Shown here piece by piece: positions 1 through 64,000 of a stretch of DNA of 64,000 nt. The DNA is from Fidelibacterota bacterium (lineage in GTDB: Bacteria > Pseudomonadota > Alphaproteobacteria > Rhodospirillales > Rhodospirillaceae), in NCBI GenBank assembly GCA_947472795.1, contig CANJBL010000001.1:310001-374000 (forward strand), read 5' to 3'. The number at the start of each line of letters is the position of its first letter. Position 1 is the stretch's first letter. The notes under the pieces are model-generated. The model did no database searches, was not told the DNA's origin, and worked only from the letters and a program-made list of their open reading frames with translations. A program made the translations under genes and the position numbers.

Positions 1-84
1 GCCCACGAACCTTCCACTCCGCAGTCCCCGGCAGTCCTGCCGGGGAAGGCGAGCGCTGCTGACCAGGGCGCCACGCCCGAGATA

Positions 85-735
85 TTGACTGGCGCAAGCG
101 ACGCTCAAAACGACCCTCAAAACGAGCTGGCGGCGGCAGACGACGACACCCCCGAAACGGGACCTAACCGGCGTTGCATCGCGAGCGGCGAGTCGCTGCC
201 CGTGGCGCGCCTGATCCGTTTTGTCATAGGCCCGGAAGACGTTGTGGTTCCGGACGTTGACGGCCGGCTCCCAGGCCGGGGTTTGTGGTTGAGCGCCCAG
301 CGCAGTATGATAGAAACAGCGGCGTCCAAACGGCTTTTCTCCAGAGCCGCGCGGAAAAACGTGAGCGTCGCCGCCGACCTGGCCGACACTGTCGCCACCC
401 TGCTGAAACGTCGCTGTCTCAATCACCTTGGTCTTGCGCGCCGCGCCGGACTGGTGGTCGCCGGAGCGGAAAAGGTCCGGTCGCAGATCGCAACGGGCTC
501 CGTTGCCGCCCTGCTGGAAGCCGCCGACGGATCGCCTCAAGAGCGCCGCAAGTTCGTTGCCTTGGTGCCCGATGTTCCGGTGGTGGATGTGTTTAGTGGT
601 GCCGAGCTTGGTGCTGCTCTGGGACGCGACGCGGCTGTTCATGTGGTGCTTCGACCCGGCCGCCTTGCGACGATGCTTTTAGACGACGCCGCCCGTTATG
701 CCGGAGTGCGGGCGCCGGCCGCGAGTTTGAGTTGA
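85..735 (+). CDS. YlxR-type RNA-binding protein (DUF448 plus L7Ae-like domain)
   Basis: Predicted RNA-binding protein of the nusA-infB neighbourhood. An N-terminal DUF448/YlxR domain carries the RRC at residues 29-31 and the PGRGLW motif at 63-68. A second domain from about residue 110 (NHLGLARRAGLVVAG) resembles the L7Ae/L30e fold, a fusion usual in alphaproteobacteria. The gene precedes infB by 56 bp in the same direction, so it probably belongs to the nusA-infB operon, with nusA expected just outside the window. The start is uncertain: TTG at 85 gives 28 residues before RRC, as in relatives, but the frame stays open to the window edge, so the true start may lie upstream. The family is clear; its cellular role is less well defined. 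Confidence 0.85.
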   Translation: MTGASDAQNDPQNELAAADDDTPETGPNRRCIASGESLPVARLIRFVIGPEDVVVPDVDGRLPGRGLWLSAQRSMIETAASKRLFSRAARKNVSVAADLADTVATLLKRRCLNHLGLARRAGLVVAGAEKVRSQIATGSVAALLEAADGSPQERRKFVALVPDVPVVDVFSGAELGAALGRDAAVHVVLRPGRLATMLLDDAARYAGVRAPAASLS

Positions 736-791
736 GACGATCATCCGGACGTTTGAGCGAAGACGTTTTATAGAAGGTACGGTTTATCAGC

Positions 792-3311
<2,520 letters not shown>

Positions 3312-3336
3312 ACGCGGGCGCTACAGGGAGTCATCT

Positions 3337-3786
3337 ATGGCGAGACACAAGCCCAGCAAGACCCCAGGCCAGCGCCAGCTGCGGATCGGGGAAGAGATCC
3401 GTCACGTGCTGGCGGACATCTTCGAGCGCGAAACTTTTCGCGATCCGGCCCTCGTGGACGTACGCCTGACCGTGACCGAAGTGCGCCCCAGCCCCGACCT
3501 GCGTCATGCGCGTGTCTATGTGGTGCCCTTGGGCGGCGGCGATACGGCTTCCATCCTCGAAGGTTTGAAGCGCGTGAAACCCTTCCTGCGCCGGTCACTT
3601 GCAAGCCGCATGACAATGAGATTCATCCCCGATCTGATTTTCGCCGGCGACACCACCTTCGACGAGGCCGAACACATCTCGCGCCTTCTGCATAAACCGG
3701 AAGTGGCGCGCGACATCTGGCCAAGCGACGAGGCCCCGGAAGAGAGCGGCGGCAAAGACGAGTCGGCCGACTCGTCTGAAAATTAG
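3337..3786 (+). CDS. rbfA: 30S ribosome-binding factor RbfA
   Basis: Single-KH-type assembly factor that binds immature 30S subunits and helps 16S rRNA 5'-end maturation. The 149 residues contain the family segments RQLRIGEEIRHVLADIFERE near the N-terminus and LTVTEVRPSPDLRHARVYV in the central beta strands. An acidic, low-complexity tail (EESGGKDESADSSEN) follows, as in many relatives. ATG at 3337 is preceded by a GGGAG ribosome-binding site. It sits between infB and truB, the usual order. Identification is firm. Confidence 0.95.
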   Translation: MARHKPSKTPGQRQLRIGEEIRHVLADIFERETFRDPALVDVRLTVTEVRPSPDLRHARVYVVPLGGGDTASILEGLKRVKPFLRRSLASRMTMRFIPDLIFAGDTTFDEAEHISRLLHKPEVARDIWPSDEAPEESGGKDESADSSEN

Positions 3787-3795
3787 GAACGTTTC

Positions 3796-4722
3796 TTGGC
3801 GCGTAAGAAAAAGGGCCAGCCCATCCATGGCTGGATCGCGGTCGATAAACCATCTGGCCTGACGGCTGCCGCGGTGGTGGCCCGGGTCAAACGCGCGCTG
3901 GATGCCGAAAAGGTGGGTCACGGCGGCACACTCGATCCCCTGGCCACCGGCGTTTTGCCGCTGGCTTTGGGCGAGGCCACCAAAACAGTCAGCTTCGTCA
4001 TGGATAGCCGCAAGACCTATCGCTTCGAGGTCACCTGGGGGGCCAGCACCGCTACGGATGACTGCGAGGGGGAAATTACGGCTACTTCGGGGGTGAGACC
4101 GGGGGTGGAGGCCATTAAATTGGCTCTTCCGGCCTTCATTGGGGCTATTTCCCAGGTTCCCCCGGCCTTTTCGGCCATAAAAGTGGCCGGACAGCGGGCT
4201 TATGCCCTCGCCAGGCGCAACGAAGCGGTCGAATTGGCCCCCCGGACCGTCCAAATCGACGCTTTTACTTTCCTGTCCGCGCCCGATTCGGACCATGCCA
4301 CCTTTGAAGTGGACTGCGGCAAGGGCACCTATATCCGGGCCCTGGTGCGCGACCTCGCCCTGGCGTTGGGCACCTTCGGGCATATATCGGCCTTGCGGCG
4401 CACACGCTGCGGCGCTTTCACCGAAAACAGGGCGATTTCCCTGGAAAACCTGGAGGCTTTGGGCGATAAAGCCGCCGCTTCTGAGCATCTGCTTCCACCA
4501 AAGACCGTGCTGGACGACATCCCGGCCCTGGCCCTGACGGAAGACGAGGCTCGCCGCATGACCCTGGGCCAAGCCATCGCGCTATGGCCCGTGGTGAGGC
4601 GAAATCCCCAAGACGGACTCGCGCAGGGAACTGCCGTGCAAGTTCTGTACGGGGACAAGCTTATTGCGGTGGCGGAGGTCGGGAACGGAATGGTCCGCCC
4701 CGTCCGCGTAATGAACAACTGA
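3796..4722 (+). CDS. truB: tRNA pseudouridine(55) synthase TruB
   Basis: Converts U55 in the T-loop of elongator tRNAs to pseudouridine. The motif [12 protein letters not shown] places the catalytic aspartate at residue 47, and [14 protein letters not shown] in the middle of the protein is also diagnostic. At 308 residues it has normal length. The likely start is TTG at 3796, 9 bp after the rbfA stop; the next residues ([22 protein letters not shown]) match relatives closely and no better in-frame ATG exists. It is part of the infB-rbfA-truB-rpsO transcription unit. Confidence 0.96.
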
Positions 4723-4741
4723 TCTAATTAAGGAGTCCCCG

Positions 4742-5011
4742 ATGTCGATTAGTGCGGAGCGCAAGCAAGCGCTCGTTAAAGAATATGCCACCAAGACCGG
4801 CGACACCGGTTCGCCCGAAGTGCAAGTGGCTGTGCTCTCTGAGCGCATCAAGAATCTCACCGAGCACCTGAAGGGTCACAGCAAGGACAATCACTCCCGC
4901 CGTGGTCTGCTCGTCATGGTCGGCCAGCGCCGCCGTCTGCTCGACTATCTGAAGTCGGCCGACGACAAGCGTTACGACACTCTGATTGGCCGTCTCGGCT
5001 TGCGGCGCTAA
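4742..5011 (+). CDS. rpsO: 30S ribosomal protein S15
   Basis: Primary 16S rRNA-binding protein of the 30S platform. The 89-residue length and the segments [38 protein letters not shown] and [13 protein letters not shown] are diagnostic. ATG at 4742 has the ribosome-binding site AAGGAG 5 bp upstream. It lies between truB and pnp, the common bacterial order. A strong hairpin at 5050-5077 separates it from pnp, so expression of the two may be partly uncoupled. Confidence 0.98.
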
Positions 5012-5359
5012 AGCGCTGTCTTTGTTCCAGACACCGACGGGAACCGTCCGCGCCCCTTGAGCATATCGAGTGGGCGCTTTCGGTCTTTCTCACAACAGCA
5101 CGGTGCCTGGCGTTTGAACTCGCTGTTGAACGCGCGCGCGGCGCAATGATGCGTCTAGCGCGCGGGGAACTGGCAGATGGGCCGCATGTGCGGCGCGTTT
5201 GCTCTTAAGGAGCGCGGCGCATCTTAAGCGCGCCGTGCGGGGATCGAAATCTCGGCTCGCTAACCTCTGACCGTATGCACGCTGCCAAGGGGCAGCATCC
5301 AACGGTGAGCCGGGCGCACAATACGGTGCCGGTCCGTGGGGTAAGAAGGAAGAAAAACC
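5012..5359 (+). promoter_or_regulatory. rpsO-pnp intergenic leader
   Basis: This 348-bp gene-free stretch holds the rpsO terminator-like hairpin, then a structured pnp leader. A perfect hairpin GCTGCC-AAGG-GGCAGC lies at 5281-5296, and GC-rich segments around 5185-5240 contain several complementary GCGGCGC/GCGCCGC runs. The ribosome-binding site AAGGAAG precedes the pnp ATG. In enterobacteria the pnp leader is cut by RNase III and autoregulated by PNPase; whether that occurs here is inference. Confidence 0.4.
5050..5090 (+). terminator. Terminator-like hairpin after rpsO
   Basis: GCGCCC (5050-5055) pairs with GGGCGC (5072-5077), and the inner CTTGA (5056-5060) pairs with TCGAG (5066-5070) around a 5-base loop with one bulged T. 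The stem is followed by a T-rich tract (TTTCGGTCTTTCT). It could be a partial terminator, or a processing site of the rpsO-pnp transcript. Confidence 0.6.
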
Positions 5360-7489
5360 ATGTCTATGTTCAAAATCACCCGTAAAGAAATCGAGTGGGG
5401 CGGCCGTAAATTGACCGTCGAAACCGGCCGGATCGCGCGCCAGGCTGATGGCGCCGTCCTGGTCACATACGGCGAGACCACGGTGCTCTGCACCGCCGTC
5501 GGCGCCAAATCGCCGAAACCCGGCATCGATTTTTTCCCGCTCACCGTCAATTACCAGGAAAAGACTTTCGCGGCCGGCAAGATCCCGGGCGGCTTCTTCA
5601 AGCGTGAAGGCCGTCCCACGGAAAAGGAAGTGCTGACCTCGCGCCTGGTCGACCGTCCCCTCCGTCCTTTGTTCCACGCTGGCTACCGCAACGAGACGCA
5701 GATTGTTTGCACCGTGCTGTCGCACGACCTGAAGAACGATCCGGACGTTATTGCGTTGATCGGCGCCTCTGCCGCGCTGACGATCTCGGGCCTGCCGTTT
5801 CTGGGTCCGATCGGCGCTGCGCGCGTCGGTTATGTCGACGGCCAGTATGTGCTGAACCCGAAGATGGACGAGCAAGACAAAACCAGCCTGGACCTTGTGC
5901 TCGCCGCCACGCGCGAAGGCGTGCTGATGGTTGAGTCCGAAGCCAAGGAATTGTCGGAAGAAGTGATGCTGGGCGCGGTCAAATTCGGCCACGAACAGAT
6001 GATGCCGGTGATCGACATGATCATCGCGCTTGCCGAAGCCTGCGCCAAGGAGCCGCGCGATATCCCGGCCGAAGCGCCGGAAGTCGCGGCGGTGAAGGGC
6101 AAGCTCGCCTCTTTCGCGGGTGATCTTTCCGAAGCTTACAAAAACCAGATCAAGCAGGATCGCTACGCCGCCGTCGGCGATGTGAAGAAGAAAGCCATCG
6201 CCAGCCTGGGCGAGAACGCGGCGGAAGTCGCTGTCGCGGGCGGAATCTTCAAGCACATGGAAGCCGACGTCGTGCGCGGCAACATCTTGAAGACCGGCAA
6301 GCGTATCGACGGCCGTGACACCAAGACCGTGCGCCAGATCGAGATCGAAGTCGGCATTCTGCCGCGCACGCATGGCTCCGCGTTGTTTACACGCGGTGAA
6401 ACCCAGGCCCTGGTCACCACCACGCTCGGCACCGGCCAGGACGAACAGATCATCGACGCGCTGGAAGGCGAATACCGCCAACGCTTCATGCTGCACTACA
6501 ACTTCCCACCGTACTCGGTCGGTGAAGCCGGCCGCATGGGCAGCCCGGGCCGGCGCGAAATCGGCCACGGCAAACTGGCCTGGCGCGCGCTGCATCCCTT
6601 GATCCCCGGCGCCGACGCGTTCCCCTACACGCTGCGTCTCGTCTCTGAAATCACTGAGTCCAATGGCTCGTCGTCCATGGCCACGGTGTGCGGTTCGTCG
6701 CTGGCGCTGATGGACGCTGGCGTGCCGCTGGCGCGCCCGGTGGCGGGTATCGCCATGGGCCTGATCAAGGAAGGCAAGGACTTCGCCGTTCTGTCGGACA
6801 TCCTGGGTGATGAAGATCACCTGGGCGACATGGACTTCAAGGTGGCCGGCACCGAACAGGGTGTCACCTCGCTGCAGATGGACATCAAGATCACGTCCAT
6901 CACGCCGGAGATCATGGAGATCGCCCTGCGTCAGGCGAAGGATGGGCGTTTGCACATCCTGGGTGAAATGGCCAAGGCAATGACCGGGGCCCGCGATTCC
7001 GTCGCGGAGCACGCCCCGCGCATCACGACCCTCACTGTGCCCAAGGACAAGATCCGTGAGATCATCGGCACCGGCGGCAAAATCATCCGCGAACTGCAAG
7101 AATCTACCGGCACCAAGATCGACATCGAGGATGACGGCACCGTGCGCGTCGCCTCCGCCGATCAGGAGAAGATGGAAGAAGCCGTCCGCCGCATTAAGGA
7201 CATCGTGGCGGAGCCGGAGTTGGGCGTGATTTACAAAGGCACCGTGGTCAAGATCATGGACTTCGGCGCGTTTGTGAACTTCCTTGGCAAGCGCGATGGC
7301 CTTGTGCACATCTCCGAGCTGGCACCTAAGCGCGTCGCGCAAGTCAGCGACGTCGTGAAGGAAGGCGATACGGTTTATGTGAAGTGCCTTGGCGTGGATG
7401 ATCGCGGCAAGGTGAAGCTTTCCATGAAGCGTGTCGATCAGACGACCGGCAAGGAAACCGAGTCCGCCCCCGAAGCTCCTGCGAGCTAA
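5360..7489 (+). CDS. pnp: Polyribonucleotide nucleotidyltransferase (PNPase)
   Basis: 3'-5' phosphorolytic exoribonuclease and RNA-degradation enzyme. The 709 residues hold two RNase PH domains separated by a helical segment. The second has the acidic motif DEDHLGDMD near residues 482-490. A KH domain (IIGTGGKII near 568) and an S1 domain from about residue 623 ([20 protein letters not shown]) follow. Length and domain order match the family. ATG at 5360 has a strong AAGGAAG ribosome-binding site. The structured leader upstream suggests post-transcriptional control. Confidence 0.98.
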
Positions 7490-7505
7490 GGGGCGGCGGG
7501 GTTCC

Positions 7506-8237
7506 TTGATCAAGATCCCCCGCATCATAGCCCATCGCGGCAGCCCGCGAGCGGCGCCAGAGAATACTCTGGCGTCGTTTCGCCAGGCCGCCGCGGAGGG
7601 CGCTGCGTGGGTCGAGTTCGACGCAAGCCTTACTTTCGATACCCGCGTCATCGTTTTCCACGACGATGACCTCGACCGCACGTCAGACGGCAGCGGTCCT
7701 GTTTCTCAAACCACGTTTGATGTGATTACCGCGCTGGATGCGGGCCGCTGGTTTGCGCCCGCGTTCACCGGTGAGATGATCCCGTCTCTCGAAGAAGCCA
7801 TCGAGCAGTTCGTCGCACTCGGTCTCAACTTCAACATGGAGCTGAAGACCGATCCGGGCCGCGAGGTGGAACTGGCCGAGACCGCTCTGCCGATCGCGAT
7901 CGAGTGCTGGCCGGCAAGCTTGCCCGTACCGCTCGTCTCCAGTTTTTCGCTCCAGGCCGTGGCCGCGGCGAAAGAAGTCGCGCCGCAATGGCCGCGCGGA
8001 TTCCTGTTCGACCGCCTGCCGGAAAACTGGCGTGAGCTGGGCGCCTCTCTCGATCTTGCAAGCTTCAATGCCAACCAAAAGCACCTCACCCGCGAGCAGG
8101 TGATGGAGGTGCGGGGTGCCGGCTATGCCGTGATGACCTATACAGTGAACGAGCCGGCGCGCGCCGAGACCCTGTTTGGCTGGGGCGTGGACGCGATTTT
8201 CACGGATATTCCCGGGGAAATGTTAAAGCATTTTTGA
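7506..8237 (+). CDS. ugpQ: Glycerophosphodiester phosphodiesterase
   Basis: Hydrolyses deacylated phospholipid glycerophosphodiesters to glycerol-3-phosphate and an alcohol. Family motifs are IAHRG (His10-Arg11) with ENTLASF, then WVEFDASLTFD and HDDDLDRTSDG; the C-terminal VMTYTVNEPARAETLFGWGVDAIFTDIPG is characteristic. No signal peptide is visible, so a cytoplasmic UgpQ-like role fits. The start chosen is TTG at 7506 (MIKIPRIIAHRG), with AAGGGG upstream. The frame stays open further upstream into pnp, but that extension is not conserved-looking. It closely follows pnp on the same strand and may be read through from it. Confidence 0.9.
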   Translation: MIKIPRIIAHRGSPRAAPENTLASFRQAAAEGAAWVEFDASLTFDTRVIVFHDDDLDRTSDGSGPVSQTTFDVITALDAGRWFAPAFTGEMIPSLEEAIEQFVALGLNFNMELKTDPGREVELAETALPIAIECWPASLPVPLVSSFSLQAVAAAKEVAPQWPRGFLFDRLPENWRELGASLDLASFNANQKHLTREQVMEVRGAGYAVMTYTVNEPARAETLFGWGVDAIFTDIPGEMLKHF

Positions 8238-8419
8238 AATAAAGCTTGAGTATCAATGCCTTGCCTATAGATTACCGGAAGATAAAGCTGGCTTGGCTTG
8301 GTTCCTGTCCACTCCCCACCTATATTGCGGGCGCGATTCGCCGGCAGCCCACGGGAGGTGGCGCTGGAACCGGTGCGAAGCCTCGCCAAAACCGCACACG
8401 TCTAAAAGGGTCTTAAAGC

Positions 8420-9817
8420 GTGAAAGCGCTCAATCCGATCGTCATTGCAGGCCAGGAAGTGCTGCCTATTGTTGAAGGCGGCAAGGGAGTCGCCGTCTCC
8501 AATGGCATGAGCTCGGGCGCTTGGGCCGCCGCCGGCGGCGTCGGCACATTCTCGGGCGTGAACGCCGATTCCTATGACACCGTCGGCCATCACATTCCGC
8601 AGATCTATCACGGACGCACCCGCAAGGAGCGCCACGAGGAGCTGATCCGCTACGCGATCGACGGCGGCATCACGCAGGCGCGCATCGCGCACGAGACTCG
8701 CGGCAACAACGGCCGCCTGCACATCAACATCCTTTGGGAAATGGGCGGCGCCGAACGCGTTCTCGAAGGCGTCATGGATAAGTGCAAAGGCCTCATCCAG
8801 GGCGTGACCTGCGGCGCGGGCATGCCCTACAAACTCGCCGAAATCGCCGCGCACTACGGCATCCACTATTACCCGATCATCTCCTCGGGCCGCGCCTTCC
8901 GCGCGCTGTGGAAACGCGCCTATCACAAATTCTCCGATCTGCTCGGCGGCGTTGTCTATGAAGACCCGTGGCTGGCCGGCGGACACAACGGCCTCTCCAA
9001 CTCCGAGGATCCGCGCAAGCCGGAAGATCCCTATCCGCGCGTCGTCGCCTTGCGTCAGGTGATGAATGAAGCTGGCCTGCATAACACGCCGATCATCATG
9101 GCTGGCGGCGTGTGGTGGCTCTCCGAGTGGGAGCACTGGCTTGATAATCCGGAAGTGGGTCCCGTCGCGTTCCAGTTTGGCACGCGGCCGCTGCTGACGC
9201 AGGAAAGCCCGATCTCACCGGCGTGGAAGCGCAAACTTGTCGACCTGCAGCCCGGCGATATCGATCTGCAGCGCTTTAGCCCGACAGGCTTTTATTCGTC
9301 CGCCGTTCACAACAAGTTCCTTGAGAACCTTGAACACCGCAGCGACCGCCAGATTCCCTTCTCGCCCGACCCCGTGGGCGCGCACGAAACCGCACTCAAC
9401 ATCGGTTTACGCAAAAAAGAAATCTACGTGACCGCCGCCGACAAGTTCCGTGCCCAGAGCTGGATGGATCATGGCTTCACCGAGTCCATGAAGACGCCGG
9501 ATTCGACCTTGATCTTCGTCACGCCGGATGAAGCTGAAACCATTCGCGCCGATCAAACCGCCTGCATGGGCTGCCTTTCGGCCTGTTCGTTCTCCAACTG
9601 GTCGCAGAACGAAGAGGGCAACACGGGCCGCAAGGCCGATCCGCGCAGCTTCTGCATTCAGAAGACGTTGCAGAATATCGCCCACGACGGCAGCATCGAT
9701 AACGAACTGATGTTCGCTGGCCACAACGCTTACCGCTTCAGCCAGGACCCCTGGTACAACAACGGCTTCGTGCCGACGGTGAAGCAACTGGTCGAGCGCA
9801 TCACCACGGGTTGGTAA
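8420..9817 (+). CDS. Nitronate monooxygenase / NAD(P)H-dependent flavin oxidoreductase family protein
   Basis: Predicted FMN-dependent TIM-barrel oxidoreductase of the 2-nitropropane dioxygenase / nitronate monooxygenase superfamily; the physiological substrate is not evident. At 465 residues it is longer than classical members. Visible signatures are GGVGTFSGVNADSYD near residue 40, GVTCGAGMP, YPIISSGRA, TPIIMAGGVWW and VGPVAFQFGTRPL, typical of the FMN-phosphate-binding half. A C-terminal extension carries a cysteine cluster (C382, C385, C389 and C412). Start GTG at 8420; its ribosome-binding site is weak (AAAGCG). It stands alone between ugpQ and a minus-strand acetyltransferase gene. Confidence 0.75.
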   Translation: MKALNPIVIAGQEVLPIVEGGKGVAVSNGMSSGAWAAAGGVGTFSGVNADSYDTVGHHIPQIYHGRTRKERHEELIRYAIDGGITQARIAHETRGNNGRLHINILWEMGGAERVLEGVMDKCKGLIQGVTCGAGMPYKLAEIAAHYGIHYYPIISSGRAFRALWKRAYHKFSDLLGGVVYEDPWLAGGHNGLSNSEDPRKPEDPYPRVVALRQVMNEAGLHNTPIIMAGGVWWLSEWEHWLDNPEVGPVAFQFGTRPLLTQESPISPAWKRKLVDLQPGDIDLQRFSPTGFYSSAVHNKFLENLEHRSDRQIPFSPDPVGAHETALNIGLRKKEIYVTAADKFRAQSWMDHGFTESMKTPDSTLIFVTPDEAETIRADQTACMGCLSACSFSNWSQNEEGNTGRKADPRSFCIQKTLQNIAHDGSIDNELMFAGHNAYRFSQDPWYNNGFVPTVKQLVERITTGW

Positions 9818-9821
9818 CCGC

Positions 9822-10406
9822 TTAAGCTTTTTTCAGCGTTTTGAATTTCGCGTATTCCTGATCGAGCACGCTGTAGATCAATGTGCTCCACCACTTACCG
9901 CGTGCGAAGTGCAGATCGCGCAGCAAACCCTCGCGCGCCATACCTACTTTCTGCAGCACGCGGATGGACGCCTTGTTGTCGGGGCTGCACTGAGCCGCCA
10001 CGCGATGCAGCTTGAAGTGCATGAAGGCAGCATCGAGGATCGCGCCCGCGATCTCGGTCGCAAAGCCCATCTTCCAGAATTTGGGCGCGATGCCGAAGCC
10101 AATCTCACCCTGCCGCTCGGCCGGATCGACAATCTTCAACACGGCCTCACCAATGATTTCACCCGTATCGCGGCGCGTGGCGGCCAGGAAATACATGGTG
10201 CGGGGTGCCACGTTCTGTTCCGTCACCACCCAACCCAGCAACGTCTCCAGCTGTTCGGCCGTCGGGGCTTCGGCGCGCTGGAACTGCCAGTAGGCATCCT
10301 CTTTGGCGTAGGCAAAAACCGAAGGCACGTCGGCCACGATGTAGTCGCGCAGCGCGAGGCGGCGCGTTTGCAGGGGAAGAGGCAGGGACGTCAGGTTCAG
10401 CGCCAT
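9822..10406 (-). CDS. GNAT-family N-acetyltransferase (RimJ/RimL-like)
   Basis: Acetyl-CoA-dependent N-acetyltransferase. The 194 residues contain TRRLALRDYIVADVPSVFAYAKED at the N-terminus, the acetyl-CoA region GEIGFGIAPKFWKMGFATEIAGAILDAAF, and NKASIRVLQKVGMAREG, all typical of the ribosomal-protein acetyltransferase-like subgroup. The substrate cannot be predicted. ATG at 10406 was chosen because AGGA lies 7-8 bp upstream; a GTG five codons earlier has no visible ribosome-binding site. The gene converges on the flavin oxidoreductase gene with only 4 bp between stops. Confidence 0.85.
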   Translation of the reverse strand: MALNLTSLPLPLQTRRLALRDYIVADVPSVFAYAKEDAYWQFQRAEAPTAEQLETLLGWVVTEQNVAPRTMYFLAATRRDTGEIIGEAVLKIVDPAERQGEIGFGIAPKFWKMGFATEIAGAILDAAFMHFKLHRVAAQCSPDNKASIRVLQKVGMAREGLLRDLHFARGKWWSTLIYSVLDQEYAKFKTLKKA

Positions 10407-10517
10407 GGCGAATCCTAGCACGAAAACAACGTCAGATCATGGACTTGCCAAGATTTTGCGCGCGCTGTCTTGCGCGGGTGGCGCTCTCAGCCTTATCTTG
10501 CGCGTGGGGAACATCTC

Positions 10518-11033
10518 ATGAACATCGCCAATTCCAACTTTCAAAAGCCTTCCTTTCAGAGCAAAGCGCCCGCCGGTCGCGCCCGGCGCGCCACCCAGTT
10601 GCGCCCCGAGCCGGCGGCCGTCACGGCGGCCGTGACGCGCGGCGTCGGCCGCTGGATGGAGGATTTGGGATTCGCGAGCCTCACCGAATTCAAGCTCGGC
10701 AACGGCCGGCGCGCCGACGTGGTGGGCCTCAACGACTCCGGTATCATTCTCATGGTGGAAGTGAAAAGCACGCCGGAGGATTTTCGCGGCGATGCCAAGT
10801 GGCTGGACTACGTGCCCTACTGCGACGGTTTTTCCTTCGCCGTGCCGCCGCACTTTCCTTGGCAGATACTGCCCGCCACCTGCGGCGTCATCATGGCCGA
10901 TGCGCACACCGCGACGGTTTTACGCGAGGCGCCGCGTCATCCTTTACACGCGTCGCGCCGCAAGGCGCTGACCTTGCGCTTTGCTTTGGCTGCGGGCCAG
11001 CGGCTCGCCTCCATCATTGATCCACGTCTTTAG
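10518..11033 (+). CDS. mmcB: MmcB-family DNA repair protein
   Basis: Matches the DUF1052/MmcB family, whose Caulobacter founder is linked to mitomycin C resistance and the SOS response. The 171 residues show a PD-(D/E)XK-like pattern: EFKLGNGRRADVVGLNDSGIILMVEVKSTPEDFRGDAKW supplies Asp and Glu-x-Lys candidates, followed by YCDGFSFAVPPHFP. A nuclease-like role follows from the family fold and is inference. ATG at 10518 (MNIANSNF) has GGGGA 6 bp upstream; an upstream in-frame extension lacks a good ribosome-binding site. The 110 bp before the start could hold a promoter, but I did not identify a LexA box. Confidence 0.85.
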   Translation: MNIANSNFQKPSFQSKAPAGRARRATQLRPEPAAVTAAVTRGVGRWMEDLGFASLTEFKLGNGRRADVVGLNDSGIILMVEVKSTPEDFRGDAKWLDYVPYCDGFSFAVPPHFPWQILPATCGVIMADAHTATVLREAPRHPLHASRRKALTLRFALAAGQRLASIIDPRL

Positions 11034-11045
11034 ATTTTAAGAAGA

Positions 11046-11459
11046 TCAGCCGCAGTAAAGGCCGATGACACGGTCGTATTTGTCGAGCTCGACATTGAGT
11101 CGCCTCGGGCTCTGATCCATGCTGACGCGCGCACCGGAGGGGATGACACGGTAAGGCGCGGTCAGGTTTTCCTCGCGGATGAACTGGCCTTCCTTGGGCG
11201 CTTCTTTGCCCTTCATGACCAGCTTCATGCCAAGTGCGGGCACCAATACATGACCGCGGCAGTTCACCAGCATTTCCGGCAGGACAGGCTGGCGGATCAC
11301 TGCCGGCTCGTCGGCGAAAGCATCCGGCGTCTTGAAGTCGAATTTCGGGAAGGTTCTTTGACCTTGGGTCTGGCAACCGCCAAGGGCGAGCAACAGCACC
11401 GACGCGGCCATCACACCTGCCAACCGTTTCATTGCGCGCCCGCTCGTGATTTGACTCAT
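11046..11459 (-). CDS. Lipoprotein with a C-terminal I78-type peptidase-inhibitor-like motif
   Basis: Predicted lipoprotein of 137 residues. A hydrophobic signal ends in a lipobox (LALGGC). The C-terminal segment RVIPSGARVSMDQSPRRLNVELDKYDRVIGLYCG matches the core pattern of peptidase inhibitor family I78 (arginine, D-x-x-x-x-RLNV-x-LD, terminal CG). The ATG at 11459 overlaps the hldE stop as ATGA, which suggests translational coupling. An alternative start, ATG at 11432 (MKRLAGVMAAS), gives a shorter, more typical signal peptide. The inhibitor function is inferred from the motif only; the target protease is unknown. Confidence 0.65.
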   Translation of the reverse strand: MSQITSGRAMKRLAGVMAASVLLLALGGCQTQGQRTFPKFDFKTPDAFADEPAVIRQPVLPEMLVNCRGHVLVPALGMKLVMKGKEAPKEGQFIREENLTAPYRVIPSGARVSMDQSPRRLNVELDKYDRVIGLYCG

Positions 11460-12943
11460 GATTTGGCCTTGGACGATTTCATGGCGGCGATGGTCGCCGT
11501 CGTCGATTGGGACGGAACCAGTTCCGCCAGAACCACGCGTCCGCCATAGCTTTCCACGATGTCTCCACCCACGACTTGCGCTCTTGCATAGTCCGCGCCC
11601 TTGACCAGAACGTCCGGCCGCAGGGCTTCGATAAGCGCCAGGGGTGTATCTTCGCCGAAAATGACAATGAGGTCGACAGCAGACAGCGAGGCCATCACCG
11701 CCGCGCGGGCGCTCTCGTTCTGCACGGGGCGTTCGGGTCCCTTGAGGCGTTTCACCGAGGCATCGCTGTTGAGGCCGACCACCAACCGGTCACAAGCCGC
11801 CCGGGCCTGACGCAGCAGTGAGATGTGACCGGGATGCAGAAGGTCGAAGCAGCCGTTGGTGAAGCCCACCTTAAGCCCCAGGCGCCGCCACTCCATGACA
11901 CGCGAAATCGCATCAGTGAGGCCGGCAACTTTCTGGTCGGCGTTCGCAAAACCGGTATGACGCAGCGCCGTGCCAATGTCATCGGCTGTGGCCACTGCCG
12001 TGCCGTGACGTCCTACGACAATGCCGGCGGCAACGTTGGCCAGGCGCGCGGCCAGCGGCAAGGCAGCACCCCCCGCCAACGCGAGGGTGAGAGTGGCGAC
12101 GACCGTGTCGCCGGCACCAGTGACGTCGGCCACTTCGCGGGTTTCGGCGGCGAGATGATGTACGTCTTTGCCGCTGAGCAACGTCATGCCTTCGCCTGAA
12201 CGTGTGACGAGCACAGAACCGATGTTGAATTTCTGGCGCAAACTTTCCGCCGCCGCGACGATTGCCGCATCACCATCGACCGACAGGCCTGTCGCATCCG
12301 CCAGTTCCGAGCGGTTGGGCGTGATCACGGTGGCGCCGCTGTAGCGCGTGTAGTCAGCACCTTTCGGATCGACCACCACAGGCTTTCCAGCTTTGCGCGC
12401 AGCCGCGATGACGGCTTCAGCGAGACCGCCGCGCAAGACGCCCTTGCCGTAGTCCGACAGGATGACCGCGTCGATATCGTTCATCTGCGCGGTGACGGAG
12501 CGCGTAAGATCGGCGATCCCTTCCGGCGACAGCGCGAGAACGGTTTCGCGGTCGGCGCGCAGGAGATGGTGACCGTCGAGACTGAAGAAACGGTTCTTGA
12601 TGGTGGTTTCGCGCCGGCGCGAGACGCGCAGATAAGGTTCGATGTCGGACAGTTGACCGAGCAAGTCACCAACCTGACGCCCGGCCCGATCATCACCCAC
12701 CGCCGTGACAAAAGCACAGCGTGCGCCAAGCACCGCGAGATTGCGTACCACGTTGCCAGCGCCGCCCAGTTCGCTGGTCTCGTGCGTGACGCGCACCACG
12801 GGCACCGGCGCTTCAGGTGAGATACGTTTTACTTCACCGTAGATAGAGCGGTCGATCATGACGTCGCCGACGCACAGCACGCGCCGGCCAGGAAACTTGG
12901 TCAGCAGCGCGGCAAGGCCGCCTGTGTCTTCGGAAGATGTCAT
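11456..12943 (-). CDS. hldE: Bifunctional heptose-7-phosphate kinase / heptose-1-phosphate adenylyltransferase
   Basis: Makes ADP-glycero-manno-heptose for the lipopolysaccharide inner core. The N-terminal PfkB-type kinase domain (to about residue 320) starts with VLCVGDVMIDRSIYGEV and has the GAGDTVVA anion-hole motif near 277. The C-terminal nucleotidyltransferase domain has FTNGCFDLLHPGH near residues 360-372, with the HxGH active site. ATG at 12943 (MTSSEDTGGL) gives 495 residues; the open frame further upstream overlaps the decarboxylase gene and is not protein-like. It lies 10 bp after that gene and is coupled to the downstream lipoprotein by ATGA. Confidence 0.95.
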   Translation of the reverse strand: MTSSEDTGGLAALLTKFPGRRVLCVGDVMIDRSIYGEVKRISPEAPVPVVRVTHETSELGGAGNVVRNLAVLGARCAFVTAVGDDRAGRQVGDLLGQLSDIEPYLRVSRRRETTIKNRFFSLDGHHLLRADRETVLALSPEGIADLTRSVTAQMNDIDAVILSDYGKGVLRGGLAEAVIAAARKAGKPVVVDPKGADYTRYSGATVITPNRSELADATGLSVDGDAAIVAAAESLRQKFNIGSVLVTRSGEGMTLLSGKDVHHLAAETREVADVTGAGDTVVATLTLALAGGAALPLAARLANVAAGIVVGRHGTAVATADDIGTALRHTGFANADQKVAGLTDAISRVMEWRRLGLKVGFTNGCFDLLHPGHISLLRQARAACDRLVVGLNSDASVKRLKGPERPVQNESARAAVMASLSAVDLIVIFGEDTPLALIEALRPDVLVKGADYARAQVVGGDIVESYGGRVVLAELVPSQSTTATIAAMKSSKAKS

Positions 12944-12953
12944 CTGGCGGAGA

Positions 12954-13892
12954 TCACGCGGCAAGCAACGCGCGGAAATAGGCCACGGTGCGATCCAGGC
13001 CCTCATCCAGCGGCATCTTGGGTTCCCACTGCAGCTTTGCCCTGGCTTGGCTGATATCCGGACGCCGGCGCGTGGGATCGTCCTGCGGCAGCGGCTTGAA
13101 GACGATCTTCGACTTGGACTTGGCCATGCCGATGACTTTCTCCGCGAGTTCCAGAATGGTGCTCTCGACGGGATTACCGAGGTTGATGGGCCCGGTAACG
13201 TCATCGGGCGAATCCATCAGGCGCATGAGCCCTTCCACAAGATCGCTCACATAGCAGAAGGAGCGCGTCTGATCGCCCTTGCCATAGACGGTGATGTCGT
13301 GACCTTGCAGCGCTTGCACGATGAAGTTGGACACGACGCGGCCGTCGTTGGGCAACATGCGCGGGCCATAGGTGTTGAAGATGCGCGCGACGCGGATGCG
13401 CGTTTTATGCTGGCGGTAATAATCGAAAAACAAGGTCTCGGCGCAGCGCTTGCCTTCGTCGTAACAGGCGCGTGGGCCGATGGGGTTCACATTGCCCCAA
13501 TAGCTCTCGACCTGCGGATGCACGGCTGGGTCGCCGTAAACTTCGCTGGTAGAGGCTTGCAGAATCTTGGCGCGCGTGCGCTTAGCAAGGCCCAGCATGT
13601 TGATAGCGCCGTGCACGGATGTCTTGGTCGTTTGCACGGGGTCGAACTGGTAATGCACGGGCGAGGCCGGGCAGGCGAGATTGTAGATCTCGTCGGTCTC
13701 GACATAGAGCGGGAAGGTCACGTCGTGGCGCATCAGCTCGAAACCGACGCTGCCCAGCAAGGGTGCTACGTTGTGGCGACGGCCGGTGAAAAAGTTATCG
13801 ACGCACAGGATCTCGTGTCCGGTGCTCAAAAGGCGTTCGCAGAGGTGGGACCCGATGAAGCCGGCGCCGCCTGTCACAATGATACGTTTCAC
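12954..13892 (-). CDS. UDP-glucuronic acid decarboxylase family SDR protein
   Basis: Extended short-chain dehydrogenase predicted to convert UDP-glucuronate to UDP-xylose for surface polysaccharides. The Rossmann motif [10 protein letters not shown] is at residues 7-16, STSEVYGDP follows in the middle, and the catalytic YDEGK lies near 142-146. [10 protein letters not shown] and [17 protein letters not shown] are typical of UXS enzymes. Length (312) is normal. It is first in a minus-strand unit with hldE. A related dTDP-sugar dehydratase or epimerase is less likely given the UXS-like DFFTGR/NVAPLL region. Confidence 0.88.
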
Positions 13893-14201
13893 GAAAATGC
13901 CCCGCAGTATGCCGGTAGGCCGGCGAGAGAGTGGTTTTCAAGCGCCGTCCGGCCCGTTCCGGCCAGCCCCAGGAGGGCCGAGCCCTGGAAGCAGGGAACC
14001 TTGGCGGCAGAATTAGAATATTTATTAATCTTTTCCAAATGGTTACCGTGCATGATACGGGAAATTCGTTATAGAATATTGGCAGCAGGAATGCGCCGGC
14101 TTACAAGCGGAAGAAAGCCCCTCTCGACGTGTATCCAGAAAGCAAACCCGAGCGGCGACAATCTCCCGCGATGAACGCGCAAAAGTTGTAAATTCCACGG
14201 C
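13893..14201. promoter_or_regulatory. Divergent intergenic region between the UXS gene and the EAL-like pair
   Basis: This 309-bp gene-free region presumably holds divergent promoters. It is GC-rich near the decarboxylase gene and AT-rich at 14004-14083. TATAGAAT at 14071-14078 could be a -10 element. A weak sigma-54-like match (TTGGCAG at 14079-14085, N5, ATGC at 14091-14094) keeps GG and GC at the right spacing but deviates elsewhere. Confidence 0.3.
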
Positions 14202-15410
14202 ATGTATAACCAAGGCGCCAAAGGCTATCAGGAAACACTTCTGGTCGACACCCTCGACCGGATGCGCCGTAACCCGGAAGGGCGCAAGGTGGTGCACCTG
14301 CACCTCTCGCAGCTTCTGCTTCCCAATCGCACGCCCGTCCGCATCAAGATCGTCACGCGCATGTTCCGCACCCTGGAAAGCGGACGCCAGGCGCAGATCT
14401 TCAGCCTGAGCAACGACGACCTCGTGCTCATCGTCAATGCCGGCGCTCAGCGCGACGTGAACAATATCCTGCATCGCTTGCGCAAACTGTTCGAGGGCGA
14501 CCCCCTGACGGTCGAGGATGAGAACGGCGTCGACCGCTTCACCACCTGGTATGACCTTTCGCTGGACGCTGCCATGGCGGTGCATGCCGCCCAGCAGATG
14601 CGTCAGGAAGCGCAAAAGGCGCCGGCCAAAGCCGCCAGCGCGGGCCTGCCATCGCTGACACCCGCCCTTCTGGACGATGTGCAAAAGAAACTGGCCTTCG
14701 CCAACATCGCACCCTTCATCCGCGATCAGGTGGCTTTGCGCGTCAACGCCGAAACCAAAGCCGCGGCCATCGAGTTCTATGAGTTCTTCCTGTCGGTTGG
14801 GGACCTGCAGCGGGCCATCGCACCCAACATCAATCTTCTGGGCGATCGCTCGTTGTTTCAGGATCTGAGCCGCACCATGGATCTGCGCATGCTGGAGACG
14901 GTCGCGCGCGCGCCGCAAATGCGCGGCACTCCGTGCATCAGCCTGAATTTGAACCTGGAGAGCATTCTGACCCCGGCCTTCGGCCAGTTCATCGAACGCG
15001 TCGAAAAAGGTCAGAAAGTCATCGTCGAAGTCCAGGCCATGGACCTGCTCACAAACATCAATATGTATCTCGACGTCCGTAACGTGCTGGCGAGCATGGG
15101 CCACGCCATCCTCATCGACGGACTTTCCACCACCACCTTGCAGATGCTCGACGTGGCGGGCATGAAGCCCGACTACGCCAAGATCATCTGGGCCAAGGAA
15201 CTCTTGGACATGATGGACCCCGCCAGCAACCGCAACGCCAGCCACATGGTGCAGGAGATCGGCGCGGCCAAGGTCATTCTCTCGCGCGTCGACACCCCCG
15301 CCGCACTGGCCTGGGGCTTGAAGTCCGGCATCTCGGTATTCCAGGGCCACTTCTTCGATTCCTTCGGCCGCGCGAAAAAGCGCCCGGCCGCGGCGCCGGC
15401 GCGGGGCTAA
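14202..15410 (+). CDS. Degenerate EAL-like protein, first of a tandem pair
   Basis: A 402-residue soluble protein without signal peptide. The C-terminal half (about 245-390) follows the layout of an EAL phosphodiesterase domain but lacks most metal ligands. ISLNLNLESIL corresponds to the N-x-S strand, VIVEVQAMDLL to the E-x-T region, GHAILIDGLS to the D-D-F-G region, and SGISVFQGHFFD to the final QG motif. The N-terminal part (FSLSNDDLVLIVNAG near 65-80) is faintly GGDEF-like. Catalysis is therefore unlikely; a cyclic-di-GMP-binding or scaffold role is inference. The next gene is a paralogue 9 bp downstream. The start has only a poor ribosome-binding site. Confidence 0.6.
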   Translation: MYNQGAKGYQETLLVDTLDRMRRNPEGRKVVHLHLSQLLLPNRTPVRIKIVTRMFRTLESGRQAQIFSLSNDDLVLIVNAGAQRDVNNILHRLRKLFEGDPLTVEDENGVDRFTTWYDLSLDAAMAVHAAQQMRQEAQKAPAKAASAGLPSLTPALLDDVQKKLAFANIAPFIRDQVALRVNAETKAAAIEFYEFFLSVGDLQRAIAPNINLLGDRSLFQDLSRTMDLRMLETVARAPQMRGTPCISLNLNLESILTPAFGQFIERVEKGQKVIVEVQAMDLLTNINMYLDVRNVLASMGHAILIDGLSTTTLQMLDVAGMKPDYAKIIWAKELLDMMDPASNRNASHMVQEIGAAKVILSRVDTPAALAWGLKSGISVFQGHFFDSFGRAKKRPAAAPARG

Positions 15411-15419
15411 GGGGAAAAC

Positions 15420-16676
15420 ATGTCCGACCAGAAAGCAGCCCCCATCGGCTCCACCACCAACCCGCTCGGCGAAAGCCAGGAAGCGCGCTTCCTCGACGAT
15501 TTGAGAGCGCTTGATGTTGCCTCGCGCGACAAGACCGTCATTCGTCTGCACCTTTCGCGCCTTCTGCCCGAGCACCGCGACAAAGCGCAACTGCGCAACG
15601 CCGAAACCGCTTTCGACGAACTCACACGCACGCGCTCGGGTTGGCTTTACCGCTTGCGCAATTCCGACCTCATGGTGGTTTTTGAGCGCCATGAGAACGA
15701 AACGGCCGAACGCAGCATGATGAAGCTCATGAAGCTGTGGGAACGCGACCCCTTGATGCAGAAGACCAAGGGGGACGCGCGCAAGAACCGGCTCTCCAGC
15801 TGGTTCGACATGAACGAGGACTACGACAAGCTGCTCACCTTCGCCATGAAGCAGTCGGCCGGAACAGAGAAGTCCGTGCGCAAGAGCCTTCCCGAGCTCA
15901 TCGCCGAGCGCGAGTTGCAGCGCCACAACCCAGAGCGCGGCTCGCCGTTGATGCCGCTGGAGCTGGGCCGCGCCGAAGACTCGCTCGCCCGCGTCGATCT
16001 TTCCAGCTTCACGCGCCGCCAGCCGGTGGTGGCCTTTGTCGAAGACGGCAAGCCGGAAATCGTCTTTACCGAGGTGTTTGTCTCCATCGCCGATTTGCGC
16101 GAGACCTTGATGCCACGCACCGATCTCACCTTCAATCCATGGCTGTTCCAGCACCTGACGCAAACCTTGGACCGGCGCGTCATGGCGCAGATTGCGCGCC
16201 GCGAGGATCGCACGCTGCTGCGTGACGGCTTCTCCATCAACGTCAATGTCTCGACCGTACTGTCCGAGGAATTTCTCACCTTCGACGACGACTTCGCGCC
16301 GTCCAGCCAGGACGTGGTGCTGGAAATGCGCATCGATGATATCTTTTCCGACACCAGCAGCTTCTCGTTTGCGCGCGACTTTGTCATGGAGCGCGGTTAT
16401 CGCATCTGCATCGACGGCCTTAATCTCAACACATTCCCATACGCAGATACCAACCGATTGGGCGTGAGCTATGCCAAGCTGATGTGGACACCGGACCTGG
16501 CGGCTTTCATCGGAACGTCGCAAGGGCAGGAGCTGAAGCAGATGATCCGCGACCGCAAGAAAGGCCGCACCATCCTCGCGCGCTGCGATTCCGAAGCCTC
16601 GGTGAAGGTGGGCCAACAGCTTGGCATCACGCTGTTTCAGGGCCGTTACGTGGACACTGTCGCGCGCGGACGCTAA
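15420..16676 (+). CDS. Degenerate EAL-like protein, second of a tandem pair
   Basis: A 418-residue paralogue of the preceding protein. The N-termini align (VIRLHLSRLLPEHR with VVHLHLSQLLLPNR; YRLRNSDLMVVFE with FSLSNDDLVLIVN; LWERDPL with LFEGDPL). The C-terminal region again follows the EAL layout: FSINVNVSTVLSEEF, VVLEMRIDDIF, GYRICIDGLN, YAKLMWTPDLA and LGITLFQGRYVD. Key acidic residues of active phosphodiesterases are mostly absent, although one glutamate in LEM is kept. ATG at 15420 has GGGGAA upstream. The two genes probably form an operon and may produce a heteromeric complex, which is inference. Confidence 0.6.
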   Translation: MSDQKAAPIGSTTNPLGESQEARFLDDLRALDVASRDKTVIRLHLSRLLPEHRDKAQLRNAETAFDELTRTRSGWLYRLRNSDLMVVFERHENETAERSMMKLMKLWERDPLMQKTKGDARKNRLSSWFDMNEDYDKLLTFAMKQSAGTEKSVRKSLPELIAERELQRHNPERGSPLMPLELGRAEDSLARVDLSSFTRRQPVVAFVEDGKPEIVFTEVFVSIADLRETLMPRTDLTFNPWLFQHLTQTLDRRVMAQIARREDRTLLRDGFSINVNVSTVLSEEFLTFDDDFAPSSQDVVLEMRIDDIFSDTSSFSFARDFVMERGYRICIDGLNLNTFPYADTNRLGVSYAKLMWTPDLAAFIGTSQGQELKQMIRDRKKGRTILARCDSEASVKVGQQLGITLFQGRYVDTVARGR

Positions 16677-16749
16677 AGTCCGCGGCGTAGCCGACAAGAC
16701 ATTCCGGCGAGCGCTGCCCCGGCGGCGCCGAAACCTTGGAGACAGAATA

Positions 16750-17547
16750 ATGACATCATTTCTTTCGCGTCGATCTGTGGCGCTTGGTTTGATCGCAGGC
16801 TCGGCAGCGCTCGCCGTCGCAGCACCTGCCCGCGCCGACGATGCGCAGAGTGCCCGTCAGGTGATAGACGAAGCCGTCATCGCCATGGAGCGTGTGCGCG
16901 CTCAGACCCAACCCGACATGGATGAGATGATGCCGCGCGCCAAGGGCGTGCTTATTGTTCCGTCATTCTACAAAGCGGGCTTCATCATCGGTGGCGCCTA
17001 TGGCGACGGCGTTCTCTTGCAACGCCTGCCTGACGGCAGCTTCGGCGATCCGGCCTTCTACCGCATGACCGCCGGTTCCATTGGGCTGCAGATCGGCATG
17101 AACTCCTCGGAAATCGTGTTCATTATTCTCACGGAAAAAGGCTTGAGCGCGGTCATCAACGACGAATTCAAGATCGGCGCTAATGTCGGCATCTCCGTCG
17201 CCAGTGTCGGCGCCGGGGCGGAAGCCTCCACCACCACCAACGTCGGTAAGGACATCGTCGCTTACTCCAAAGCCAGCGGGCTCTTTGCCGGTGGGGCTTT
17301 AGAAGGCGCTGTGATCAAACCACGGCGCGATTGGAACGCGGCGGTGTACGGCGTGGGCAACGACGATCCCACCGCCATCGTTCAGCGCAACAAGCTGCGG
17401 GCCGCCTCAACGCTGCGTGATGCTGTCGGCAAGGATGCGAACCCCGCTCCGGCTCCCGCACAAGAGCCCACCGCGCCACAGGCAGGCGCACCAGAGCCTG
17501 GCGCACCACGGCCGACCTCTCCGGTGACGGTCACGCCGCTCAACTGA
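16750..17547 (+). CDS. SYLF/Ysc84-domain exported protein
   Basis: Predicted secreted lipid-binding-type protein. Residues 1-31 form a signal peptide with a twin-arginine-like SRRSVALGL segment, so Tat export is possible. The SYLF (DUF500) domain spans about residues 50-225, with AKGVLIVPSFYKAGFIIGGAYGDGVLL, GLQIGMNSSEIVFIIL, GANVGISVASVGAGAEAST and KASGLFAGGALEG. The C-terminal 40 residues are a Pro/Ala-rich tail. ATG at 16750 has GGAGAC 7 bp upstream. A longer open frame from 16621 overlaps the previous gene and is rejected. Bacterial SYLF proteins have no settled function. Confidence 0.85.
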   Translation: MTSFLSRRSVALGLIAGSAALAVAAPARADDAQSARQVIDEAVIAMERVRAQTQPDMDEMMPRAKGVLIVPSFYKAGFIIGGAYGDGVLLQRLPDGSFGDPAFYRMTAGSIGLQIGMNSSEIVFIILTEKGLSAVINDEFKIGANVGISVASVGAGAEASTTTNVGKDIVAYSKASGLFAGGALEGAVIKPRRDWNAAVYGVGNDDPTAIVQRNKLRAASTLRDAVGKDANPAPAPAQEPTAPQAGAPEPGAPRPTSPVTVTPLN

Positions 17548-17560
17548 TCCGCTTTCCGTT

Positions 17561-18937
17561 TTAGAACTGCGCGTTCTCGAAGGTGGTCGGCGCCGGCTGA
17601 ACGACGGTGCTGCCGTCGCGCGTCACCTGCATGATGGCAAAGCCACGCTGCGAGAAACCCGTCGGCAGGAAACGGAAGATGCCGTCGACACCGGCAAAGC
17701 CCGTGGCCGCCGTGAGCGCTTCCGCCGAGAAAGCATTAGGACCCGCGGTGCGTGCGAGCACGGCCGCAAGTGCCACCGAGTCATAGCCATGCGTGGCGAT
17801 GGACGGCGGCGCCTGTCCATAATATTCGCGGTAGCGCGCGAAGAACTGGCGTGTGGAGTCCGGCGGCGGCGCGGGGAAAGCTCCACCCACCATCACCGGC
17901 TCGCGGCCCAACCCTTGTGTGTTCCACAGGAGCGTGCCCAGAAGCTGCACACGGCCCGGGTCGATATCGAAGAAGGGGAGCAGCGTCGCCGCTTGCGTCA
18001 GGCGCGTGCCCTGGTCGGGTAACAGCACAGCGTCGAAATCCACTTCGCCGACGGTCTCCAGGCGTTCGAGACGCTTCAGCGCCAACTGCGAAATCTCGTC
18101 GTCCTTGCCGGCGAGTTCTGCGCGCTGCTGTTCAAGTTCCTGCTTACGGCGATCGAATGCGGCGAGCTGGCGCACGACTTCGTTCAGGTTCTTGCCGTCG
18201 GCTTGGTAGAAGGAGACCTTACTGAGCTGACCACCGCGCGCGGGCACATATTGCTTCAGCGCTTCCACCACCGACTGACCGTAGGCCGTGTCGGGTGCGA
18301 GTACGGCGATGCGTTTCAGCCCTTGCGCCGTGGCGTAGGCCACGATCTGGCGCACCTGTTCCTGTACCAGGAAGCCCATGACAAAAACGTGGGAGCTGGC
18401 AATGGTGGGATCGGTGGAGAAGGCGACAATGTTAACCCCGGCTGTCGCCGCTTGCGCCGCGATAGCTTTGGCTTCGCCCGAGAACACCGGGCCCAGGATC
18501 AGCTGCGCGCCTTGGGCGAGCGCTTTGGTGGCGGCTTCCACCGCGCCTTCGGGCGTGCCTTGGCTGTCATAAGCTTGAAGGACCAAGTGTTCGTCGCCCA
18601 CATCAAAGAGCGCCATTTGCGCGGCGTTGAGCAGGGCCTGACCTACGGGGGCCGACTGCCCACTCAGCGGCAGCAGTAGCGCCACACGCACGAGGCCCGA
18701 GGCATCGGCGGCCGGGCGCGGCGGCAAACCGGCCAGGCCCGGAATCAATTGATTGGGCGGCAAGACCGACCCGCGGCCCGGAGCCACGCTCTGCAAGGTC
18801 GAGACGGGCGCGGTGGAGGTGGGCTTCTGAACGACTTGCGCCTGCTGGGCGGGAGGCGGCGGCGGTGCTAAGTCTTGCCGGGGCGCACAGGCAGCCAAGG
18901 CCATGAGGCCCACAACAGCACCGCCACGCAGAGCCAC
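17561..18937 (-). CDS. Penicillin-binding protein activator (LpoA/YraM-like lipoprotein)
   Basis: Predicted outer-membrane lipoprotein with a type-I periplasmic-binding-protein fold, related to LpoA, which activates class A penicillin-binding proteins in gammaproteobacteria. The N-terminus has a signal and lipobox (LMALAAC), a Pro/Gln-rich linker, then VRVALLLPLSGQSAPVGQALLNAAQMALFD and ILGPVFSGEAKAIAAQA. GTG at 18937 was chosen (GAGAG upstream); the open frame extends to 18997 but would then overlap the divergent rsmI start. In this and many genomes it neighbours rsmI and UPF0102, supporting the assignment. The activation role here is inferred. Confidence 0.82.
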   Translation of the reverse strand: MALRGGAVVGLMALAACAPRQDLAPPPPPAQQAQVVQKPTSTAPVSTLQSVAPGRGSVLPPNQLIPGLAGLPPRPAADASGLVRVALLLPLSGQSAPVGQALLNAAQMALFDVGDEHLVLQAYDSQGTPEGAVEAATKALAQGAQLILGPVFSGEAKAIAAQAATAGVNIVAFSTDPTIASSHVFVMGFLVQEQVRQIVAYATAQGLKRIAVLAPDTAYGQSVVEALKQYVPARGGQLSKVSFYQADGKNLNEVVRQLAAFDRRKQELEQQRAELAGKDDEISQLALKRLERLETVGEVDFDAVLLPDQGTRLTQAATLLPFFDIDPGRVQLLGTLLWNTQGLGREPVMVGGAFPAPPPDSTRQFFARYREYYGQAPPSIATHGYDSVALAAVLARTAGPNAFSAEALTAATGFAGVDGIFRFLPTGFSQRGFAIMQVTRDGSTVVQPAPTTFENAQF

Positions 18938-18960
18938 CTTAAACTCTCGAGCCCCGAAAC

Positions 18961-19944
18961 ATGTCGCGACGCGCCGGAAAACATCAACAAGACGCAACGG
19001 CGTCCTCCATACCTAGCAAAACCCGTGATAAGCGCGGTCAACCTAACCCCGCGCCTGCGGCAAGTAAATCGCCTGGTGGTGACGCAATCGCACCGCAAAA
19101 CCACACATCAAAAAAAGGCACGCTCTATGTGGTGGCCACGCCCATCGGCAACTTGGGCGACCTCAGCCCCCGTGCCATGCAGACGCTGAAGTCCGTGGGT
19201 CTCATCGCCTGTGAAGATACGCGTGTGACGGGGGTTTTGTTGCAGCGGTTCTCTATCGCGACATCCATGACGCCCTATCACGACCACAACGCCGAGCGGG
19301 TGCGCCCGCAGATTATGACAAAACTGGCCGGTGGCATTGATGTGGCCTTGGTGAGCGACGCCGGCACACCGCTGATCTCCGACCCTGGGTACAAACTGGT
19401 GCAAGACTGCGCCGTGCAAGGCATCACGGTCGTACCAATCCCGGGGGCTTCGGCGCTGCTCGCCGCGCTGACCGTGGCGGCTCTGCCCACGGACCGCGTG
19501 CTGTTTGCAGGCTTTCTACCCGTCAAATCCTCTGGCCGGCGCGAAGCCTTGCAAGAGCTGAAAACACTGAAAGCCACCTTGGTTTTCTATGAAACCGCCC
19601 CGCGTCTCGCCGAAGCCTTGGCCGATATGATGGCGGTCTTAGGACCCAGAGAAGCCGCCGTTTGCCGCGAGCTGACCAAACTCCATGAGGAAGTGCGGCG
19701 CGGCACATTGAGTGAATTAGCCGCGGCTTATGCGAGCGAAGACAAGCCCAAGGGCGAGATTGTCGTGGTGGTCGCCGGCGCCGTGGAAGAACAGGCCGCC
19801 GTCGACGCCGCCGACCTCGACGCCGCCTTGCGCGCGGCACTTGCCGGCATGAGCGTGCGCGATGCCGCCGCCAGTGTGGCCGAAGCCCTGGGCCAGCCGC
19901 GCCGCGTGGTCTATGCCCGGGCGCTGGCGCTCGGCAAGACCTGA
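18961..19944 (+). CDS. rsmI: 16S rRNA (cytidine(1402)-2'-O)-methyltransferase
   Basis: SAM-dependent methyltransferase that modifies C1402 in the 16S decoding centre. The tetrapyrrole-methylase-type core starts at TLYVVATPIGNLGDLSPRA and continues with CEDTRVTG, DAGTPLISDPGY and IPGASALLAAL. The core is preceded by about 50 low-complexity residues. No other ATG, GTG or TTG lies in frame before the core, so ATG at 18961 appears to be the real start and the extension real. It is divergent from the LpoA-like gene by only 23 bp and is followed by the UPF0102 gene 2 bp downstream. Confidence 0.95.
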   Translation: MSRRAGKHQQDATASSIPSKTRDKRGQPNPAPAASKSPGGDAIAPQNHTSKKGTLYVVATPIGNLGDLSPRAMQTLKSVGLIACEDTRVTGVLLQRFSIATSMTPYHDHNAERVRPQIMTKLAGGIDVALVSDAGTPLISDPGYKLVQDCAVQGITVVPIPGASALLAALTVAALPTDRVLFAGFLPVKSSGRREALQELKTLKATLVFYETAPRLAEALADMMAVLGPREAAVCRELTKLHEEVRRGTLSELAAAYASEDKPKGEIVVVVAGAVEEQAAVDAADLDAALRAALAGMSVRDAAASVAEALGQPRRVVYARALALGKT

Positions 19945-19946
19945 GC

Positions 19947-20330
19947 ATGACGCCCAGTTCCTCCGCCTCTTTTGTCAAAGCCGAGCGTCGCGGGCGCATG
20001 GCCGAAACCCTGTGTGTCATTCGCCTCACACTGACGGGCTGGCGCATTCTGGCGCGACGCCTCAAAGCCAAAGCCGGCACGGGCCTGGGCGAGGTGGACA
20101 TTGTCGCGCGGCATGGAAATACACTCGCTTTCATTGAAGTGAAGGCGCGGGCCACTTTCGATGCCGGCCTGGAATCCGTAACGCCAGCGCAACGCGCCCG
20201 CATCGCCCGCTCCGCCGATGTTTATCTGCAGCGCCGGCCCGAGCTTGGCGGCTGCAACATCCGTTTTGATGTCATGGTTTTGCGGAATGGCCTGATTCCG
20301 CGCCACATCGCAGATGCTTGGCGGCCATAA
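19947..20330 (+). CDS. UPF0102 (YraN) family protein
   Basis: A 127-residue YraN/UPF0102 protein with an endonuclease-like fold in family structures. Motifs are ERRGRMAETLCVIRLTLTGWRILARRLK, then GEVDIVARHGNTLAFIEVKAR, which carries the acidic and E-x-K residues expected of PD-(D/E)XK nucleases, and RIARSADVYLQRRPEL. ATG at 19947 lies 2 bp after the rsmI stop, the conserved arrangement. Biochemical function in bacteria remains uncertain. Confidence 0.9.
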   Translation: MTPSSSASFVKAERRGRMAETLCVIRLTLTGWRILARRLKAKAGTGLGEVDIVARHGNTLAFIEVKARATFDAGLESVTPAQRARIARSADVYLQRRPELGGCNIRFDVMVLRNGLIPRHIADAWRP

Positions 20331-20354
20331 ACAAGACGGTGTACGGTTTCTCTC

Positions 20355-21209
20355 ATGACATCCGTCGATAACATCAAATCGGCCCTCGCGCGCATCGCGT
20401 CTCAGGCAGACGAAGCCATCGATGTGGCGGAAGCAGCGCTTGTGCTGGCGTCGGTCGATCATCCGGCCTCCGACCTTGCCATCTACCGCGACCACTTGAA
20501 GGACATTGCGGAGGGAGTCCATGCAGCCGCCGTGGACGCCGAGATCGACACCGCCAACCCTGCGCCCGAGGACATGGTGCGCGTGATCAACAAAGTGCTG
20601 GTGGAGGATTTTCGCTACGCCGGCGACGAGGAAACCTACGACGACCTCGATAACGCCAACTTCATGCGCGTGATCGAGCGCCGCCGGGGCCTGCCGGTAG
20701 CCATCGGCATACTTTATATACATGCGGCCCGGGCCATGGGCTGGGGTGCGGCCGGCTTGAACTTCCCTGGCCACTTCCTCATCCGCCTGGAAAGCCGCGA
20801 TGGGCGCCGGCTCATCATCGACCCTTTCCACGGTGGCCGACCCATGGAAACGCAAAGCCTGCGCGAATTGTTGAAGCTGGTGCGCCAGGACGCGGGCGCC
20901 GAGCTGGAGGCCGTCCACTACAAGCCCGTCAGCAACCGCGAGGTGCTCATCCGCCTGCAGAACAATGTGAAGACCCGGCGCATGGAACTGAACGAAGTGA
21001 ACGGCGCCTTGGAAGCCCTCTCCAACATGCAGATCCTGGACCCCGAGAATGCGCCGCTGTGGCGGGAAGCCGGCGTCATGCACATGCGCCTGGGCCAGCT
21101 GAAGAACGCCGTCGAGGCTTTTGAGGGTTTTGTTGCCCGGGCGCCCGAGGGCCCCGACCGGCGCAAGATTGGTCAGGTGGTGCAGGAGCTGCGCGAGCGG
21201 CTACACTGA
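20355..21209 (+). CDS. SirB1-type transglutaminase-like / TPR protein
   Basis: A 284-residue SirB1-family protein. An N-terminal transglutaminase-like core is visible as VLVEDFRYAGDEETYDDLDNANFMRVIERRRGLPVAIGILYIHAARAMGW and GLNFPGHFLIRLE, followed by IDPFHGGRPM. The C-terminal part (EALSNMQILDPENAPLWREAGVMHMRLGQLKNAVEAFEGF) looks like tetratricopeptide helices. ATG at 20355 has an unremarkable upstream region. It lies between the UPF0102 and gshB genes on the same strand. The biochemical role of the family is unknown. Confidence 0.85.
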   Translation: MTSVDNIKSALARIASQADEAIDVAEAALVLASVDHPASDLAIYRDHLKDIAEGVHAAAVDAEIDTANPAPEDMVRVINKVLVEDFRYAGDEETYDDLDNANFMRVIERRRGLPVAIGILYIHAARAMGWGAAGLNFPGHFLIRLESRDGRRLIIDPFHGGRPMETQSLRELLKLVRQDAGAELEAVHYKPVSNREVLIRLQNNVKTRRMELNEVNGALEALSNMQILDPENAPLWREAGVMHMRLGQLKNAVEAFEGFVARAPEGPDRRKIGQVVQELRERLH

Positions 21210-21240
21210 GCCCATATAGATTTCACACGAAAGACACCTC

Positions 21241-22188
21241 ATGACTTTACAAGTCGCCATCCAGATGGATCCCATCGAGACCGTCAACATCAACGGGGAC
21301 TCCACATTTGTTCTGGCGCTGGAAGCCCAGAAGCGCGGGCACACGCTCTATCATTATCTCGCGCGCAAACTGAGCCTGCGCGAAGGCCGCGTCACGGCGC
21401 GCGGTCACGCGTTGAAGGTTCGGCGCGAGCTCGGCAACCACTTCGAGCTGGGGCCCGAACAAGAATTGGAGCTGGCCAAGATGGACGTGGTGCTGATGCG
21501 CCAGGACCCGCCCTTCGACATGGCCTATATCACCGCCACCCACATCCTGGAGCACATCCACCCGAAGACATTGGTCGTGAATGATCCCGTGCATGTGCGC
21601 AACGCGCCGGAAAAACTTTTCGTCACGCACTTCGAAGGCGTGATGCCGCCCACGCTGATCACCGCCGACGTCGAGGAGATCAAAGCTTTCCGCCGCGACC
21701 ACAAGGACATCATCGTCAAGCCGCTGTACGGCAATGGCGGCGCGGGTGTTTTTCACATCCGTCCCGACGACGAGAACCTGGGCGCGCTTCTGGAGATGTT
21801 CACCACCATGTGGCGCGAGCCCGTCATCGTGCAGCGCTACGTGCCCGAGGTACGCAAGGGCGACAAGCGCATCATACTCATCGACGGCAAAGTGGCAGGC
21901 GCCATCAACCGCGTGCCGGCAGCGGGCGAAGCGCGCTCCAACATGCATGTGGGCGGACGGCCCGAGAAAACCGAGCTGACCAAACGCGAGCAGGAGATTT
22001 GCGACATCATCGGCCCGGCCCTGAAGGAGCGCGGCCTCTTGTTCACGGGCATCGATGTGATCGGGGACTATCTCACCGAAATCAACGTCACCTCGCCCAC
22101 GGGCATCCAAGAGATCAACCGCTTCAACGGCACGATCCTTGAGGCCGATATCTGGAACGCCATCGAGCGCAAGTTGCCCGGGAAATAA
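21241..22188 (+). CDS. gshB: Glutathione synthetase
   Basis: ATP-grasp ligase joining gamma-glutamylcysteine and glycine. The 315 residues match the bacterial GshB length. Recognisable segments are [26 protein letters not shown] at the N-terminus, [46 protein letters not shown], and [25 protein letters not shown] with [27 protein letters not shown]. Start is ATG at 21241. The MscS-type channel gene follows 11 bp downstream and may be co-transcribed. Confidence 0.97.
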
Positions 22189-22199
22189 ACGAGTAAATA

Positions 22200-23090
22200 A
22201 TGGCCGACACGCCCCTTCAAGACATCGTTGCCATCGAGAAGCTGGCGCACAACCCCACCGCCTTGGAACGCCATGTGAGCCAGGCCGTGGAAACCGGCAT
22301 GGCCGTTATCACCACCTATGGCCTGAAGATGATCGGCGCGATCATCATCCTCGTCATCGGCTGGACGGTCGCGGGCTTTGTGCGAAGCGCCGTCATCAAG
22401 GCGGGCAAACGCTCAGCGCACGTGGACGAAACGGTGTTCACGTTCCTCGCGTCGCTGGCCAAGTATGCGGTTCTGATCTTCACGCTGGTGGCGATGCTCG
22501 CCAGTTTCGGCGTGGAGACCACCAGCTTTGTCGCCGTGCTGGGCGCGGCAGGCATCGCCATCGGCCTCGCCCTGCAAGGCACGCTGAGCCATGTGGCGTC
22601 CGGGTTCATGCTCATTATGTTCCGGCCTTTTCGGCTCGGCGATGAAGTGGAAGCGGCGGGCATCACCGGCATCGTCACCGACATCTCGCTGTTCACCACC
22701 GAGTTCTTGCGCGCCGATAATGTCGTGATCGTGGTGCCCAACAGCGCCATCTGGAGCGGCAACATCAAGAACTTCACCAGCCATGCCGAGCGCAAGCTCA
22801 GCGTTGAAGTGGCCGTGGCCTATAGCGCCAAGCTGGATGACGCCATAGGGGCCCTGCGCGAGCTGATCGCCGCCGATGCGCGCATCCATCAAACGCCTGC
22901 GCCCCTCGTGGCGGTATCGCGCCTGGCCGACACCGGCGTGGTGCTGCTGGTGGAGGTATGGGTGACCGGCAAGGACCTGGCGGCGGTGCGCTATGATCTC
23001 AACAAGCGCATCAAGATGGCGTTCGACACCAAAGGCATCGCCATGCCGACGAAGCAGGTCTACCTGACCGCAGGTACGTCTGCTGGATAA
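22200..23090 (+). CDS. MscS-family mechanosensitive ion channel
   Basis: Small inner-membrane mechanosensitive channel (296 residues) that releases solutes on hypo-osmotic shock. Three hydrophobic helices lie at about 43-63, 82-104 and 107-130. The pore-lining helix and beta domain read GAAGIAIGLALQGTLSHVASGFMLIMFRPFRLGDEVEAAGITGIV, followed by VVIVVPNSAIWSGNIKNFT, which is diagnostic. ATG at 22200 is close behind gshB. The length is close to E. coli MscS, so this is a minimal-type channel. Confidence 0.93.
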   Translation: MADTPLQDIVAIEKLAHNPTALERHVSQAVETGMAVITTYGLKMIGAIIILVIGWTVAGFVRSAVIKAGKRSAHVDETVFTFLASLAKYAVLIFTLVAMLASFGVETTSFVAVLGAAGIAIGLALQGTLSHVASGFMLIMFRPFRLGDEVEAAGITGIVTDISLFTTEFLRADNVVIVVPNSAIWSGNIKNFTSHAERKLSVEVAVAYSAKLDDAIGALRELIAADARIHQTPAPLVAVSRLADTGVVLLVEVWVTGKDLAAVRYDLNKRIKMAFDTKGIAMPTKQVYLTAGTSAG

Positions 23091-23195
23091 GGCGCGCTGT
23101 TGTGATAATTCTGAGGGTCAACGCCCAAAAACAACGAGACATTAGCGCAGGTAGGGAACAAAATCTTCTGGGGTTCACAAACGTCGTTTTGGGCG

Positions 23196-24167
23196 ATGTC
23201 TCAGAAGTTCTGGTTATCAGCGGTTGCGCTTGGAGGATGTCTTGCGCTTGGCGCTGTTGGACTCCTTGGTTCAACGCATTACCAGCAAGCCTGTAAGATC
23301 CCAAGTGAAGAACGCTCTTCCGAAGCCAGCAATACCCCAAATAAAACAAGCAGTGAGTCTGATGTCTTCGAGCGCATCGCACGGTCGCTTGAAGTAATAA
23401 GCGCCGCAGCCGATACCCCGGAAAAGGCGGAGCGCGAAATAGCAGACTTGATTGCCCAGCAGGATATGGCCTGCTGGGCGTATTGGATGGTTCTAATAAG
23501 CTCTGCTCAGGCTGTTGTTGGAATTTTTGGCCTCGCGGCTCTGATCGTGACCGTAAGGCAAGGACAACGGGCGCTTAGAATTGGCCGTGATTCTATAAAG
23601 GCCGCAAGACAGAGCACTGATGCTACGATTTCTAAGGATCGGGCCTTTGTCTTTGTTGACAACATAGAAGTTCATCAGATCACTGACGAACATAGAACGA
23701 AGGTGCTGAGTTATTACGCCGTCGTTCGGTGGAAAAACGCGGGGACCACCCCAACAAAAGCCTTTCGCAATTGCGTCAATATCCGGCTCTGGCCCGATCC
23801 GCTTCCAGAAGACGCTCTTAAATTCGAATGTTATGCGAAAGAATTCACGAGGGCCGTGATAGGGCCGGGAGCCACAATTAATTCTGGCGGCCTTCCCATA
23901 GAGTTTTCCACAGCCATGGCCGCTTATCAGGACCAAGAGCGAATGAAGTGGCATCTTTTGGTTTGGGGATGGTGCGAATACAACGACGTTTTCATAGGGA
24001 CTCCTCGGCACAGAACTGAGTTCTGCCGTAAAATACTCGTCAACGTTCATCCGGAGAAATTGGAGGGGAACTTGGGCATAAAACATTTCCCATTCACCAA
24101 GTATAACAACACCGACGATGAGTGTGTGCATCCGCTTGCAACAAATCCACCAAACGACGGTAGTTAG
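23196..24167 (+). CDS. Unknown two-helix membrane protein in an AT-richer insert
   Basis: I do not recognise a named family. The 323-residue product has hydrophobic segments at about 6-25 and 94-120. A Ser/Glu-rich polar stretch lies between them, and after the second helix comes a large soluble domain beginning RQGQRALRIGRDSIKAARQSTDATISKDRAFVFVDNIEV. This layout recurs among uncharacterised bacterial membrane proteins. Base composition differs from its neighbours: three 60-base lines I counted gave 57%, 45% and 42% GC, against more than 60% around it. Codon use is also less GC-biased, suggesting recent acquisition. ATG at 23196 has a weak ribosome-binding site. It separates mscS from the damaged comM. 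Confidence 0.7.
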   Translation: MSQKFWLSAVALGGCLALGAVGLLGSTHYQQACKIPSEERSSEASNTPNKTSSESDVFERIARSLEVISAAADTPEKAEREIADLIAQQDMACWAYWMVLISSAQAVVGIFGLAALIVTVRQGQRALRIGRDSIKAARQSTDATISKDRAFVFVDNIEVHQITDEHRTKVLSYYAVVRWKNAGTTPTKAFRNCVNIRLWPDPLPEDALKFECYAKEFTRAVIGPGATINSGGLPIEFSTAMAAYQDQERMKWHLLVWGWCEYNDVFIGTPRHRTEFCRKILVNVHPEKLEGNLGIKHFPFTKYNNTDDECVHPLATNPPNDGS

Positions 24168-24342
24168 TAAGCCGTGTCTTGCAGTCCGGCACTAGCAGTA
24201 CATAAGGTCCTATGTGCACTGAAACCTGACTCGATTGTTAGCCCCGGTTTCCACAGATATTGATTGGCTGTGGCAGCCCCGTGTCCATGACATAGGACTC
24301 AGCGTCTCTTTCGTTACTATCATCGCCATAGAGGGTGTTCCG
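24168..24342. other. Gap with nested inverted repeats before comM
   Basis: GTCCTATGT (24207-24215) is complementary to ACATAGGAC (24290-24298), and inside it CCACAG (24251-24256) pairs with CTGTGG (24268-24273). This could fold as a structured leader or mark a decayed element. The comM ribosome-binding site GAGGGTG follows. I see no gene here. Confidence 0.35.
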
Positions 24343-25776
24343 ATGGTCGCGCATATCAACACGGTGGCCTTTTCCGGCATCGATGTGCTGCCGATAGAAG
24401 TGCAGGTGGCCATTTCCGGCGGCTTGCCCACCTTCACCATTGTTGGTCTTCCAGATAAAGCCGTGGGTGAATCGCGCGAGCGCGTGCGTGCGGCCCTGCA
24501 CGCCATTGGCCTCGCATTGCCCGCCAAGCGCATCACCGTCAACCTGGCGCCCGCCGACGTGCAGAAGGAAGGCAGTCACTTCGATCTGCCCATCGCGCTC
24601 GGTCTGCTGGTCGCCATGGGGGTTGTGCCCATGGAAGACATGAGCCAGTTCACGGCGCTGGGCGAGCTTGGCCTCGATGGCTCCATCGCACCCGTGGCCG
24701 GCGTGCTGCCTGCGGCCCTTGGCGCCAACGCTGCAAACCGCGGGCTCATCTGCCCCGGCGCGCAAGGCGGCGAAGCGGCTTGGGCGGGCGGTGCGGACAT
24801 TCTCGCGCCGCGTTCCCTTCTTGAACTCATCAACCACTTCAAAGGTGTCAGCGTTCTTTCGAGCCCAACGCCCGCCGAGCCCCGCGCCGATACCACCTTC
24901 CTCGACCTGAAGGACATCAAAGGTCAGGAGACCGCCAAGCGCGCCGCCGCCGAAGCCTTGGAAGTGAGCATGATCCATTCCGTCGCCGGGCAGTTGGCCG
25001 GCGGCAGCATCATGCGCCAGCGGCCTTTCCGCGATCCGCATCATTCCGCGTCCACGCCGGCGCTGGTCGGCGGCGGTTTGCGCGTGAAGCCGGGCGAGAT
25101 TTCCTTGGCGCACCGTGGCGTGCTGTTTCTGGATGAGTTGCCAGAGTTTACCCGCGCCGCACTCGAAGCTTTGCGTCAGCCCTTGGAGACGGGGCGCGTC
25201 GTCATCGCGCGCGCCAACGCCCATGCAAGTTACCCCGCGCGCTTCCAGCTCATCGCCGCCATGAACCCCTGCCGTTGCGGGTACCTCGACAATCCGCAGC
25301 TAGCCTGCAGCAAGGCGCCCAAGTGCGGCGGGGAGTATCAATCGCGCATCTCGGGCCCGCTATTTGACCGCATCGATCTGCATGTGGATGTGCCCGCTGT
25401 CGATCCCCTGGATCTTTCGGCGCCCGCACCGCAGGAAGACACGGCGACCGTTGCCGCGCGCGTCGCACAGGCGCGCGCGATCCAAACCGCGCGCTACGAA
25501 AAATACGCGGGCGATGACATGCGCGCACCCACGTGCAATGCCGAGGCCGACGGCGACATTCTGGAAGCTGTCGCCGCACCCGACGCCGATGGCCGCGCTT
25601 TGCTCACACAAGCCGCCGATAAAATGCACCTGTCGGCACGCAGCTATCACCGAATCTTACGTGTCGCGCGCACCATCGCCGACCTGGACGGGAGCCAGGG
25701 TGTAAAACGCGCCCACATTGGCGAGGCTTTGGCTTACCGGCGCATCGTGCCGGGACGTACACTCGCTGCCGAATAG
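24343..25776 (+). CDS. comM: ComM/YifB-family Mg-chelatase-like AAA protein lacking the Walker A region
   Basis: The family is a hexameric AAA+ helicase-like protein; ComM helps branch migration during natural transformation. The N-terminal LonC-like domain (FSGIDVLPIEVQVAISGGLPTFTIVGLPDKAVGESRERV) is intact, as are Walker B (GVLFLDELPEF near 258-268), MNPCRCGY and the C-terminal domain. However, the sequence runs from DLKDIKGQETAKRAA directly into AEALEVSMIHSVAGQL. The expected segment of about 35 residues with the GPPGxGKS/T P-loop is missing, in frame. The 477-residue length is correspondingly shorter than usual members (about 500-510). ATP binding should be lost. Start ATG 24343 has GAGGGTG upstream. 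Confidence 0.88.
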   Translation: MVAHINTVAFSGIDVLPIEVQVAISGGLPTFTIVGLPDKAVGESRERVRAALHAIGLALPAKRITVNLAPADVQKEGSHFDLPIALGLLVAMGVVPMEDMSQFTALGELGLDGSIAPVAGVLPAALGANAANRGLICPGAQGGEAAWAGGADILAPRSLLELINHFKGVSVLSSPTPAEPRADTTFLDLKDIKGQETAKRAAAEALEVSMIHSVAGQLAGGSIMRQRPFRDPHHSASTPALVGGGLRVKPGEISLAHRGVLFLDELPEFTRAALEALRQPLETGRVVIARANAHASYPARFQLIAAMNPCRCGYLDNPQLACSKAPKCGGEYQSRISGPLFDRIDLHVDVPAVDPLDLSAPAPQEDTATVAARVAQARAIQTARYEKYAGDDMRAPTCNAEADGDILEAVAAPDADGRALLTQAADKMHLSARSYHRILRVARTIADLDGSQGVKRAHIGEALAYRRIVPGRTLAAE

Positions 25777-25965
25777 CAGCGTGTTGCGTGTTTGACCGTG
25801 CGCGCCGGCAACTAAAGCAGCCTTCCGCGACTCATCATCGCCTGTATTTCAATCACAGCTGCCGTCATGCGTGATGGTGACGGCATTGCCATCATTGCAT
25901 CAGCAACTTTCCACGAAAGAGGGACGTTGGCTTTTCTGTTGGACGCATTTTCGATGGAGTACAAA

Positions 25966-26211
25966 ATGAAAAAATTAGCAGCAGTCTCCGCAGTCTCGAT
26001 GATGATCCTCTCGCTTTCTGCCTGCGGCTATAGTCGTGGTGACCGCGCGCTCTCGGGCGCGGGCATTGGTGCCGGGGCGGGTGCGCTTGGTGCAGCGGTC
26101 TTGGGCGCGGACCCAGTCACAGGTGCGATCGTCGGTGGCGCGGTCGGTGCCGCGACGGGTGCTGCAACAAGCCCGGATGATGTCAATTTCGACAGGCGGC
26201 ATCGCCGCTAG
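25966..26211 (+). CDS. Small glycine-zipper lipoprotein
   Basis: An 81-residue predicted lipoprotein. A signal with lipobox LSAC makes Cys20 the lipidated residue. The mature part is a glycine-zipper-like run (GAGIGAGAGALGAAVLGADPVTGAIVGGAVGAATGAAT), which often inserts in or associates with membranes, and a basic end (NFDRRHRR). ATG at 25966 has GGAG 7 bp upstream; a longer frame from 25867 lacks such support. No specific function can be given. Confidence 0.75.
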   Translation: MKKLAAVSAVSMMILSLSACGYSRGDRALSGAGIGAGAGALGAAVLGADPVTGAIVGGAVGAATGAATSPDDVNFDRRHRR

Positions 26212-26421
26212 GCGGTCCGCCCATGGCGCCGCGTCTTTGCGGGCAGCGTACCCTTCAGGCGGTTAAAGGCCGTACAGGTGACGCTTCGCAAAGTCCGACG
26301 CGGCCGCGCCTTGTCCCGGGCCAGCTGAGCTCTCTAGGGTGGGAGTTGCAGCGCCCGGGGCGAGAGCGGACTTAATCTCCCCGCTCTTGTTGAACATCAC
26401 ATCTTTTGCGAAGATACGGGC

Positions 26422-27021
26422 GTGGTGCTCGTTTCCAGAACATTATTGGCTTTGGTCAGCTTTGCCGCCGCGTTCGGTGTTGTGAATGCCCGCGCCGACG
26501 AGCGTTTGAGCATGCCGCAATTTCCCAATGGCTGGGTCGAGATTTTCACGCAGCAAGGCACGCAGGAGCGCGTGGAATATGCGCCGCTCGGCCAAACGGC
26601 GGCCACCTGGCAGCGCAAGATCACCATCGAGGTCTATCACGACTTCAAAAACCTGCCGCTGGACGCCTTGCAGCGCCGCGCCGTCGCGCAGAACCATGAT
26701 GCGTGTGTGGGCGTTGTGGAGGGCAAGTTCCAATCGGGGATGAACAACGGCTACTCTTCCGCCTTCTGGACCTTGGGCTGCAAGCGCAACAAGGCGACGG
26801 GCCTGGGCGAGACGCGCTACACCAAAGCCATTCAGGGAGCTGGCGGGCTTTACATCATAAGCCAGACATGGCGCACCCCGCCTTTCGACAAGGACGATCC
26901 CGCTATCGGCGCGCAAGACTTGAGCGCAGGCATGACCTTCCTCACAAGCTCTGTGGTCTGCGATACAACGTCGGCAAAAAGCCCATGCCCGCCGGAAAAT
27001 CCGGCAGCGCAGCGGCGCTGA
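26422..27021 (+). CDS. Conserved-looking exported protein of unknown function
   Basis: A 199-residue protein with an N-terminal signal peptide (about 1-25, cleavage near NARADE). The mature part begins LSMPQFPNGWVEIFTQQGTQERVEYAPLGQTAATWQRKITIEVYHDFKNLPLDAL. Several cysteines (ACVGVV, LGCKR, VVCDTT, SPCPPE) could form periplasmic disulfides. I do not recognise a characterised family. GTG at 26422 is the likely start, immediately followed by a second GTG. It converges on the HIT gene with 5 bp between stops. Confidence 0.65.
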   Translation: MVLVSRTLLALVSFAAAFGVVNARADERLSMPQFPNGWVEIFTQQGTQERVEYAPLGQTAATWQRKITIEVYHDFKNLPLDALQRRAVAQNHDACVGVVEGKFQSGMNNGYSSAFWTLGCKRNKATGLGETRYTKAIQGAGGLYIISQTWRTPPFDKDDPAIGAQDLSAGMTFLTSSVVCDTTSAKSPCPPENPAAQRR

Positions 27022-27026
27022 TTAGA

Positions 27027-27386
27027 TTACTTCTTTACCAGCATGGGGCCGAGCGCGGCCCCGCCGAAGATATGGAAGTGCAGATGCGGCACTTCCTGGT
27101 GTGCGTTCACACCGGCATTGGCCAGCACACGGTAGCCTGACTCCTTCACGCCCTTAAGCTCCGCCACCTTGCCGATGGCGCGTGTGAGGGCTGCCATCTC
27201 GGCGTCGCTGGCTTTCTCCGTGAAGTCCTTCATGGACACATACTTGCCTTTGGGGATCACCAGAGCATGCACGGGCGCCTGCGGGTTGATATCGTCGAAG
27301 GCCAGCGTGTGGCTGTCCTCAAAGATTTTCTTGCAGGGGATTTCGCCGCGCAGGATGCGCGCGAAGATGTTGTTGTCGTCATACAT
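27027..27386 (-). CDS. HIT-family (histidine triad) nucleotide-binding protein
   Basis: HinT-type hydrolase acting on nucleotide phosphoramidates. The 119 residues contain the N-terminal NIFARILRGEIPCKKIFEDSHTLAFDDINPQAPVHALVIPK and the catalytic histidine triad HLHFHIF at about 101-107. It is the last gene of the minus-strand his cluster, 10 bp after hisE, a common alphaproteobacterial arrangement. It may therefore be co-expressed with histidine synthesis genes. Confidence 0.94.
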   Translation of the reverse strand: MYDDNNIFARILRGEIPCKKIFEDSHTLAFDDINPQAPVHALVIPKGKYVSMKDFTEKASDAEMAALTRAIGKVAELKGVKESGYRVLANAGVNAHQEVPHLHFHIFGGAALGPMLVKK

Positions 27387-27396
27387 AGGCGACTCT

Positions 27397-27726
27397 CTAC
27401 TTCTTTTTGCGCGCTTCTTTCACAGCGAGGCCCGACGCGCCGAAGCGCTTGTTCAGCTCTTCCCACACTTGGCTCGGCTCCACACCTTTGGCGACCCAGA
27501 GCACCAGCAGGTGATACAGCAAGTCCGCACTCTCGCGCACCACGTTGTCCTTGCCTTCGGCGACGGAGGCAATGGCGGTCTCCACCGCTTCCTCGCCCAG
27601 CTTCTGGGCGATCTTGTTGATGCCCTTGGCGTAAAGGCGCGCCGTATAGGAGGTCTCGGGGTCCGCGGTCTTGCGTTCCTGCACCGTGTTGTAAAGCGCG
27701 AGCAGAATTTCTTCATTGGCTGTCAT
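27397..27726 (-). CDS. hisE: Phosphoribosyl-ATP diphosphatase
   Basis: Second step of histidine synthesis, hydrolysing PR-ATP to PR-AMP and pyrophosphate. The 109 residues show the all-alpha MazG-like HisE core: SYTARLYAKGINKIAQKLGEEAVETAIASVAEGKDNVVRESADLLYHLLVL, with the acidic E-E-x-x-E and D-x-x-x-E-x-A-D residues that bind Mg2+. ATG at 27726 lies 12 bp after the hisF stop. It is a stand-alone HisE, not fused to HisI; hisI is not in the window. Confidence 0.95.
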   Translation of the reverse strand: MTANEEILLALYNTVQERKTADPETSYTARLYAKGINKIAQKLGEEAVETAIASVAEGKDNVVRESADLLYHLLVLWVAKGVEPSQVWEELNKRFGASGLAVKEARKKK

Positions 27727-27738
27727 GGATTCTCCCTT

Positions 27739-28509
27739 TTAAGTCCACGCGTCGAGCCGCATCGGTATGCCCGCTGCCTGCATATGCTCTTTAGCCTGAC
27801 GGAGAGTGAACTCACCAAAGTGAAAAATGGAAGCCGCCAGCACCGCCGTGGCGTGACCTTCGCGAACGCCGGCCACCAAGTGATCGAGCGTGCCCACGCC
27901 ACCCGAGGCAATGACCGGCACATTGACCGCATCCGCAATCGCGCGCGTTAGCGGAATGTTGTAGCCGGTGCGCGTGCCGTCGCGGTCCATGGAGGTGAGC
28001 AGGATCTCGCCCGCACCGTAATCCGTCATGCGTTTGGCCCAAGCGACGGCATCGATGCCTGTGGCGTTGCGCCCACCGTGGGTGAAAATCTCAAACGTGC
28101 CGGGCGCGGTTTGTTTGGCGTCCAGCGCCACGACAATGCACTGGCTGCCGAATTTCTCTGCCGCTTCGCGCACGAACTCAGGCGTTTTTACAGCGGCGGT
28201 GTTGATCGACACTTTGTCCGCGCCGGCCAACAGAAGTTTGCGGATGTCTTCCACCGTGCGCACACCGCCGCCGACGGTCAGCGGCATGAAGCACTGCTCC
28301 GCCGTACGCGAGACCACGTCATAAAGAGTGTCGCGGTTCTCGTGGCTGGCGGTGATGTCGAGGAAACACAGCTCATCGGCGCCTTGCGCGTCATACAAGC
28401 GCGCCTGTTCCACCGGGTCGCCCGCGTCCTTCAAGTCAACAAAGTTGACCCCTTTGACCACGCGGCCGTCCTTCACATCGAGGCACGGAATGATGCGGAT
28501 TTTCAGCAT
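27739..28509 (-). CDS. hisF: Imidazole glycerol phosphate synthase subunit HisF
   Basis: Cyclase half of the HisFH complex; it uses ammonia from HisH to make IGP and AICAR. The 256-residue TIM barrel starts [27 protein letters not shown], with the catalytic Asp in CLDV, followed by [29 protein letters not shown] and [16 protein letters not shown] with the second catalytic Asp. [12 protein letters not shown] forms the phosphate site. It lies between hisA and hisE in the operon, about 40 bp after hisA. Confidence 0.97.
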
Positions 28510-28549
28510 AAAGCTTGTATGACGCAGATAGAGGAGCGGTTCAACTGCT

Positions 28550-29275
28550 CTAGGCCGCCAAGAGGCTCACTGCTGCGGCGAGGTCGATACGGCCATCGTA
28601 AATGGCCCGCCCTGAGATGACCCCGGCAATGCCCGAGGCCGCTTCGGCCTTCACAGCCTTGAGGTCGTCTAATGATGAAACCCCGCCCGACACAATCACG
28701 GGGATGGGCACGGCGCGGGCGAGCGCCGCCGAAGCCGCCACATTGGGCCCGGCCAGGATGCCATCGCGGTCAATGTCCGTATGGATGATGGCGGCCACGC
28801 CTGCATCGACAAAGCGCTGCGCGAGATCCTCCACGAGTAGTTCACCAGCTTCGGCCCAGCCTTCCGTGGCGACTTTGCCGCCGCGCGCATCGATGCCGAC
28901 GGCAACCTTGCCTGGGAAAGCCTTGCACGCTTCGCGCACGAAGTCGGGGCGCTTCACTGCTGCTGTGCCCAGGATGATGCGCGCCACACCGGCGCTGAGC
29001 CAGGCTTCGGCGGTGTCCATATCGCGGATGCCGCCGCCCAGTTGGATCGGCACCTTTACCGCCGACAGAATGGATTTCACCGCCGTACCGTTCACGGGCA
29101 CGCCCGCAAAGGCGCCGTTTAGGTCGACCACGTGAATCCACTGGCAACCAGCGGCGGCGAACTGCGCTGCCTGATTGGCCGGCGAGTCGTTGAACACCGT
29201 CGCCTGATTCATGTCGCCCTTGATGAGGCGCACGCAGCGGCCGTCTTTCAGATCGATGGCAGGAAAGAAAATCAT
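28550..29275 (-). CDS. hisA: ProFAR isomerase HisA
   Basis: Amadori isomerase converting ProFAR to PRFAR in histidine synthesis. A 241-residue TIM barrel: [19 protein letters not shown] (catalytic Asp in AIDL), [46 protein letters not shown] (second Asp) and [17 protein letters not shown] at 29275 is chosen because it overlaps the hisH stop as ATGA, typical of coupled translation; an upstream GTG at 29284 would add three residues. Confidence 0.97.
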
Positions 29276-29934
29276 GGTTTCCACGCGAGGAAATTAGAAA
29301 CTACGGCCACGCCTGCTGCCGTACTCTTTTCTGGGTGGAACTGTGTGCCGATCATATTGTCGCGGCCCACCACGGCCGTCACGGTTTGACCGTAAGAGAC
29401 AGTTGCGATCACATGCGCTGGGTTCTGGCATTGCATGTGATAGCTGTGCACGAAGTAGGTATGGCTCAAATTGGGGATACCTTTAAAAACCGGATGTGAC
29501 ATGCCCACGAACTGAAGTTGATTCCAGCCCATTTGCGGCACACGAAAGCCCGTACCGCCGGGACTTTCAGCGCCTTCGGGTTTCAGTTCCACGACACTTC
29601 CCGGAATCCAGCCAAGGCCCGTGGTCGCGCCGTGCTCAAAGCCCTTTTCCGCCATGAGCTGCATGCCGACACAGATGCCAAGGAACGGCTGACCTTTTTT
29701 GATCACGGCGTCGTTGAGCGCCTCCACCATGCCGGGCACGGCATCGAGCCCGCGGCGGCAATCGGCAAAAGCCCCCACGCCCGGCAAGACGATGTGATCG
29801 GCTTTGGCCACGACATTTGTATCTGCGGTGACGGCGATGGCGCCGGCATAACCCGACTCTCGCGCCGCGCGCTCGAAGGCTTTCGCGGCGGAGCGCAGGT
29901 TGCCTGAACCGTAATCGATGATGGCGACAGACAT
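29272..29934 (-). CDS. hisH: Imidazole glycerol phosphate synthase subunit HisH
   Basis: Class I glutamine amidotransferase subunit supplying ammonia to HisF. The 220 residues start [21 protein letters not shown]. The catalytic triad is visible in [13 protein letters not shown] (Cys) and GTQFHPEKS (His and Glu). LPGVGAF is also typical. It lies 22 bp downstream of hisB and is translationally coupled to hisA. Confidence 0.97.
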
Positions 29935-29956
29935 AGCGAAGCTACTTCAATGAGAC

Positions 29957-30556
29957 CTAAAGGCTACCGCCCAGGACTCCTTTGGTGGACGGCACGGCGT
30001 CGGCCTTGCGGCCGTCGATCTCGACCGCTTGGCGCAAGGCGCGCGCGAGGCCCTTGTAGCAGGACTCGACGATGTGGTGGTTGTTTTCGCCGTACTTGTT
30101 CCAGACGTGCAAGGTCGCGCCCGCCGCCTGCGAGAAAGCCTGGAACCATTCCTTGAACAGTTCCGTGTCCATCTCGCCCAGCTTGGGCTTGGTGAAGGCC
30201 ACTTTCCAGATGAGGTAAGGCCGGTTGGACAGGTCGATGGCCACTTCCGTCAGGGTTTCATCCATGGGGATGGTGGCCGAGCCAAAGCGGCTGATGCCCT
30301 TACGCTCGCCGAGCGCCTTGGCCACTGCTTCGCCGATGCAAATGGCCACGTCCTCGGTGGTGTGATGGAAATCAATGTGGATGTCGCCTTTTGCCTCTAC
30401 CGTGAGATCCATGAGGCTGTGGCGGGAGAGTTGTTCCAGCATGTGGTCAAGGAAGCCAATACCGGTGGACACCGCATACTGGCCGGACCCGTCCAGGTTT
30501 ACGGTCACGCTAATCTTTGTCTCTTTCGTAGTGCGCTCAACGTGTGCTTGCCGCAT
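29957..30556 (-). CDS. hisB: Imidazoleglycerol-phosphate dehydratase
   Basis: Mn2+-dependent dehydratase of histidine synthesis, here the monofunctional 199-residue form without the HisN-type phosphatase domain. Metal-binding motifs are HHTTEDV in the first half and [17 protein letters not shown] in the second, with [13 protein letters not shown] near the N-terminus. It is the first gene of the minus-strand unit hisB-hisH-hisA-hisF-hisE-HIT. The promoter should lie in the 294 bp shared with the divergent XRE regulator. Confidence 0.96.
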
Positions 30557-30850
30557 CGACCGAATTCCATGACCACCGGATGCAATCCCCGGCTGTACGC
30601 ACGTAGGGTTGCTCGATGAATGTGACGTCTTACTTATATGAGGCCGTTCTAGCAGCTCATTTCTTGAGAAACCACTGAGGATTGAAGAATCAGTGACTTA
30701 ACCTAATTTGCTGAAGCTGATCCTGCCAACTTTGCCGGGCGACATGATGAAAAATAAGGTTTAAAATTGTCTTTGTGATCGCCGGCGGCAACATAATAGC
30801 CGTCGCAGCGTTATATTTGCGATCAACATCAATTAAAAAGAGTGTGGACT
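30557..30850. promoter_or_regulatory. Divergent promoter region of hisB and the XRE regulator
   Basis: This AT-richer 294-bp stretch lies between divergent genes. Near the regulator, TGATCGC in TTTGTGATCGCCG and the mirrored GCGATCA in TTTGCGATCAAC (about 30775-30828) form an imperfect inverted pair that could be an operator. TTATATT near 30811 is a possible -10. No his attenuator with a His-codon leader peptide was seen. Confidence 0.3.
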
Positions 30851-31330
30851 ATGGAGTCGACAGTCATTCCCATGAAATCCCGAGGCAGAGGCCGCCAGCC
30901 TGGCACACGGGGCGGCGGTCCGGATCCCATCGACATTCACGTCGGTAAGCGGATCAAACTGCGGCGTACCTTGCTGCATATCAGTCAGGAACAGTTGGCA
31001 GGCGACATCGGTGTCACCTTCCAGCAGGTCCAGAAGTACGAAAGCGGCCACAACCGCGTCTCGGCTTCTCGCTTGTTCGACATCTCCCGCGTCCTCAATT
31101 GTCCGATCGCCTATTTCTTCGAGGACATCGGGCCGGAAACCACCGGTGTGCGCACCACCCCGTCGGCGCGCAGCGCCGAAGACATGGCCGAAGAAACGCC
31201 GGATTTCGATGCCGATCCGATGCAGCGCACCGAAACGCTAGAGCTGGTGCGGGCCTATTGGCGCCTGCACAACGGCGATCTGCGTCGCAATGTACTTGAA
31301 CTGCTGAGCAATATTTCCAAGCGCGAATAA
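30851..31330 (+). CDS. XRE-family helix-turn-helix transcriptional regulator
   Basis: A 159-residue regulator with an N-terminal Arg/Gly-rich tail and a lambda-repressor-type HTH at about 31-85: VGKRIKLRRTLLHISQEQLAGDIGVTFQQVQKYESGHNRVSASRLFDISRVLNCPIAYFFEDI. The C-terminal helix (RTETLELVRAYWRLHNGDLRRNVLELLSNIS) probably mediates dimerisation. This type is widespread and multicopy in alphaproteobacteria. ATG at 30851 has AAAGAG upstream; ATG at 30872 (MKSRGRG) is an alternative. Its targets are unknown. Confidence 0.88.
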   Translation: MESTVIPMKSRGRGRQPGTRGGGPDPIDIHVGKRIKLRRTLLHISQEQLAGDIGVTFQQVQKYESGHNRVSASRLFDISRVLNCPIAYFFEDIGPETTGVRTTPSARSAEDMAEETPDFDADPMQRTETLELVRAYWRLHNGDLRRNVLELLSNISKRE

Positions 31331-31350
31331 CGCCGGCAACGTTCTCAGCA

Positions 31351-31400
31351 AAAAAAGAGCCGCACGGGCCCTCAAAAGCCGTGGCGGCTCTTTTTATTTT
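31351..31400. terminator. Bidirectional terminator between XRE regulator and response regulator
   Basis: GAGCCGC-ACGG (31357-31367) pairs with CCGT (31379-31382) and GCGGCTC (31384-31390), with one bulged G and an 11-base loop. It is flanked by an A-run on the left (31350-31356) and TTTTTATTTT on the right, so it can end transcription from both convergent genes. Confidence 0.9.
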
Positions 31401-31413
31401 CGGGTTTTTGGCG

Positions 31414-32097
31414 TTAGGGATTGAGACGATAGCCGCCGGGCTCGGTGATGAGCAGGCGGGCCGCCGAAGGTTCGACCTCGATCTTCTGGCGCAGGCGGTA
31501 GATGTGCGTCTCCAGCGTATGCGTCGTCACGGCGGCGTTGTAGCCCCACACTTCGCCCAGCAGCGTTTCGCGCGACACGGTCTTATTGCCCACGCGATAG
31601 AGATATTTGAGGATTGCTGTTTCCTTCTCGGTGAGGCGAATTTTTTTATCCCCGGCAATCAGCATCTTGGCAGCCGGCTGGAACTTGTAAGGGCCAACAA
31701 GAAAGATCGCATCGTCCGACTGGCTGTGCTGGCGTAAGTGCGCGCGCACGCGGGCGAGCAATACCGCCATGCGGAACGGCTTGGTCACATAATCGTTGGC
31801 GCCGGCATTGAGCCCCGTGATGGTGTCGTCGTCGGAGTCCGCCGCCGTCAGCATGATGATGGGCGAGCGCACGCCGGCCCCGCGCAGCTTCGTGCAGACC
31901 TCGCGGCCATCCATATCGGGCAAGCCGATATCGAGCAGGATGACGTCGAACACATTGTCTTTGACGATGGCGAGCGCGGCCGCGCCGTCGGCCGCTTCCA
32001 TAATCTCAGAGAAATCGCCCTGCGCGGCCAGTTGCTCCTTGAGCGCATGGCGCAACAGTTCGTCGTCTTCAACAATTAGAAGCGTGTGCGAGGACAC
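31414..32097 (-). CDS. OmpR/PhoB-type response regulator
   Basis: A 227-residue two-component response regulator. The receiver domain has acidic residues D11/D12, phospho-acceptor D56 (LLDIGLPDMDGRE) and K106 (VTKPF). The C-terminal winged helix reads LTEKETAILKYLYRVGNKTVSRETLLGEVWGYNAAVTTHTLETHIYRLRQKIE and ends TEPGGYRL. The close fit to an abundant alphaproteobacterial subgroup is clear, but no histidine kinase is adjacent, so the signal is unknown. It converges on the XRE gene, with a shared terminator. Confidence 0.92.
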   Translation of the reverse strand: MSSHTLLIVEDDELLRHALKEQLAAQGDFSEIMEAADGAAALAIVKDNVFDVILLDIGLPDMDGREVCTKLRGAGVRSPIIMLTAADSDDDTITGLNAGANDYVTKPFRMAVLLARVRAHLRQHSQSDDAIFLVGPYKFQPAAKMLIAGDKKIRLTEKETAILKYLYRVGNKTVSRETLLGEVWGYNAAVTTHTLETHIYRLRQKIEVEPSAARLLITEPGGYRLNP

Positions 32098-32265
32098 TCC
32101 CGGACCCTCCCTAGGGACGCCAGCGCAACCACCCGCGCGGGGAACCCTTCTCCTCCTGTTGTGCCTAAAAGCTATGCCGTTGGCAACACTGCAGAATCCT
32201 CAATGTTTCCGGGCATGGCCTGCTCGTCAGTGGCGAGCGGGCTGGCCTGGGTCTATATAAAAGCC

Positions 32266-33408
32266 ATGGTTCTGCAACCCAAAGCCACATCCACACCGAT
32301 CCCCGCGCAGGATTCCAGGGCAGCTCTGGAATCCGTGGAACAGGCTGTGGCCGCTTTGCGCCGCGGGGCAGCCGTGGTCGTCACGGCAGAGGCGGGCGAG
32401 GCGGTCCTGGTGAAGGCGGCCGAAACCATCGAAATGTGGCCTTACGAACTCTTCACCCGCGCCGGCGTAGGCGCCTCCGCTGTGGCGCTGACCGGACGGC
32501 GCGCGGCCATTCTCGGTCTTGCTGAACCCACCGCACGCACCGTGCAACTTTCTGCCGCGCGTGCACTCACCACCGAGATCATCCGCGCGCTGATCGATCC
32601 CGAAACCGAAAGCGGTCCTGTGGCACCGCCCGGCATCACCGCCGCACCGGCACCTTTGCACGGCGCTATCGATGCCGCCGTGCTGCTCGCCAAGACCGCG
32701 CGGCTCTTGCCCGCTGTCGTCGTCGCACCGCTCACGGCAGAAGCACAAACATGGGCGCGCGATGCTGCTCGCCTCATTGTCTCCGCGCAAGCCATTGAAG
32801 CTTACGACTGCAATCACGCAAATGCTTTGCAGCCCATGAGCGAAGCAAAAGTACCTTTGAAGGACTGCGAAGATACGCGCATCATTTCCTTCCGTCCCCA
32901 TGACGGCGGCACCGAGCATCTCGCCATTGTTCTCGGTTCCCCCGACATGACACAGCCGGTGCTGGTGCGCCTGCATTCAGAATGCTTCACGGGCGATCTA
33001 TTGGATTCTTTACGCTGTGATTGCGGCGATCAGCTGCGCGGCGCCATCACTGCGATCGCAAAAAACGGCGGCGGTGTTTTGCTGTATCTCGCGCAAGAGG
33101 GGCGCGGCATCGGGCTCGTCAATAAACTGCGCGCCTATGCGCTTCAGGACCGGGGCTTCGACACGGTCGATGCCAATACGCAGCTCGGCTTCGATGACGA
33201 CGAGCGTGTCTATCTGCCTGCCGTGCGCATGCTGCGACATTTGGGCATTGGGCGCGTGCGCCTTCTGACCAACAACCCGGCCAAAGTCGGCGCGCTCGTG
33301 CGTCACGGCATCGAAGTGACCGAGCGCGTGCCCCACGCTTTCCCCGCCAATACCCACAACTGGACCTATCTGCAGACCAAAGCCAAGCGCTCTGGCCATC
33401 TTCTCTAG
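32266..33408 (+). CDS. ribA: GTP cyclohydrolase II with a RibB-like N-terminal domain
   Basis: Opens the imidazole ring of GTP, the first step of riboflavin synthesis. The C-terminal domain is intact: VRLHSECFTGDLLDSLRCDCGDQL (three Zn2+-binding cysteines), AQEGRGIGLVNKLRAYALQD and VRLLTNNPAKVGAL. The N-terminal 170 residues recall the DHBP synthase domain of RibBA proteins but lack its acidic signature motifs, so that activity is doubtful. ATG at 32266 (MVLQPKATSTP) gives 380 residues; the frame stays open upstream across the promoter of the divergent response regulator, which looks non-coding. Confidence 0.88.
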   Translation: MVLQPKATSTPIPAQDSRAALESVEQAVAALRRGAAVVVTAEAGEAVLVKAAETIEMWPYELFTRAGVGASAVALTGRRAAILGLAEPTARTVQLSAARALTTEIIRALIDPETESGPVAPPGITAAPAPLHGAIDAAVLLAKTARLLPAVVVAPLTAEAQTWARDAARLIVSAQAIEAYDCNHANALQPMSEAKVPLKDCEDTRIISFRPHDGGTEHLAIVLGSPDMTQPVLVRLHSECFTGDLLDSLRCDCGDQLRGAITAIAKNGGGVLLYLAQEGRGIGLVNKLRAYALQDRGFDTVDANTQLGFDDDERVYLPAVRMLRHLGIGRVRLLTNNPAKVGALVRHGIEVTERVPHAFPANTHNWTYLQTKAKRSGHLL

Positions 33409-33510
33409 GCTCGGCAAGGACCGCCCGAGGGGTGGGAAGAAACTGCCTCCAGGCCTCCGAAATCTGGGCCGATTTTCCGCACAACCCATTGAAATATAGC
33501 GTTTTATACT

Positions 33511-33525
33511 TGGCACCGATCTTGC
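33511..33525 (+). promoter_or_regulatory. Sigma-54 (RpoN) promoter
   Basis: TGGCAC (33511-33516), 5 bases, TTGC (33522-33525) is a full match to the -24/-12 core consensus, preceded by T as preferred. Transcription would start near 33537, placing the ATG at 33561 about 24 bases downstream with an AAGG ribosome-binding site. No activator-binding site was identified. Confidence 0.75.
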
Positions 33526-33560
33526 GAGGGTCTGGTCAATCAATGCCAAAAAGGCACGCC

Positions 33561-34205
33561 ATGGACCAGACTGCGCCGCTTGCTTCGTCATCGGAGATTC
33601 CTTTGCCGCCATTGCCGCAACGTGGAACCCGTTCTCCAGCGCCCACAAGCGCTGACTTTCGTGAATTGCTGGCCTCGCAAGGCGTGAAGCCGCCTGCCGA
33701 CGGCAAGCCCATGAGCGAGACCGAAGCCCGCATCGCCGCCGCGCAGATCGCCTCCAAGGCCAATGTGAACGCCAGCGTGAAGCGCGACCGCCAATGGTCG
33801 GGCATGACGCAAGCCCCCGCGGCCCCTGTACCGGCGGCGGCTGCCAATTCTGGCCGATTCCTCCCCTTGCACGCCGGCCCGTCAGCCGCGCGTCTTTACA
33901 CCACGCCGGCTGTTCCCGCCGGCGAGACTGTCACGAGCTTGCGCGCCGCCACCAAATTCGCGCCGGGACCTGTGGCCAGCCCCATTGCGAAAAACAATAC
34001 ACCTGCCGTCGCCGCTGCCGTGAAACGCGCGCAAGAGAACGGTGTTGAACCCCGCGTTGCCGTGCCGGAGGGCGCCGATGCCTATGCTTACGGTCTGCAC
34101 GCTGCGGCCGCGGGTAAACAGAACCAACTGCCGCCCTGGTTCAGCGGCGCCATGAGCGACGCCATGGACAAATACGACTCCCTCAAAGCAACCCCTGCGC
34201 ACTGA
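33561..34205 (+). CDS. Unknown Ala/Pro-rich protein behind a sigma-54 promoter
   Basis: I do not recognise this 214-residue protein. It has no signal peptide or membrane helix. The N-terminus is Pro-rich, followed by a polar helix-prone part (DFRELLASQGVKPPADGKPMSETEARIAAAQIASKANVNASVKRD), an Ala/Pro linker and a C-terminus ending PPWFSGAMSDAMDKYDSLKATPAH. Such composition suits an adaptor or structural protein. The start is chosen at ATG 33561 because it has AAGG 6 bp upstream and lies downstream of the expected sigma-54 transcript start; ATG at 33543 would be only about 6 bases into that transcript. RpoN control suggests a nitrogen- or flagellum-type regulon, which is inference. Confidence 0.6.
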   Translation: MDQTAPLASSSEIPLPPLPQRGTRSPAPTSADFRELLASQGVKPPADGKPMSETEARIAAAQIASKANVNASVKRDRQWSGMTQAPAAPVPAAAANSGRFLPLHAGPSAARLYTTPAVPAGETVTSLRAATKFAPGPVASPIAKNNTPAVAAAVKRAQENGVEPRVAVPEGADAYAYGLHAAAAGKQNQLPPWFSGAMSDAMDKYDSLKATPAH

Positions 34206-34229
34206 CGCTGGGCCGGCTAGAATGGGCCC

Positions 34230-34760
34230 ATGACGCTCATTCGCCACATCGTCGTCACCGCTGATCCTCTGGAACCGCAACGCGGCACGCTCACCTGCGG
34301 GCCGCGTACATTCCCTTGCGTCTTGGGCCGTAGCGGCGTTGCCCTCGACAAACGTGAAGGTGATGGCGCCACACCGCTGGGGCTCTTCCCCTTGCGCCGC
34401 GTTGTCTATCGCCTGGACCGTTTGACGCCGCCGCAAACATCACTGCCCATCGCCGCCATCGCCCGCGAAGACGGTTGGTGCGATGCGCCGGGCGATGCGC
34501 GCTACAATCAACCGGTGACGTTACCTTATGGCGCCAGCGCGGAATCCATGTGGCGCGAGGATACGTTGTACGACTTGGTCGTGGTCATCGGTCACAACGA
34601 CAGCCCCGTGGCCCACAGCGAGGGCAGCGCCATCTTCATGCACGTAGCGCCTGCCGATGGCGGACCCACAGCCGGCTGCGTGGCGCTTGCTCGGAGCGAT
34701 CTCTTGTGGGTTTTGCGCGAAGTTGCACCCGATGCCGTCATCGAGATCCGCAAGTCTTAA
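34230..34760 (+). CDS. L,D-transpeptidase (YkuD-like) family protein
   Basis: A 176-residue YkuD-fold protein of the type forming or trimming non-classical peptidoglycan crosslinks. The active-site region IFMHVAPADGGPTAGCVAL places His138 and the catalytic Cys150; VVIGHNDSP at 118-126 and DGATPLGLFPLRRVVYR are also family-like. No signal peptide is visible, so its route to the periplasm, or even its location, is unclear. The stop overlaps the stop of the convergent YggS-like gene. Confidence 0.85.
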   Translation: MTLIRHIVVTADPLEPQRGTLTCGPRTFPCVLGRSGVALDKREGDGATPLGLFPLRRVVYRLDRLTPPQTSLPIAAIAREDGWCDAPGDARYNQPVTLPYGASAESMWREDTLYDLVVVIGHNDSPVAHSEGSAIFMHVAPADGGPTAGCVALARSDLLWVLREVAPDAVIEIRKS

Positions 34761-35434
34761 GCCTGTACGTTCCCACGCGCGCCAAAGATAGCGCTGCCGA
34801 CACGCACGTGTGTCGCGCCGAAAGCAATCGCGGTCTCAAAGTCGTCGCTCATGCCCATACTGAGCTGCGCGAGCCCGTTGCGCGAGGCCATGTCGCGCAG
34901 GAAAGCAAAATGCAGCGCCGCCTGCTCATTCACCGGCGGAATGCACATAAGGCCCGCGACATTGATCTTCCAGGTTTCGCGGCAGGCCGCGATGAATTGA
35001 TCGGCGTCAGTGGGATCGATGCCGGCCTTCTGCGCCTCGCGACCCGTATTGATCTGCACAAAGCACGGTAGCGCACGTCCCTGCTTCTGCATCTCCGTCG
35101 CCAATTTCTCGGCGAGTTTGGGCCGGTCCAGGGTGTGGATCACATCGAACAGCGCCACGGCTTGATCGGCCTTGTTGGTCTGCAACGGCCCAATGAGATG
35201 CAAATTGAGCCCGCTGTGCTTGGCCTTGAGCAAGGGCCATTTCTCTTCGGCTTCCTGCACACGGTTCTCGCCGAAATGCTGTTGCCCGGCGGCAATGGCT
35301 TGCGCGAGGCTTTCAACGCCGTGGGTTTTTGAGACGGCAACCAGCGTCACGGCGCCAGGATCGCGACCGGCAGCGCGGGTCTTGGCTTTGATGCGCTCGC
35401 GCACGTCCATGAGCATCGATGCAATGTCAGACAC
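34757..35434 (-). CDS. YggS/PLPBP-family pyridoxal phosphate homeostasis protein
   Basis: PLP-binding alanine-racemase-fold protein that buffers B6 vitamers. Of 225 residues, Lys36 in VTLVAVSKTHG is the PLP Schiff-base lysine. FGENRVQEAEEKWP, HLIGPLQTNKADQAVALFDVIHTLDRPKLA and LSMGMSDDFETAIAFGATHVRVGSAIFGAR are highly diagnostic. It is divergent from the ThiE/TenI-like gene by 29 bp. Confidence 0.95.
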   Translation of the reverse strand: MSDIASMLMDVRERIKAKTRAAGRDPGAVTLVAVSKTHGVESLAQAIAAGQQHFGENRVQEAEEKWPLLKAKHSGLNLHLIGPLQTNKADQAVALFDVIHTLDRPKLAEKLATEMQKQGRALPCFVQINTGREAQKAGIDPTDADQFIAACRETWKINVAGLMCIPPVNEQAALHFAFLRDMASRNGLAQLSMGMSDDFETAIAFGATHVRVGSAIFGARGNVQA

Positions 35435-35463
35435 GGGCTGCGATCACTTGTATGATGGGCTTC

Positions 35464-36093
35464 ATGAGCCGGACGCTATCAAACACCTTCCGTGAAGGCT
35501 ACAGCGCGAGAGGATTTACGATCCCGACGCTGTGGTTGACGACCGATACCCAGCGCACACCAGCGCCGGAAGCCTATGTCGCGCACCTTCCCGCCGGTAG
35601 CGGCGTGATCCTGCGCCACTATGGCACGCCTCACCGCGCTCACCTGGCCACCCGGCTGGCCACGGTGTGTAAGCGCCGGAAGGTGATGTTGCTCGTGTCG
35701 GAAGATTGGCGTTTGGCGGCAAAGGTGGGCGCGCACGGCCTCCATCTACCCGAGATGCGCGCGCGGAAAGGCCCCTCGCCGGGTGCGCGCCTTTGGCTGC
35801 GCCGGCGCAAAGGATTACTGACGACAGCCGCGCATGGCCCAAAGGCGTTGGCCCGGGCCAGTGCTTTGAAAGCAGACGCAGTCTTCCTTTCGCCGATTTT
35901 CGCCACAGCGAGTCATCCGGAGCGTAAGGCACTCGGCAGCGTGCGCGCAGCACTTATGGCGCAAGGTGCTGGCGTCGCCGTGATCGCGCTTGGCGGGGTC
36001 ACGGCAGAAAAGCTCGCAGGCTTACGTGCCCTTGGGTTCAGTGGTGCGGCGGGGATTGGATTGTTTGACGAGGGTGCGCGCCCTCGCTGGTGA
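35464..36093 (+). CDS. ThiE/TenI-like thiamine phosphate synthase family protein
   Basis: A 209-residue TIM barrel of the thiamine phosphate synthase/TenI family. VMLLVSEDWRLAAKVGAHGLHLPE, DAVFLSPIFATASHPERKALG and VAVIALGGVTAEKLAGLRALGFSGAAGIGLF follow the family pattern. Residues that bind pyrophosphate and Mg2+ in genuine ThiE are poorly kept (HLPEMRARKG where HLGQxD is usual), so the catalytic role is uncertain. Start ATG 35464 (MSRTLSNTF), with other ATGs 6-9 bp upstream. No other thi genes are nearby. Confidence 0.75.
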   Translation: MSRTLSNTFREGYSARGFTIPTLWLTTDTQRTPAPEAYVAHLPAGSGVILRHYGTPHRAHLATRLATVCKRRKVMLLVSEDWRLAAKVGAHGLHLPEMRARKGPSPGARLWLRRRKGLLTTAAHGPKALARASALKADAVFLSPIFATASHPERKALGSVRAALMAQGAGVAVIALGGVTAEKLAGLRALGFSGAAGIGLFDEGARPRW

Positions 36094-36095
36094 GT

Positions 36096-36866
36096 TTAGA
36101 AGCGCAGTTCCACACCGACGCGGGCGCCCGTGCCCGGTGGTGCCGCGGTCGGGGGCGTCATGACCGACAGCGACGTGCCTTCGGTCTTGCCCATGCCATA
36201 GAACGCATCGGCATTCACGAGGAAGCGCGGCGTGATTTTATAAATCCCGCCGATGGAGACTTGGCGGCTGTCGTTCTCATGATCGACTTTGCCGAGGTTC
36301 TGCGACGTGAGGTAGCTCATGCGCAAATCAATGGCGCCGACTTCGTAGCCGAAGCCCGCTTGCAAGCCTTGAATGCCGAGCAAGGGACCAATGGCCGGCG
36401 CCTCGTTGACGCCGCCGCGCACATAGAATCCGCCGTAGCCATAGGACGCGCCCACGCTCCACGCTGTCGCGGGTGTGAGCGAGAGAAGCGACTGGTGCTC
36501 CGCATAACCACCGAACACACCGAGGCGACCGACCGAGGTCGGCGCGCTGAAGGCGCTGCTCATGGCAACGGCGTGCACGACACCGAGACCGGCGCTGAGG
36601 CCGACGGGCAAAGCCGTCGGCGACACGCCCAAGGTCACCGGGCCGTAAGCTGGCGTGAGATAACCGATGGTCATCGTGTCACGCGCCGAGACCGATAAGG
36701 TTGGCGTCGAGGCTGCACTTAAAGCGGGAGACGTCAGGAAGCGGCCGCCGGGAATCAGCTCAGCCGCATTGGCAGCGGTGCCCGCGCACGACAGCAACGC
36801 TGCGGCAGCGGTGGAGAGAACAAGAGAACGCATACGGTCCGGGCACATGGTGTGTGCGCTTTTCAT
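36096..36866 (-). CDS. Outer-membrane beta-barrel protein
   Basis: Predicted outer-membrane barrel of about 256 residues. A signal peptide (MRSLVLSTAAAALLSCAGTAANAAE) is preceded by a short extension, depending on start choice: ATG 36866, 36848 or 36833. The mature part is made of short amphipathic, Gly/Tyr-rich strands (SVGASYGYGGFYVRGGV, QAGFGYEVGAIDLRMSYLTSQN) and ends GARVGVELRF, with the C-terminal aromatic residue that outer-membrane insertion needs. Resembles gram-negative porin-like proteins; transport substrate unknown. It converges on the ThiE/TenI-like gene. Confidence 0.75.
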   Translation of the reverse strand: MKSAHTMCPDRMRSLVLSTAAAALLSCAGTAANAAELIPGGRFLTSPALSAASTPTLSVSARDTMTIGYLTPAYGPVTLGVSPTALPVGLSAGLGVVHAVAMSSAFSAPTSVGRLGVFGGYAEHQSLLSLTPATAWSVGASYGYGGFYVRGGVNEAPAIGPLLGIQGLQAGFGYEVGAIDLRMSYLTSQNLGKVDHENDSRQVSIGGIYKITPRFLVNADAFYGMGKTEGTSLSVMTPPTAAPPGTGARVGVELRF

Positions 36867-37180
36867 TGGTGCTTTCGAGTCAACTTTGCACCGAGGGTGG
36901 TAGGGGTCAATACGGCGGCCTTCAGACAGTCCCAAATCCCAGCGGTTGTGACATGGAGACCACACTGAGACGTGGTTTTGCCCCAAAACTGTTGTAAAAA
37001 AGCCAGCGACTTAGGGTCCTTCGCCAATCTTCGGCCCATGGATGTGTAACAAGACCGTCGCATTGATGTAGGGGCGCGACTCGGGCTCCGCCACAACTTT
37101 CAGGACGAGTGCCCGGTTTCGATCAGAAGTCCCGACGCGTATGTCGAGACAGGCAGTGCAGGAACTTCTGATCGGCGGTA
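36867..37180. other. Gap with a long hairpin downstream of rimK
   Basis: This 314-bp stretch contains the promoter side of the minus-strand outer-membrane protein gene, and a perfect 11-bp inverted repeat CGATCAGAAGT (37120-37130) / ACTTCTGATCG (37164-37174). A small inner CGAC/GTCG stem sits in its 33-base loop. It lies just after the rimK stop and could be a factor-dependent terminator or a processing structure. No gene was seen. Confidence 0.45.
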
Positions 37181-38086
37181 CTACCCTTCGCCGCGGGTTT
37201 TGGTCTTGTTGGGCCGCGCGTTCTTTTCCAGGAATTCGATGATCATGCCGGCGATATCTTTGCCGGTTGCCGTCTCGATGCCTTCAAGACCGGGCGTTGA
37301 GTTCACCTCCATCACCACCGGGCCGTGGTTGGAACGCAGCATGTCCACACCGCAGACATTGAGGCCGAGGATCTTGGCCGCGCGCACGGCGGTCGAACGC
37401 TCTTCCGGCGTGATCTTGATGGACTGAGCCTTGCCGCCGCGGTGAAGATTGGAGCGGAAATCACCCGGCGCGCCTTTGCGCTGCATGGATGCCACCACCT
37501 TGCCGCCGATGACAAAGGCGCGCACATCGGTGCCGTTGGCTTCCTTGATGAACTCTTGCACGAGAATGTTGGCTTCGACGCCACCGAAGGCTTCGATCAT
37601 GCTCTTGGCCGAGGCGCGCGTTTCCGCCAGCACCACGCCGATGCCTTGTGTGCCTTCCAGCAATTTGATGATCACCGGCGGGCCACCGACCATGTCGATC
37701 AAATCATCCGCCTGACTGGTGACATGCGCGAAAGCCGTCACGGGCAAACCAATACCTTTGCGCGAGAGCAATTGCAGCCCGCGCAACTTGTCGCGGCTGC
37801 GGCCGATGGCCACGGACTCGTTGAGCGGATAAACGCCCATCATCTCGAACTGGCGCAAGACAGCCAGACCATAGTGCGTGACGGAGGCGCCGATACGCGG
37901 GATCACGGCGTCGAAGCCTTCAAGGCTGCGGCCCTTGTAACGCACCTGCGGACGATGCGAGGCGATGTCCATGTAGCACTTCAGCGTATCGATCACTTCG
38001 ATCTCGTGGCCGCGCGCGCGCGCCGCGGTGACGATGCGCTTGTGCGAATAGAGACCAGCATTGCGGGCAAGCATCGCAAGTTTCAA
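37181..38086 (-). CDS. rimK: RimK-family alpha-L-glutamate ligase
   Basis: ATP-grasp ligase that adds glutamates to the C-terminus of ribosomal protein S6 in characterised members. The 301 residues contain [85 protein letters not shown] and [31 protein letters not shown], all close to RimK. The RimB-like gene lies upstream on the same strand, separated by 332 bp that contain two long hairpins. Confidence 0.95.
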
Positions 38087-38174
38087 AGAAGTCTCCGTTC
38101 GGGAAATCGTGCTGCTGAAGAAGAATAGCTTATCCGCTCGCTGTCATGAGGCAAACGGAAATTCGCGCACATCA

Positions 38175-38250
38175 CTAGTGGTCCGATTCTAACATTCGTA
38201 TCCCGGTGCTGTGGACTGGCTTGCGAATGTTAGAATCAAAGGACCACTAG
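38175..38250. repeat. Long hairpin element, copy 1
   Basis: The arms are CTAGTGGTCC plus GATTCTAACATTCG (38175-38198) and CGAATGTTAGAATC plus GGACCACTAG (38224-38237 and 38241-38250). They pair over 24 bp with one 3-base AAA bulge around a 25-base loop that begins tatCCCGGT. Confidence 0.95.
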
Positions 38251-38258
38251 AAAATTTA

Positions 38259-38348
38259 TGAATCTCGTGGAGCTTACGATTTGACATTCGCTGCCCGGTT
38301 TCTCCGCTAGCCAGATAGCGAATGTCAAATCTGCTCCACGAATATTCA
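38259..38348. repeat. Long hairpin element, copy 2
   Basis: The inner arms ATTTGACATTCGCT (38279-38292) and AGCGAATGTCAAAT (38317-38330) pair over 14 bp. Outer arms are CGTGGAGC (38266-38273) with GCTCCACG (38333-38340) and TGAAT (38259-38263) with ATTCA (38344-38348). The 24-base loop begins gCCCGGT. The core ACATTCG-NNN-CCCGGT is shared with copy 1. Confidence 0.95.
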
Positions 38349-38418
38349 CAATGGTTTAACCGCTAAATGGAAAGCCGCACGGGGCCCCCATGGATAGGGG
38401 CTCGTGGCGCATGTGCCA

Positions 38419-38976
38419 CTAGCATTCCTCGGCAGCGGAAACGCGCGCCGTCTTCTTTTTTTTCTTCGCGATGAAGGAGCGCCCCGTATCGACGAGGTAG
38501 CGGCGGCGCAGGGCTTGGCGGCCAATCAGCATGCGAAAGCCCATCTGGTCGCGGTTGGTCAGCGTGAGTTCGATAGGCCAACGCCGCTTGCCGAGCTTGA
38601 GCGTGGTGCGGATGACATAGCGTTGCTCCACGCGCCCGCCCGAGTCCGTGACACCGCGATGATCGATCACCACCGCGACGCACATAATCTCCGGCTTGCG
38701 TTGGCGCTGCATGGGGTGAACGGCGAAGCGGACGTAGGCCGCGCCGTCTTTGGTAAAGGGTGTGATCTTATAAGCATGCAGCGCCGACGTGCGGGCACCC
38801 GTGTCGATCTTGGCTTTGATGCGCCCAACGTTGAGGTCCGGCAACCTCACCCACTCGCGCCAACCGATGATACGCTTGGCGCGCTTTTTCTTCGCAGATG
38901 TATCGGCGTCGGCAGCGGCTTTGACTGCGGTCTTTTTGACTGCCGTTTTCTTGCGCGTGCTTTTTTTGACGGCCAT
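38419..38976 (-). CDS. RimB-like retropepsin-type protease (DUF785 family)
   Basis: A 185-residue protein of the family annotated as ATP-dependent zinc protease, now understood as retropepsin-like aspartic proteases and often linked to rimK. The candidate active-site motif is D58-T-G-A-R-T in IDTGARTSALHAY. The flap and later strands are YVIRTTLKLGKRRWPIELTLTNRDQMGFRMLIGRQALRRRYLVDTGRSFI. Lys/Ala-rich N- and C-terminal tails flank the core. It starts 7 bp after the porin gene and is probably co-transcribed with it. In rim systems it is thought to cut polyglutamylated S6; here that is inferred from the nearby rimK. Confidence 0.87.
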   Translation of the reverse strand: MAVKKSTRKKTAVKKTAVKAAADADTSAKKKRAKRIIGWREWVRLPDLNVGRIKAKIDTGARTSALHAYKITPFTKDGAAYVRFAVHPMQRQRKPEIMCVAVVIDHRGVTDSGGRVEQRYVIRTTLKLGKRRWPIELTLTNRDQMGFRMLIGRQALRRRYLVDTGRSFIAKKKKKTARVSAAEEC

Positions 38977-38983
38977 AGAAGAA

Positions 38984-40048
38984 CTAGAAGCCGATCTTCA
39001 CGCCGCCGAGCACCCCACCACCGTCCCAATCCTTGCCGGTTGTGTCTTTCTGCTCGGCGTAAAAACCCGCAAGGCCCACGCTGATGCCCGGGCCCAGCTT
39101 GTAGGCCGTCTGCAAGGTGGCGCGGTCCACCTGTTCTTTCATAGGCGCAAAGCGGAACGGTTTACGCTTGGCGCTGCGGTAGTCGGCGGAGACTTGGAAG
39201 GGACCGATGCCGTAAAGCGCGCCCACCGTCCAGGCCTGCTCGTTGGTGCCGTTGTCCGGCAAGATATTCATATAGGCCGCATCGACTTCGAAGCCGCCAT
39301 AGGTCGCGCCGGCCGAAAGGTTCCACGCCTGGACACCATCGGCGCCAACTCCCGATGCACCAGTGCGCGAGTTCATATGGAAGTAGCCGCCAGCGAAGCG
39401 GTACGTGCCGCCGGAGAAATCGCCTTCATAACCGCCGGTGATGTCGAGCGCATTGTTGGGCACCAGGCGATTGTCCAAGGGGCCAGCGAGCGTTGCCGGT
39501 GCGGGATGATAAGCCACGCCCACCTTGAAGCCGGAAATCTCGGGCGTTTGGTAGGATACGCCCAACGCATTGCCGGTAAAGCGCTTGAAGGTGAAGGCGT
39601 CGCGCAAGACGATGCCGGTGCGCGGGCTCAGCGCATCGCCGAGGATTTCCTGATCGACGGTGACGAAGGCTTCCGGCACCGGATCGCCAATCGTCGTGGT
39701 GTTCAGACCCGCCTTTTCGCCCGCACGCAGACGGCCAAAACTGGTGACCACATCGACATAGGCCTCGTCCACATCGCGGGCGTCGCGCGCGACGGCATTG
39801 AAACGCACAAAGGCGCGCACGCTGATGCCGTTGTCGAGCACAGTCTTGCCTTCAACGGAAATGCGTGTGTCGTTGAACATGCTGGTCGAGTTGAGGTCTT
39901 CGCCGGCCGCCTGAGCTTGGCTCGCCACCACGAAGAATTCGCTGATGCGCCCGCCGAGCGTCAGCGTGATGGCGTCGGCGGCATGGGCTGCCGGTGCAGC
40001 CGTCGCGGCTGCCAGCAATCCTGCACTTATATATACGCCGCGCCGCAT
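38984..40048 (-). CDS. Gram-negative porin-type outer-membrane protein
   Basis: A 354-residue predicted 16-stranded-type porin. The signal peptide is MRRGVYISAGLLAAATAAPAAHA, followed by ADAITLTLGGRISEFFVV. The barrel shows typical general-porin segments (TRISVEGKTVLDNGISVRAFVRFNA, DEAYVDVVTSFGRLRAGE, AWTVGALYGIGPFQVSADYRSAKRK) and ends GGVLGGVKIGF with terminal Phe. ATG at 40048 has AAGGAA 8 bp upstream; the longer open frame to 40210 crosses a terminator and is rejected. It is followed 7 bp on by the RimB-like gene. Confidence 0.88.
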   Translation of the reverse strand: MRRGVYISAGLLAAATAAPAAHAADAITLTLGGRISEFFVVASQAQAAGEDLNSTSMFNDTRISVEGKTVLDNGISVRAFVRFNAVARDARDVDEAYVDVVTSFGRLRAGEKAGLNTTTIGDPVPEAFVTVDQEILGDALSPRTGIVLRDAFTFKRFTGNALGVSYQTPEISGFKVGVAYHPAPATLAGPLDNRLVPNNALDITGGYEGDFSGGTYRFAGGYFHMNSRTGASGVGADGVQAWNLSAGATYGGFEVDAAYMNILPDNGTNEQAWTVGALYGIGPFQVSADYRSAKRKPFRFAPMKEQVDRATLQTAYKLGPGISVGLAGFYAEQKDTTGKDWDGGGVLGGVKIGF

Positions 40049-40103
40049 GCGCTTTTTCCTTCGTCTTACGAGGCGCCACCTTAGGCGAGTTTGCGCCAAA
40101 AGA

Positions 40104-40138
40104 AAAAGGGGATGGCATTTGCCATCCCCTTTTCTGAA
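40104..40138 (-). terminator. Intrinsic terminator of the OprP-like porin gene
   Basis: A 14-bp perfect stem (AAAAGGGGATGGCA, 40104-40117, with TGCCATCCCCTTTT, 40120-40133) closes a two-base loop. Read on the minus strand it is followed by a T-rich run (TTTTTCTTTT), 35-40 bp after the 40173 stop codon. Confidence 0.9.
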
Positions 40139-40172
40139 ACCGAGCATTCCGCCCAGAGCTAGAAGCGGAACC

Positions 40173-41465
40173 TTAGAAGCGGAATTGGCCCCACAGGCCA
40201 AACTCATCATAGGTACCGTCCACCGAGCCGCCGATGGTGCCGTTCGCCGTGCTGATGGTGCCGTTGACGGCCTTTTCGCGTTTATACATCAACGTGAAAT
40301 CCACGATCTTGGCGGGCGCATAGTTGATGCCAACATTGAAGTAGTTGTCCTTCAGAGTGGGCGTGGTCGTGCGTTTTGGTTTTACCCAGTCATAGCGGCT
40401 GAGAACGCTCCACTGGGGCATGAACTCGTAAGCCGCGAACAGCGACGTGCCGTTGGACTTTTCGGAAGCCGGCGTGGTGACATTGTTCCAGTCGGATGCC
40501 GTGAAGTATTCCGCACCCACGTGGAAACCGTGGCCCACATAGGCCAGAAGCGCGTTGTAGCGGGTGGCGGTGTGGTTGGTGGGCGCGCTGCCCTCGACAT
40601 TCTTTCCGAGTTTGCCGGTATAGCCGCCCAGCGCCGCCGTCATGCCTTCGTATGTCGCGCTGACGCGGCCTTCGAGATCGATGCTCTTGGAGCGGAAGGG
40701 GTGCTTGTAGCCGGCGCCGTCCACGGCGGCGATGGCGTACTCGACAATGCCATTGGCGAATTTGCCCGTAAGATGCGCGCCCCAATCGGCCGATGTGGCG
40801 TACTTGGTGCGATCGGCGATCTCCAATTCCACTTGGCGAAAGCCGTAGATGCCTTCGGCGAAAGGCACCCAGGGCAAATCGGCGGAGCCCAGCCGAGCAA
40901 TGGCGTAGTCGCTGAACTTGGCCTGGATATACGCCTTCTTCAGATAGATTTGTGTGGCGCCCGACCCCGCGTCGTACAGGAAGTCCGTCGTGATATTGGC
41001 GGAGAACATGTCGTCGAATTTGTGATCGATGCCGAGATAGAGGCGTTTGATATCGAAGCTGGTGCCGTTGTCGGATTGGCTGACGCCGTTCGATTTGTGA
41101 TTGATGTTGGTGACGTCGTAGTACGCGCGGCCGCTGAGGACCGTGTCGTCCCACCACTCCTTCTTGCGCGGTGCCGGGATGGCTTCGGTCTTACCGTTTT
41201 GGGTCACGAGCTTGCCGCCCTGCTCCAGCACCTTCTGCCGCGCGGTCCGGTCTTCCGTCTCTTTTTGCTCGGCGGCTTTGACCACCGCGTCTTGGGTAGC
41301 GGCATTGGCGGTCTTCAGGGCCTCCAACTGCTGCTGCATGGTGCGCAGCTGGTCTTGTAAGACTCTGATTTGGTTTGATAAATCAGCGTTGCTCTCGGCG
41401 GCAAAGGCCGGGCCGGTCAATAGGGCAAGGGTCAGCGCCGAGCTCGCGGCAAGAATTTTCTTCAT
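40173..41465 (-). CDS. OprO/OprP-type (phosphate-selective-like) porin
   Basis: Predicted trimeric outer-membrane porin of 430 residues. Residues 1-22 are a signal peptide (MKKILAASSALTLALLTGPAFA). A short coiled coil follows at about 28-60 (NADLSNQIRVLQDQLRTMQQQLEALK), then a barrel with DIKRLYLGIDHKFDDMFSANITTDFLYD, KKAYIQAKFSDYAIARLGSADLPW and the C-terminal DEFGLWGQFRF with terminal Phe. This architecture is that of the phosphate/pyrophosphate porin family, though other anions are possible. The upstream region carries Pho-box-like repeats, and a strong terminator follows the gene. Confidence 0.85.
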   Translation of the reverse strand: MKKILAASSALTLALLTGPAFAAESNADLSNQIRVLQDQLRTMQQQLEALKTANAATQDAVVKAAEQKETEDRTARQKVLEQGGKLVTQNGKTEAIPAPRKKEWWDDTVLSGRAYYDVTNINHKSNGVSQSDNGTSFDIKRLYLGIDHKFDDMFSANITTDFLYDAGSGATQIYLKKAYIQAKFSDYAIARLGSADLPWVPFAEGIYGFRQVELEIADRTKYATSADWGAHLTGKFANGIVEYAIAAVDGAGYKHPFRSKSIDLEGRVSATYEGMTAALGGYTGKLGKNVEGSAPTNHTATRYNALLAYVGHGFHVGAEYFTASDWNNVTTPASEKSNGTSLFAAYEFMPQWSVLSRYDWVKPKRTTTPTLKDNYFNVGINYAPAKIVDFTLMYKREKAVNGTISTANGTIGGSVDGTYDEFGLWGQFRF

Positions 41466-41821
41466 CGATGCGTTCCAATCGTTTGCTGTGCCGGACGGGC
41501 GTTCGGGCGGCGGCGATCTTTGTTTGTTGCCAAAGAGATGCCTCTTTTTGAGAGGTCCCCCGTTGAGATCCCATGTAACAAGCCGACCATAGGCAAGCTG
41601 TGCGACCAGTTCGTGACAGTAATTTTACGGTTTTGTGAAACCGCCCGTATCTGGCGGTTTTTTCAACCCGAACTGAAGCCGAAAATGACGGCGGGATCAG
41701 CCGTTAGGCGAGCCCTTCGCAAGCGCACGCAGGTTGGCTATAAACGGCGCCTTATCTCTTCGAGGGTCGCCCCCATCTAATGTCGCCTCGGGGCCGGCCT
41801 ACATATTAAGGAGCACGCAGT
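41466..41821. promoter_or_regulatory. Divergent region between the OprP-like porin and DUF3576 genes
   Basis: Gene-free, 356 bp. On the minus strand, toward the porin, 7-mers TTTCACA (41634-41640), TGTCACG (41612-41618) and GGTCGCA (41601-41607) fall at 22- and 11-bp spacing, resembling degenerate Pho boxes. On the plus strand AAACCGCC (41638-41645) pairs with GGCGGTTT (41653-41660) and ends in a T-run, like a terminator. TATAAA at 41740-41745 is a possible -10 for the plus-strand gene. Confidence 0.35.
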
Positions 41822-42370
41822 ATGGTTCGCAGTCGTCGTGGGATTTTCGGCACGCCCGCTTTCCTGTCTGGGTGCGCCGCTCTGGCCCTGACGCTGGCGC
41901 TTTCCGGCTGCGGTGGCCGTGACACCTATCAAGCCGCGCCTAAGTCGGATCGCGATACCTCCGCCAACAAGGACGGCGGCGTGCTGTCCGGGTCCAATCT
42001 CTTCACCGGAGACGCCCGCAAAGGCGGCAGCGAAGGCTCTATCGCCGTCAACGCTTTCTTGTGGCGCGCGTCGCTCGACACCATTGGCTTCTTGCCTCTG
42101 GCCTCGGCCGATCCGTTCGGCGGCGTGATCATCACCGATTGGTACTCGCCTCCGGAAACGCCGACGGAGCGTTTCAAAGTCAACGTGTACATCATCGGCC
42201 GCCAGCTGCGCGCCGACGGCGTGAAGGTTTCGGTCTTCCGCCAACAGACCGATACCGCTGGCGCCTGGAAAGATGCGAACGTGGCGCCAGAAGTCTCGGC
42301 GGAGTTCGAGAACGCCGTGTTGAGCCAGGCGCGCGAACTTCGACTTCGCGCGGTGGCGCAGAACAACTAA
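41822..42370 (+). CDS. DUF3576 lipoprotein
   Basis: A 182-residue predicted lipoprotein; the lipobox LSGC makes Cys30 the lipid-bearing residue. The mature part matches DUF3576: SIAVNAFLWRASLDTIGFLPLASADPFGGVIITDWYSPPETPTERFKVNVYIIGRQLRADGVKVSVFRQ and ELRLRAVAQNN. The family is typically encoded just upstream of leuS in alphaproteobacteria, as here. The function is unknown; envelope localisation is inferred from the signal. The ribosome-binding site AAGGAG supports ATG at 41822. Confidence 0.92.
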   Translation: MVRSRRGIFGTPAFLSGCAALALTLALSGCGGRDTYQAAPKSDRDTSANKDGGVLSGSNLFTGDARKGGSEGSIAVNAFLWRASLDTIGFLPLASADPFGGVIITDWYSPPETPTERFKVNVYIIGRQLRADGVKVSVFRQQTDTAGAWKDANVAPEVSAEFENAVLSQARELRLRAVAQNN

Positions 42371-42396
42371 CATCGTAGCCAACGGTTACGAACCTT

Positions 42397-42413
42397 GCCG
42401 GCGCTCCGCCGGC
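42397..42413. repeat. GC-rich hairpin before leuS
   Basis: GCCGGCG (42397-42403) and CGCCGGC (42407-42413) form a perfect 7-bp stem with a 3-base loop in the 112-bp gap between the DUF3576 gene and leuS. No T-run follows, so it is not a clear terminator; it may sit in the leuS leader. Confidence 0.5.
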
Positions 42414-42482
42414 GGGTGTTCCACGAAGACATAAAAGCAGCAGCGCGCGGACCTTCACGTTCGCGACGCCGGGACGCAAGAG

Positions 42483-45074
42483 ATGGCCTCACCCGAAGAG
42501 CGCTATAATTTCCGCGAGACGGAATCCAGGTGGCAAGAGACCTGGGCCGCGAAGAATACATTCCGTGTGGAAGAAGGCTCGTCGAAGCCCAAGTACTACG
42601 TGCTTGAGATGTTTCCGTATCCGTCGGGACGTCTGCACATGGGCCACGTGCGCAACTACACGCTGGGCGATGTCGTCGCGCGCTACAAGAAGGCCAGGGG
42701 GTTCAACATCCTGCATCCCATGGGCTGGGATGCTTTTGGCTTGCCGGCGGAGAACGCGGCCCTTGAGCGCGGCGTGCATCCAGGCAAATGGACGCGCCAG
42801 AATATCGCGGTGATGCGCGATCAGTTCCGCCCGCTGGGCCTCTCGCTGGACTGGAGCCGCGAGATCGCGACCTGCGAGCCGGAGTACTACAAGCACGAAC
42901 AGAAGATGTTCCTCGACTTCCTGAAGAACGGCCTCGCCTATCGCAAGGAGTCCATCGTCAACTGGGACCCGATTGAGAACACCGTGCTCGCCAACGAGCA
43001 AGTCATTGACGGCAAGGGTTGGCGTTCAGGCGCGGATGTGGAACAGCGCAAGCTGAACCAATGGTTCCTGAAGATCACGCAGTACGCCGAAGATCTGCTG
43101 CAAGGCATCGAGACGCTCGACCGCTGGCCCGAAAAAGTGCGGCTCATGCAGCACAACTGGATCGGACGTTCTGAAGGTGCACGCGTGCGCTGGCCCATCA
43201 TCGGCCGCGACGGCACGGCATTGCCTGAACCTTTGGAAGTTTTCACCACGCGGCCCGATACTTTATTCGGGGCATCCTTCTGCGCGATCTCGGCGCAACA
43301 TCCACTGGCCGCGCGTGTCGCCGAAGCCGATCCGGAGTTGGCCGCATTCATTCTTGAGTGCAGCCGCGGCGGCACATCCACGGCAGCCATCGAGACGGCC
43401 GAGAAGAAGGGCTATGACACCGGCTTGAGGGCCCGCCATCCGTTCATTACGGATAAGACCGTGCCGATCTACGTCGCCAACTTTGTGCTGATGGAATACG
43501 GCTCGGGCGCCATCTTCGGCTGCCCCGGCCATGACGAACGCGACATGGAATTCGCGCGCAAGTACGCCCTGCCCGTGCGCTGCGTGGTGGCACCCGTGGG
43601 CGAAGACCCTCAGGCATTTGCCGCCAAACTCGAAGCCGGCGATGTGGCTTATACGGATGATGGCATTGCCATCAATTCCGGGTTCCTGAACGGCCTGAAG
43701 GTCGACGCCGCCAAGCGCGCCGCCATCGCGAAGCTTGAAACCCAAAATGCAGGCACAGGCACTGTGCAGTATCGCTTGCGCGATTGGGGTGTCTCGCGTC
43801 AGCGCTATTGGGGCTGTCCCATCCCCATCATTTACTGCGATGCCTGCGGCACCGTGCCGGTGCCCGATGAAAATCTTCCCGTGACTCTGCCCGAGGATGT
43901 GACCTTCGACAAACCGGGCAATCCGCTGGAGCGTCATCCGACGTGGAAGCATACGACGTGTCCCGCCTGCGGCGGCAAAGCGACGCGCGAGACCGACACC
44001 TTCGACACGTTCTTTGAGTCTTCCTGGTATTTCGCGCGCTTCTGTTCACCAAAATTGACGGACCGGCCTTTCAATCAAGTAGAGGCCATGAAGTGGCTGC
44101 CGGTGGATCAGTACATCGGCGGCGTGGAACACGCTGTCTTGCATCTGCTGTATTCGCGCTTCTTCACGCGCGCCATGTCCGATTGCGGTTACCTGAATTT
44201 GAAGGAGCCTTTTGCGGGCCTGTTCACACAAGGCATGGTTTGCCACGAAACCTACCGCGCCGCCGATGGCGCGTGGGTCGAGCCGGACTCGGTGACGTGG
44301 GAGGGCGACAAAGCGACCGCCGACGGCAAACCGGTCGTGGTGGGCCGCTCGGAGAAGATGTCCAAGTCCAAGAAGAACACCGTCGATCCGCAGCGCATCC
44401 TGGACACCTATGGTGCCGACGCTGCGCGGCTGTTCATGCTTTCTGATTCGCCGCCCGAGCGCGACCTGGAATGGACCGAGGCCGGCATCGAAGGCGCGTG
44501 GCGTTATATCAACCGTCTGTGGCGCCTCGCCGTCACGGCGGCTGAAACACCTGCCAGCACTCTGCCGCCAACGCTCGATCCTTCCGTTGTGGCCGTGCAG
44601 CGCCAGATCCACCGCGCGATCGCCGCCGTCAGCGACGACTTGGAGAAGTTCCGTTTCAATTCAGCCGTGGCGCGTATCCGCGAGCTGACCAATGCTCTTG
44701 CCGACATGGACCGCTCTGTCGCCGGCGGGGCGGCAGTTTATCGTTTTGGCGTGGAAACCGTGGCGCAGTTGGTCAATCCGCTGACGCCGCATATCGCCGA
44801 AGAAGTGTGGCGGACGCTGGGTCATGCGACCCTGCTCACGGAAACGCCTTGGCCCGGTTATGACGCGAGCCTCCTGGAAGACGACAGCGTGACCATCGCG
44901 GTCCAGGTCAACGGCAAGCTGCGCGGCACCATCACCGTGCCCAAAGTCGCCGACAAAGCGGCCTTGGAAGCGGCAGCTCTCGCAATCCCCGCTGTTCAGA
45001 AGCAATTGGACGGCAAACCGCCCAAAAAAGTGATTATAGTGCCGGGCAAGATCGTCAACATCGTCGCGGCGTAA
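42483..45074 (+). CDS. leuS: Leucyl-tRNA synthetase
   Basis: Class I synthetase charging tRNA-Leu. At 863 residues it has normal length. The HIGH-type motif HMGH is at residues 52-55 ([17 protein letters not shown]), KMSKS at about 625-629, and the CP1 editing domain lies between ([20 protein letters not shown]). A Cys-x-x-Cys zinc-type pair is present (YCDACG, CPACGG). The C-terminus ends [23 protein letters not shown]. It starts the leuS-lptE-holA unit. Confidence 0.98.
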
Positions 45075-45080
45075 GAGGTC

Positions 45081-45644
45081 ATGATCCAACGTTTGCCCAA
45101 TCGTTACCTGGCAGCGGCCGCTCTGTTCCTCGGCGCGCTTTCGCTGGCCGGCTGCGGTTTCACGCCGCTTTACGGCGAGCACGGCACCGCCACCGAGCCC
45201 GGCGTGGTCGATGCTCTGGCAACCGTCTCCATCCGCTCGCTGCCCGACCGCGAAGGCGTGAAGTTGCGTCAGGTCTTGCGCGAAGAGATGCAGCCCACGG
45301 GGATCACCAAGCCGGCTTATGACCTGGAGATATCCTTCGCCAAGCGCATCGAGGAGCTGGGCATCCGGCCCGACGCCACCAGCTCGCGCGCCAATCTGGT
45401 CTTCTCGGCCAGCTTCAAACTCCACGAAGGCGGTAAGATCGTCTATGCCGACAGCGTGCAGTCCATCGTCAGCTACAACATCCTCGACGACCAATACGCA
45501 ACGGTGGCTTCGCAGGGCGACGCTGAGACGCGCGGCATCAGGGAAGTGGGCGAAGGCATCAAGACGCGCCTTGCGGTCTATTTCCATGAGCGCCTGAAAG
45601 ACACCAAGGTCCCCGAGCAAAAAGCAGACGCGGCGCCGCGCTAA
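45081..45644 (+). CDS. lptE: LPS-assembly lipoprotein LptE
   Basis: Outer-membrane lipoprotein that plugs the LptD barrel and helps deliver lipopolysaccharide to the cell surface. The 187 residues have a lipobox (LAGC, Cys25) followed by GFTPLYG, the typical LptE opening. The rest follows the LptE alpha/beta pattern (LEISFAKRIEELGIRPDATSSRANLVFSASFKLHEGGKIVYADSVQSIVSYNILDDQYATVASQGDAETR). It sits 6 bp after leuS and 9 bp before holA, the standard order. Confidence 0.93.
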   Translation: MIQRLPNRYLAAAALFLGALSLAGCGFTPLYGEHGTATEPGVVDALATVSIRSLPDREGVKLRQVLREEMQPTGITKPAYDLEISFAKRIEELGIRPDATSSRANLVFSASFKLHEGGKIVYADSVQSIVSYNILDDQYATVASQGDAETRGIREVGEGIKTRLAVYFHERLKDTKVPEQKADAAPR

Positions 45645-45653
45645 AGGATCTGC

Positions 45654-46685
45654 ATGAAGATCACTGGTCGCGCCGATGCCTTTGCCGCCAAGCCCGACGC
45701 CAAGATCAAAGCGGTTCTGATCTATGGGCCAGATGCGGGCCTCATCCGCGAACGGCTCAACACCATGACCAAAGCCGTGGCGGGATCGGTGGACGATCCT
45801 TTTCGCGTCGCGGAATTCAACGCCGATGCGCTGAGCGGCGACCCGGCGCGGCTTTCTGACGAAGCCAACGCGCTGGCCCTCACGGGCGGACGACGCGTCG
45901 TGCGTATCCGCGATGCCGGCGACAACGCGGGCGAGCTCTTCGCGAAATTCTTTGAATCCGCCATTGGCGACGCCTTGGTGATCGTCACCGCAGGTGAACT
46001 GAGCCCACGGTCCAAGCTGCGTGTGGCCTTTGAAGAAGCCGATAACGGCGCCGCCATGGCGTGTTATGCCGACGACGCGGAATCCCTTGAAGGCGTGATT
46101 CGGTCAACGCTGAAGACCGCCGGCCTTTCCATCACGCCTGATGCCTTAGGCTGGCTCGCGGATCGCCTAGGCGGCGACCGCGAACTCAGCCGCCGAGAGC
46201 TGGAAAAGCTCGTGACGTACATGGGCGCCAATAAAGCTATCGGCGAAGAAGATGTGGTTACCTGCATCGGCGATACGGCCGCGCTCAGTCTTGATGATCT
46301 GGCTTATGCTGTGGGCGATGGCGATCAGGCCGCCATGCAGCGGGTCTTTGCGCGCCTCACCGCCGAAGGCACCTCCTCGGTCAGTATCCTCACCTCGGTC
46401 GCGCGGCATCTTATGCGCCTGCATGAAACACGCGGGCGCATGGCTGATGGTAAAGACGCGAACTCAGCCGCCGCCATGTTGCGCCCGCCCGTATTCTATA
46501 AATTGAAGGATCGTTTTAACGGCCAGGCGCGACGGTGGAACGAGACACTGCTCGCGCGCGGGCTCGATATTCTCATGGATGCCGAGATGTCGGCAAAATC
46601 CACGGACATCCCCACCGATGCCGCTGTGGAACGCGCGCTGATGCAACTCGCGCAAGTGGGCCGCAGCACGGCCGCACGGCGATAA
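45654..46685 (+). CDS. holA: DNA polymerase III subunit delta
   Basis: Clamp-loader subunit that opens the beta sliding clamp. The 343 residues begin with KAVLIYGPDAGLIRERLNTMTKAV, the AAA-like opening of HolA, and include LADRLGGDRELSRRELEKLVTYMG and VVTCIGDTAALSLDDLAYAVGDGD. Start ATG at 45654. It follows lptE closely. Its stop abuts the convergent histidine phosphatase gene with no bases between. Confidence 0.95.
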   Translation: MKITGRADAFAAKPDAKIKAVLIYGPDAGLIRERLNTMTKAVAGSVDDPFRVAEFNADALSGDPARLSDEANALALTGGRRVVRIRDAGDNAGELFAKFFESAIGDALVIVTAGELSPRSKLRVAFEEADNGAAMACYADDAESLEGVIRSTLKTAGLSITPDALGWLADRLGGDRELSRRELEKLVTYMGANKAIGEEDVVTCIGDTAALSLDDLAYAVGDGDQAAMQRVFARLTAEGTSSVSILTSVARHLMRLHETRGRMADGKDANSAAAMLRPPVFYKLKDRFNGQARRWNETLLARGLDILMDAEMSAKSTDIPTDAAVERALMQLAQVGRSTAARR

Positions 46686-47312
46686 TCATTGCGACGAGGG
46701 ACCCGCTTCGCCAATGGCCAGCGGATGCGGCGGCGCCGCCAACTCCGTCACGGTCCATTCCTCGCCTTCTCGCGCCGGCGGATCAATCTTGAACAAAACG
46801 CAGTTGGGAATGCGCACGCGTTTTCCATTCAGCGCAAATTTTTCCACGGCCCAGAACGTGCCGCCGTGTGCAACGACAAGAACTGGCGCCGGATACGCGA
46901 GCGCTTTGTTCAAACCGAGCAGCGCGCGATCGCGATAACCATCGAACGTTTCACCGCCGGGAAGTGCTGCGCCTTTCTCCCACGGCCCGCGCCAAGCACC
47001 GCCGCTGTCCTGACCTTCGTAGATCCCGAAGCGGCATTCCATGAGCTGCGGAATTTCGATGAGCGGTTTGCCGAGCCGGCGGTTGACGATCTCGGCCGTG
47101 ACACGCGCGCGCTTCAAAGGACTGCTGCACACCGTGGCGATGGGAATATTTCCAACGACCGCCGCGACGGCCTCGGCCTGGGCGAGTCCATTGGCGTTCA
47201 TGTCGATGTCGGTCTGGCCCTGCATCACCCGGCGGCGATTCCAATCGGTTTCGCCGTGACGCAGAAAATAAAAGATGACCGGCGTCAGCCGCCCCGATGA
47301 AGAATGATCCAT
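46686..47312 (-). CDS. Histidine phosphatase family protein
   Basis: A 208-residue phosphoglycerate-mutase-like phosphatase. The phospho-acceptor motif is R18-H19-G20 (FYFLRHGETDWN); VCSSPLKRARVTAEIV, MECRFGIYEGQ and LVVAHGGTFWAVEK (second catalytic His) are all present. The substrate cannot be read from sequence; cobalamin-pathway phosphatase, broad-specificity and mutase roles are all possible. It lies 42 bp downstream of parB on the same strand and might be read from the parAB promoter. Confidence 0.88.
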   Translation of the reverse strand: MDHSSSGRLTPVIFYFLRHGETDWNRRRVMQGQTDIDMNANGLAQAEAVAAVVGNIPIATVCSSPLKRARVTAEIVNRRLGKPLIEIPQLMECRFGIYEGQDSGGAWRGPWEKGAALPGGETFDGYRDRALLGLNKALAYPAPVLVVAHGGTFWAVEKFALNGKRVRIPNCVLFKIDPPAREGEEWTVTELAAPPHPLAIGEAGPSSQ

Positions 47313-47354
47313 AGCGAGCGATCTATCGGTGGAGTGAATAGCAAGCGATGGAGT

Positions 47355-48314
47355 TTAGGACGCTTGCTGCAAATCCGTCTCGTCGGTGTCGTCGTCCGCC
47401 AGCTTGGCCGCGCGACCACCGCCCGAGAGACGCCGGACAATGTCATCGAGCTGCTCGAGGTTGGTGTAGGAGACCGTGACACTCCCGGCTTTCCCATCAA
47501 ACGCGATATTCACTTTATATCCCGTCGCTTTTTCCAAACTCTGTTCGAGTGCTGCGGTGTCCGTGTCTTTAGCGACGAGAGTCAACCGGCGCTTGCGGCC
47601 AAAGCCTTTCGCAAGCCGTTCGGCCTGGCGGGCGGAAAGACCGCGTTTCACGATCAGCTTGGCGAGTTTTTCCGAATCGCTAAGGCCGATGAGCGGGCGC
47701 GCCTGGCCCATAGACATCTGGCCGCTATCGATGAGATTCAACACCGCGACCGGCAAAGTGAGCAGGCGCATGCTATTGGCCACATGGGCGCGACTTTTGG
47801 CTACCACTTCGGCGACACGTTCTTGCGTGTGACCGAAGTCTTCCACGAGACGTTTGTAACCGCGCGCTTCTTCCACCGGCGTCAGATCCTGACGCTGGAG
47901 ATTTTCGATCAAGGCGACTTCCAGGACCTCGGCGTCGGAGAGGTTGGTCACATGGACCGGCACCTCATGGACGTTGGCCCGCTGGGAGGCCCGCCAGCGC
48001 CGTTCGCCGGCGATGATCTCATAACGGCCGGGAGCGTTGGGGTCGGGGCGGACCAGGAGGGGTTGAAGCACACCTTTCTCGGCGATGGAGGCCGAAAGCT
48101 CCTCGAGAGCGGTTTCGTCAAAATGCCGCCGGGGTTGAAGAGCCGACGGCATGAGCAGATCGAGGGCGAGACGGGTGATGGGCGAGCCCGCGACCGCAGC
48201 CGCAACAACCGGAACCGCCGGGGCAACCGCCACCGGGGCGTCCGGTTCTTGTTCACCAAAGAGGGCGCTCAAGCCACGACCGAGGTTCTTGCGCTTACCG
48301 AGATCCTGGGTCAT
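47355..48314 (-). CDS. parB: Chromosome-partitioning protein ParB
   Basis: CTPase clamp that loads at parS and spreads along DNA to drive origin segregation. The 319 residues start KRKNLGRGLSALFGE. The N-terminal CTP-binding domain has ELSASIAEKGVLQPLLVRP and GERRWRASQRA. The HTH region reads RVAEVVAKSRAHVANSMRLLTLP, and the C-terminal dimerisation part ends with VSYTNLEQLDDIVRRL. The start overlaps the parA stop by 4 bases. Two perfect parS sites lie nearby in rsmG. Confidence 0.97.
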   Translation of the reverse strand: MTQDLGKRKNLGRGLSALFGEQEPDAPVAVAPAVPVVAAAVAGSPITRLALDLLMPSALQPRRHFDETALEELSASIAEKGVLQPLLVRPDPNAPGRYEIIAGERRWRASQRANVHEVPVHVTNLSDAEVLEVALIENLQRQDLTPVEEARGYKRLVEDFGHTQERVAEVVAKSRAHVANSMRLLTLPVAVLNLIDSGQMSMGQARPLIGLSDSEKLAKLIVKRGLSARQAERLAKGFGRKRRLTLVAKDTDTAALEQSLEKATGYKVNIAFDGKAGSVTVSYTNLEQLDDIVRRLSGGGRAAKLADDDTDETDLQQAS

Positions 48315-49168
48315 GCGGCAACTCCATGATTATGTTCACGTTTTAGAACTTCTCCCGCCAAATCGAGATAGGCGCGAGAGCCCTTGGACTGCAAGTCATA
48401 TATAAGGACAGGCTTGCCGTGGGAGGGCGCCTCGGAAATCCGGACGTTGCGGGGGATGGTGGTCGTATAGACCTTGGCCCCGAAGAACCCGCGAACGTCG
48501 CTTTCCACCATTTCCGACAGATTATTGCGCTTATCGACCATGGTCAGGACGATGCCCTGGATCTCCAGGCGCGGGTTGAAACTCTTTTTGACCCGCTCGA
48601 TGGTCCGCACGAGGTGGCTGATGCCTTCCAGAGCCAAGAACTCGGCCTGAAGCGGGACCATGACGGCATCCGCTGCGACCAAGGCATTCAAGGTCAAAAG
48701 GCCCAGGGACGGCGGGCAGTCGATAAGAATGAAATCCCATCCAAGTCCTTGATTTTCAAGAGCATTTTTGAGTCTGGCCTGACGGTTCTCGAGGTCCACC
48801 AGTTCCAATTCGGCTGCCGCCAGGTCGACGCCGGACGGAATGACAGAGAGGTTCGGGATGGCCGTGGCCACGATGCTCGCGTCCAGCGCCGCTTCGCCCG
48901 ACAGCACATGATAGATGTTGATGGTGCGGTGCTTCTGGTCGATGCCGAGACTGGTGGAGGCATTGCCTTGGGGGTCCATGTCGATGACCAGAACCCGCTT
49001 GTCCACCGCCGCCATGGCCGTGGCCAGGTTCACGGTCGTCGTGGTTTTGCCCACGCCGCCCTTTTGGTTGGAGATCGCAAGGATCCGAGGGCGGATCTTG
49101 GCGGCCTGTTCAGGGGACTCCGGGGAGATCGGGGAGATCGGGGAGATCGGGGAGATCGGAAGAGACAC
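48311..49168 (-). CDS. parA: Chromosome-partitioning ATPase ParA
   Basis: Walker-type ATPase that forms a DNA-bound gradient pulling ParB-parS complexes. The 285 residues have the deviant Walker A KGGVGKTTT at 36-43, DMDPQGNASTSLG, LIDCPPSLGLLTLNAL and YDLQSKGSRAYLDLAGEVL. The N-terminus is unusual: MSLPISPISPISPISPESP is encoded by a 9-bp tandem repeat within the 59-bp overlap with rsmG. No other in-frame start codon exists between it and the conserved core, so the repeat should be translated. Confidence 0.96.
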   Translation of the reverse strand: MSLPISPISPISPISPESPEQAAKIRPRILAISNQKGGVGKTTTTVNLATAMAAVDKRVLVIDMDPQGNASTSLGIDQKHRTINIYHVLSGEAALDASIVATAIPNLSVIPSGVDLAAAELELVDLENRQARLKNALENQGLGWDFILIDCPPSLGLLTLNALVAADAVMVPLQAEFLALEGISHLVRTIERVKKSFNPRLEIQGIVLTMVDKRNNLSEMVESDVRGFFGAKVYTTTIPRNVRISEAPSHGKPVLIYDLQSKGSRAYLDLAGEVLKREHNHGVAA

Positions 49169-49778
49169 GGCGCACCTCTTTTATGCACACAATAACCCCG
49201 CGCGGATCAGTCCGGCTGGGTATTTGTTCAACGCCGATACTCCATGTTTTGTATGCATCCGTCAATTCGACCTCTACATTTTGCCCCTTGAGGAAGAGGC
49301 AAACACTATTAGAGGTGAGGAATGGCGCGCTCCAGGAGAGCAAATCCGTCAAGGGCGCCAAGGCTCTGGCGGTTACGGCCCGGATGGGGAAGGGTTTGAG
49401 CTCTTCGATCCGCCGCGCATGGACCGTGACGGTCGTTTGGGCGATTCTGGCCGCCTCGCGGAGGAAAGCGGCCTTCCTTTGATCCGACTCGACCAAATGG
49501 ACGTCCGGGATTCCCATGATCGCTAGGGCCAGTCCGGGAAATCCGGCTCCCGATCCGAGGTCCAGAACCGGACCGGAAGACTCTGGGAGAAGGGGAAAAA
49601 GCTGTGCGGAATCGAGGAGATGGCGCTGCCATACGTCGCCCTCCGTGGACCGGCCAATGAGATTGATCTTCTTATTCCAGGCCGCCAGGAGATCAGCATA
49701 GGCCTGAAGGCGACCCAATGTTTCACGTGAAACACCGGTGTCCTTTTGGAGGGCTTCGGGTCCGTAAAACTGTTTCAC
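49110..49778 (-). CDS. rsmG: 16S rRNA (guanine(527)-N7)-methyltransferase
   Basis: Methylates G527 of 16S rRNA. The 222 residues have LQAYADLLAAWNKKINLIGRSTEGDVWQRHLLDSAQLFPLL, the SAM-binding GPVLDLGSGAGFPGLALAI, and RAVTARALAPLTDLLSW, all typical. Start GTG at 49778. Its first codons contain both parS sites. The C-terminus is odd: (DLP)x4-GVP replaces the usual short end, encoded by the same 9-bp repeat that forms the parA start in another frame. Order mnmG-rsmG-parA-parB is the conserved one. Confidence 0.95.
   Translation of the reverse strand: MKQFYGPEALQKDTGVSRETLGRLQAYADLLAAWNKKINLIGRSTEGDVWQRHLLDSAQLFPLLPESSGPVLDLGSGAGFPGLALAIMGIPDVHLVESDQRKAAFLREAARIAQTTVTVHARRIEELKPFPIRAVTARALAPLTDLLSWSAPFLTSNSVCLFLKGQNVEVELTDAYKTWSIGVEQIPSRTDPRGVIVCIKEVRRVSSDLPDLPDLPDLPGVP
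49122..49157. repeat. Four tandem copies of a 9-bp repeat in the rsmG/parA overlap
   Basis: GGGGAGATC occurs four times without interruption. Read on the minus strand it encodes DLP repeats in RsmG and ISP repeats in ParA, in two different frames. The unit length is a multiple of three, so copy number can change without breaking either frame. Confidence 0.97.
49719..49734. promoter_or_regulatory. parS site 1
   Basis: TGTTTCACGTGAAACA is a perfect match to the bacterial 16-bp parS palindrome bound by ParB. It lies inside the rsmG coding sequence, near codons 15-20, about 550 bp from the parA start. Confidence 0.96.
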
Positions 49779-49786
49779 GTGAAACA
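49771..49786. promoter_or_regulatory. parS site 2
   Basis: A second perfect TGTTTCACGTGAAACA, 52 bp from the first. It overlaps the rsmG GTG start codon, so ParB bound here could also affect rsmG expression (inference). Confidence 0.96.
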
Positions 49787-49791
49787 GTCCG

Positions 49792-51690
49792 TCAGCCAGC
49801 CCTGGAGAGGGCGCGGGCAGCCGACTGGCTGCGGTTGACGTACTTGAGCAGTGCCGTCAGAGCCGCGGGCGTGATCCCTGGAATCCGCGAAGCCGCAGCG
49901 AGGGTTGCCGGGCGACCCGCCTCCAACTTGAGGCGCACCTCGGTCGAGAGGCCCCCGACTTGGCTATAGTCCAGATCAACAGGAATACGCAGAGCTTCGT
50001 CCTTGCGGAAGGCGCGGATGTCGGCCTCCTGGCGGTCCACGTAGCCGGCATAACGGCCGTCAATCTCCAGCTGCTCCTCCACATCCTTCCGAAAGGTGGG
50101 GATGTCGGGGAAGAGCTGCCGGAGGCGGGGCCAATTCATTTCCGGCATAGACAGGACGGCGAGGCCATCGCGGCGGACGCCGTCGCGGTTCACGACCAGG
50201 CCCAGATCGGCCAAGGCATTTGGCGTAAATTGCATTGATTTCATAGTGTTACGAGCTTCATCCAGCGCGGCCTTCTTGGTCTCGAAGTGCGCTTTGCGGA
50301 CAGACCCAACGCAGCCGGCGGCGATGCCTTTGGCGGTCAGGCGCAGGTCGGCATTGTCGGCCCGGAGTAGGAGACGGTACTCGGCCCGGGAGGTGAACAT
50401 GCGGTAGGGCTCGGAGGCGCCAAGGGTCGTCAGGTCATCCACCATGACGCCAATATACCCCTCGGCGCGATCGAAGGTGATGGCTTCAGCCCCGGAGCTT
50501 TGGCGGGCGGCGTTCAACCCAGCCAGAAGCCCCTGGGCGCCGGCTTCCTCATACCCCGTGGTCCCATTGATCTGCCCGGCAAAATAGAGCCCGGACACTT
50601 TCCGAGTTTCCAAGCTCGGGAGTAATTCGCGCGGATCGACGTAGTCGTATTCGATGGCATAACCCGCCTGGAGCATGACGGCCTTCTCCAGACCGGGAAT
50701 GGTCTTGAGCAGAGCCAACTGGACGTCGTCCGGCAGAGAGGTGGAGATGCCATTGGGATAAACGGTATTATCGTCAAGTCCTTCTGGCTCCAGGAAAATC
50801 TGGTGCCGCTCGCGATCCGCGAAGCGAACTACTTTATCCTCGATGGAGGGGCAGTAGCGCGGGCCCGTGCCTTGAATCTGTCCATTGTAAATGGGCGCCC
50901 GGCTCTTATTGGCCAGGATGAGGGCATGGCTTTCTGGGGTCGTATAAGTAATGCCGCATTGGACCTGCGGGGTGTTGATGCGGTCCGTCAGGAAGGAGAA
51001 GGGCTCGGGCGGGTCATCGCCGGGCTGCATCTCGAGGCTGGCCCAGTCGATGGTACGGCCATCAAGCCGCGGCGGCGTGCCTGTTTTGAGGCGCCCAACA
51101 TCAAAGTTCAATGATTTCAGTGTTTTAGAGAGGCCGAGCGCGGGGGCCTCGCCAATGCGGCCCGCGGGGATGCGGTTTTCACCGCGATGGATCAGGCCGT
51201 TGAGGAACGTGCCAGTGGTCAGCACCACGGCGCCGGCGGCGATGCGCCTGCCGGCCGCTGTGACCACTCCGACAATGCGGGTGCCGGCGGCATCCAGGAT
51301 CAAGTCCTCGATGCCGTCGCCGAGAATTTCCAAATTCTCTTGTTCTGCCAATAGGTTCTGGACAGCCTGCTTATAGAGCTTGCGATCGGCCTGCGCCCTG
51401 GGGCCGCGCACTGCGGGGCCCTTAGAGCGATTCAACATGCGGAACTGGATGCCGCCCCGGTCAATGGCCCGACCCATGATGCCGTCCAGGGCATCGATCT
51501 CGCGGACCAAATGACCTTTGGCCAACCCGCCGATGGCCGGGTTGCAAGACATCTGGCCGATGGTCTCGACCTTGTGAGTAATAAGAAGTGTGCGCGCGCC
51601 AACTCGGGCGGACGCGGCAGCGGCTTCCGTGCCGGCATGACCGCCGCCCACGACAATAACGTCAAACCGCTGTTGATCCAGGTCAGCCAT
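49792..51690 (-). CDS. mnmG: tRNA uridine-5-carboxymethylaminomethyl modification protein MnmG
   Basis: FAD-dependent partner of MnmE in modifying wobble U34 of several tRNAs. The 632 residues have the dinucleotide-binding [10 protein letters not shown] at 15-24, [36 protein letters not shown], and [26 protein letters not shown], all highly conserved. ATG at 51690 ([17 protein letters not shown]) is chosen; a longer open frame to 51765 looks unconserved. A small unrelated gene separates it from mnmE, whereas the two are usually adjacent. Confidence 0.97.
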
Positions 51691-51833
51691 ATGGGCGCAC
51701 TTATATATGGTGCGGGCCAGACGGGCCAATCGGGATTCGGCGCCGCCAAGCCGACTCGAGCACACGAATGCAGCAAGGTGAGTGGAAGCAGAAGTTGGAT
51801 TACAATAGCGCCCACACTACGGCAGAGGCGTTT

Positions 51834-52205
51834 ATGTTCTTAGTGACATCCCAGGCGAAACCACGAGGCCGATATTCTTTTTGGTTCAATGTGGCGATGG
51901 GCGCTGCTTGGATCTCTCTCTTTCTTCTATCTGCTTGGTTAGGAAAACCCCTCGGCATTGCTATCGCTGGTCTATACGCCGTTGCCAGGTTCGTCCCGCT
52001 TGTGTGGAAATCTCTTCCCGCGAATCCAGAGAATCAGCGCCGCTCCAGCTTTTGGACACCCTTAGCACTTACTGCGATTTCGATATTTGCCTTTGTTCTC
52101 TCCGCTCATCGCGGCCAGTCTGGGAGCATGGTGATGTCGGCGCTGTTCGCCGTCGCCATGGTCTTTATAGCAATCAAGATTATTGCCGAAACGCCGGCGA
52201 GCTGA
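51834..52205 (+). CDS. Unknown small four-helix membrane protein
   Basis: I do not recognise a named family. The 123-residue product has hydrophobic helices at about 17-35, 39-57, 73-91 and 97-116, short polar loops (KSLPANPENQRR) and a basic N-terminus, so it should be an inner-membrane protein. ATG at 51834 has AGAGG about 6 bp upstream; a longer frame from 51768 is possible. It is on the strand opposite to mnmG and mnmE and is visibly less GC-rich than both, suggesting an insertion into that conserved pair. Confidence 0.6.
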   Translation: MFLVTSQAKPRGRYSFWFNVAMGAAWISLFLLSAWLGKPLGIAIAGLYAVARFVPLVWKSLPANPENQRRSSFWTPLALTAISIFAFVLSAHRGQSGSMVMSALFAVAMVFIAIKIIAETPAS

Positions 52206-52224
52206 ATTTTCTTTCTCGTTCCGC

Positions 52225-53559
52225 CTATTTCCCAATGCAAAAGTCGCGGAACACAACGTCGAGCAGCTCCTCGACATCGACTCGCCCCGTGAGCCGCCCG
52301 AGCGCGCGGGCCGCGAAGCGTAAATCCTCGGCGGCGAGTTCAGCGAGCGCGGCTTCGCGCGCGCGCGCCAAGGCGTCACGACAGTCTTCCAGTGCGCGGC
52401 GATGGCGGATGCGCGTCAATGGCGCTGTCGCGCCGGTTTCGGTTTTGCTGCGCACGCATTGCAAGAGCCGTGCAGCAAACGCCTCCATGCCCTGACCACT
52501 TTTGGCGGAGATGAAAGAGACATTTCCGTCTTTGCCGCTGACTTTGTCCGAAGCCACTTGCACGAGGTCCGACTTGTTGATGACGACAAGCGTATCCTTA
52601 TCGATCATTTCCATCGTAGCGGTTTCACGCACGGGATAGATCGCGCCGTCGAAGACCGCGATCTTGAGATCAGCGCAGGCAGCGTTATCGCGCGCGCGTT
52701 TGATGCCTTCGTTCTCGATCTCATCCCCGGACTCGCGCAAGCCGGCTGTATCGATCAGTGTCACGGCATAGCCGCCGAGATCCATGTGAACCTCGATGAC
52801 ATCGCGCGTCGTCCCGGGAATGGGCGACACGATAGCGGCTTCGCGGCGTGCCAGCGCGTTGAGCAGCGTCGACTTGCCGGCGTTGGGAGGACCGATGATG
52901 ACGGCGACAATACCGGCGCGCACCCGCTCGCCGCGTCCACCGTCGTCAAGATGTGCCGCGATGCTCTTGCGCAAATCCTCCACTTCGCCCCAGATCTTGT
53001 CGGCCACATCCTGCGGAAGATCCTCATCAGGGAAGTCGATCACCGCTTCCAGGTGCGCAAGGCTTTGCACAAGCCGGTGGCGCCAATCGTCATAGAGCTC
53101 TTTCAACGCGCCGCCCATCTGGCGCAGGGCCTGACGTTGCTGGCTTTGTGTTTCCGCATCGATGAGATCGGCCAGAGCCTCGGCCTGCGTCAGATCGAAT
53201 TTGCCATGTTCAAAAGCACGGCGCGTAAATTCGCCGGGTTCCGCTGGGCGCAAACCCGCAATACCGCTCAAGGCTGCCAACACACTTTCCACGACGGCGC
53301 GGCCGCCATGGACGTGCAGCTCCGCAACATCTTCGCCGGTGAAACTCGCCGGTGCGGGAAACCACAACAGCAAGCCGTCGTCGAGCAGGTTTTTCGTGAC
53401 CGGATGTTTGAAGTGCGCGCGCACAGCTTTGCGCGGGCCAGGCAATACACATCCCAAAGCCGCGAGAGCTGTCGCAGCGCCCGGACCCGACAGGCGCAGC
53501 ACAGCGATGCCGGCGCGCCCCGCCGCCGACGCCAGTGCAAAGATCGTGTCGTTCTGCAT
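52225..53559 (-). CDS. mnmE: tRNA modification GTPase MnmE
   Basis: Dimeric GTPase acting with MnmG to modify tRNA wobble uridine. The 444 residues start DTIFALASAAGRAGIAVLRLSGPGA, the folate-binding N-terminal domain. The G domain holds GPPNAGKST near 221-229, PGTTRD, DTAGLRES and NKSD. The protein ends FCIGK, with the catalytic cysteine at position 441 in the conserved C-[ILV]-GK end. The short DUF6489 gene lies upstream on the same strand, 14 bp away. Confidence 0.97.
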   Translation of the reverse strand: MQNDTIFALASAAGRAGIAVLRLSGPGAATALAALGCVLPGPRKAVRAHFKHPVTKNLLDDGLLLWFPAPASFTGEDVAELHVHGGRAVVESVLAALSGIAGLRPAEPGEFTRRAFEHGKFDLTQAEALADLIDAETQSQQRQALRQMGGALKELYDDWRHRLVQSLAHLEAVIDFPDEDLPQDVADKIWGEVEDLRKSIAAHLDDGGRGERVRAGIVAVIIGPPNAGKSTLLNALARREAAIVSPIPGTTRDVIEVHMDLGGYAVTLIDTAGLRESGDEIENEGIKRARDNAACADLKIAVFDGAIYPVRETATMEMIDKDTLVVINKSDLVQVASDKVSGKDGNVSFISAKSGQGMEAFAARLLQCVRSKTETGATAPLTRIRHRRALEDCRDALARAREAALAELAAEDLRFAARALGRLTGRVDVEELLDVVFRDFCIGK

Positions 53560-53573
53560 TGCTATCTGGGCAA

Positions 53574-53822
53574 CTATTTGTCGGTATTCTTGCCAGCGTT
53601 CATAAACTGACCCCAGAAGGTCTTCTGCATTTCGGCGAAGCCTTCGGTGTTCGTGGGGAATAGCGTCTTCATCATCGTTTCAGGGTCCAATGCCGCGGCC
53701 GTCTTTTGCATCTGCGCCTTCATCTGCTCCAACATGGCGTTCTGCAACGGCGCCACATCCGGCAGACCCATAAAAGCGCGCGCTTCCTCCGGCGTGCATT
53801 CAATATTGACGGTGACCTTCAT
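53574..53822 (-). CDS. DUF6489 family protein
   Basis: An 82-residue protein beginning MKVTVNIECTPEEARAFMGLPDVAPLQNAMLEQMKAQM, the typical start of DUF6489, and containing a C-terminal KTFWGQFMNAGKN. It is predicted to be soluble and helical. The family occurs in alphaproteobacteria near mnmE and rho and has no established function. It is probably co-transcribed with mnmE, 14 bp downstream. Confidence 0.85.
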   Translation of the reverse strand: MKVTVNIECTPEEARAFMGLPDVAPLQNAMLEQMKAQMQKTAAALDPETMMKTLFPTNTEGFAEMQKTFWGQFMNAGKNTDK

Positions 53823-53979
53823 GCTCCCGCTCCCTGTTCGTGCCTCATGATACGCTGGCGTGATTGCTCTTTGATTCCCGGCGTGAGGTGCCTAAGGTTA
53901 AGGGGTGGGGGTTGTGCTGTCCACGCACGCGGCAGCAAAGCTGATTTTGATCGGCTAAACAGGGCTAAAAGGAAGAGTC

Positions 53980-54435
53980 ATGCCGCAGCTTTCACTTCAC
54001 TCGCCCGTGGGCGATCTCACCATCAGTGAAGAGAACGGCGCCATTGTCGCCCTGGACTGGGGCTGGGGTCGCGACCAGACGCCGACACCACTTCTGAAGA
54101 AGGCCGTGAAACAGCTGAATGCGTATTTCGACGGCAAGTTGAAGGCCTTCGACCTGCCGTTGGCGCCCGCAGGCACATCCTTCCAAAAACAGGTTTGGAA
54201 GCAGATGAACAAAATCCCTTACGGCAAACTCAGCGCTTACGGCGAGATGGCCGCGAAACTGAAATCGGGAGCCCGGCCAGTGGGCACAGCGTGCGGGCGC
54301 AACCACATACCCATCATCATTCCCTGCCACCGCGTCATCGGCTCGAACGGCGGGCTCGGCGGTTATTCCGGCCAAGGCGGTCTGGAGACCAAGGTTGCCT
54401 TGCTGAAGCTCGAAGGTGCTCCCATACTGCTCTGA
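53980..54435 (+). CDS. ogt: Methylated-DNA--protein-cysteine methyltransferase
   Basis: Suicide enzyme that removes alkyl groups from O6-alkylguanine. The 151 residues include the active-site IIPCHRVIG with Cys116, GTSFQKQVWKQMNKIPYGKLSAYGEMA with the helix-turn-helix arm, and GTACGRNHIPII. It corresponds to the single-domain Ogt type, without an Ada-like regulatory domain. ATG at 53980 has AAGGAAGAG upstream. The quinone reductase gene follows 18 bp downstream. Confidence 0.95.
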   Translation: MPQLSLHSPVGDLTISEENGAIVALDWGWGRDQTPTPLLKKAVKQLNAYFDGKLKAFDLPLAPAGTSFQKQVWKQMNKIPYGKLSAYGEMAAKLKSGARPVGTACGRNHIPIIIPCHRVIGSNGGLGGYSGQGGLETKVALLKLEGAPILL

Positions 54436-54453
54436 GCGGTTTTGGAGAGCGAT

Positions 54454-55440
54454 ATGGTCAAAGCCATTGTGGTGCGCGAGAACGGCGGGCCGGATGTCCT
54501 GCGCTATGAGGACGTGGCGGTTGGCAATCCTGGTCCAGGCGAAGTGCGCCTGCGTCAAACCGCAATTGGTGTGAATTTCATCGATACGTATCACCGCAGC
54601 GGCCTTTACCCCGTCAAGCGCAACGATCAGGGCTATTTCATCCCCGGCATGGAAGGCGTGGGGCGCGTAGAGGCGATTGGGCCCGATGTCACCACGCTGA
54701 AGATCGGCGACCGCGTGGCTTACGGTACGGGCCCCATGGGGGGCTACGCCGAGGAGCGCCTGATCCCGGAGGCCAAGGTGGTGAAAGTGCCGCCAGCGCT
54801 GAAGGACGAGTCGGTCGCCGGCATGATGCTGCGCGGTCTGACGGTCTGGTACCTGGTGCGCGCACTCCATCAACTGAAAGCCGGAGAGACGGTATTGTTT
54901 CACGCCGCCGCCGGCGGGGTGGGGCTCATGTTCTGCCAGTGGGCGCGCCACATCGGGGCGACGGTCATCGGAACAGTCGGGTCCGAAGACAAGGCCCAGG
55001 CCGCGCAAGCCGCAGGCTGTGCGCACACGATTCTCTACAAGCAGGTGGATTGGGTAGCCAAGGTGCGCGAGATCACCGGGGGCAAAGGCGTGCCCGTGGT
55101 TTATGACGGCGTGGGTAAAGACACCTTCATGGGCTCACTCGATTGCTTAAGTCCGCGCGGGCTTCTGGTCAGCTTCGGCAATGCCTCGGGCCCGGTGGAG
55201 GGTTTGAATCTCGGCGTTCTCGCGTCCAAAGGATCACTGTTCGTGACAAGGCCGACACTTGCGCACTACGTCAGCACACCGGCGGAACTGGCGCTGGCCA
55301 GCGGCGAGCTGTTCGATGTGGTGACCAAAGGCGCCGTGAAAATCGATGTCGGGCAGTCTTACGGACTGGCCTATGCGCCGCACGCCCATTCAGACTTGGA
55401 AAGCCGCGCCACCACGGGCTCGACGGTCCTGGTGGTGTAA
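54454..55440 (+). CDS. qor: Zinc-independent quinone oxidoreductase (MDR family)
   Basis: NADPH-dependent quinone reductase of the medium-chain dehydrogenase family. The 328 residues start VKAIVVRENGGPDVLRYEDVAVGNPGPGEVRLRQTAIGVNFIDTYHRSGLYP, typical of Qor, with the cofactor motif HAAAGGVGLMFCQWA near 150 and YDGVGKDTF. Catalytic-zinc ligands of alcohol dehydrogenases are absent. ATG at 54454 has GGAGAG upstream. It ends at a shared bidirectional terminator before rho. Confidence 0.93.
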   Translation: MVKAIVVRENGGPDVLRYEDVAVGNPGPGEVRLRQTAIGVNFIDTYHRSGLYPVKRNDQGYFIPGMEGVGRVEAIGPDVTTLKIGDRVAYGTGPMGGYAEERLIPEAKVVKVPPALKDESVAGMMLRGLTVWYLVRALHQLKAGETVLFHAAAGGVGLMFCQWARHIGATVIGTVGSEDKAQAAQAAGCAHTILYKQVDWVAKVREITGGKGVPVVYDGVGKDTFMGSLDCLSPRGLLVSFGNASGPVEGLNLGVLASKGSLFVTRPTLAHYVSTPAELALASGELFDVVTKGAVKIDVGQSYGLAYAPHAHSDLESRATTGSTVLVV

Positions 55441-55444
55441 GACA

Positions 55445-55470
55445 AAAGGGCCAGTTTTCACTGGCCCTTT
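55445..55470. terminator. Bidirectional terminator between qor and rho
   Basis: AAAGGGCCAG (55445-55454) pairs perfectly with CTGGCCCTTT (55461-55470) around the loop TTTTCA. It lies between the convergent qor and rho genes, 5 bp after the qor stop and 3 bp before the rho stop. Confidence 0.88.
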
Positions 55471-55472
55471 GG

Positions 55473-56735
55473 CTATTTGTTCATCCGATCGAAGAAATCG
55501 TTGTTGTTCTTGGACTCGCGGAGTTTCTCGAGCAGGAACTCCATGCCGTCCTGCACGCCCATGGGGTCCAGAATGCGGCGCAGGATCCACATCTTCGAGA
55601 GCGTGCCCTGGTTGACCAGGAGCTCTTCCTTGCGGGTGCCGGACTTGGTAATGTCGATGGACGGGAAGATGCGTTTGTCGGCAAGCTTACGGTCGAGCAC
55701 GATTTCCGAGTTACCGGTGCCCTTGAACTCTTCGAAGATCACTTCGTCCATGCGGCTGCCGGTATCGATCAGCGCCGTGGCGATGATGGTGAGCGAACCG
55801 CCTTCTTCGATGTTACGCGCGGCACCGAAGAAGCGCTTCGGGCGCTGCAGGGCGTTCGCGTCCACGCCGCCCGTCAGCACCTTGCCCGAGGAGGGCACGA
55901 CCGTGTTGTAGGCGCGCGCGAGGCGGGTGATGGAGTCCAGCAGGATGACCACGTCGCGCTTGTGTTCCACCAGGCGCTTGGCCTTCTCAATGACCATTTC
56001 AGCCACCTGCACGTGACGCGAGGCCGGCTCGTCGAAGGTGGAGCTGACCACTTCGCCCTTCACAGTGCGGTCCATGTCGGTCACCTCTTCCGGACGCTCA
56101 TCGATGAGCAGCACGATCAGGTAGACCTCAGGATGGTTCGTGGCGATGGCATTGGCGATGTTCTGCAGCATCACGGTCTTGCCGGTGCGCGGCGGCGCCA
56201 CGATCATGGCGCGCTGGCCCTTACCGAGGGGCGAGACCAGTTCGATGACACGCTGAGTGATGTCTTTCTGCTTAGTATCCTTCTGCTCGATCTCCATCGT
56301 GAGCTTCTCGTCAGGATAGAGCGGCGTCAGGTTATCGAAGTTGATGCGGTGGCGAACGTTGTCCGGATCTTCAAAATTGACGCGGTCGACCTTCAGCAGG
56401 GCGAAATAACGCTCGCCGTCCTTGGGCCCGCGGATTTGGCCTTCGACCGTGTCACCGGTGCGCAGACCGAAGCGGCGCACCTGGCTCGGGCTCACATAGA
56501 TGTCATCGGGGCCGGGCAAATAACTCGCTTCCGGCGAACGCAGGAAGCCGAAGCCGTCCTGCAGGATTTCTAGGACGCCGTCGCCATCGATGGCCGTGTC
56601 CTTGTCCGCGAGTATCTTGAGGATCGCAAACATGAGGTCCTGTCGGCGCAGGTTCGAGGCATTCTCGATGCCGTATTCTTCTCCGAAGGCCAGCAATTCA
56701 GCTGGGGATTTACGCTTCAATTCCTGAAGATGCAT
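55473..56735 (-). CDS. rho: Transcription termination factor Rho
   Basis: Hexameric RNA-dependent helicase ending factor-dependent transcripts. The 420 residues start [39 protein letters not shown], followed by the RNA-binding [45 protein letters not shown]. Walker A is PPRTGKT near 180, then [18 protein letters not shown] and [17 protein letters not shown]. Length equals the usual 419-420. It is transcribed away from the proposed origin. Confidence 0.98.
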
Positions 56736-57336
56736 GGCAATGTCTTGAAAATAAGGTTGTGGGAGTCAGGGTGCCGACGCGACAGGGCAACAAACTGCGA
56801 GGGAGGCGTCGGAAAAGAACGGTCGAGCGGAAAGGCGGCGGGCGAATGCCCTGTTCTGATAAATCCAGCGATACCTGAGCGAGGTTTTCAAGTCAACTGC
56901 CTTGTTCGCACGCAAGCGAGCAGGCAAAGACGGGTCTTCCCCTTCAAATAAGAAGATTAGTCTTAAGGTGGTGGTAGGTGGTTGGTGCTGTGAGTCCCAG
57001 GGATTACCGGACACCTCGGACTTATCCCAATCTGCGTTGCGTTCAGCGCGAGACAATCGAAGTGTGTGTGCAGATCTGTGGACAGAGGCACGCACTGTCA
57101 GTGTTAACCCTCTTTCTATGTCTCTCGAAAAGCGGGGAAAATGGGGTATTGTCCGAAAGCCTTTCAAAATATCCCGCAATTCATGCTGACCATGTGGGCT
57201 TGTCCACACGGCCATACTCGGGGGATGAAGAAAGGCGCTGTGGGATCAAAACGGCGACACCTGTGCAAAAGTTCCAAACTATCCCCGTTGTGCTTTTCTT
57301 ATCCCGCTCCCTGAAAAGCCCGGCCAGGGTGACAGA
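56736..57336. other. Candidate chromosomal replication origin (oriC) between rho and ppsR
   Basis: This is the longest gene-free stretch of the window (601 bp), flanked by divergent rho and ppsR. DnaA-box-like 9-mers: TTGTCCACA (57200-57208), TGTGGACAG (57077-57085, reverse orientation), TTATCCCAA (57022-57030), TTATCCCGC (57299-57307), ATATCCCGC (57169-57177) and CTATCCCCG (57279-57287). An AT-richer piece at 56941-56967 could melt. In Caulobacter and relatives oriC lies beside the same DUF299 (ppsR) gene, and parS sites lie about 7.5 kb away. No box is a perfect TTATCCACA, so the assignment is a strong inference, not proof. No protein-coding gene is convincing here. Confidence 0.7.
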
Positions 57337-58188
57337 ATGACCACCCGCGACGTCTTCAATCTGCATCTTGTCTCCGACTCGTCCGGCGAGACTGTTACCA
57401 ACATCGCGCGGGCTTGTCTGGTGCAGTACGAGAACATCCAGGTCACGGAACACTTCTGGTGGCTGGTGCGCACCACGGGCCAGATGAACCGTGTGATTGA
57501 GGGCATCCGCGCAGCGCCCGGCCTTGTCATCTTCACGCTGCTCGAGAAGAGTGTGCGCGATCTTTTGGAAGCAGCTTGCCGCGAAATGCGCGTGCCGTAT
57601 GTGTCGGCCATCGATCCCGTGATGCAGGCGCTGTCGCGTTTCTTCGAACGCCAAGCCAGCTCCGAGGTGGGCAAGCAGCACGAGTTGGACGAAGATTATT
57701 TCCAGCGCATTGATGCCATGCATTTCACCGTGCAGCACGACGATGGGCAGTCGATGAACACCATGCGCGATGCCGACATGATCCTGGTGGGTGTATCGCG
57801 CACCTCGAAGACACCGACGTGTATGTATCTCGCCAACCGTGGCTTCAAGGCCGCCAATATTCCGCTGGTGCCGGGCTTCACGTTGCCCGAAGACATCGCT
57901 GCCGCGCCGAAGCCCTTGTTCGTGGGGCTTACACGCGAGCCCAAAAGTCTTTCCGATATTCGTCAAAGCCGCTTGCGCATCATGAACGAAGAGCGCGCAA
58001 CAGGTTATGCAGACGTCGACAGCATCCGCGAGGAGATCACGGAAGCCAGGCGTCTGTTTGTGCGCCATGACTGGCCGATCATCGATGTCACCCGCCGTTC
58101 CATCGAAGAAACCGCGGCCACCATCATCCAGCTTTACAACGCACGCCACAGTCCCTCTGACAATCCATCTGACAGTCCGCCCACATGA
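57337..58188 (+). CDS. ppsR: Pyruvate, phosphate dikinase regulatory protein (DUF299 kinase/phosphorylase)
   Basis: Bifunctional serine/threonine kinase and pyrophosphorylase that controls PEP synthase or pyruvate phosphate dikinase. The 283 residues start FNLHLVSDSSGETVTNIARACLVQYENI, with the P-loop GVSRTSKTPTCMYLANRGFKAANIPLVPG at about 152 onward and SRLRIMNEERATGYADVDSIREEI. ATG at 57337. It begins the origin-proximal operon ppsR-maf-aroE-coaE-dnaQ, whose members overlap by a few bases each, except dnaQ and coaE, which overlap by 8. Confidence 0.95.
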   Translation: MTTRDVFNLHLVSDSSGETVTNIARACLVQYENIQVTEHFWWLVRTTGQMNRVIEGIRAAPGLVIFTLLEKSVRDLLEAACREMRVPYVSAIDPVMQALSRFFERQASSEVGKQHELDEDYFQRIDAMHFTVQHDDGQSMNTMRDADMILVGVSRTSKTPTCMYLANRGFKAANIPLVPGFTLPEDIAAAPKPLFVGLTREPKSLSDIRQSRLRIMNEERATGYADVDSIREEITEARRLFVRHDWPIIDVTRRSIEETAATIIQLYNARHSPSDNPSDSPPT

Positions 58189-58790
58189 CCCCTGTTCCGC
58201 GCTTGATCCTTGCCTCGGCCAGCAAAAGTCGCGCCAATCTCCTCCGCGCCGCCGGCGTGAGCGTTGAGATCATTCCTGCCAACACGGACGAGGATTCCGT
58301 CAAGGCTTCCATGAAAGCCGAAGATGCGACAGTTGCCCAATGCGCCGAGATGCTGGCGGAGTTGAAAGCTCTGCAAGTGTCGCAGCGCACGCCGGGCGCA
58401 TTGGTTATTGGCGCCGATCAGATGTTGGAGTGCGAAGGCCAGTGGTTCGACAAGCCCAAGGATTTGGACGGCGCACGCCAGCACTTACGCACCTTGCGCG
58501 GCAAGACCCATGTGCTGCCGACGGCGGTGGCCGTGGCGCTCAATGGTTCGTGTATCTGGCATCATGTGGCCTTCCCGAAGCTGACGGCGCGCGCCTATTC
58601 CGATGCCTTCATCGAGGAATACATGCAAATGACGGGTGATGCCGTGTTGTCGTCCGTGGGCGCTTATCAGCTAGAAGGCCCGGGGGCCTTGCTGTTCAGC
58701 AAGATCGAGGGTGATTTCTTCACGATCCTTGGCTTGCCGCTTTTGGAGCTGCTGGGATTTCTGCGCGAGCATCGGGCGGTGCCGCAATGA
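58185..58790 (+). CDS. maf: Maf-family nucleoside-triphosphate pyrophosphatase
   Basis: House-cleaning pyrophosphatase that removes modified or non-canonical nucleotides. The 201 residues begin LILASASKSRANLLRAAGVSVEIIPANTDE and contain VIGADQMLECEGQWFDKPKD with the catalytic Asp, LRTLRGKTHVLPTAVAV and GAYQLEGPGALLFSKIEGDFFTILGLP. ATG at 58185 overlaps the ppsR stop as ATGA. The exact substrate subtype is not determined from sequence. Confidence 0.94.
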   Translation: MTPVPRLILASASKSRANLLRAAGVSVEIIPANTDEDSVKASMKAEDATVAQCAEMLAELKALQVSQRTPGALVIGADQMLECEGQWFDKPKDLDGARQHLRTLRGKTHVLPTAVAVALNGSCIWHHVAFPKLTARAYSDAFIEEYMQMTGDAVLSSVGAYQLEGPGALLFSKIEGDFFTILGLPLLELLGFLREHRAVPQ

Positions 58791-59632
58791 ACAGACGCGC
58801 CAGTGAAACTAAAAAAGCGGGTGTGATGGGCTGGCCGGTGGACCATTCGCGCTCACCGGCTCTGCATGGCTTCTGGCTGAAAACCTACGGTATCGACGGC
58901 AGCTACGAACGCCTGCCGGTGAAACCGGAAGATTTGGCGAAAGCCCTGCGCGATCTGCCGGCGAAGGGTTTTGCCGGGGTCAACCTCACAGTCCCGCACA
59001 AGGAAGCTGCGCTGGCCGTTGTTGATGAAGTCTCGCCCGAAGGACGGCGCATCGGCGCGGTAAACACGATTTTCGTGAAACCGGATGGTCGGCTCGTTGC
59101 TACCAACACCGATGCTTACGGCTTCATGGCCAACCTGAAACACGGTGCGCCAAGTTTCCGCCCACCTTTGTGTCCGGCGTTAGTCTTGGGTGCGGGCGGC
59201 GCCTCGCGCGCCATTTGCGTGGCGTTACAGGACGCAGGCGTGCCGCAAATCACTTTGACCAATCGCAGCATCGAACGCGCCGAGGCGCTGGCGCGCGATC
59301 TTGGTGGCAAGATCACAATCACGCCTTGGAAGAAGAGGACAAACGCACTCAAGGACGTAGGTTTGGTTGTGAACACCACGACCCTCGGCATGAAAGGCCA
59401 GCCGCCCTTGGAACTGGCGCTGGACAATCTTTCGACCACGGCCATCGTCACCGACATTGTTTATGTACCGCTTGAGACACCGCTGCTGGCTGCCGCGCGC
59501 GCCCGTGGAAATATCGTTGTCGATGGGATCGGCATGTTGCTTTACCAGGCTCAGCCCGGGTTCGAGGGTTGGTTCGGAACTTGGCCCGACGTGACCTCTG
59601 CTTTGCGCGATCATGTCCTCGCCGCGGGCTAA
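58787..59632 (+). CDS. aroE: Shikimate dehydrogenase (NADP+)
   Basis: Reduces 3-dehydroshikimate to shikimate in aromatic amino acid synthesis. The 281 residues contain WPVDHSRSPALHGFWL, NLTVPHKEA with the catalytic Lys72, VATNTDAYGF with Asp109, and the Rossmann motif VLGAGGASRAICVAL; the end LLYQAQPGFEGWFGTWPDV is typical. ATG at 58787 overlaps the maf stop as ATGA. Confidence 0.96.
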   Translation: MNRRASETKKAGVMGWPVDHSRSPALHGFWLKTYGIDGSYERLPVKPEDLAKALRDLPAKGFAGVNLTVPHKEAALAVVDEVSPEGRRIGAVNTIFVKPDGRLVATNTDAYGFMANLKHGAPSFRPPLCPALVLGAGGASRAICVALQDAGVPQITLTNRSIERAEALARDLGGKITITPWKKRTNALKDVGLVVNTTTLGMKGQPPLELALDNLSTTAIVTDIVYVPLETPLLAAARARGNIVVDGIGMLLYQAQPGFEGWFGTWPDVTSALRDHVLAAG

Positions 59633-60269
59633 ACAGCGCAAGCGCAGGCGCTTGCGCCAGCCTGCTCTTGTGGTCGGGCTCACCGGCTCCGTCGCAATGG
59701 GTAAATCCACGACGGCTATGCTCTTCAAACGGCTCGGTGTCCCGGTGTTCGAAGCCGATGCCGTGGTGCACCGGTTGCTGGGATCCAAAGGTCGAGCTTT
59801 AAAGGCTGTCGATAAACGTTTTCCCGGTGTTGTGAGTGCGGCCGGCGTAGACCGCAAGCGCCTGGGCGGCGAGGTTTTCGCCAACCCAAAAGCGCTCGCC
59901 GATTTGGAAGCCATCATTCACCCGCTGGTACGCGCCGAACGCGTGGCGTTCCTGAAGCGGTTTGCCCACCGCAAGGTTGTTGTGCTGGATATTCCGCTGC
60001 TGTTCGAAGGCCACAACGAAGACGCCTGCGATGTGATCGCCGTCATGTCGGCGCCCGCCTTCTTGCAGCATCAGCGCGCCCTTGCCCGCCCCGGCATGAA
60101 CATTGCGAAATTTAAGGCGATTCTCGCCCGGCAGTGGCCGGACGCCAAGAAGCGCGCCCATGCGGATGTTGTCATTCCGTCTGGTCTCGGCAAACGCGAG
60201 ACCTTGCGCCGACTCACACAATTCCTCACATTAGCGAGAGGCAAAAAGAGCGTGATCTTCCATGCGTGA
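59613..60269 (+). CDS. coaE: Dephospho-CoA kinase
   Basis: Last step of coenzyme A synthesis, phosphorylating the 3'-hydroxyl of dephospho-CoA. The 218 residues have the P-loop GSVAMGKST at 25-33 in VVGLTGSVAMGKSTTAMLFKRLGVPVFEADAVVHRLL, then ALADLEAIIHPLVRAERVAFL and VVVLDIPLLFEGH. The chosen ATG at 59613 lies 20 bp inside the end of aroE and adds a basic tail of about 17 residues (AKQRKRRRLRQ) before the core; a later start is possible. Confidence 0.94.
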   Translation: MSSPRAKQRKRRRLRQPALVVGLTGSVAMGKSTTAMLFKRLGVPVFEADAVVHRLLGSKGRALKAVDKRFPGVVSAAGVDRKRLGGEVFANPKALADLEAIIHPLVRAERVAFLKRFAHRKVVVLDIPLLFEGHNEDACDVIAVMSAPAFLQHQRALARPGMNIAKFKAILARQWPDAKKRAHADVVIPSGLGKRETLRRLTQFLTLARGKKSVIFHA

Positions 60270-60945
60270 AATCGTTCTCGATACGGAAACCACCGGCTTC
60301 GATCCCCTCACCGGCCACCGGGTCGTGGAGATCGGCTGCGTCGAGCTGTTCAACCACATGGCCACGGGCGAGGTGTTCCATACCTACCTCAACCCCGAAC
60401 GCGACATGCCCAGCGAAGCTGAAGCCGTGCATGGCTTGTCGGTCACTTTTCTTGCCGACAAGCCGCTGTTTCCGGCGATTGCCGAAGGACTGCTGACGTT
60501 CATCGGTGAGTCACCGATCATCGCGCACAACGCCAGCTTTGATATGAACTTCATCAATGCCGAGCTGAGGCGCGCGGGCAAAGCGTCCCTGTCCATGGAC
60601 CGGGCCATCGACACGGTGGGCCTGGCGCGGCGCAAATTCCCCGGAGCACAGGCAAGCCTGGATGCGCTCTGCCGCCGCTTCCAGATCGATACCTCAGCGC
60701 GCGAAAAACACGGCGCGCTCTTAGATGCCAAACTTCTGGCGCAGGTCTATCTGGAGCTGGTGGGGGGCCGCGAGCCGGGCCTTGCCTTGATCAGTAGCGA
60801 GACCGCAGCGATTCAAACGATCGCGGCGGAACGCGTTGTGAGAGCACCTCGCCCGCACACGGCGAGCGCGGACGAGCTTGAAGCGCACAAAAGCTTTGTT
60901 GCGAGCTTGAAAAACGCCATCTGGGCCCTGGAGCCGACGGCGTAA
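60262..60945 (+). CDS. dnaQ: DNA polymerase III subunit epsilon (3'-5' proofreading exonuclease)
   Basis: Proofreading DEDDh exonuclease of the replicase. The 227 residues start REIVLDTETTGFDP with D7 and E9 of ExoI, then AHNASFDMNFINAEL (ExoII) and HGALLDAKLLAQVYLELVGG (ExoIII with His). The sequence continues into a C-terminal tail suited to binding the alpha subunit. ATG at 60262 overlaps the coaE end by 8 bases. The gene converges on secB. Confidence 0.96.
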   Translation: MREIVLDTETTGFDPLTGHRVVEIGCVELFNHMATGEVFHTYLNPERDMPSEAEAVHGLSVTFLADKPLFPAIAEGLLTFIGESPIIAHNASFDMNFINAELRRAGKASLSMDRAIDTVGLARRKFPGAQASLDALCRRFQIDTSAREKHGALLDAKLLAQVYLELVGGREPGLALISSETAAIQTIAAERVVRAPRPHTASADELEAHKSFVASLKNAIWALEPTA

Positions 60946-61002
60946 AGCCGGCGGCTAGACAACAAAACAGCGGCCCACGGCGTAAAGATCAGCCGTTCGC
61001 GG

Positions 61003-61557
61003 TTAGTGAACGGAAGGCGCTGGCGGTTGAGCGGCTTGTTCGCCGGTCTGCTCGGCGTTCTGGCCGTCCACGAACTTGCGGCGGTACAGCTCGGCGAAAT
61101 CCACAACCTGGAGCATCAGCGGCGGGAAGCCGCCATTGGCCGTCGTCTCCGCGACAATCTGGCGCGCGAAGGGAAAACTGTGGCGCGGCACTTCGATGAG
61201 CAGCAGCGAGTGCACGTATTCGGGCGGAACGGCTTGGGGATCGATCTCGACAATGGTGTTGAAGATCAGCTCGAGGATGAAAGCCACCTTATCGCCGGAG
61301 CGCGCTTCCAGCTGCACGGAGAGGCTGACTTCGAAGACCGGGCCTTCAACCTGACGCACAGTGGCGTCGATGGTGACGGTCATTTCCGGGCCCTGGCCCT
61401 CCTGGCGCATGACATTGAAGATTTCGGGTGCGTTCGGGGCCTCAAAGGACAAGTCTTTGATGAACTGCGCCAAAAACCGCAAGGGTACACCGCCCGGTGG
61501 TGTGCCGGCCGCGTCGGGGATGCCTGGTGGGGGAGTGTCTTGCGGTGTATCGCTCAT
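61003..61557 (-). CDS. secB: Protein-export chaperone SecB
   Basis: Tetrameric chaperone delivering unfolded preproteins to SecA. The 184 residues have RFLAQFIKDLSFEAPNAPEIFN, the conserved FILELIFNTIVEI-like strand with EVSLSVQLEARSGDKVAFILEL, and RQIVAETTANGGFPPLMLQVVDFAELYRRK near the end. Pro/Thr-rich N-terminal (DTPPPGIPDAAGTPPGG) and Gln/Pro-rich C-terminal tails extend the usual core. ATG at 61557 (MSDTPQDT) is preferred over the open frame to 61578. Confidence 0.95.
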   Translation of the reverse strand: MSDTPQDTPPPGIPDAAGTPPGGVPLRFLAQFIKDLSFEAPNAPEIFNVMRQEGQGPEMTVTIDATVRQVEGPVFEVSLSVQLEARSGDKVAFILELIFNTIVEIDPQAVPPEYVHSLLLIEVPRHSFPFARQIVAETTANGGFPPLMLQVVDFAELYRRKFVDGQNAEQTGEQAAQPPAPSVH

Positions 61558-61922
61558 CGTCGTCTCCGTCAGGCGCAAAAAGACTTACACAAAGCTTGGC
61601 GCGAACAGGTCTATCAAAAAGGCCGTGCGACCTAACATGCTTCGCCGCCGCGTACAAGCTAGGCACCCCTCTCCAGACGTATACGGGGGACGACCGCACC
61701 CTTATGGCGCGAGCACTTGTGATACGCGGCTTGATGACAAACCTGCCACCCTCGCTTGCCCTTTAGGGGGTAAGGGCCTATTTTTCACTTCGAGCGTTTC
61801 CCTTGGGCTCGCTGCGCGGGCGAATTTTAGGTTTTTCGGAGAAAAACCGGTCAAAACCCTATCCATTGAGGGTTCCAGCCCGGGAAACTCCGGGCTTTAA
61901 CAAAAGCGGGCGTTAGCGGCGT
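61558..61922. promoter_or_regulatory. Divergent region between secB and the Tim44-like gene
   Basis: Gene-free, 365 bp. Two perfect hairpins lie near the Tim44-like gene: GGTTTTTC (61830-61837) with GAAAAACC (61841-61848), and AGCCCGG (61877-61883) with CCGGGCT (61890-61896). They may shape the leader of the downstream mRNA. Promoters for both genes are expected, but no convincing -35/-10 pair was identified. Confidence 0.4.
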
Positions 61923-62627
61923 ATGGAAGGTTTCCAGTTCATCGACATTATTATCCTCGCCATGGCGGCGGGCTTCATTGTGCTGCGCCTGCGCAGCGTG
62001 CTGGGCCGGCGCACCGGCCATGAGCCCGAGCCGCGCGAAACGCGGCGTGAAGAATTTACCCGCGGCTCTGACAATCGGGGGGCCGACAACGTCGTGAACC
62101 TGCCGACCCCGCCCCAGCGCCGCAGCCGGGAAAGTGTTCTTTTGGATATCGAGCCGGCCTACCAGGGTACGCCGCTGGAAGCTGGCATGGTCCAGATCAA
62201 GATGAGCGATCCCCATTTCTCGGCCACTGGATTCCTGCAAGGCGCGGCCAAGGCCTTTGAGATGATCGTCATGGCCTATGCCAAGCACGACACGGACACC
62301 CTGAAGCCGCTGCTCTCCAGCGACGTCTATTCGCAATTCTCCGGCTCCATCCAGGAGCGCGAGGAACGCGGCGAGACCATGGAGACGGAACTCGTTGTGC
62401 TCAAACCGGCGCGTTTCGAAAGCATCGAAGTGCAGGGCGACCGTGCGCTCATCGACGTGCGTTTCCAGAGCGAGCAGGTCAATATCGTGAAGGACAAGAC
62501 CGGCGCTATCATCGAAGGCGACCGCGAGCACGTGAACAGCGTCACCGATGTCTGGACCTTCCAGCGCGAGCTTTCCACCTCTGATCCTAACTGGGTGTTG
62601 ATTGCCACGCGTAGCGTCGAATCCTAA
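61923..62627 (+). CDS. Tim44/TimA-domain membrane protein
   Basis: Bacterial relative of the mitochondrial import component Tim44. The 234 residues have one N-terminal membrane helix at about 6-24 (FIDIIILAMAAGFIVLRLRSVL), a charged Pro-rich linker, and the Tim44 domain from about 95 (SATGFLQGAAKAFEMIVMAYAKHDTDTLKPLLSSDVYSQFSGSIQEREERGE) to VTDVWTFQRELSTSDPNWVLIATR. It is commonly found between secB and mltA in alphaproteobacteria, as here. Role in bacteria is not settled; membrane-anchored protein biogenesis is an inference. Confidence 0.92.
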   Translation: MEGFQFIDIIILAMAAGFIVLRLRSVLGRRTGHEPEPRETRREEFTRGSDNRGADNVVNLPTPPQRRSRESVLLDIEPAYQGTPLEAGMVQIKMSDPHFSATGFLQGAAKAFEMIVMAYAKHDTDTLKPLLSSDVYSQFSGSIQEREERGETMETELVVLKPARFESIEVQGDRALIDVRFQSEQVNIVKDKTGAIIEGDREHVNSVTDVWTFQRELSTSDPNWVLIATRSVES

Positions 62628-62678
62628 CGGTTCCATGCGGCGCATCTTCGGCCTCGCGACACGTTTTCGCGTTCGCTC

Positions 62679-63995
62679 ATGAGTCCGATTGCCCGCCTTA
62701 CCGGCATTGTTGTCATCGCCGTACTTTTTGGTGCCGCGCTTGGGGCCGGGCTCATGCGCCGGTTTCAGCCACCGCCGCCGCAAGAGGGCGTGGTGGTGTC
62801 CGCCAAGGGCGAGCCCTCGGCGGTTTTCACACCCGTCGATATCAATGACCTGCCCGGCTGGACACAAGACTCCGTCGCGCAAGCCATGCCCGCGTTGAAG
62901 CGCAGTTGCGCGCAATACAAAAACCTACCCGCCAACACCCTGATCGGCAGCGGCCTCATCTCAAGATCCGCAAAGGTTTGGCAAGGTGCGTGCAACGCTC
63001 TTGTGCTGGCTGGTGACAGTGACGCTTCCTTGCGCGCGGTGCTGGCGCGGGATTTCGTCAGTTACGCTGTGTCCAACTCCGACGGCAGTGGGCGTGCGCC
63101 CGGTAACCGGGGAACCTTCACGGGGTATTATGAAGCCGACCTTCACGGCTCGCTCGCCAAGGACGCCAACTATCAGGTGCCCATCTACGGGATGCCGCAC
63201 AATCTCGTCACGGTGAACGTCAAAGACTTCCTGCCCCCCTCGGCGCCCTTGCCGCGCGGCGTGCCCGATAAGCTGGTGGGCCGTCTGGTGCAAGAGTCCG
63301 GCGACAGTGCAGCGAGCCTAGGCGGCGGAACAATCAAACCCTTCTATACACGCTCCGAAATCGATGCCGACGGCGCCATCGCAGAGGATGCCGACGTGCT
63401 GCTGTGGGCGAACGATCCCGTGGCGGTACACATCCTGCACATCCAGGGCTCGGGCCGCGTAACGCTCTCCAACGGAGAAGTCGTGCGTGTGGGCTTCGCG
63501 GGCACCAACGGCCGCGCCTTCCGCGGCATCGGGAGCATTTTGATGGAAGCCGGCGAGTTGAAAGCGGGCGGCGCGTCCATGACAGATGTGCGCGAATGGC
63601 TGACCAAGCATCCCCAGGAAGCGGCCAAGTACATGAACCGCAATACGCGCTACATCTTTTTCCGCCGCCTGGATCCGGCGGAAGCCGAAGACGGCCCCAT
63701 CGGCGCCTTCGGTGTGTCGTTGACACCGCAGCGCTCCATCGCCGTGGACCGCAGCTATATCCCTCTGGGCGTTCCCGTGTGGCTCGATACTGTCGATCCC
63801 GACGGCATCGCGATCCAACGTCTTATGGTTGCCCAGGACGTCGGAACAGCAATCACAGGTCCGGTGCGCGCCGATTTCTTCTGGGGCCACGGCGAAGAAG
63901 CTTTCCGCAAAGCCGGCCGTATGAAGAGCAGCGGGCGGTATTTTGTCTTCATTCCCCGCCCCGATGCGGTGCAATCGGCCTCGGCCGCACCGTAG
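62679..63995 (+). CDS. mltA: Membrane-bound lytic murein transglycosylase A
   Basis: Cleaves glycan strands of peptidoglycan, giving 1,6-anhydro ends. The 438 residues start with a membrane anchor or signal (ARLTGIVVIAVLFGAALGAGLM), without an obvious lipobox. The MltA domain shows GTFTGYYEADLHGSLAKDANYQVPIYG, the 3D-type C-terminal part RVGFAGTNGRAFRGIGSILMEAGEL, and DVGTAITGPVRADFFWGHGEEA with the catalytic aspartate. The gene is complete, stopping 5 bp before the window end. It lies 51 bp after the Tim44-like gene. Confidence 0.94.
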   Translation: MSPIARLTGIVVIAVLFGAALGAGLMRRFQPPPPQEGVVVSAKGEPSAVFTPVDINDLPGWTQDSVAQAMPALKRSCAQYKNLPANTLIGSGLISRSAKVWQGACNALVLAGDSDASLRAVLARDFVSYAVSNSDGSGRAPGNRGTFTGYYEADLHGSLAKDANYQVPIYGMPHNLVTVNVKDFLPPSAPLPRGVPDKLVGRLVQESGDSAASLGGGTIKPFYTRSEIDADGAIAEDADVLLWANDPVAVHILHIQGSGRVTLSNGEVVRVGFAGTNGRAFRGIGSILMEAGELKAGGASMTDVREWLTKHPQEAAKYMNRNTRYIFFRRLDPAEAEDGPIGAFGVSLTPQRSIAVDRSYIPLGVPVWLDTVDPDGIAIQRLMVAQDVGTAITGPVRADFFWGHGEEAFRKAGRMKSSGRYFVFIPRPDAVQSASAAP

Positions 63996-64000
63996 AGCCC

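Follow-up and report, generated by a model that had tools for sequence, protein, structure and literature searches.

The closest described system to the locus analyzed here is ComM (YifB), an AAA+ branch-migration helicase that acts in recombination during natural transformation, represented by the family model TIGR00368 and by the Legionella pneumophila structures 8rxd, 8rxk, 8rxs and 8rxt. L. pneumophila ComM binds its nucleotide through Walker A residues 218-225, including K224 and T225, and through M226, and Vibrio cholerae ComM is quoted as hexameric only with ATP and ssDNA (PMC11612176). Loss of comM in nature is documented for Acinetobacter baumannii, with natural inactivation of comM in 22% of strains (PMC11472951) and interruption of the gene by AbaR islands (PMC7508600). 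The gene is also a target of mobile elements: Tn6022 and Tsy are described as targeting comM through TnsF (PMC10293859), and for large serine recombinases 12.4% of the predicted site-specific integrases target genes annotated as magnesium chelatase/ATP-dependent protease (PMC10083194), which on our reading are the ComM family. Searches of the literature on serine recombinases or integrases together with comM or magnesium chelatase returned nothing relevant by title beyond the PMC papers cited here.

The window, that is, the whole stretch of 64,000 nucleotides analyzed, comes from a bacterium that is probably an alphaproteobacterium and carries an open reading frame of this family that has no P-loop. 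The features of the region are as follows.

23196..24167, plus strand: neighbouring ORF of lower GC content, 323 aa, no family match (from the ORF, its GC content and searches)
24343..25776, plus strand: comM/yifB ORF without P-loop, 477 aa plus stop
24400..24759, plus strand: ChlI/Lon-like N domain, PF13541, residues 20-139 (Pfam match)
about 24943..24951, plus strand: deletion junction GCC GCC GCC, 36 codons (108 bp) missing compared with homologues (sequence and alignments)
24946..25404, plus strand: remaining part of the Mg_chelatase AAA+ domain, PF01078, residues 202-354, profile positions 51-203 (Pfam match)
25117..25137, plus strand: GVLFLDE, residues 259-265, which we take to be the Walker B region (sequence and alignment)
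25435..25740, plus strand: Mg_chelatase_C domain, PF13335, residues 365-466 (Pfam match)

The 477-aa protein scored 450.6 bits against TIGR00368, above the curated cut-off of 362.4, and 333.6 bits against the narrower equivalog NF007365, below its cut-off of 530. The PF13541 and PF13335 matches were both over cut-off, and the Pfam Mg_chelatase match begins at profile position 51. Homology to ComM/YifB extends over both sides of the gap, and the protein shares with the family its domain order, Walker B, CRCG cysteines and C-terminal domain; it differs in having no Walker A, 36 residues being missing in all. Residues D264, E265, N308, C310, C312, R433 and R437 were invariant in a 16-row alignment. 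Of these, D264 and E265 presumably belong to Walker B, N308 is presumably the sensor asparagine, C310 and C312 the CRCG cysteines and R433 and R437 the late arginines. The reading frame is open, with no further stops or frameshifts, in agreement with the expectation that all regions other than Walker A would be intact.

At the junction the protein reads KGQETAKRA followed by AAEALEVSMIHSVAG. In the relative G018 the missing stretch comes after KGQETAKRA. Alignment with 17 homologues, and again with 15 others partly from the same genomes, showed that 36 residues, or 108 bp, are missing. The original prediction, that a ComM/YifB protein had lost its Walker A region in frame, thus held in its coordinates, frame and junction; the loss itself stands, and only its estimated length of about 35 residues (105 bp) has to be corrected. 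Reading through all 477 aa revealed no GK[ST] loop or Walker A motif (GPPGxGKS/T) elsewhere in the protein. The P-loop gap is a true feature of the assembled sequence.

The assembly comprises 3,217,315 bases in 51 contigs and is 96.86% complete. ORF 24343-25776 was the only ComM/YifB detected in it; the only other Mg_chelatase match is weak and lies on contig C7 in a gene that we take from its sequence to be clpX. With no second, intact comM found in the assembly, it is unlikely that the short protein acts as a dominant-negative variant on a partner ComM, as had been suggested.

The short form was searched for among 60 relatives, 18 of them congeners. Together with the genome of the window, 57 of these 61 genomes had a comM match, as did all 19 genomes of the genus. 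Full-length relatives gave two matches meeting at about query residues 201-209, whereas the gene of the window gave a single match over residues 1-477. A full-length open frame was present in 12 of the 18 congeners (G002 to G008, G010, G012, G014, G016 and G018), and all 12 keep the P-loop. The motif GxPGxGKS was likewise found in 80 of 80 loci from a separate collection (63 through the context filter of a script and 17 read from the printed list), these being the best 80 among 574 loci at which a relative is encoded; three of them (L053-L055) belong to the congeners G018, G005 and G003 and had already been counted. In a sample of 199 genomes of the order, which includes the genome of the window and some of the 60 relatives, a 56-residue query spanning the junction matched 157 genomes at 1e-8 and left 42 without a match. 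The junction occupies residues 19-21 of this query, and among the matches listed every one except that of the gene itself begins at residue 17-22. The short form was therefore not seen in the 60 relatives, in the best 80 of 574 loci or among the order-sample matches listed. The gap looks private to this gene.

The original prediction had noted that the junction is a short repetitive run compatible with deletion by slippage or microhomology. In the relatives GCC-rich codons lie at the right edge of the gap and in some of them at the left edge too. In G018, the highest-scoring relative, a perfect 10-bp direct repeat GCGCCGCCGA with a spacing of 111 bp flanks the P-loop region. This repeat was not found in the other four of the five relatives scanned for repeats: G011 has a 6-bp repeat at the 111-bp spacing and none was listed there for G007, G016 and G010. 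Moreover, the 10-bp repeat predicts a loss of 111 bp and not of 108 bp, so that either an offset join or an ancestor differing by one codon is needed. The observed join consists of three GCC codons with 108 bp gone and, worked out by hand, about 5 bp shared. The 108-bp loss fits a join shifted by one codon within this GCC run, and the frame is kept by either route. The short-repeat character of the junction is thus borne out by the G018 repeat and the GCC run, but a simple repeat story is not, given the four relatives that lack the 10-bp repeat. The deletion may have formed by a join within GCC-rich short repeats: one event between such stretches flanking the codons of the P-loop would have removed 108 bp, taking the Walker A loop together with its immediate neighbours in the protein, and would have kept the frame by chance.

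We consider it likely that comM has lost its function naturally at this locus, probably in recent time, through one frame-keeping deletion of 108 bp. The main alternative is that the gap arose in assembly, or from a mixture of strains, so that the organism or most of its population would have an intact comM and reads were joined across the P-loop region. The genome is a draft in 51 contigs, and both the private state of the gap and the lack of decay are what an artefact would show. In addition, comM of the congener G001 is split over two contigs whose 141-bp overlap falls exactly in the P-loop region, as assemblers leave at branching points. Against this, the junction lies far inside a contig of 441,778 bp, the frame is kept and the repeats at the junction are only 5-10 bp long, much shorter than the words usually used in assembly. 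We therefore regard an artefact as unlikely.

The selection acting on the remainder of the gene was determined with a two-ratio codon model on 18 sequences, including that of the window, in which the branch lengths other than its own were scaled together from an IQ-TREE fit. Being broken or incomplete, the comM genes of G001, G009, G013, G015 and G017 did not enter the set, and the stop codon of G011 was masked. Omega was 0.050 on the gene's own branch and 0.063 elsewhere; equality with the background was not rejected (2dlnL 0.95), whereas omega = 1 was (2dlnL 129.3). The profile of omega for this branch spanned about 0.03-0.08, both values being just outside the 3.84 limit. By part, omega was 0.039 in the N domain and 0.058 in the rest. 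Of the 239 columns invariant in the 17 other sequences, 5 were changed in the short protein; the same count for the others ranged from 0 to 11. The remaining domains are thus under ordinary constraint with no decay. The branch is long, however, at about 0.73-0.79 substitutions per codon, so that a short neutral period would be invisible. Should neutrality have set in with the deletion, simple arithmetic, with no fitted model behind it, puts the neutral period at roughly 3-5% of the branch at most. The proposal that the protein is a dead remnant accordingly appears likely only as a recent event; a decayed pseudogene does not fit the lack of relaxed selection.

Ordinary constraint on the rest of the protein means either that the deletion is recent or that the remainder still has a role. 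The latter would be the case if a P-loop-free ComM had been kept by selection for an ATP-independent job of its Lon-like and C-terminal parts, still binding recombination intermediates or partners without translocating. The low omega of the branch, with no relaxation in either half, and the number of changed invariant columns, inside the range of the other sequences, agree with such a form. A recent deletion predicts the same constraint, however, no relative examined shares the short form, the assembly has no partner ComM with which it could build mixed rings and the genus tolerates the loss of comM; we hold a selected P-loop-free ComM to be very improbable. Were it kept, the same deletion would also have removed the stretch in which a congener has an integrated serine-recombinase element.

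Breaks in comM were not confined to the gene of the window. Visibly broken genes were present in four of the 18 other species of the genus. In G013 (L033:2124-8092) about 6 kb is inserted right before the P-loop, within the stretch missing from the short gene. The insert codes for a 531-aa large serine recombinase, which has Resolvase, Recombinase and zinc-ribbon domains, and also carries a helix-turn-helix gene and an IrrE-like gene. In G015 (L037:6189-7778) comM ends after AAMNP, a site different from that of G013, beside another large serine recombinase gene. In G009 (L036:5429-5860) a deletion has left roughly the first 34 comM codons, now joined to the downstream gene, a relative of window 26422-27021. 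In G011 (L046:5560-5600) comM is full-length except for a TAA within its AAA+ domain. Two further genes were counted neither as broken nor as intact: that of G017 is cut by contig ends, and that of G001 (L034 and L035), which lies on two contig ends sharing 141 bp, has an insertion of odd residues directly behind the P-loop helix and perhaps reflects a strain mix. Counting the gene of the window, 5 of the 19 genes in the genus are thus broken, 2 fall in neither class and 12 are intact. Three congeners (G018, G005 and G003) are metagenome bins, so that single breaks may be errors. Loss of comM is tolerated in this genus, and the gene is one that is lost often.

The described comM-targeting elements have in common with the locus that the ATPase-motif region is a place of disruption, and serine-recombinase genes stand at the breaks in the congeners G013 and G015; in contrast to those systems, the window's own comM shows no element. 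The short gene might in principle be a scar left when an element once integrated in the Walker A region was lost imprecisely, as the position of the G013 insert within the missing stretch would allow, but no element remnant lies at the junction and the genome has only two resolvase-family matches, whose open frames of 201 and 227 aa mean that no large serine recombinase was found in it, which makes this origin extremely improbable. A recent deletion, our preferred reading, makes the locus a non-insertional case of comM loss. As in A. baumannii, comM is lost or interrupted in naturally occurring strains; it is mostly insertions that are described there, whereas the gene of the window has a small internal in-frame deletion. 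Together with the broken genes of its congeners, the locus suggests that the Acinetobacter pattern, repeated loss of comM with the uptake genes remaining, also occurs outside Acinetobacter.

Irregular comM loci were also observed outside the genus tally. In G033 (L040:6887-7036) and G040 (L041:3348-3476) a second comM 5' end of 43-50 codons precedes the full gene by about 1-2 kb, an arrangement that a partial duplication or an element integrating at the start of the gene would leave. In G029, of the same family (L038:4161-5627), the comM matches lie in pieces in different frames.

The ORF at 23196-24167 next to comM had been pointed out as an AT-richer inserted gene, and its lower GC content is real: 50-53% in 500-base windows against 58-67% around it. 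It sits between mscS and comM, which are 1252 bases apart in the window; in the relative loci the distance between the ends of the mscS and comM matches is 30-142 bases in 8 genomes and 410-890 in 4. A search of 19 relative loci at 1e-6 gave no match to the ORF, which also had no plasmid or phage match at 1e-5 and no Pfam or NCBIfam match at 0.001. Among the 60 relatives it had one match, in G018, with 30% identity over residues 131-312. The repeats flanking the insert are short and mostly imperfect, and no link between the deletion and the inserted gene was found.

The expected effect of the deletion was judged from the alignment of the short protein with the L. pneumophila ComM chain, which runs up to position 208 and resumes at 240. 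The nucleotide contacts at 218-226 therefore fall inside the gap. On this comparison the short ComM should not bind ATP as ComM does, and neither ATP binding nor ring formation is expected of it. Since ComM rings form around DNA with nucleotide, no branch-migration helicase is expected either, and the product would keep the Lon-like N domain and the C-terminal domain. In structure prediction with 16 sequences, the pLDDT of the core was below 50 in the short protein and in the intact control (L053 first) alike; the same core region failed with AlphaFold in the control as in the short protein. A clean in-frame deletion of the P-loop offers a natural allele with which to ask if any ComM function survives without ATP binding.

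Other genes of transformation are present in the genome, where ComEC (open frame of 715 aa), two DprA-family genes (373 and 342 aa) and RadA (496 aa) were found over cut-off. The cell would thus keep its DNA-uptake genes (ComEC and DprA) and RadA and lose the help of ComM in integrating transforming DNA. The second DprA-family gene and a resolvase-family gene are separated by about 2 kb (G000:C11:58334-60960; L135, L139), perhaps in a mobile region.
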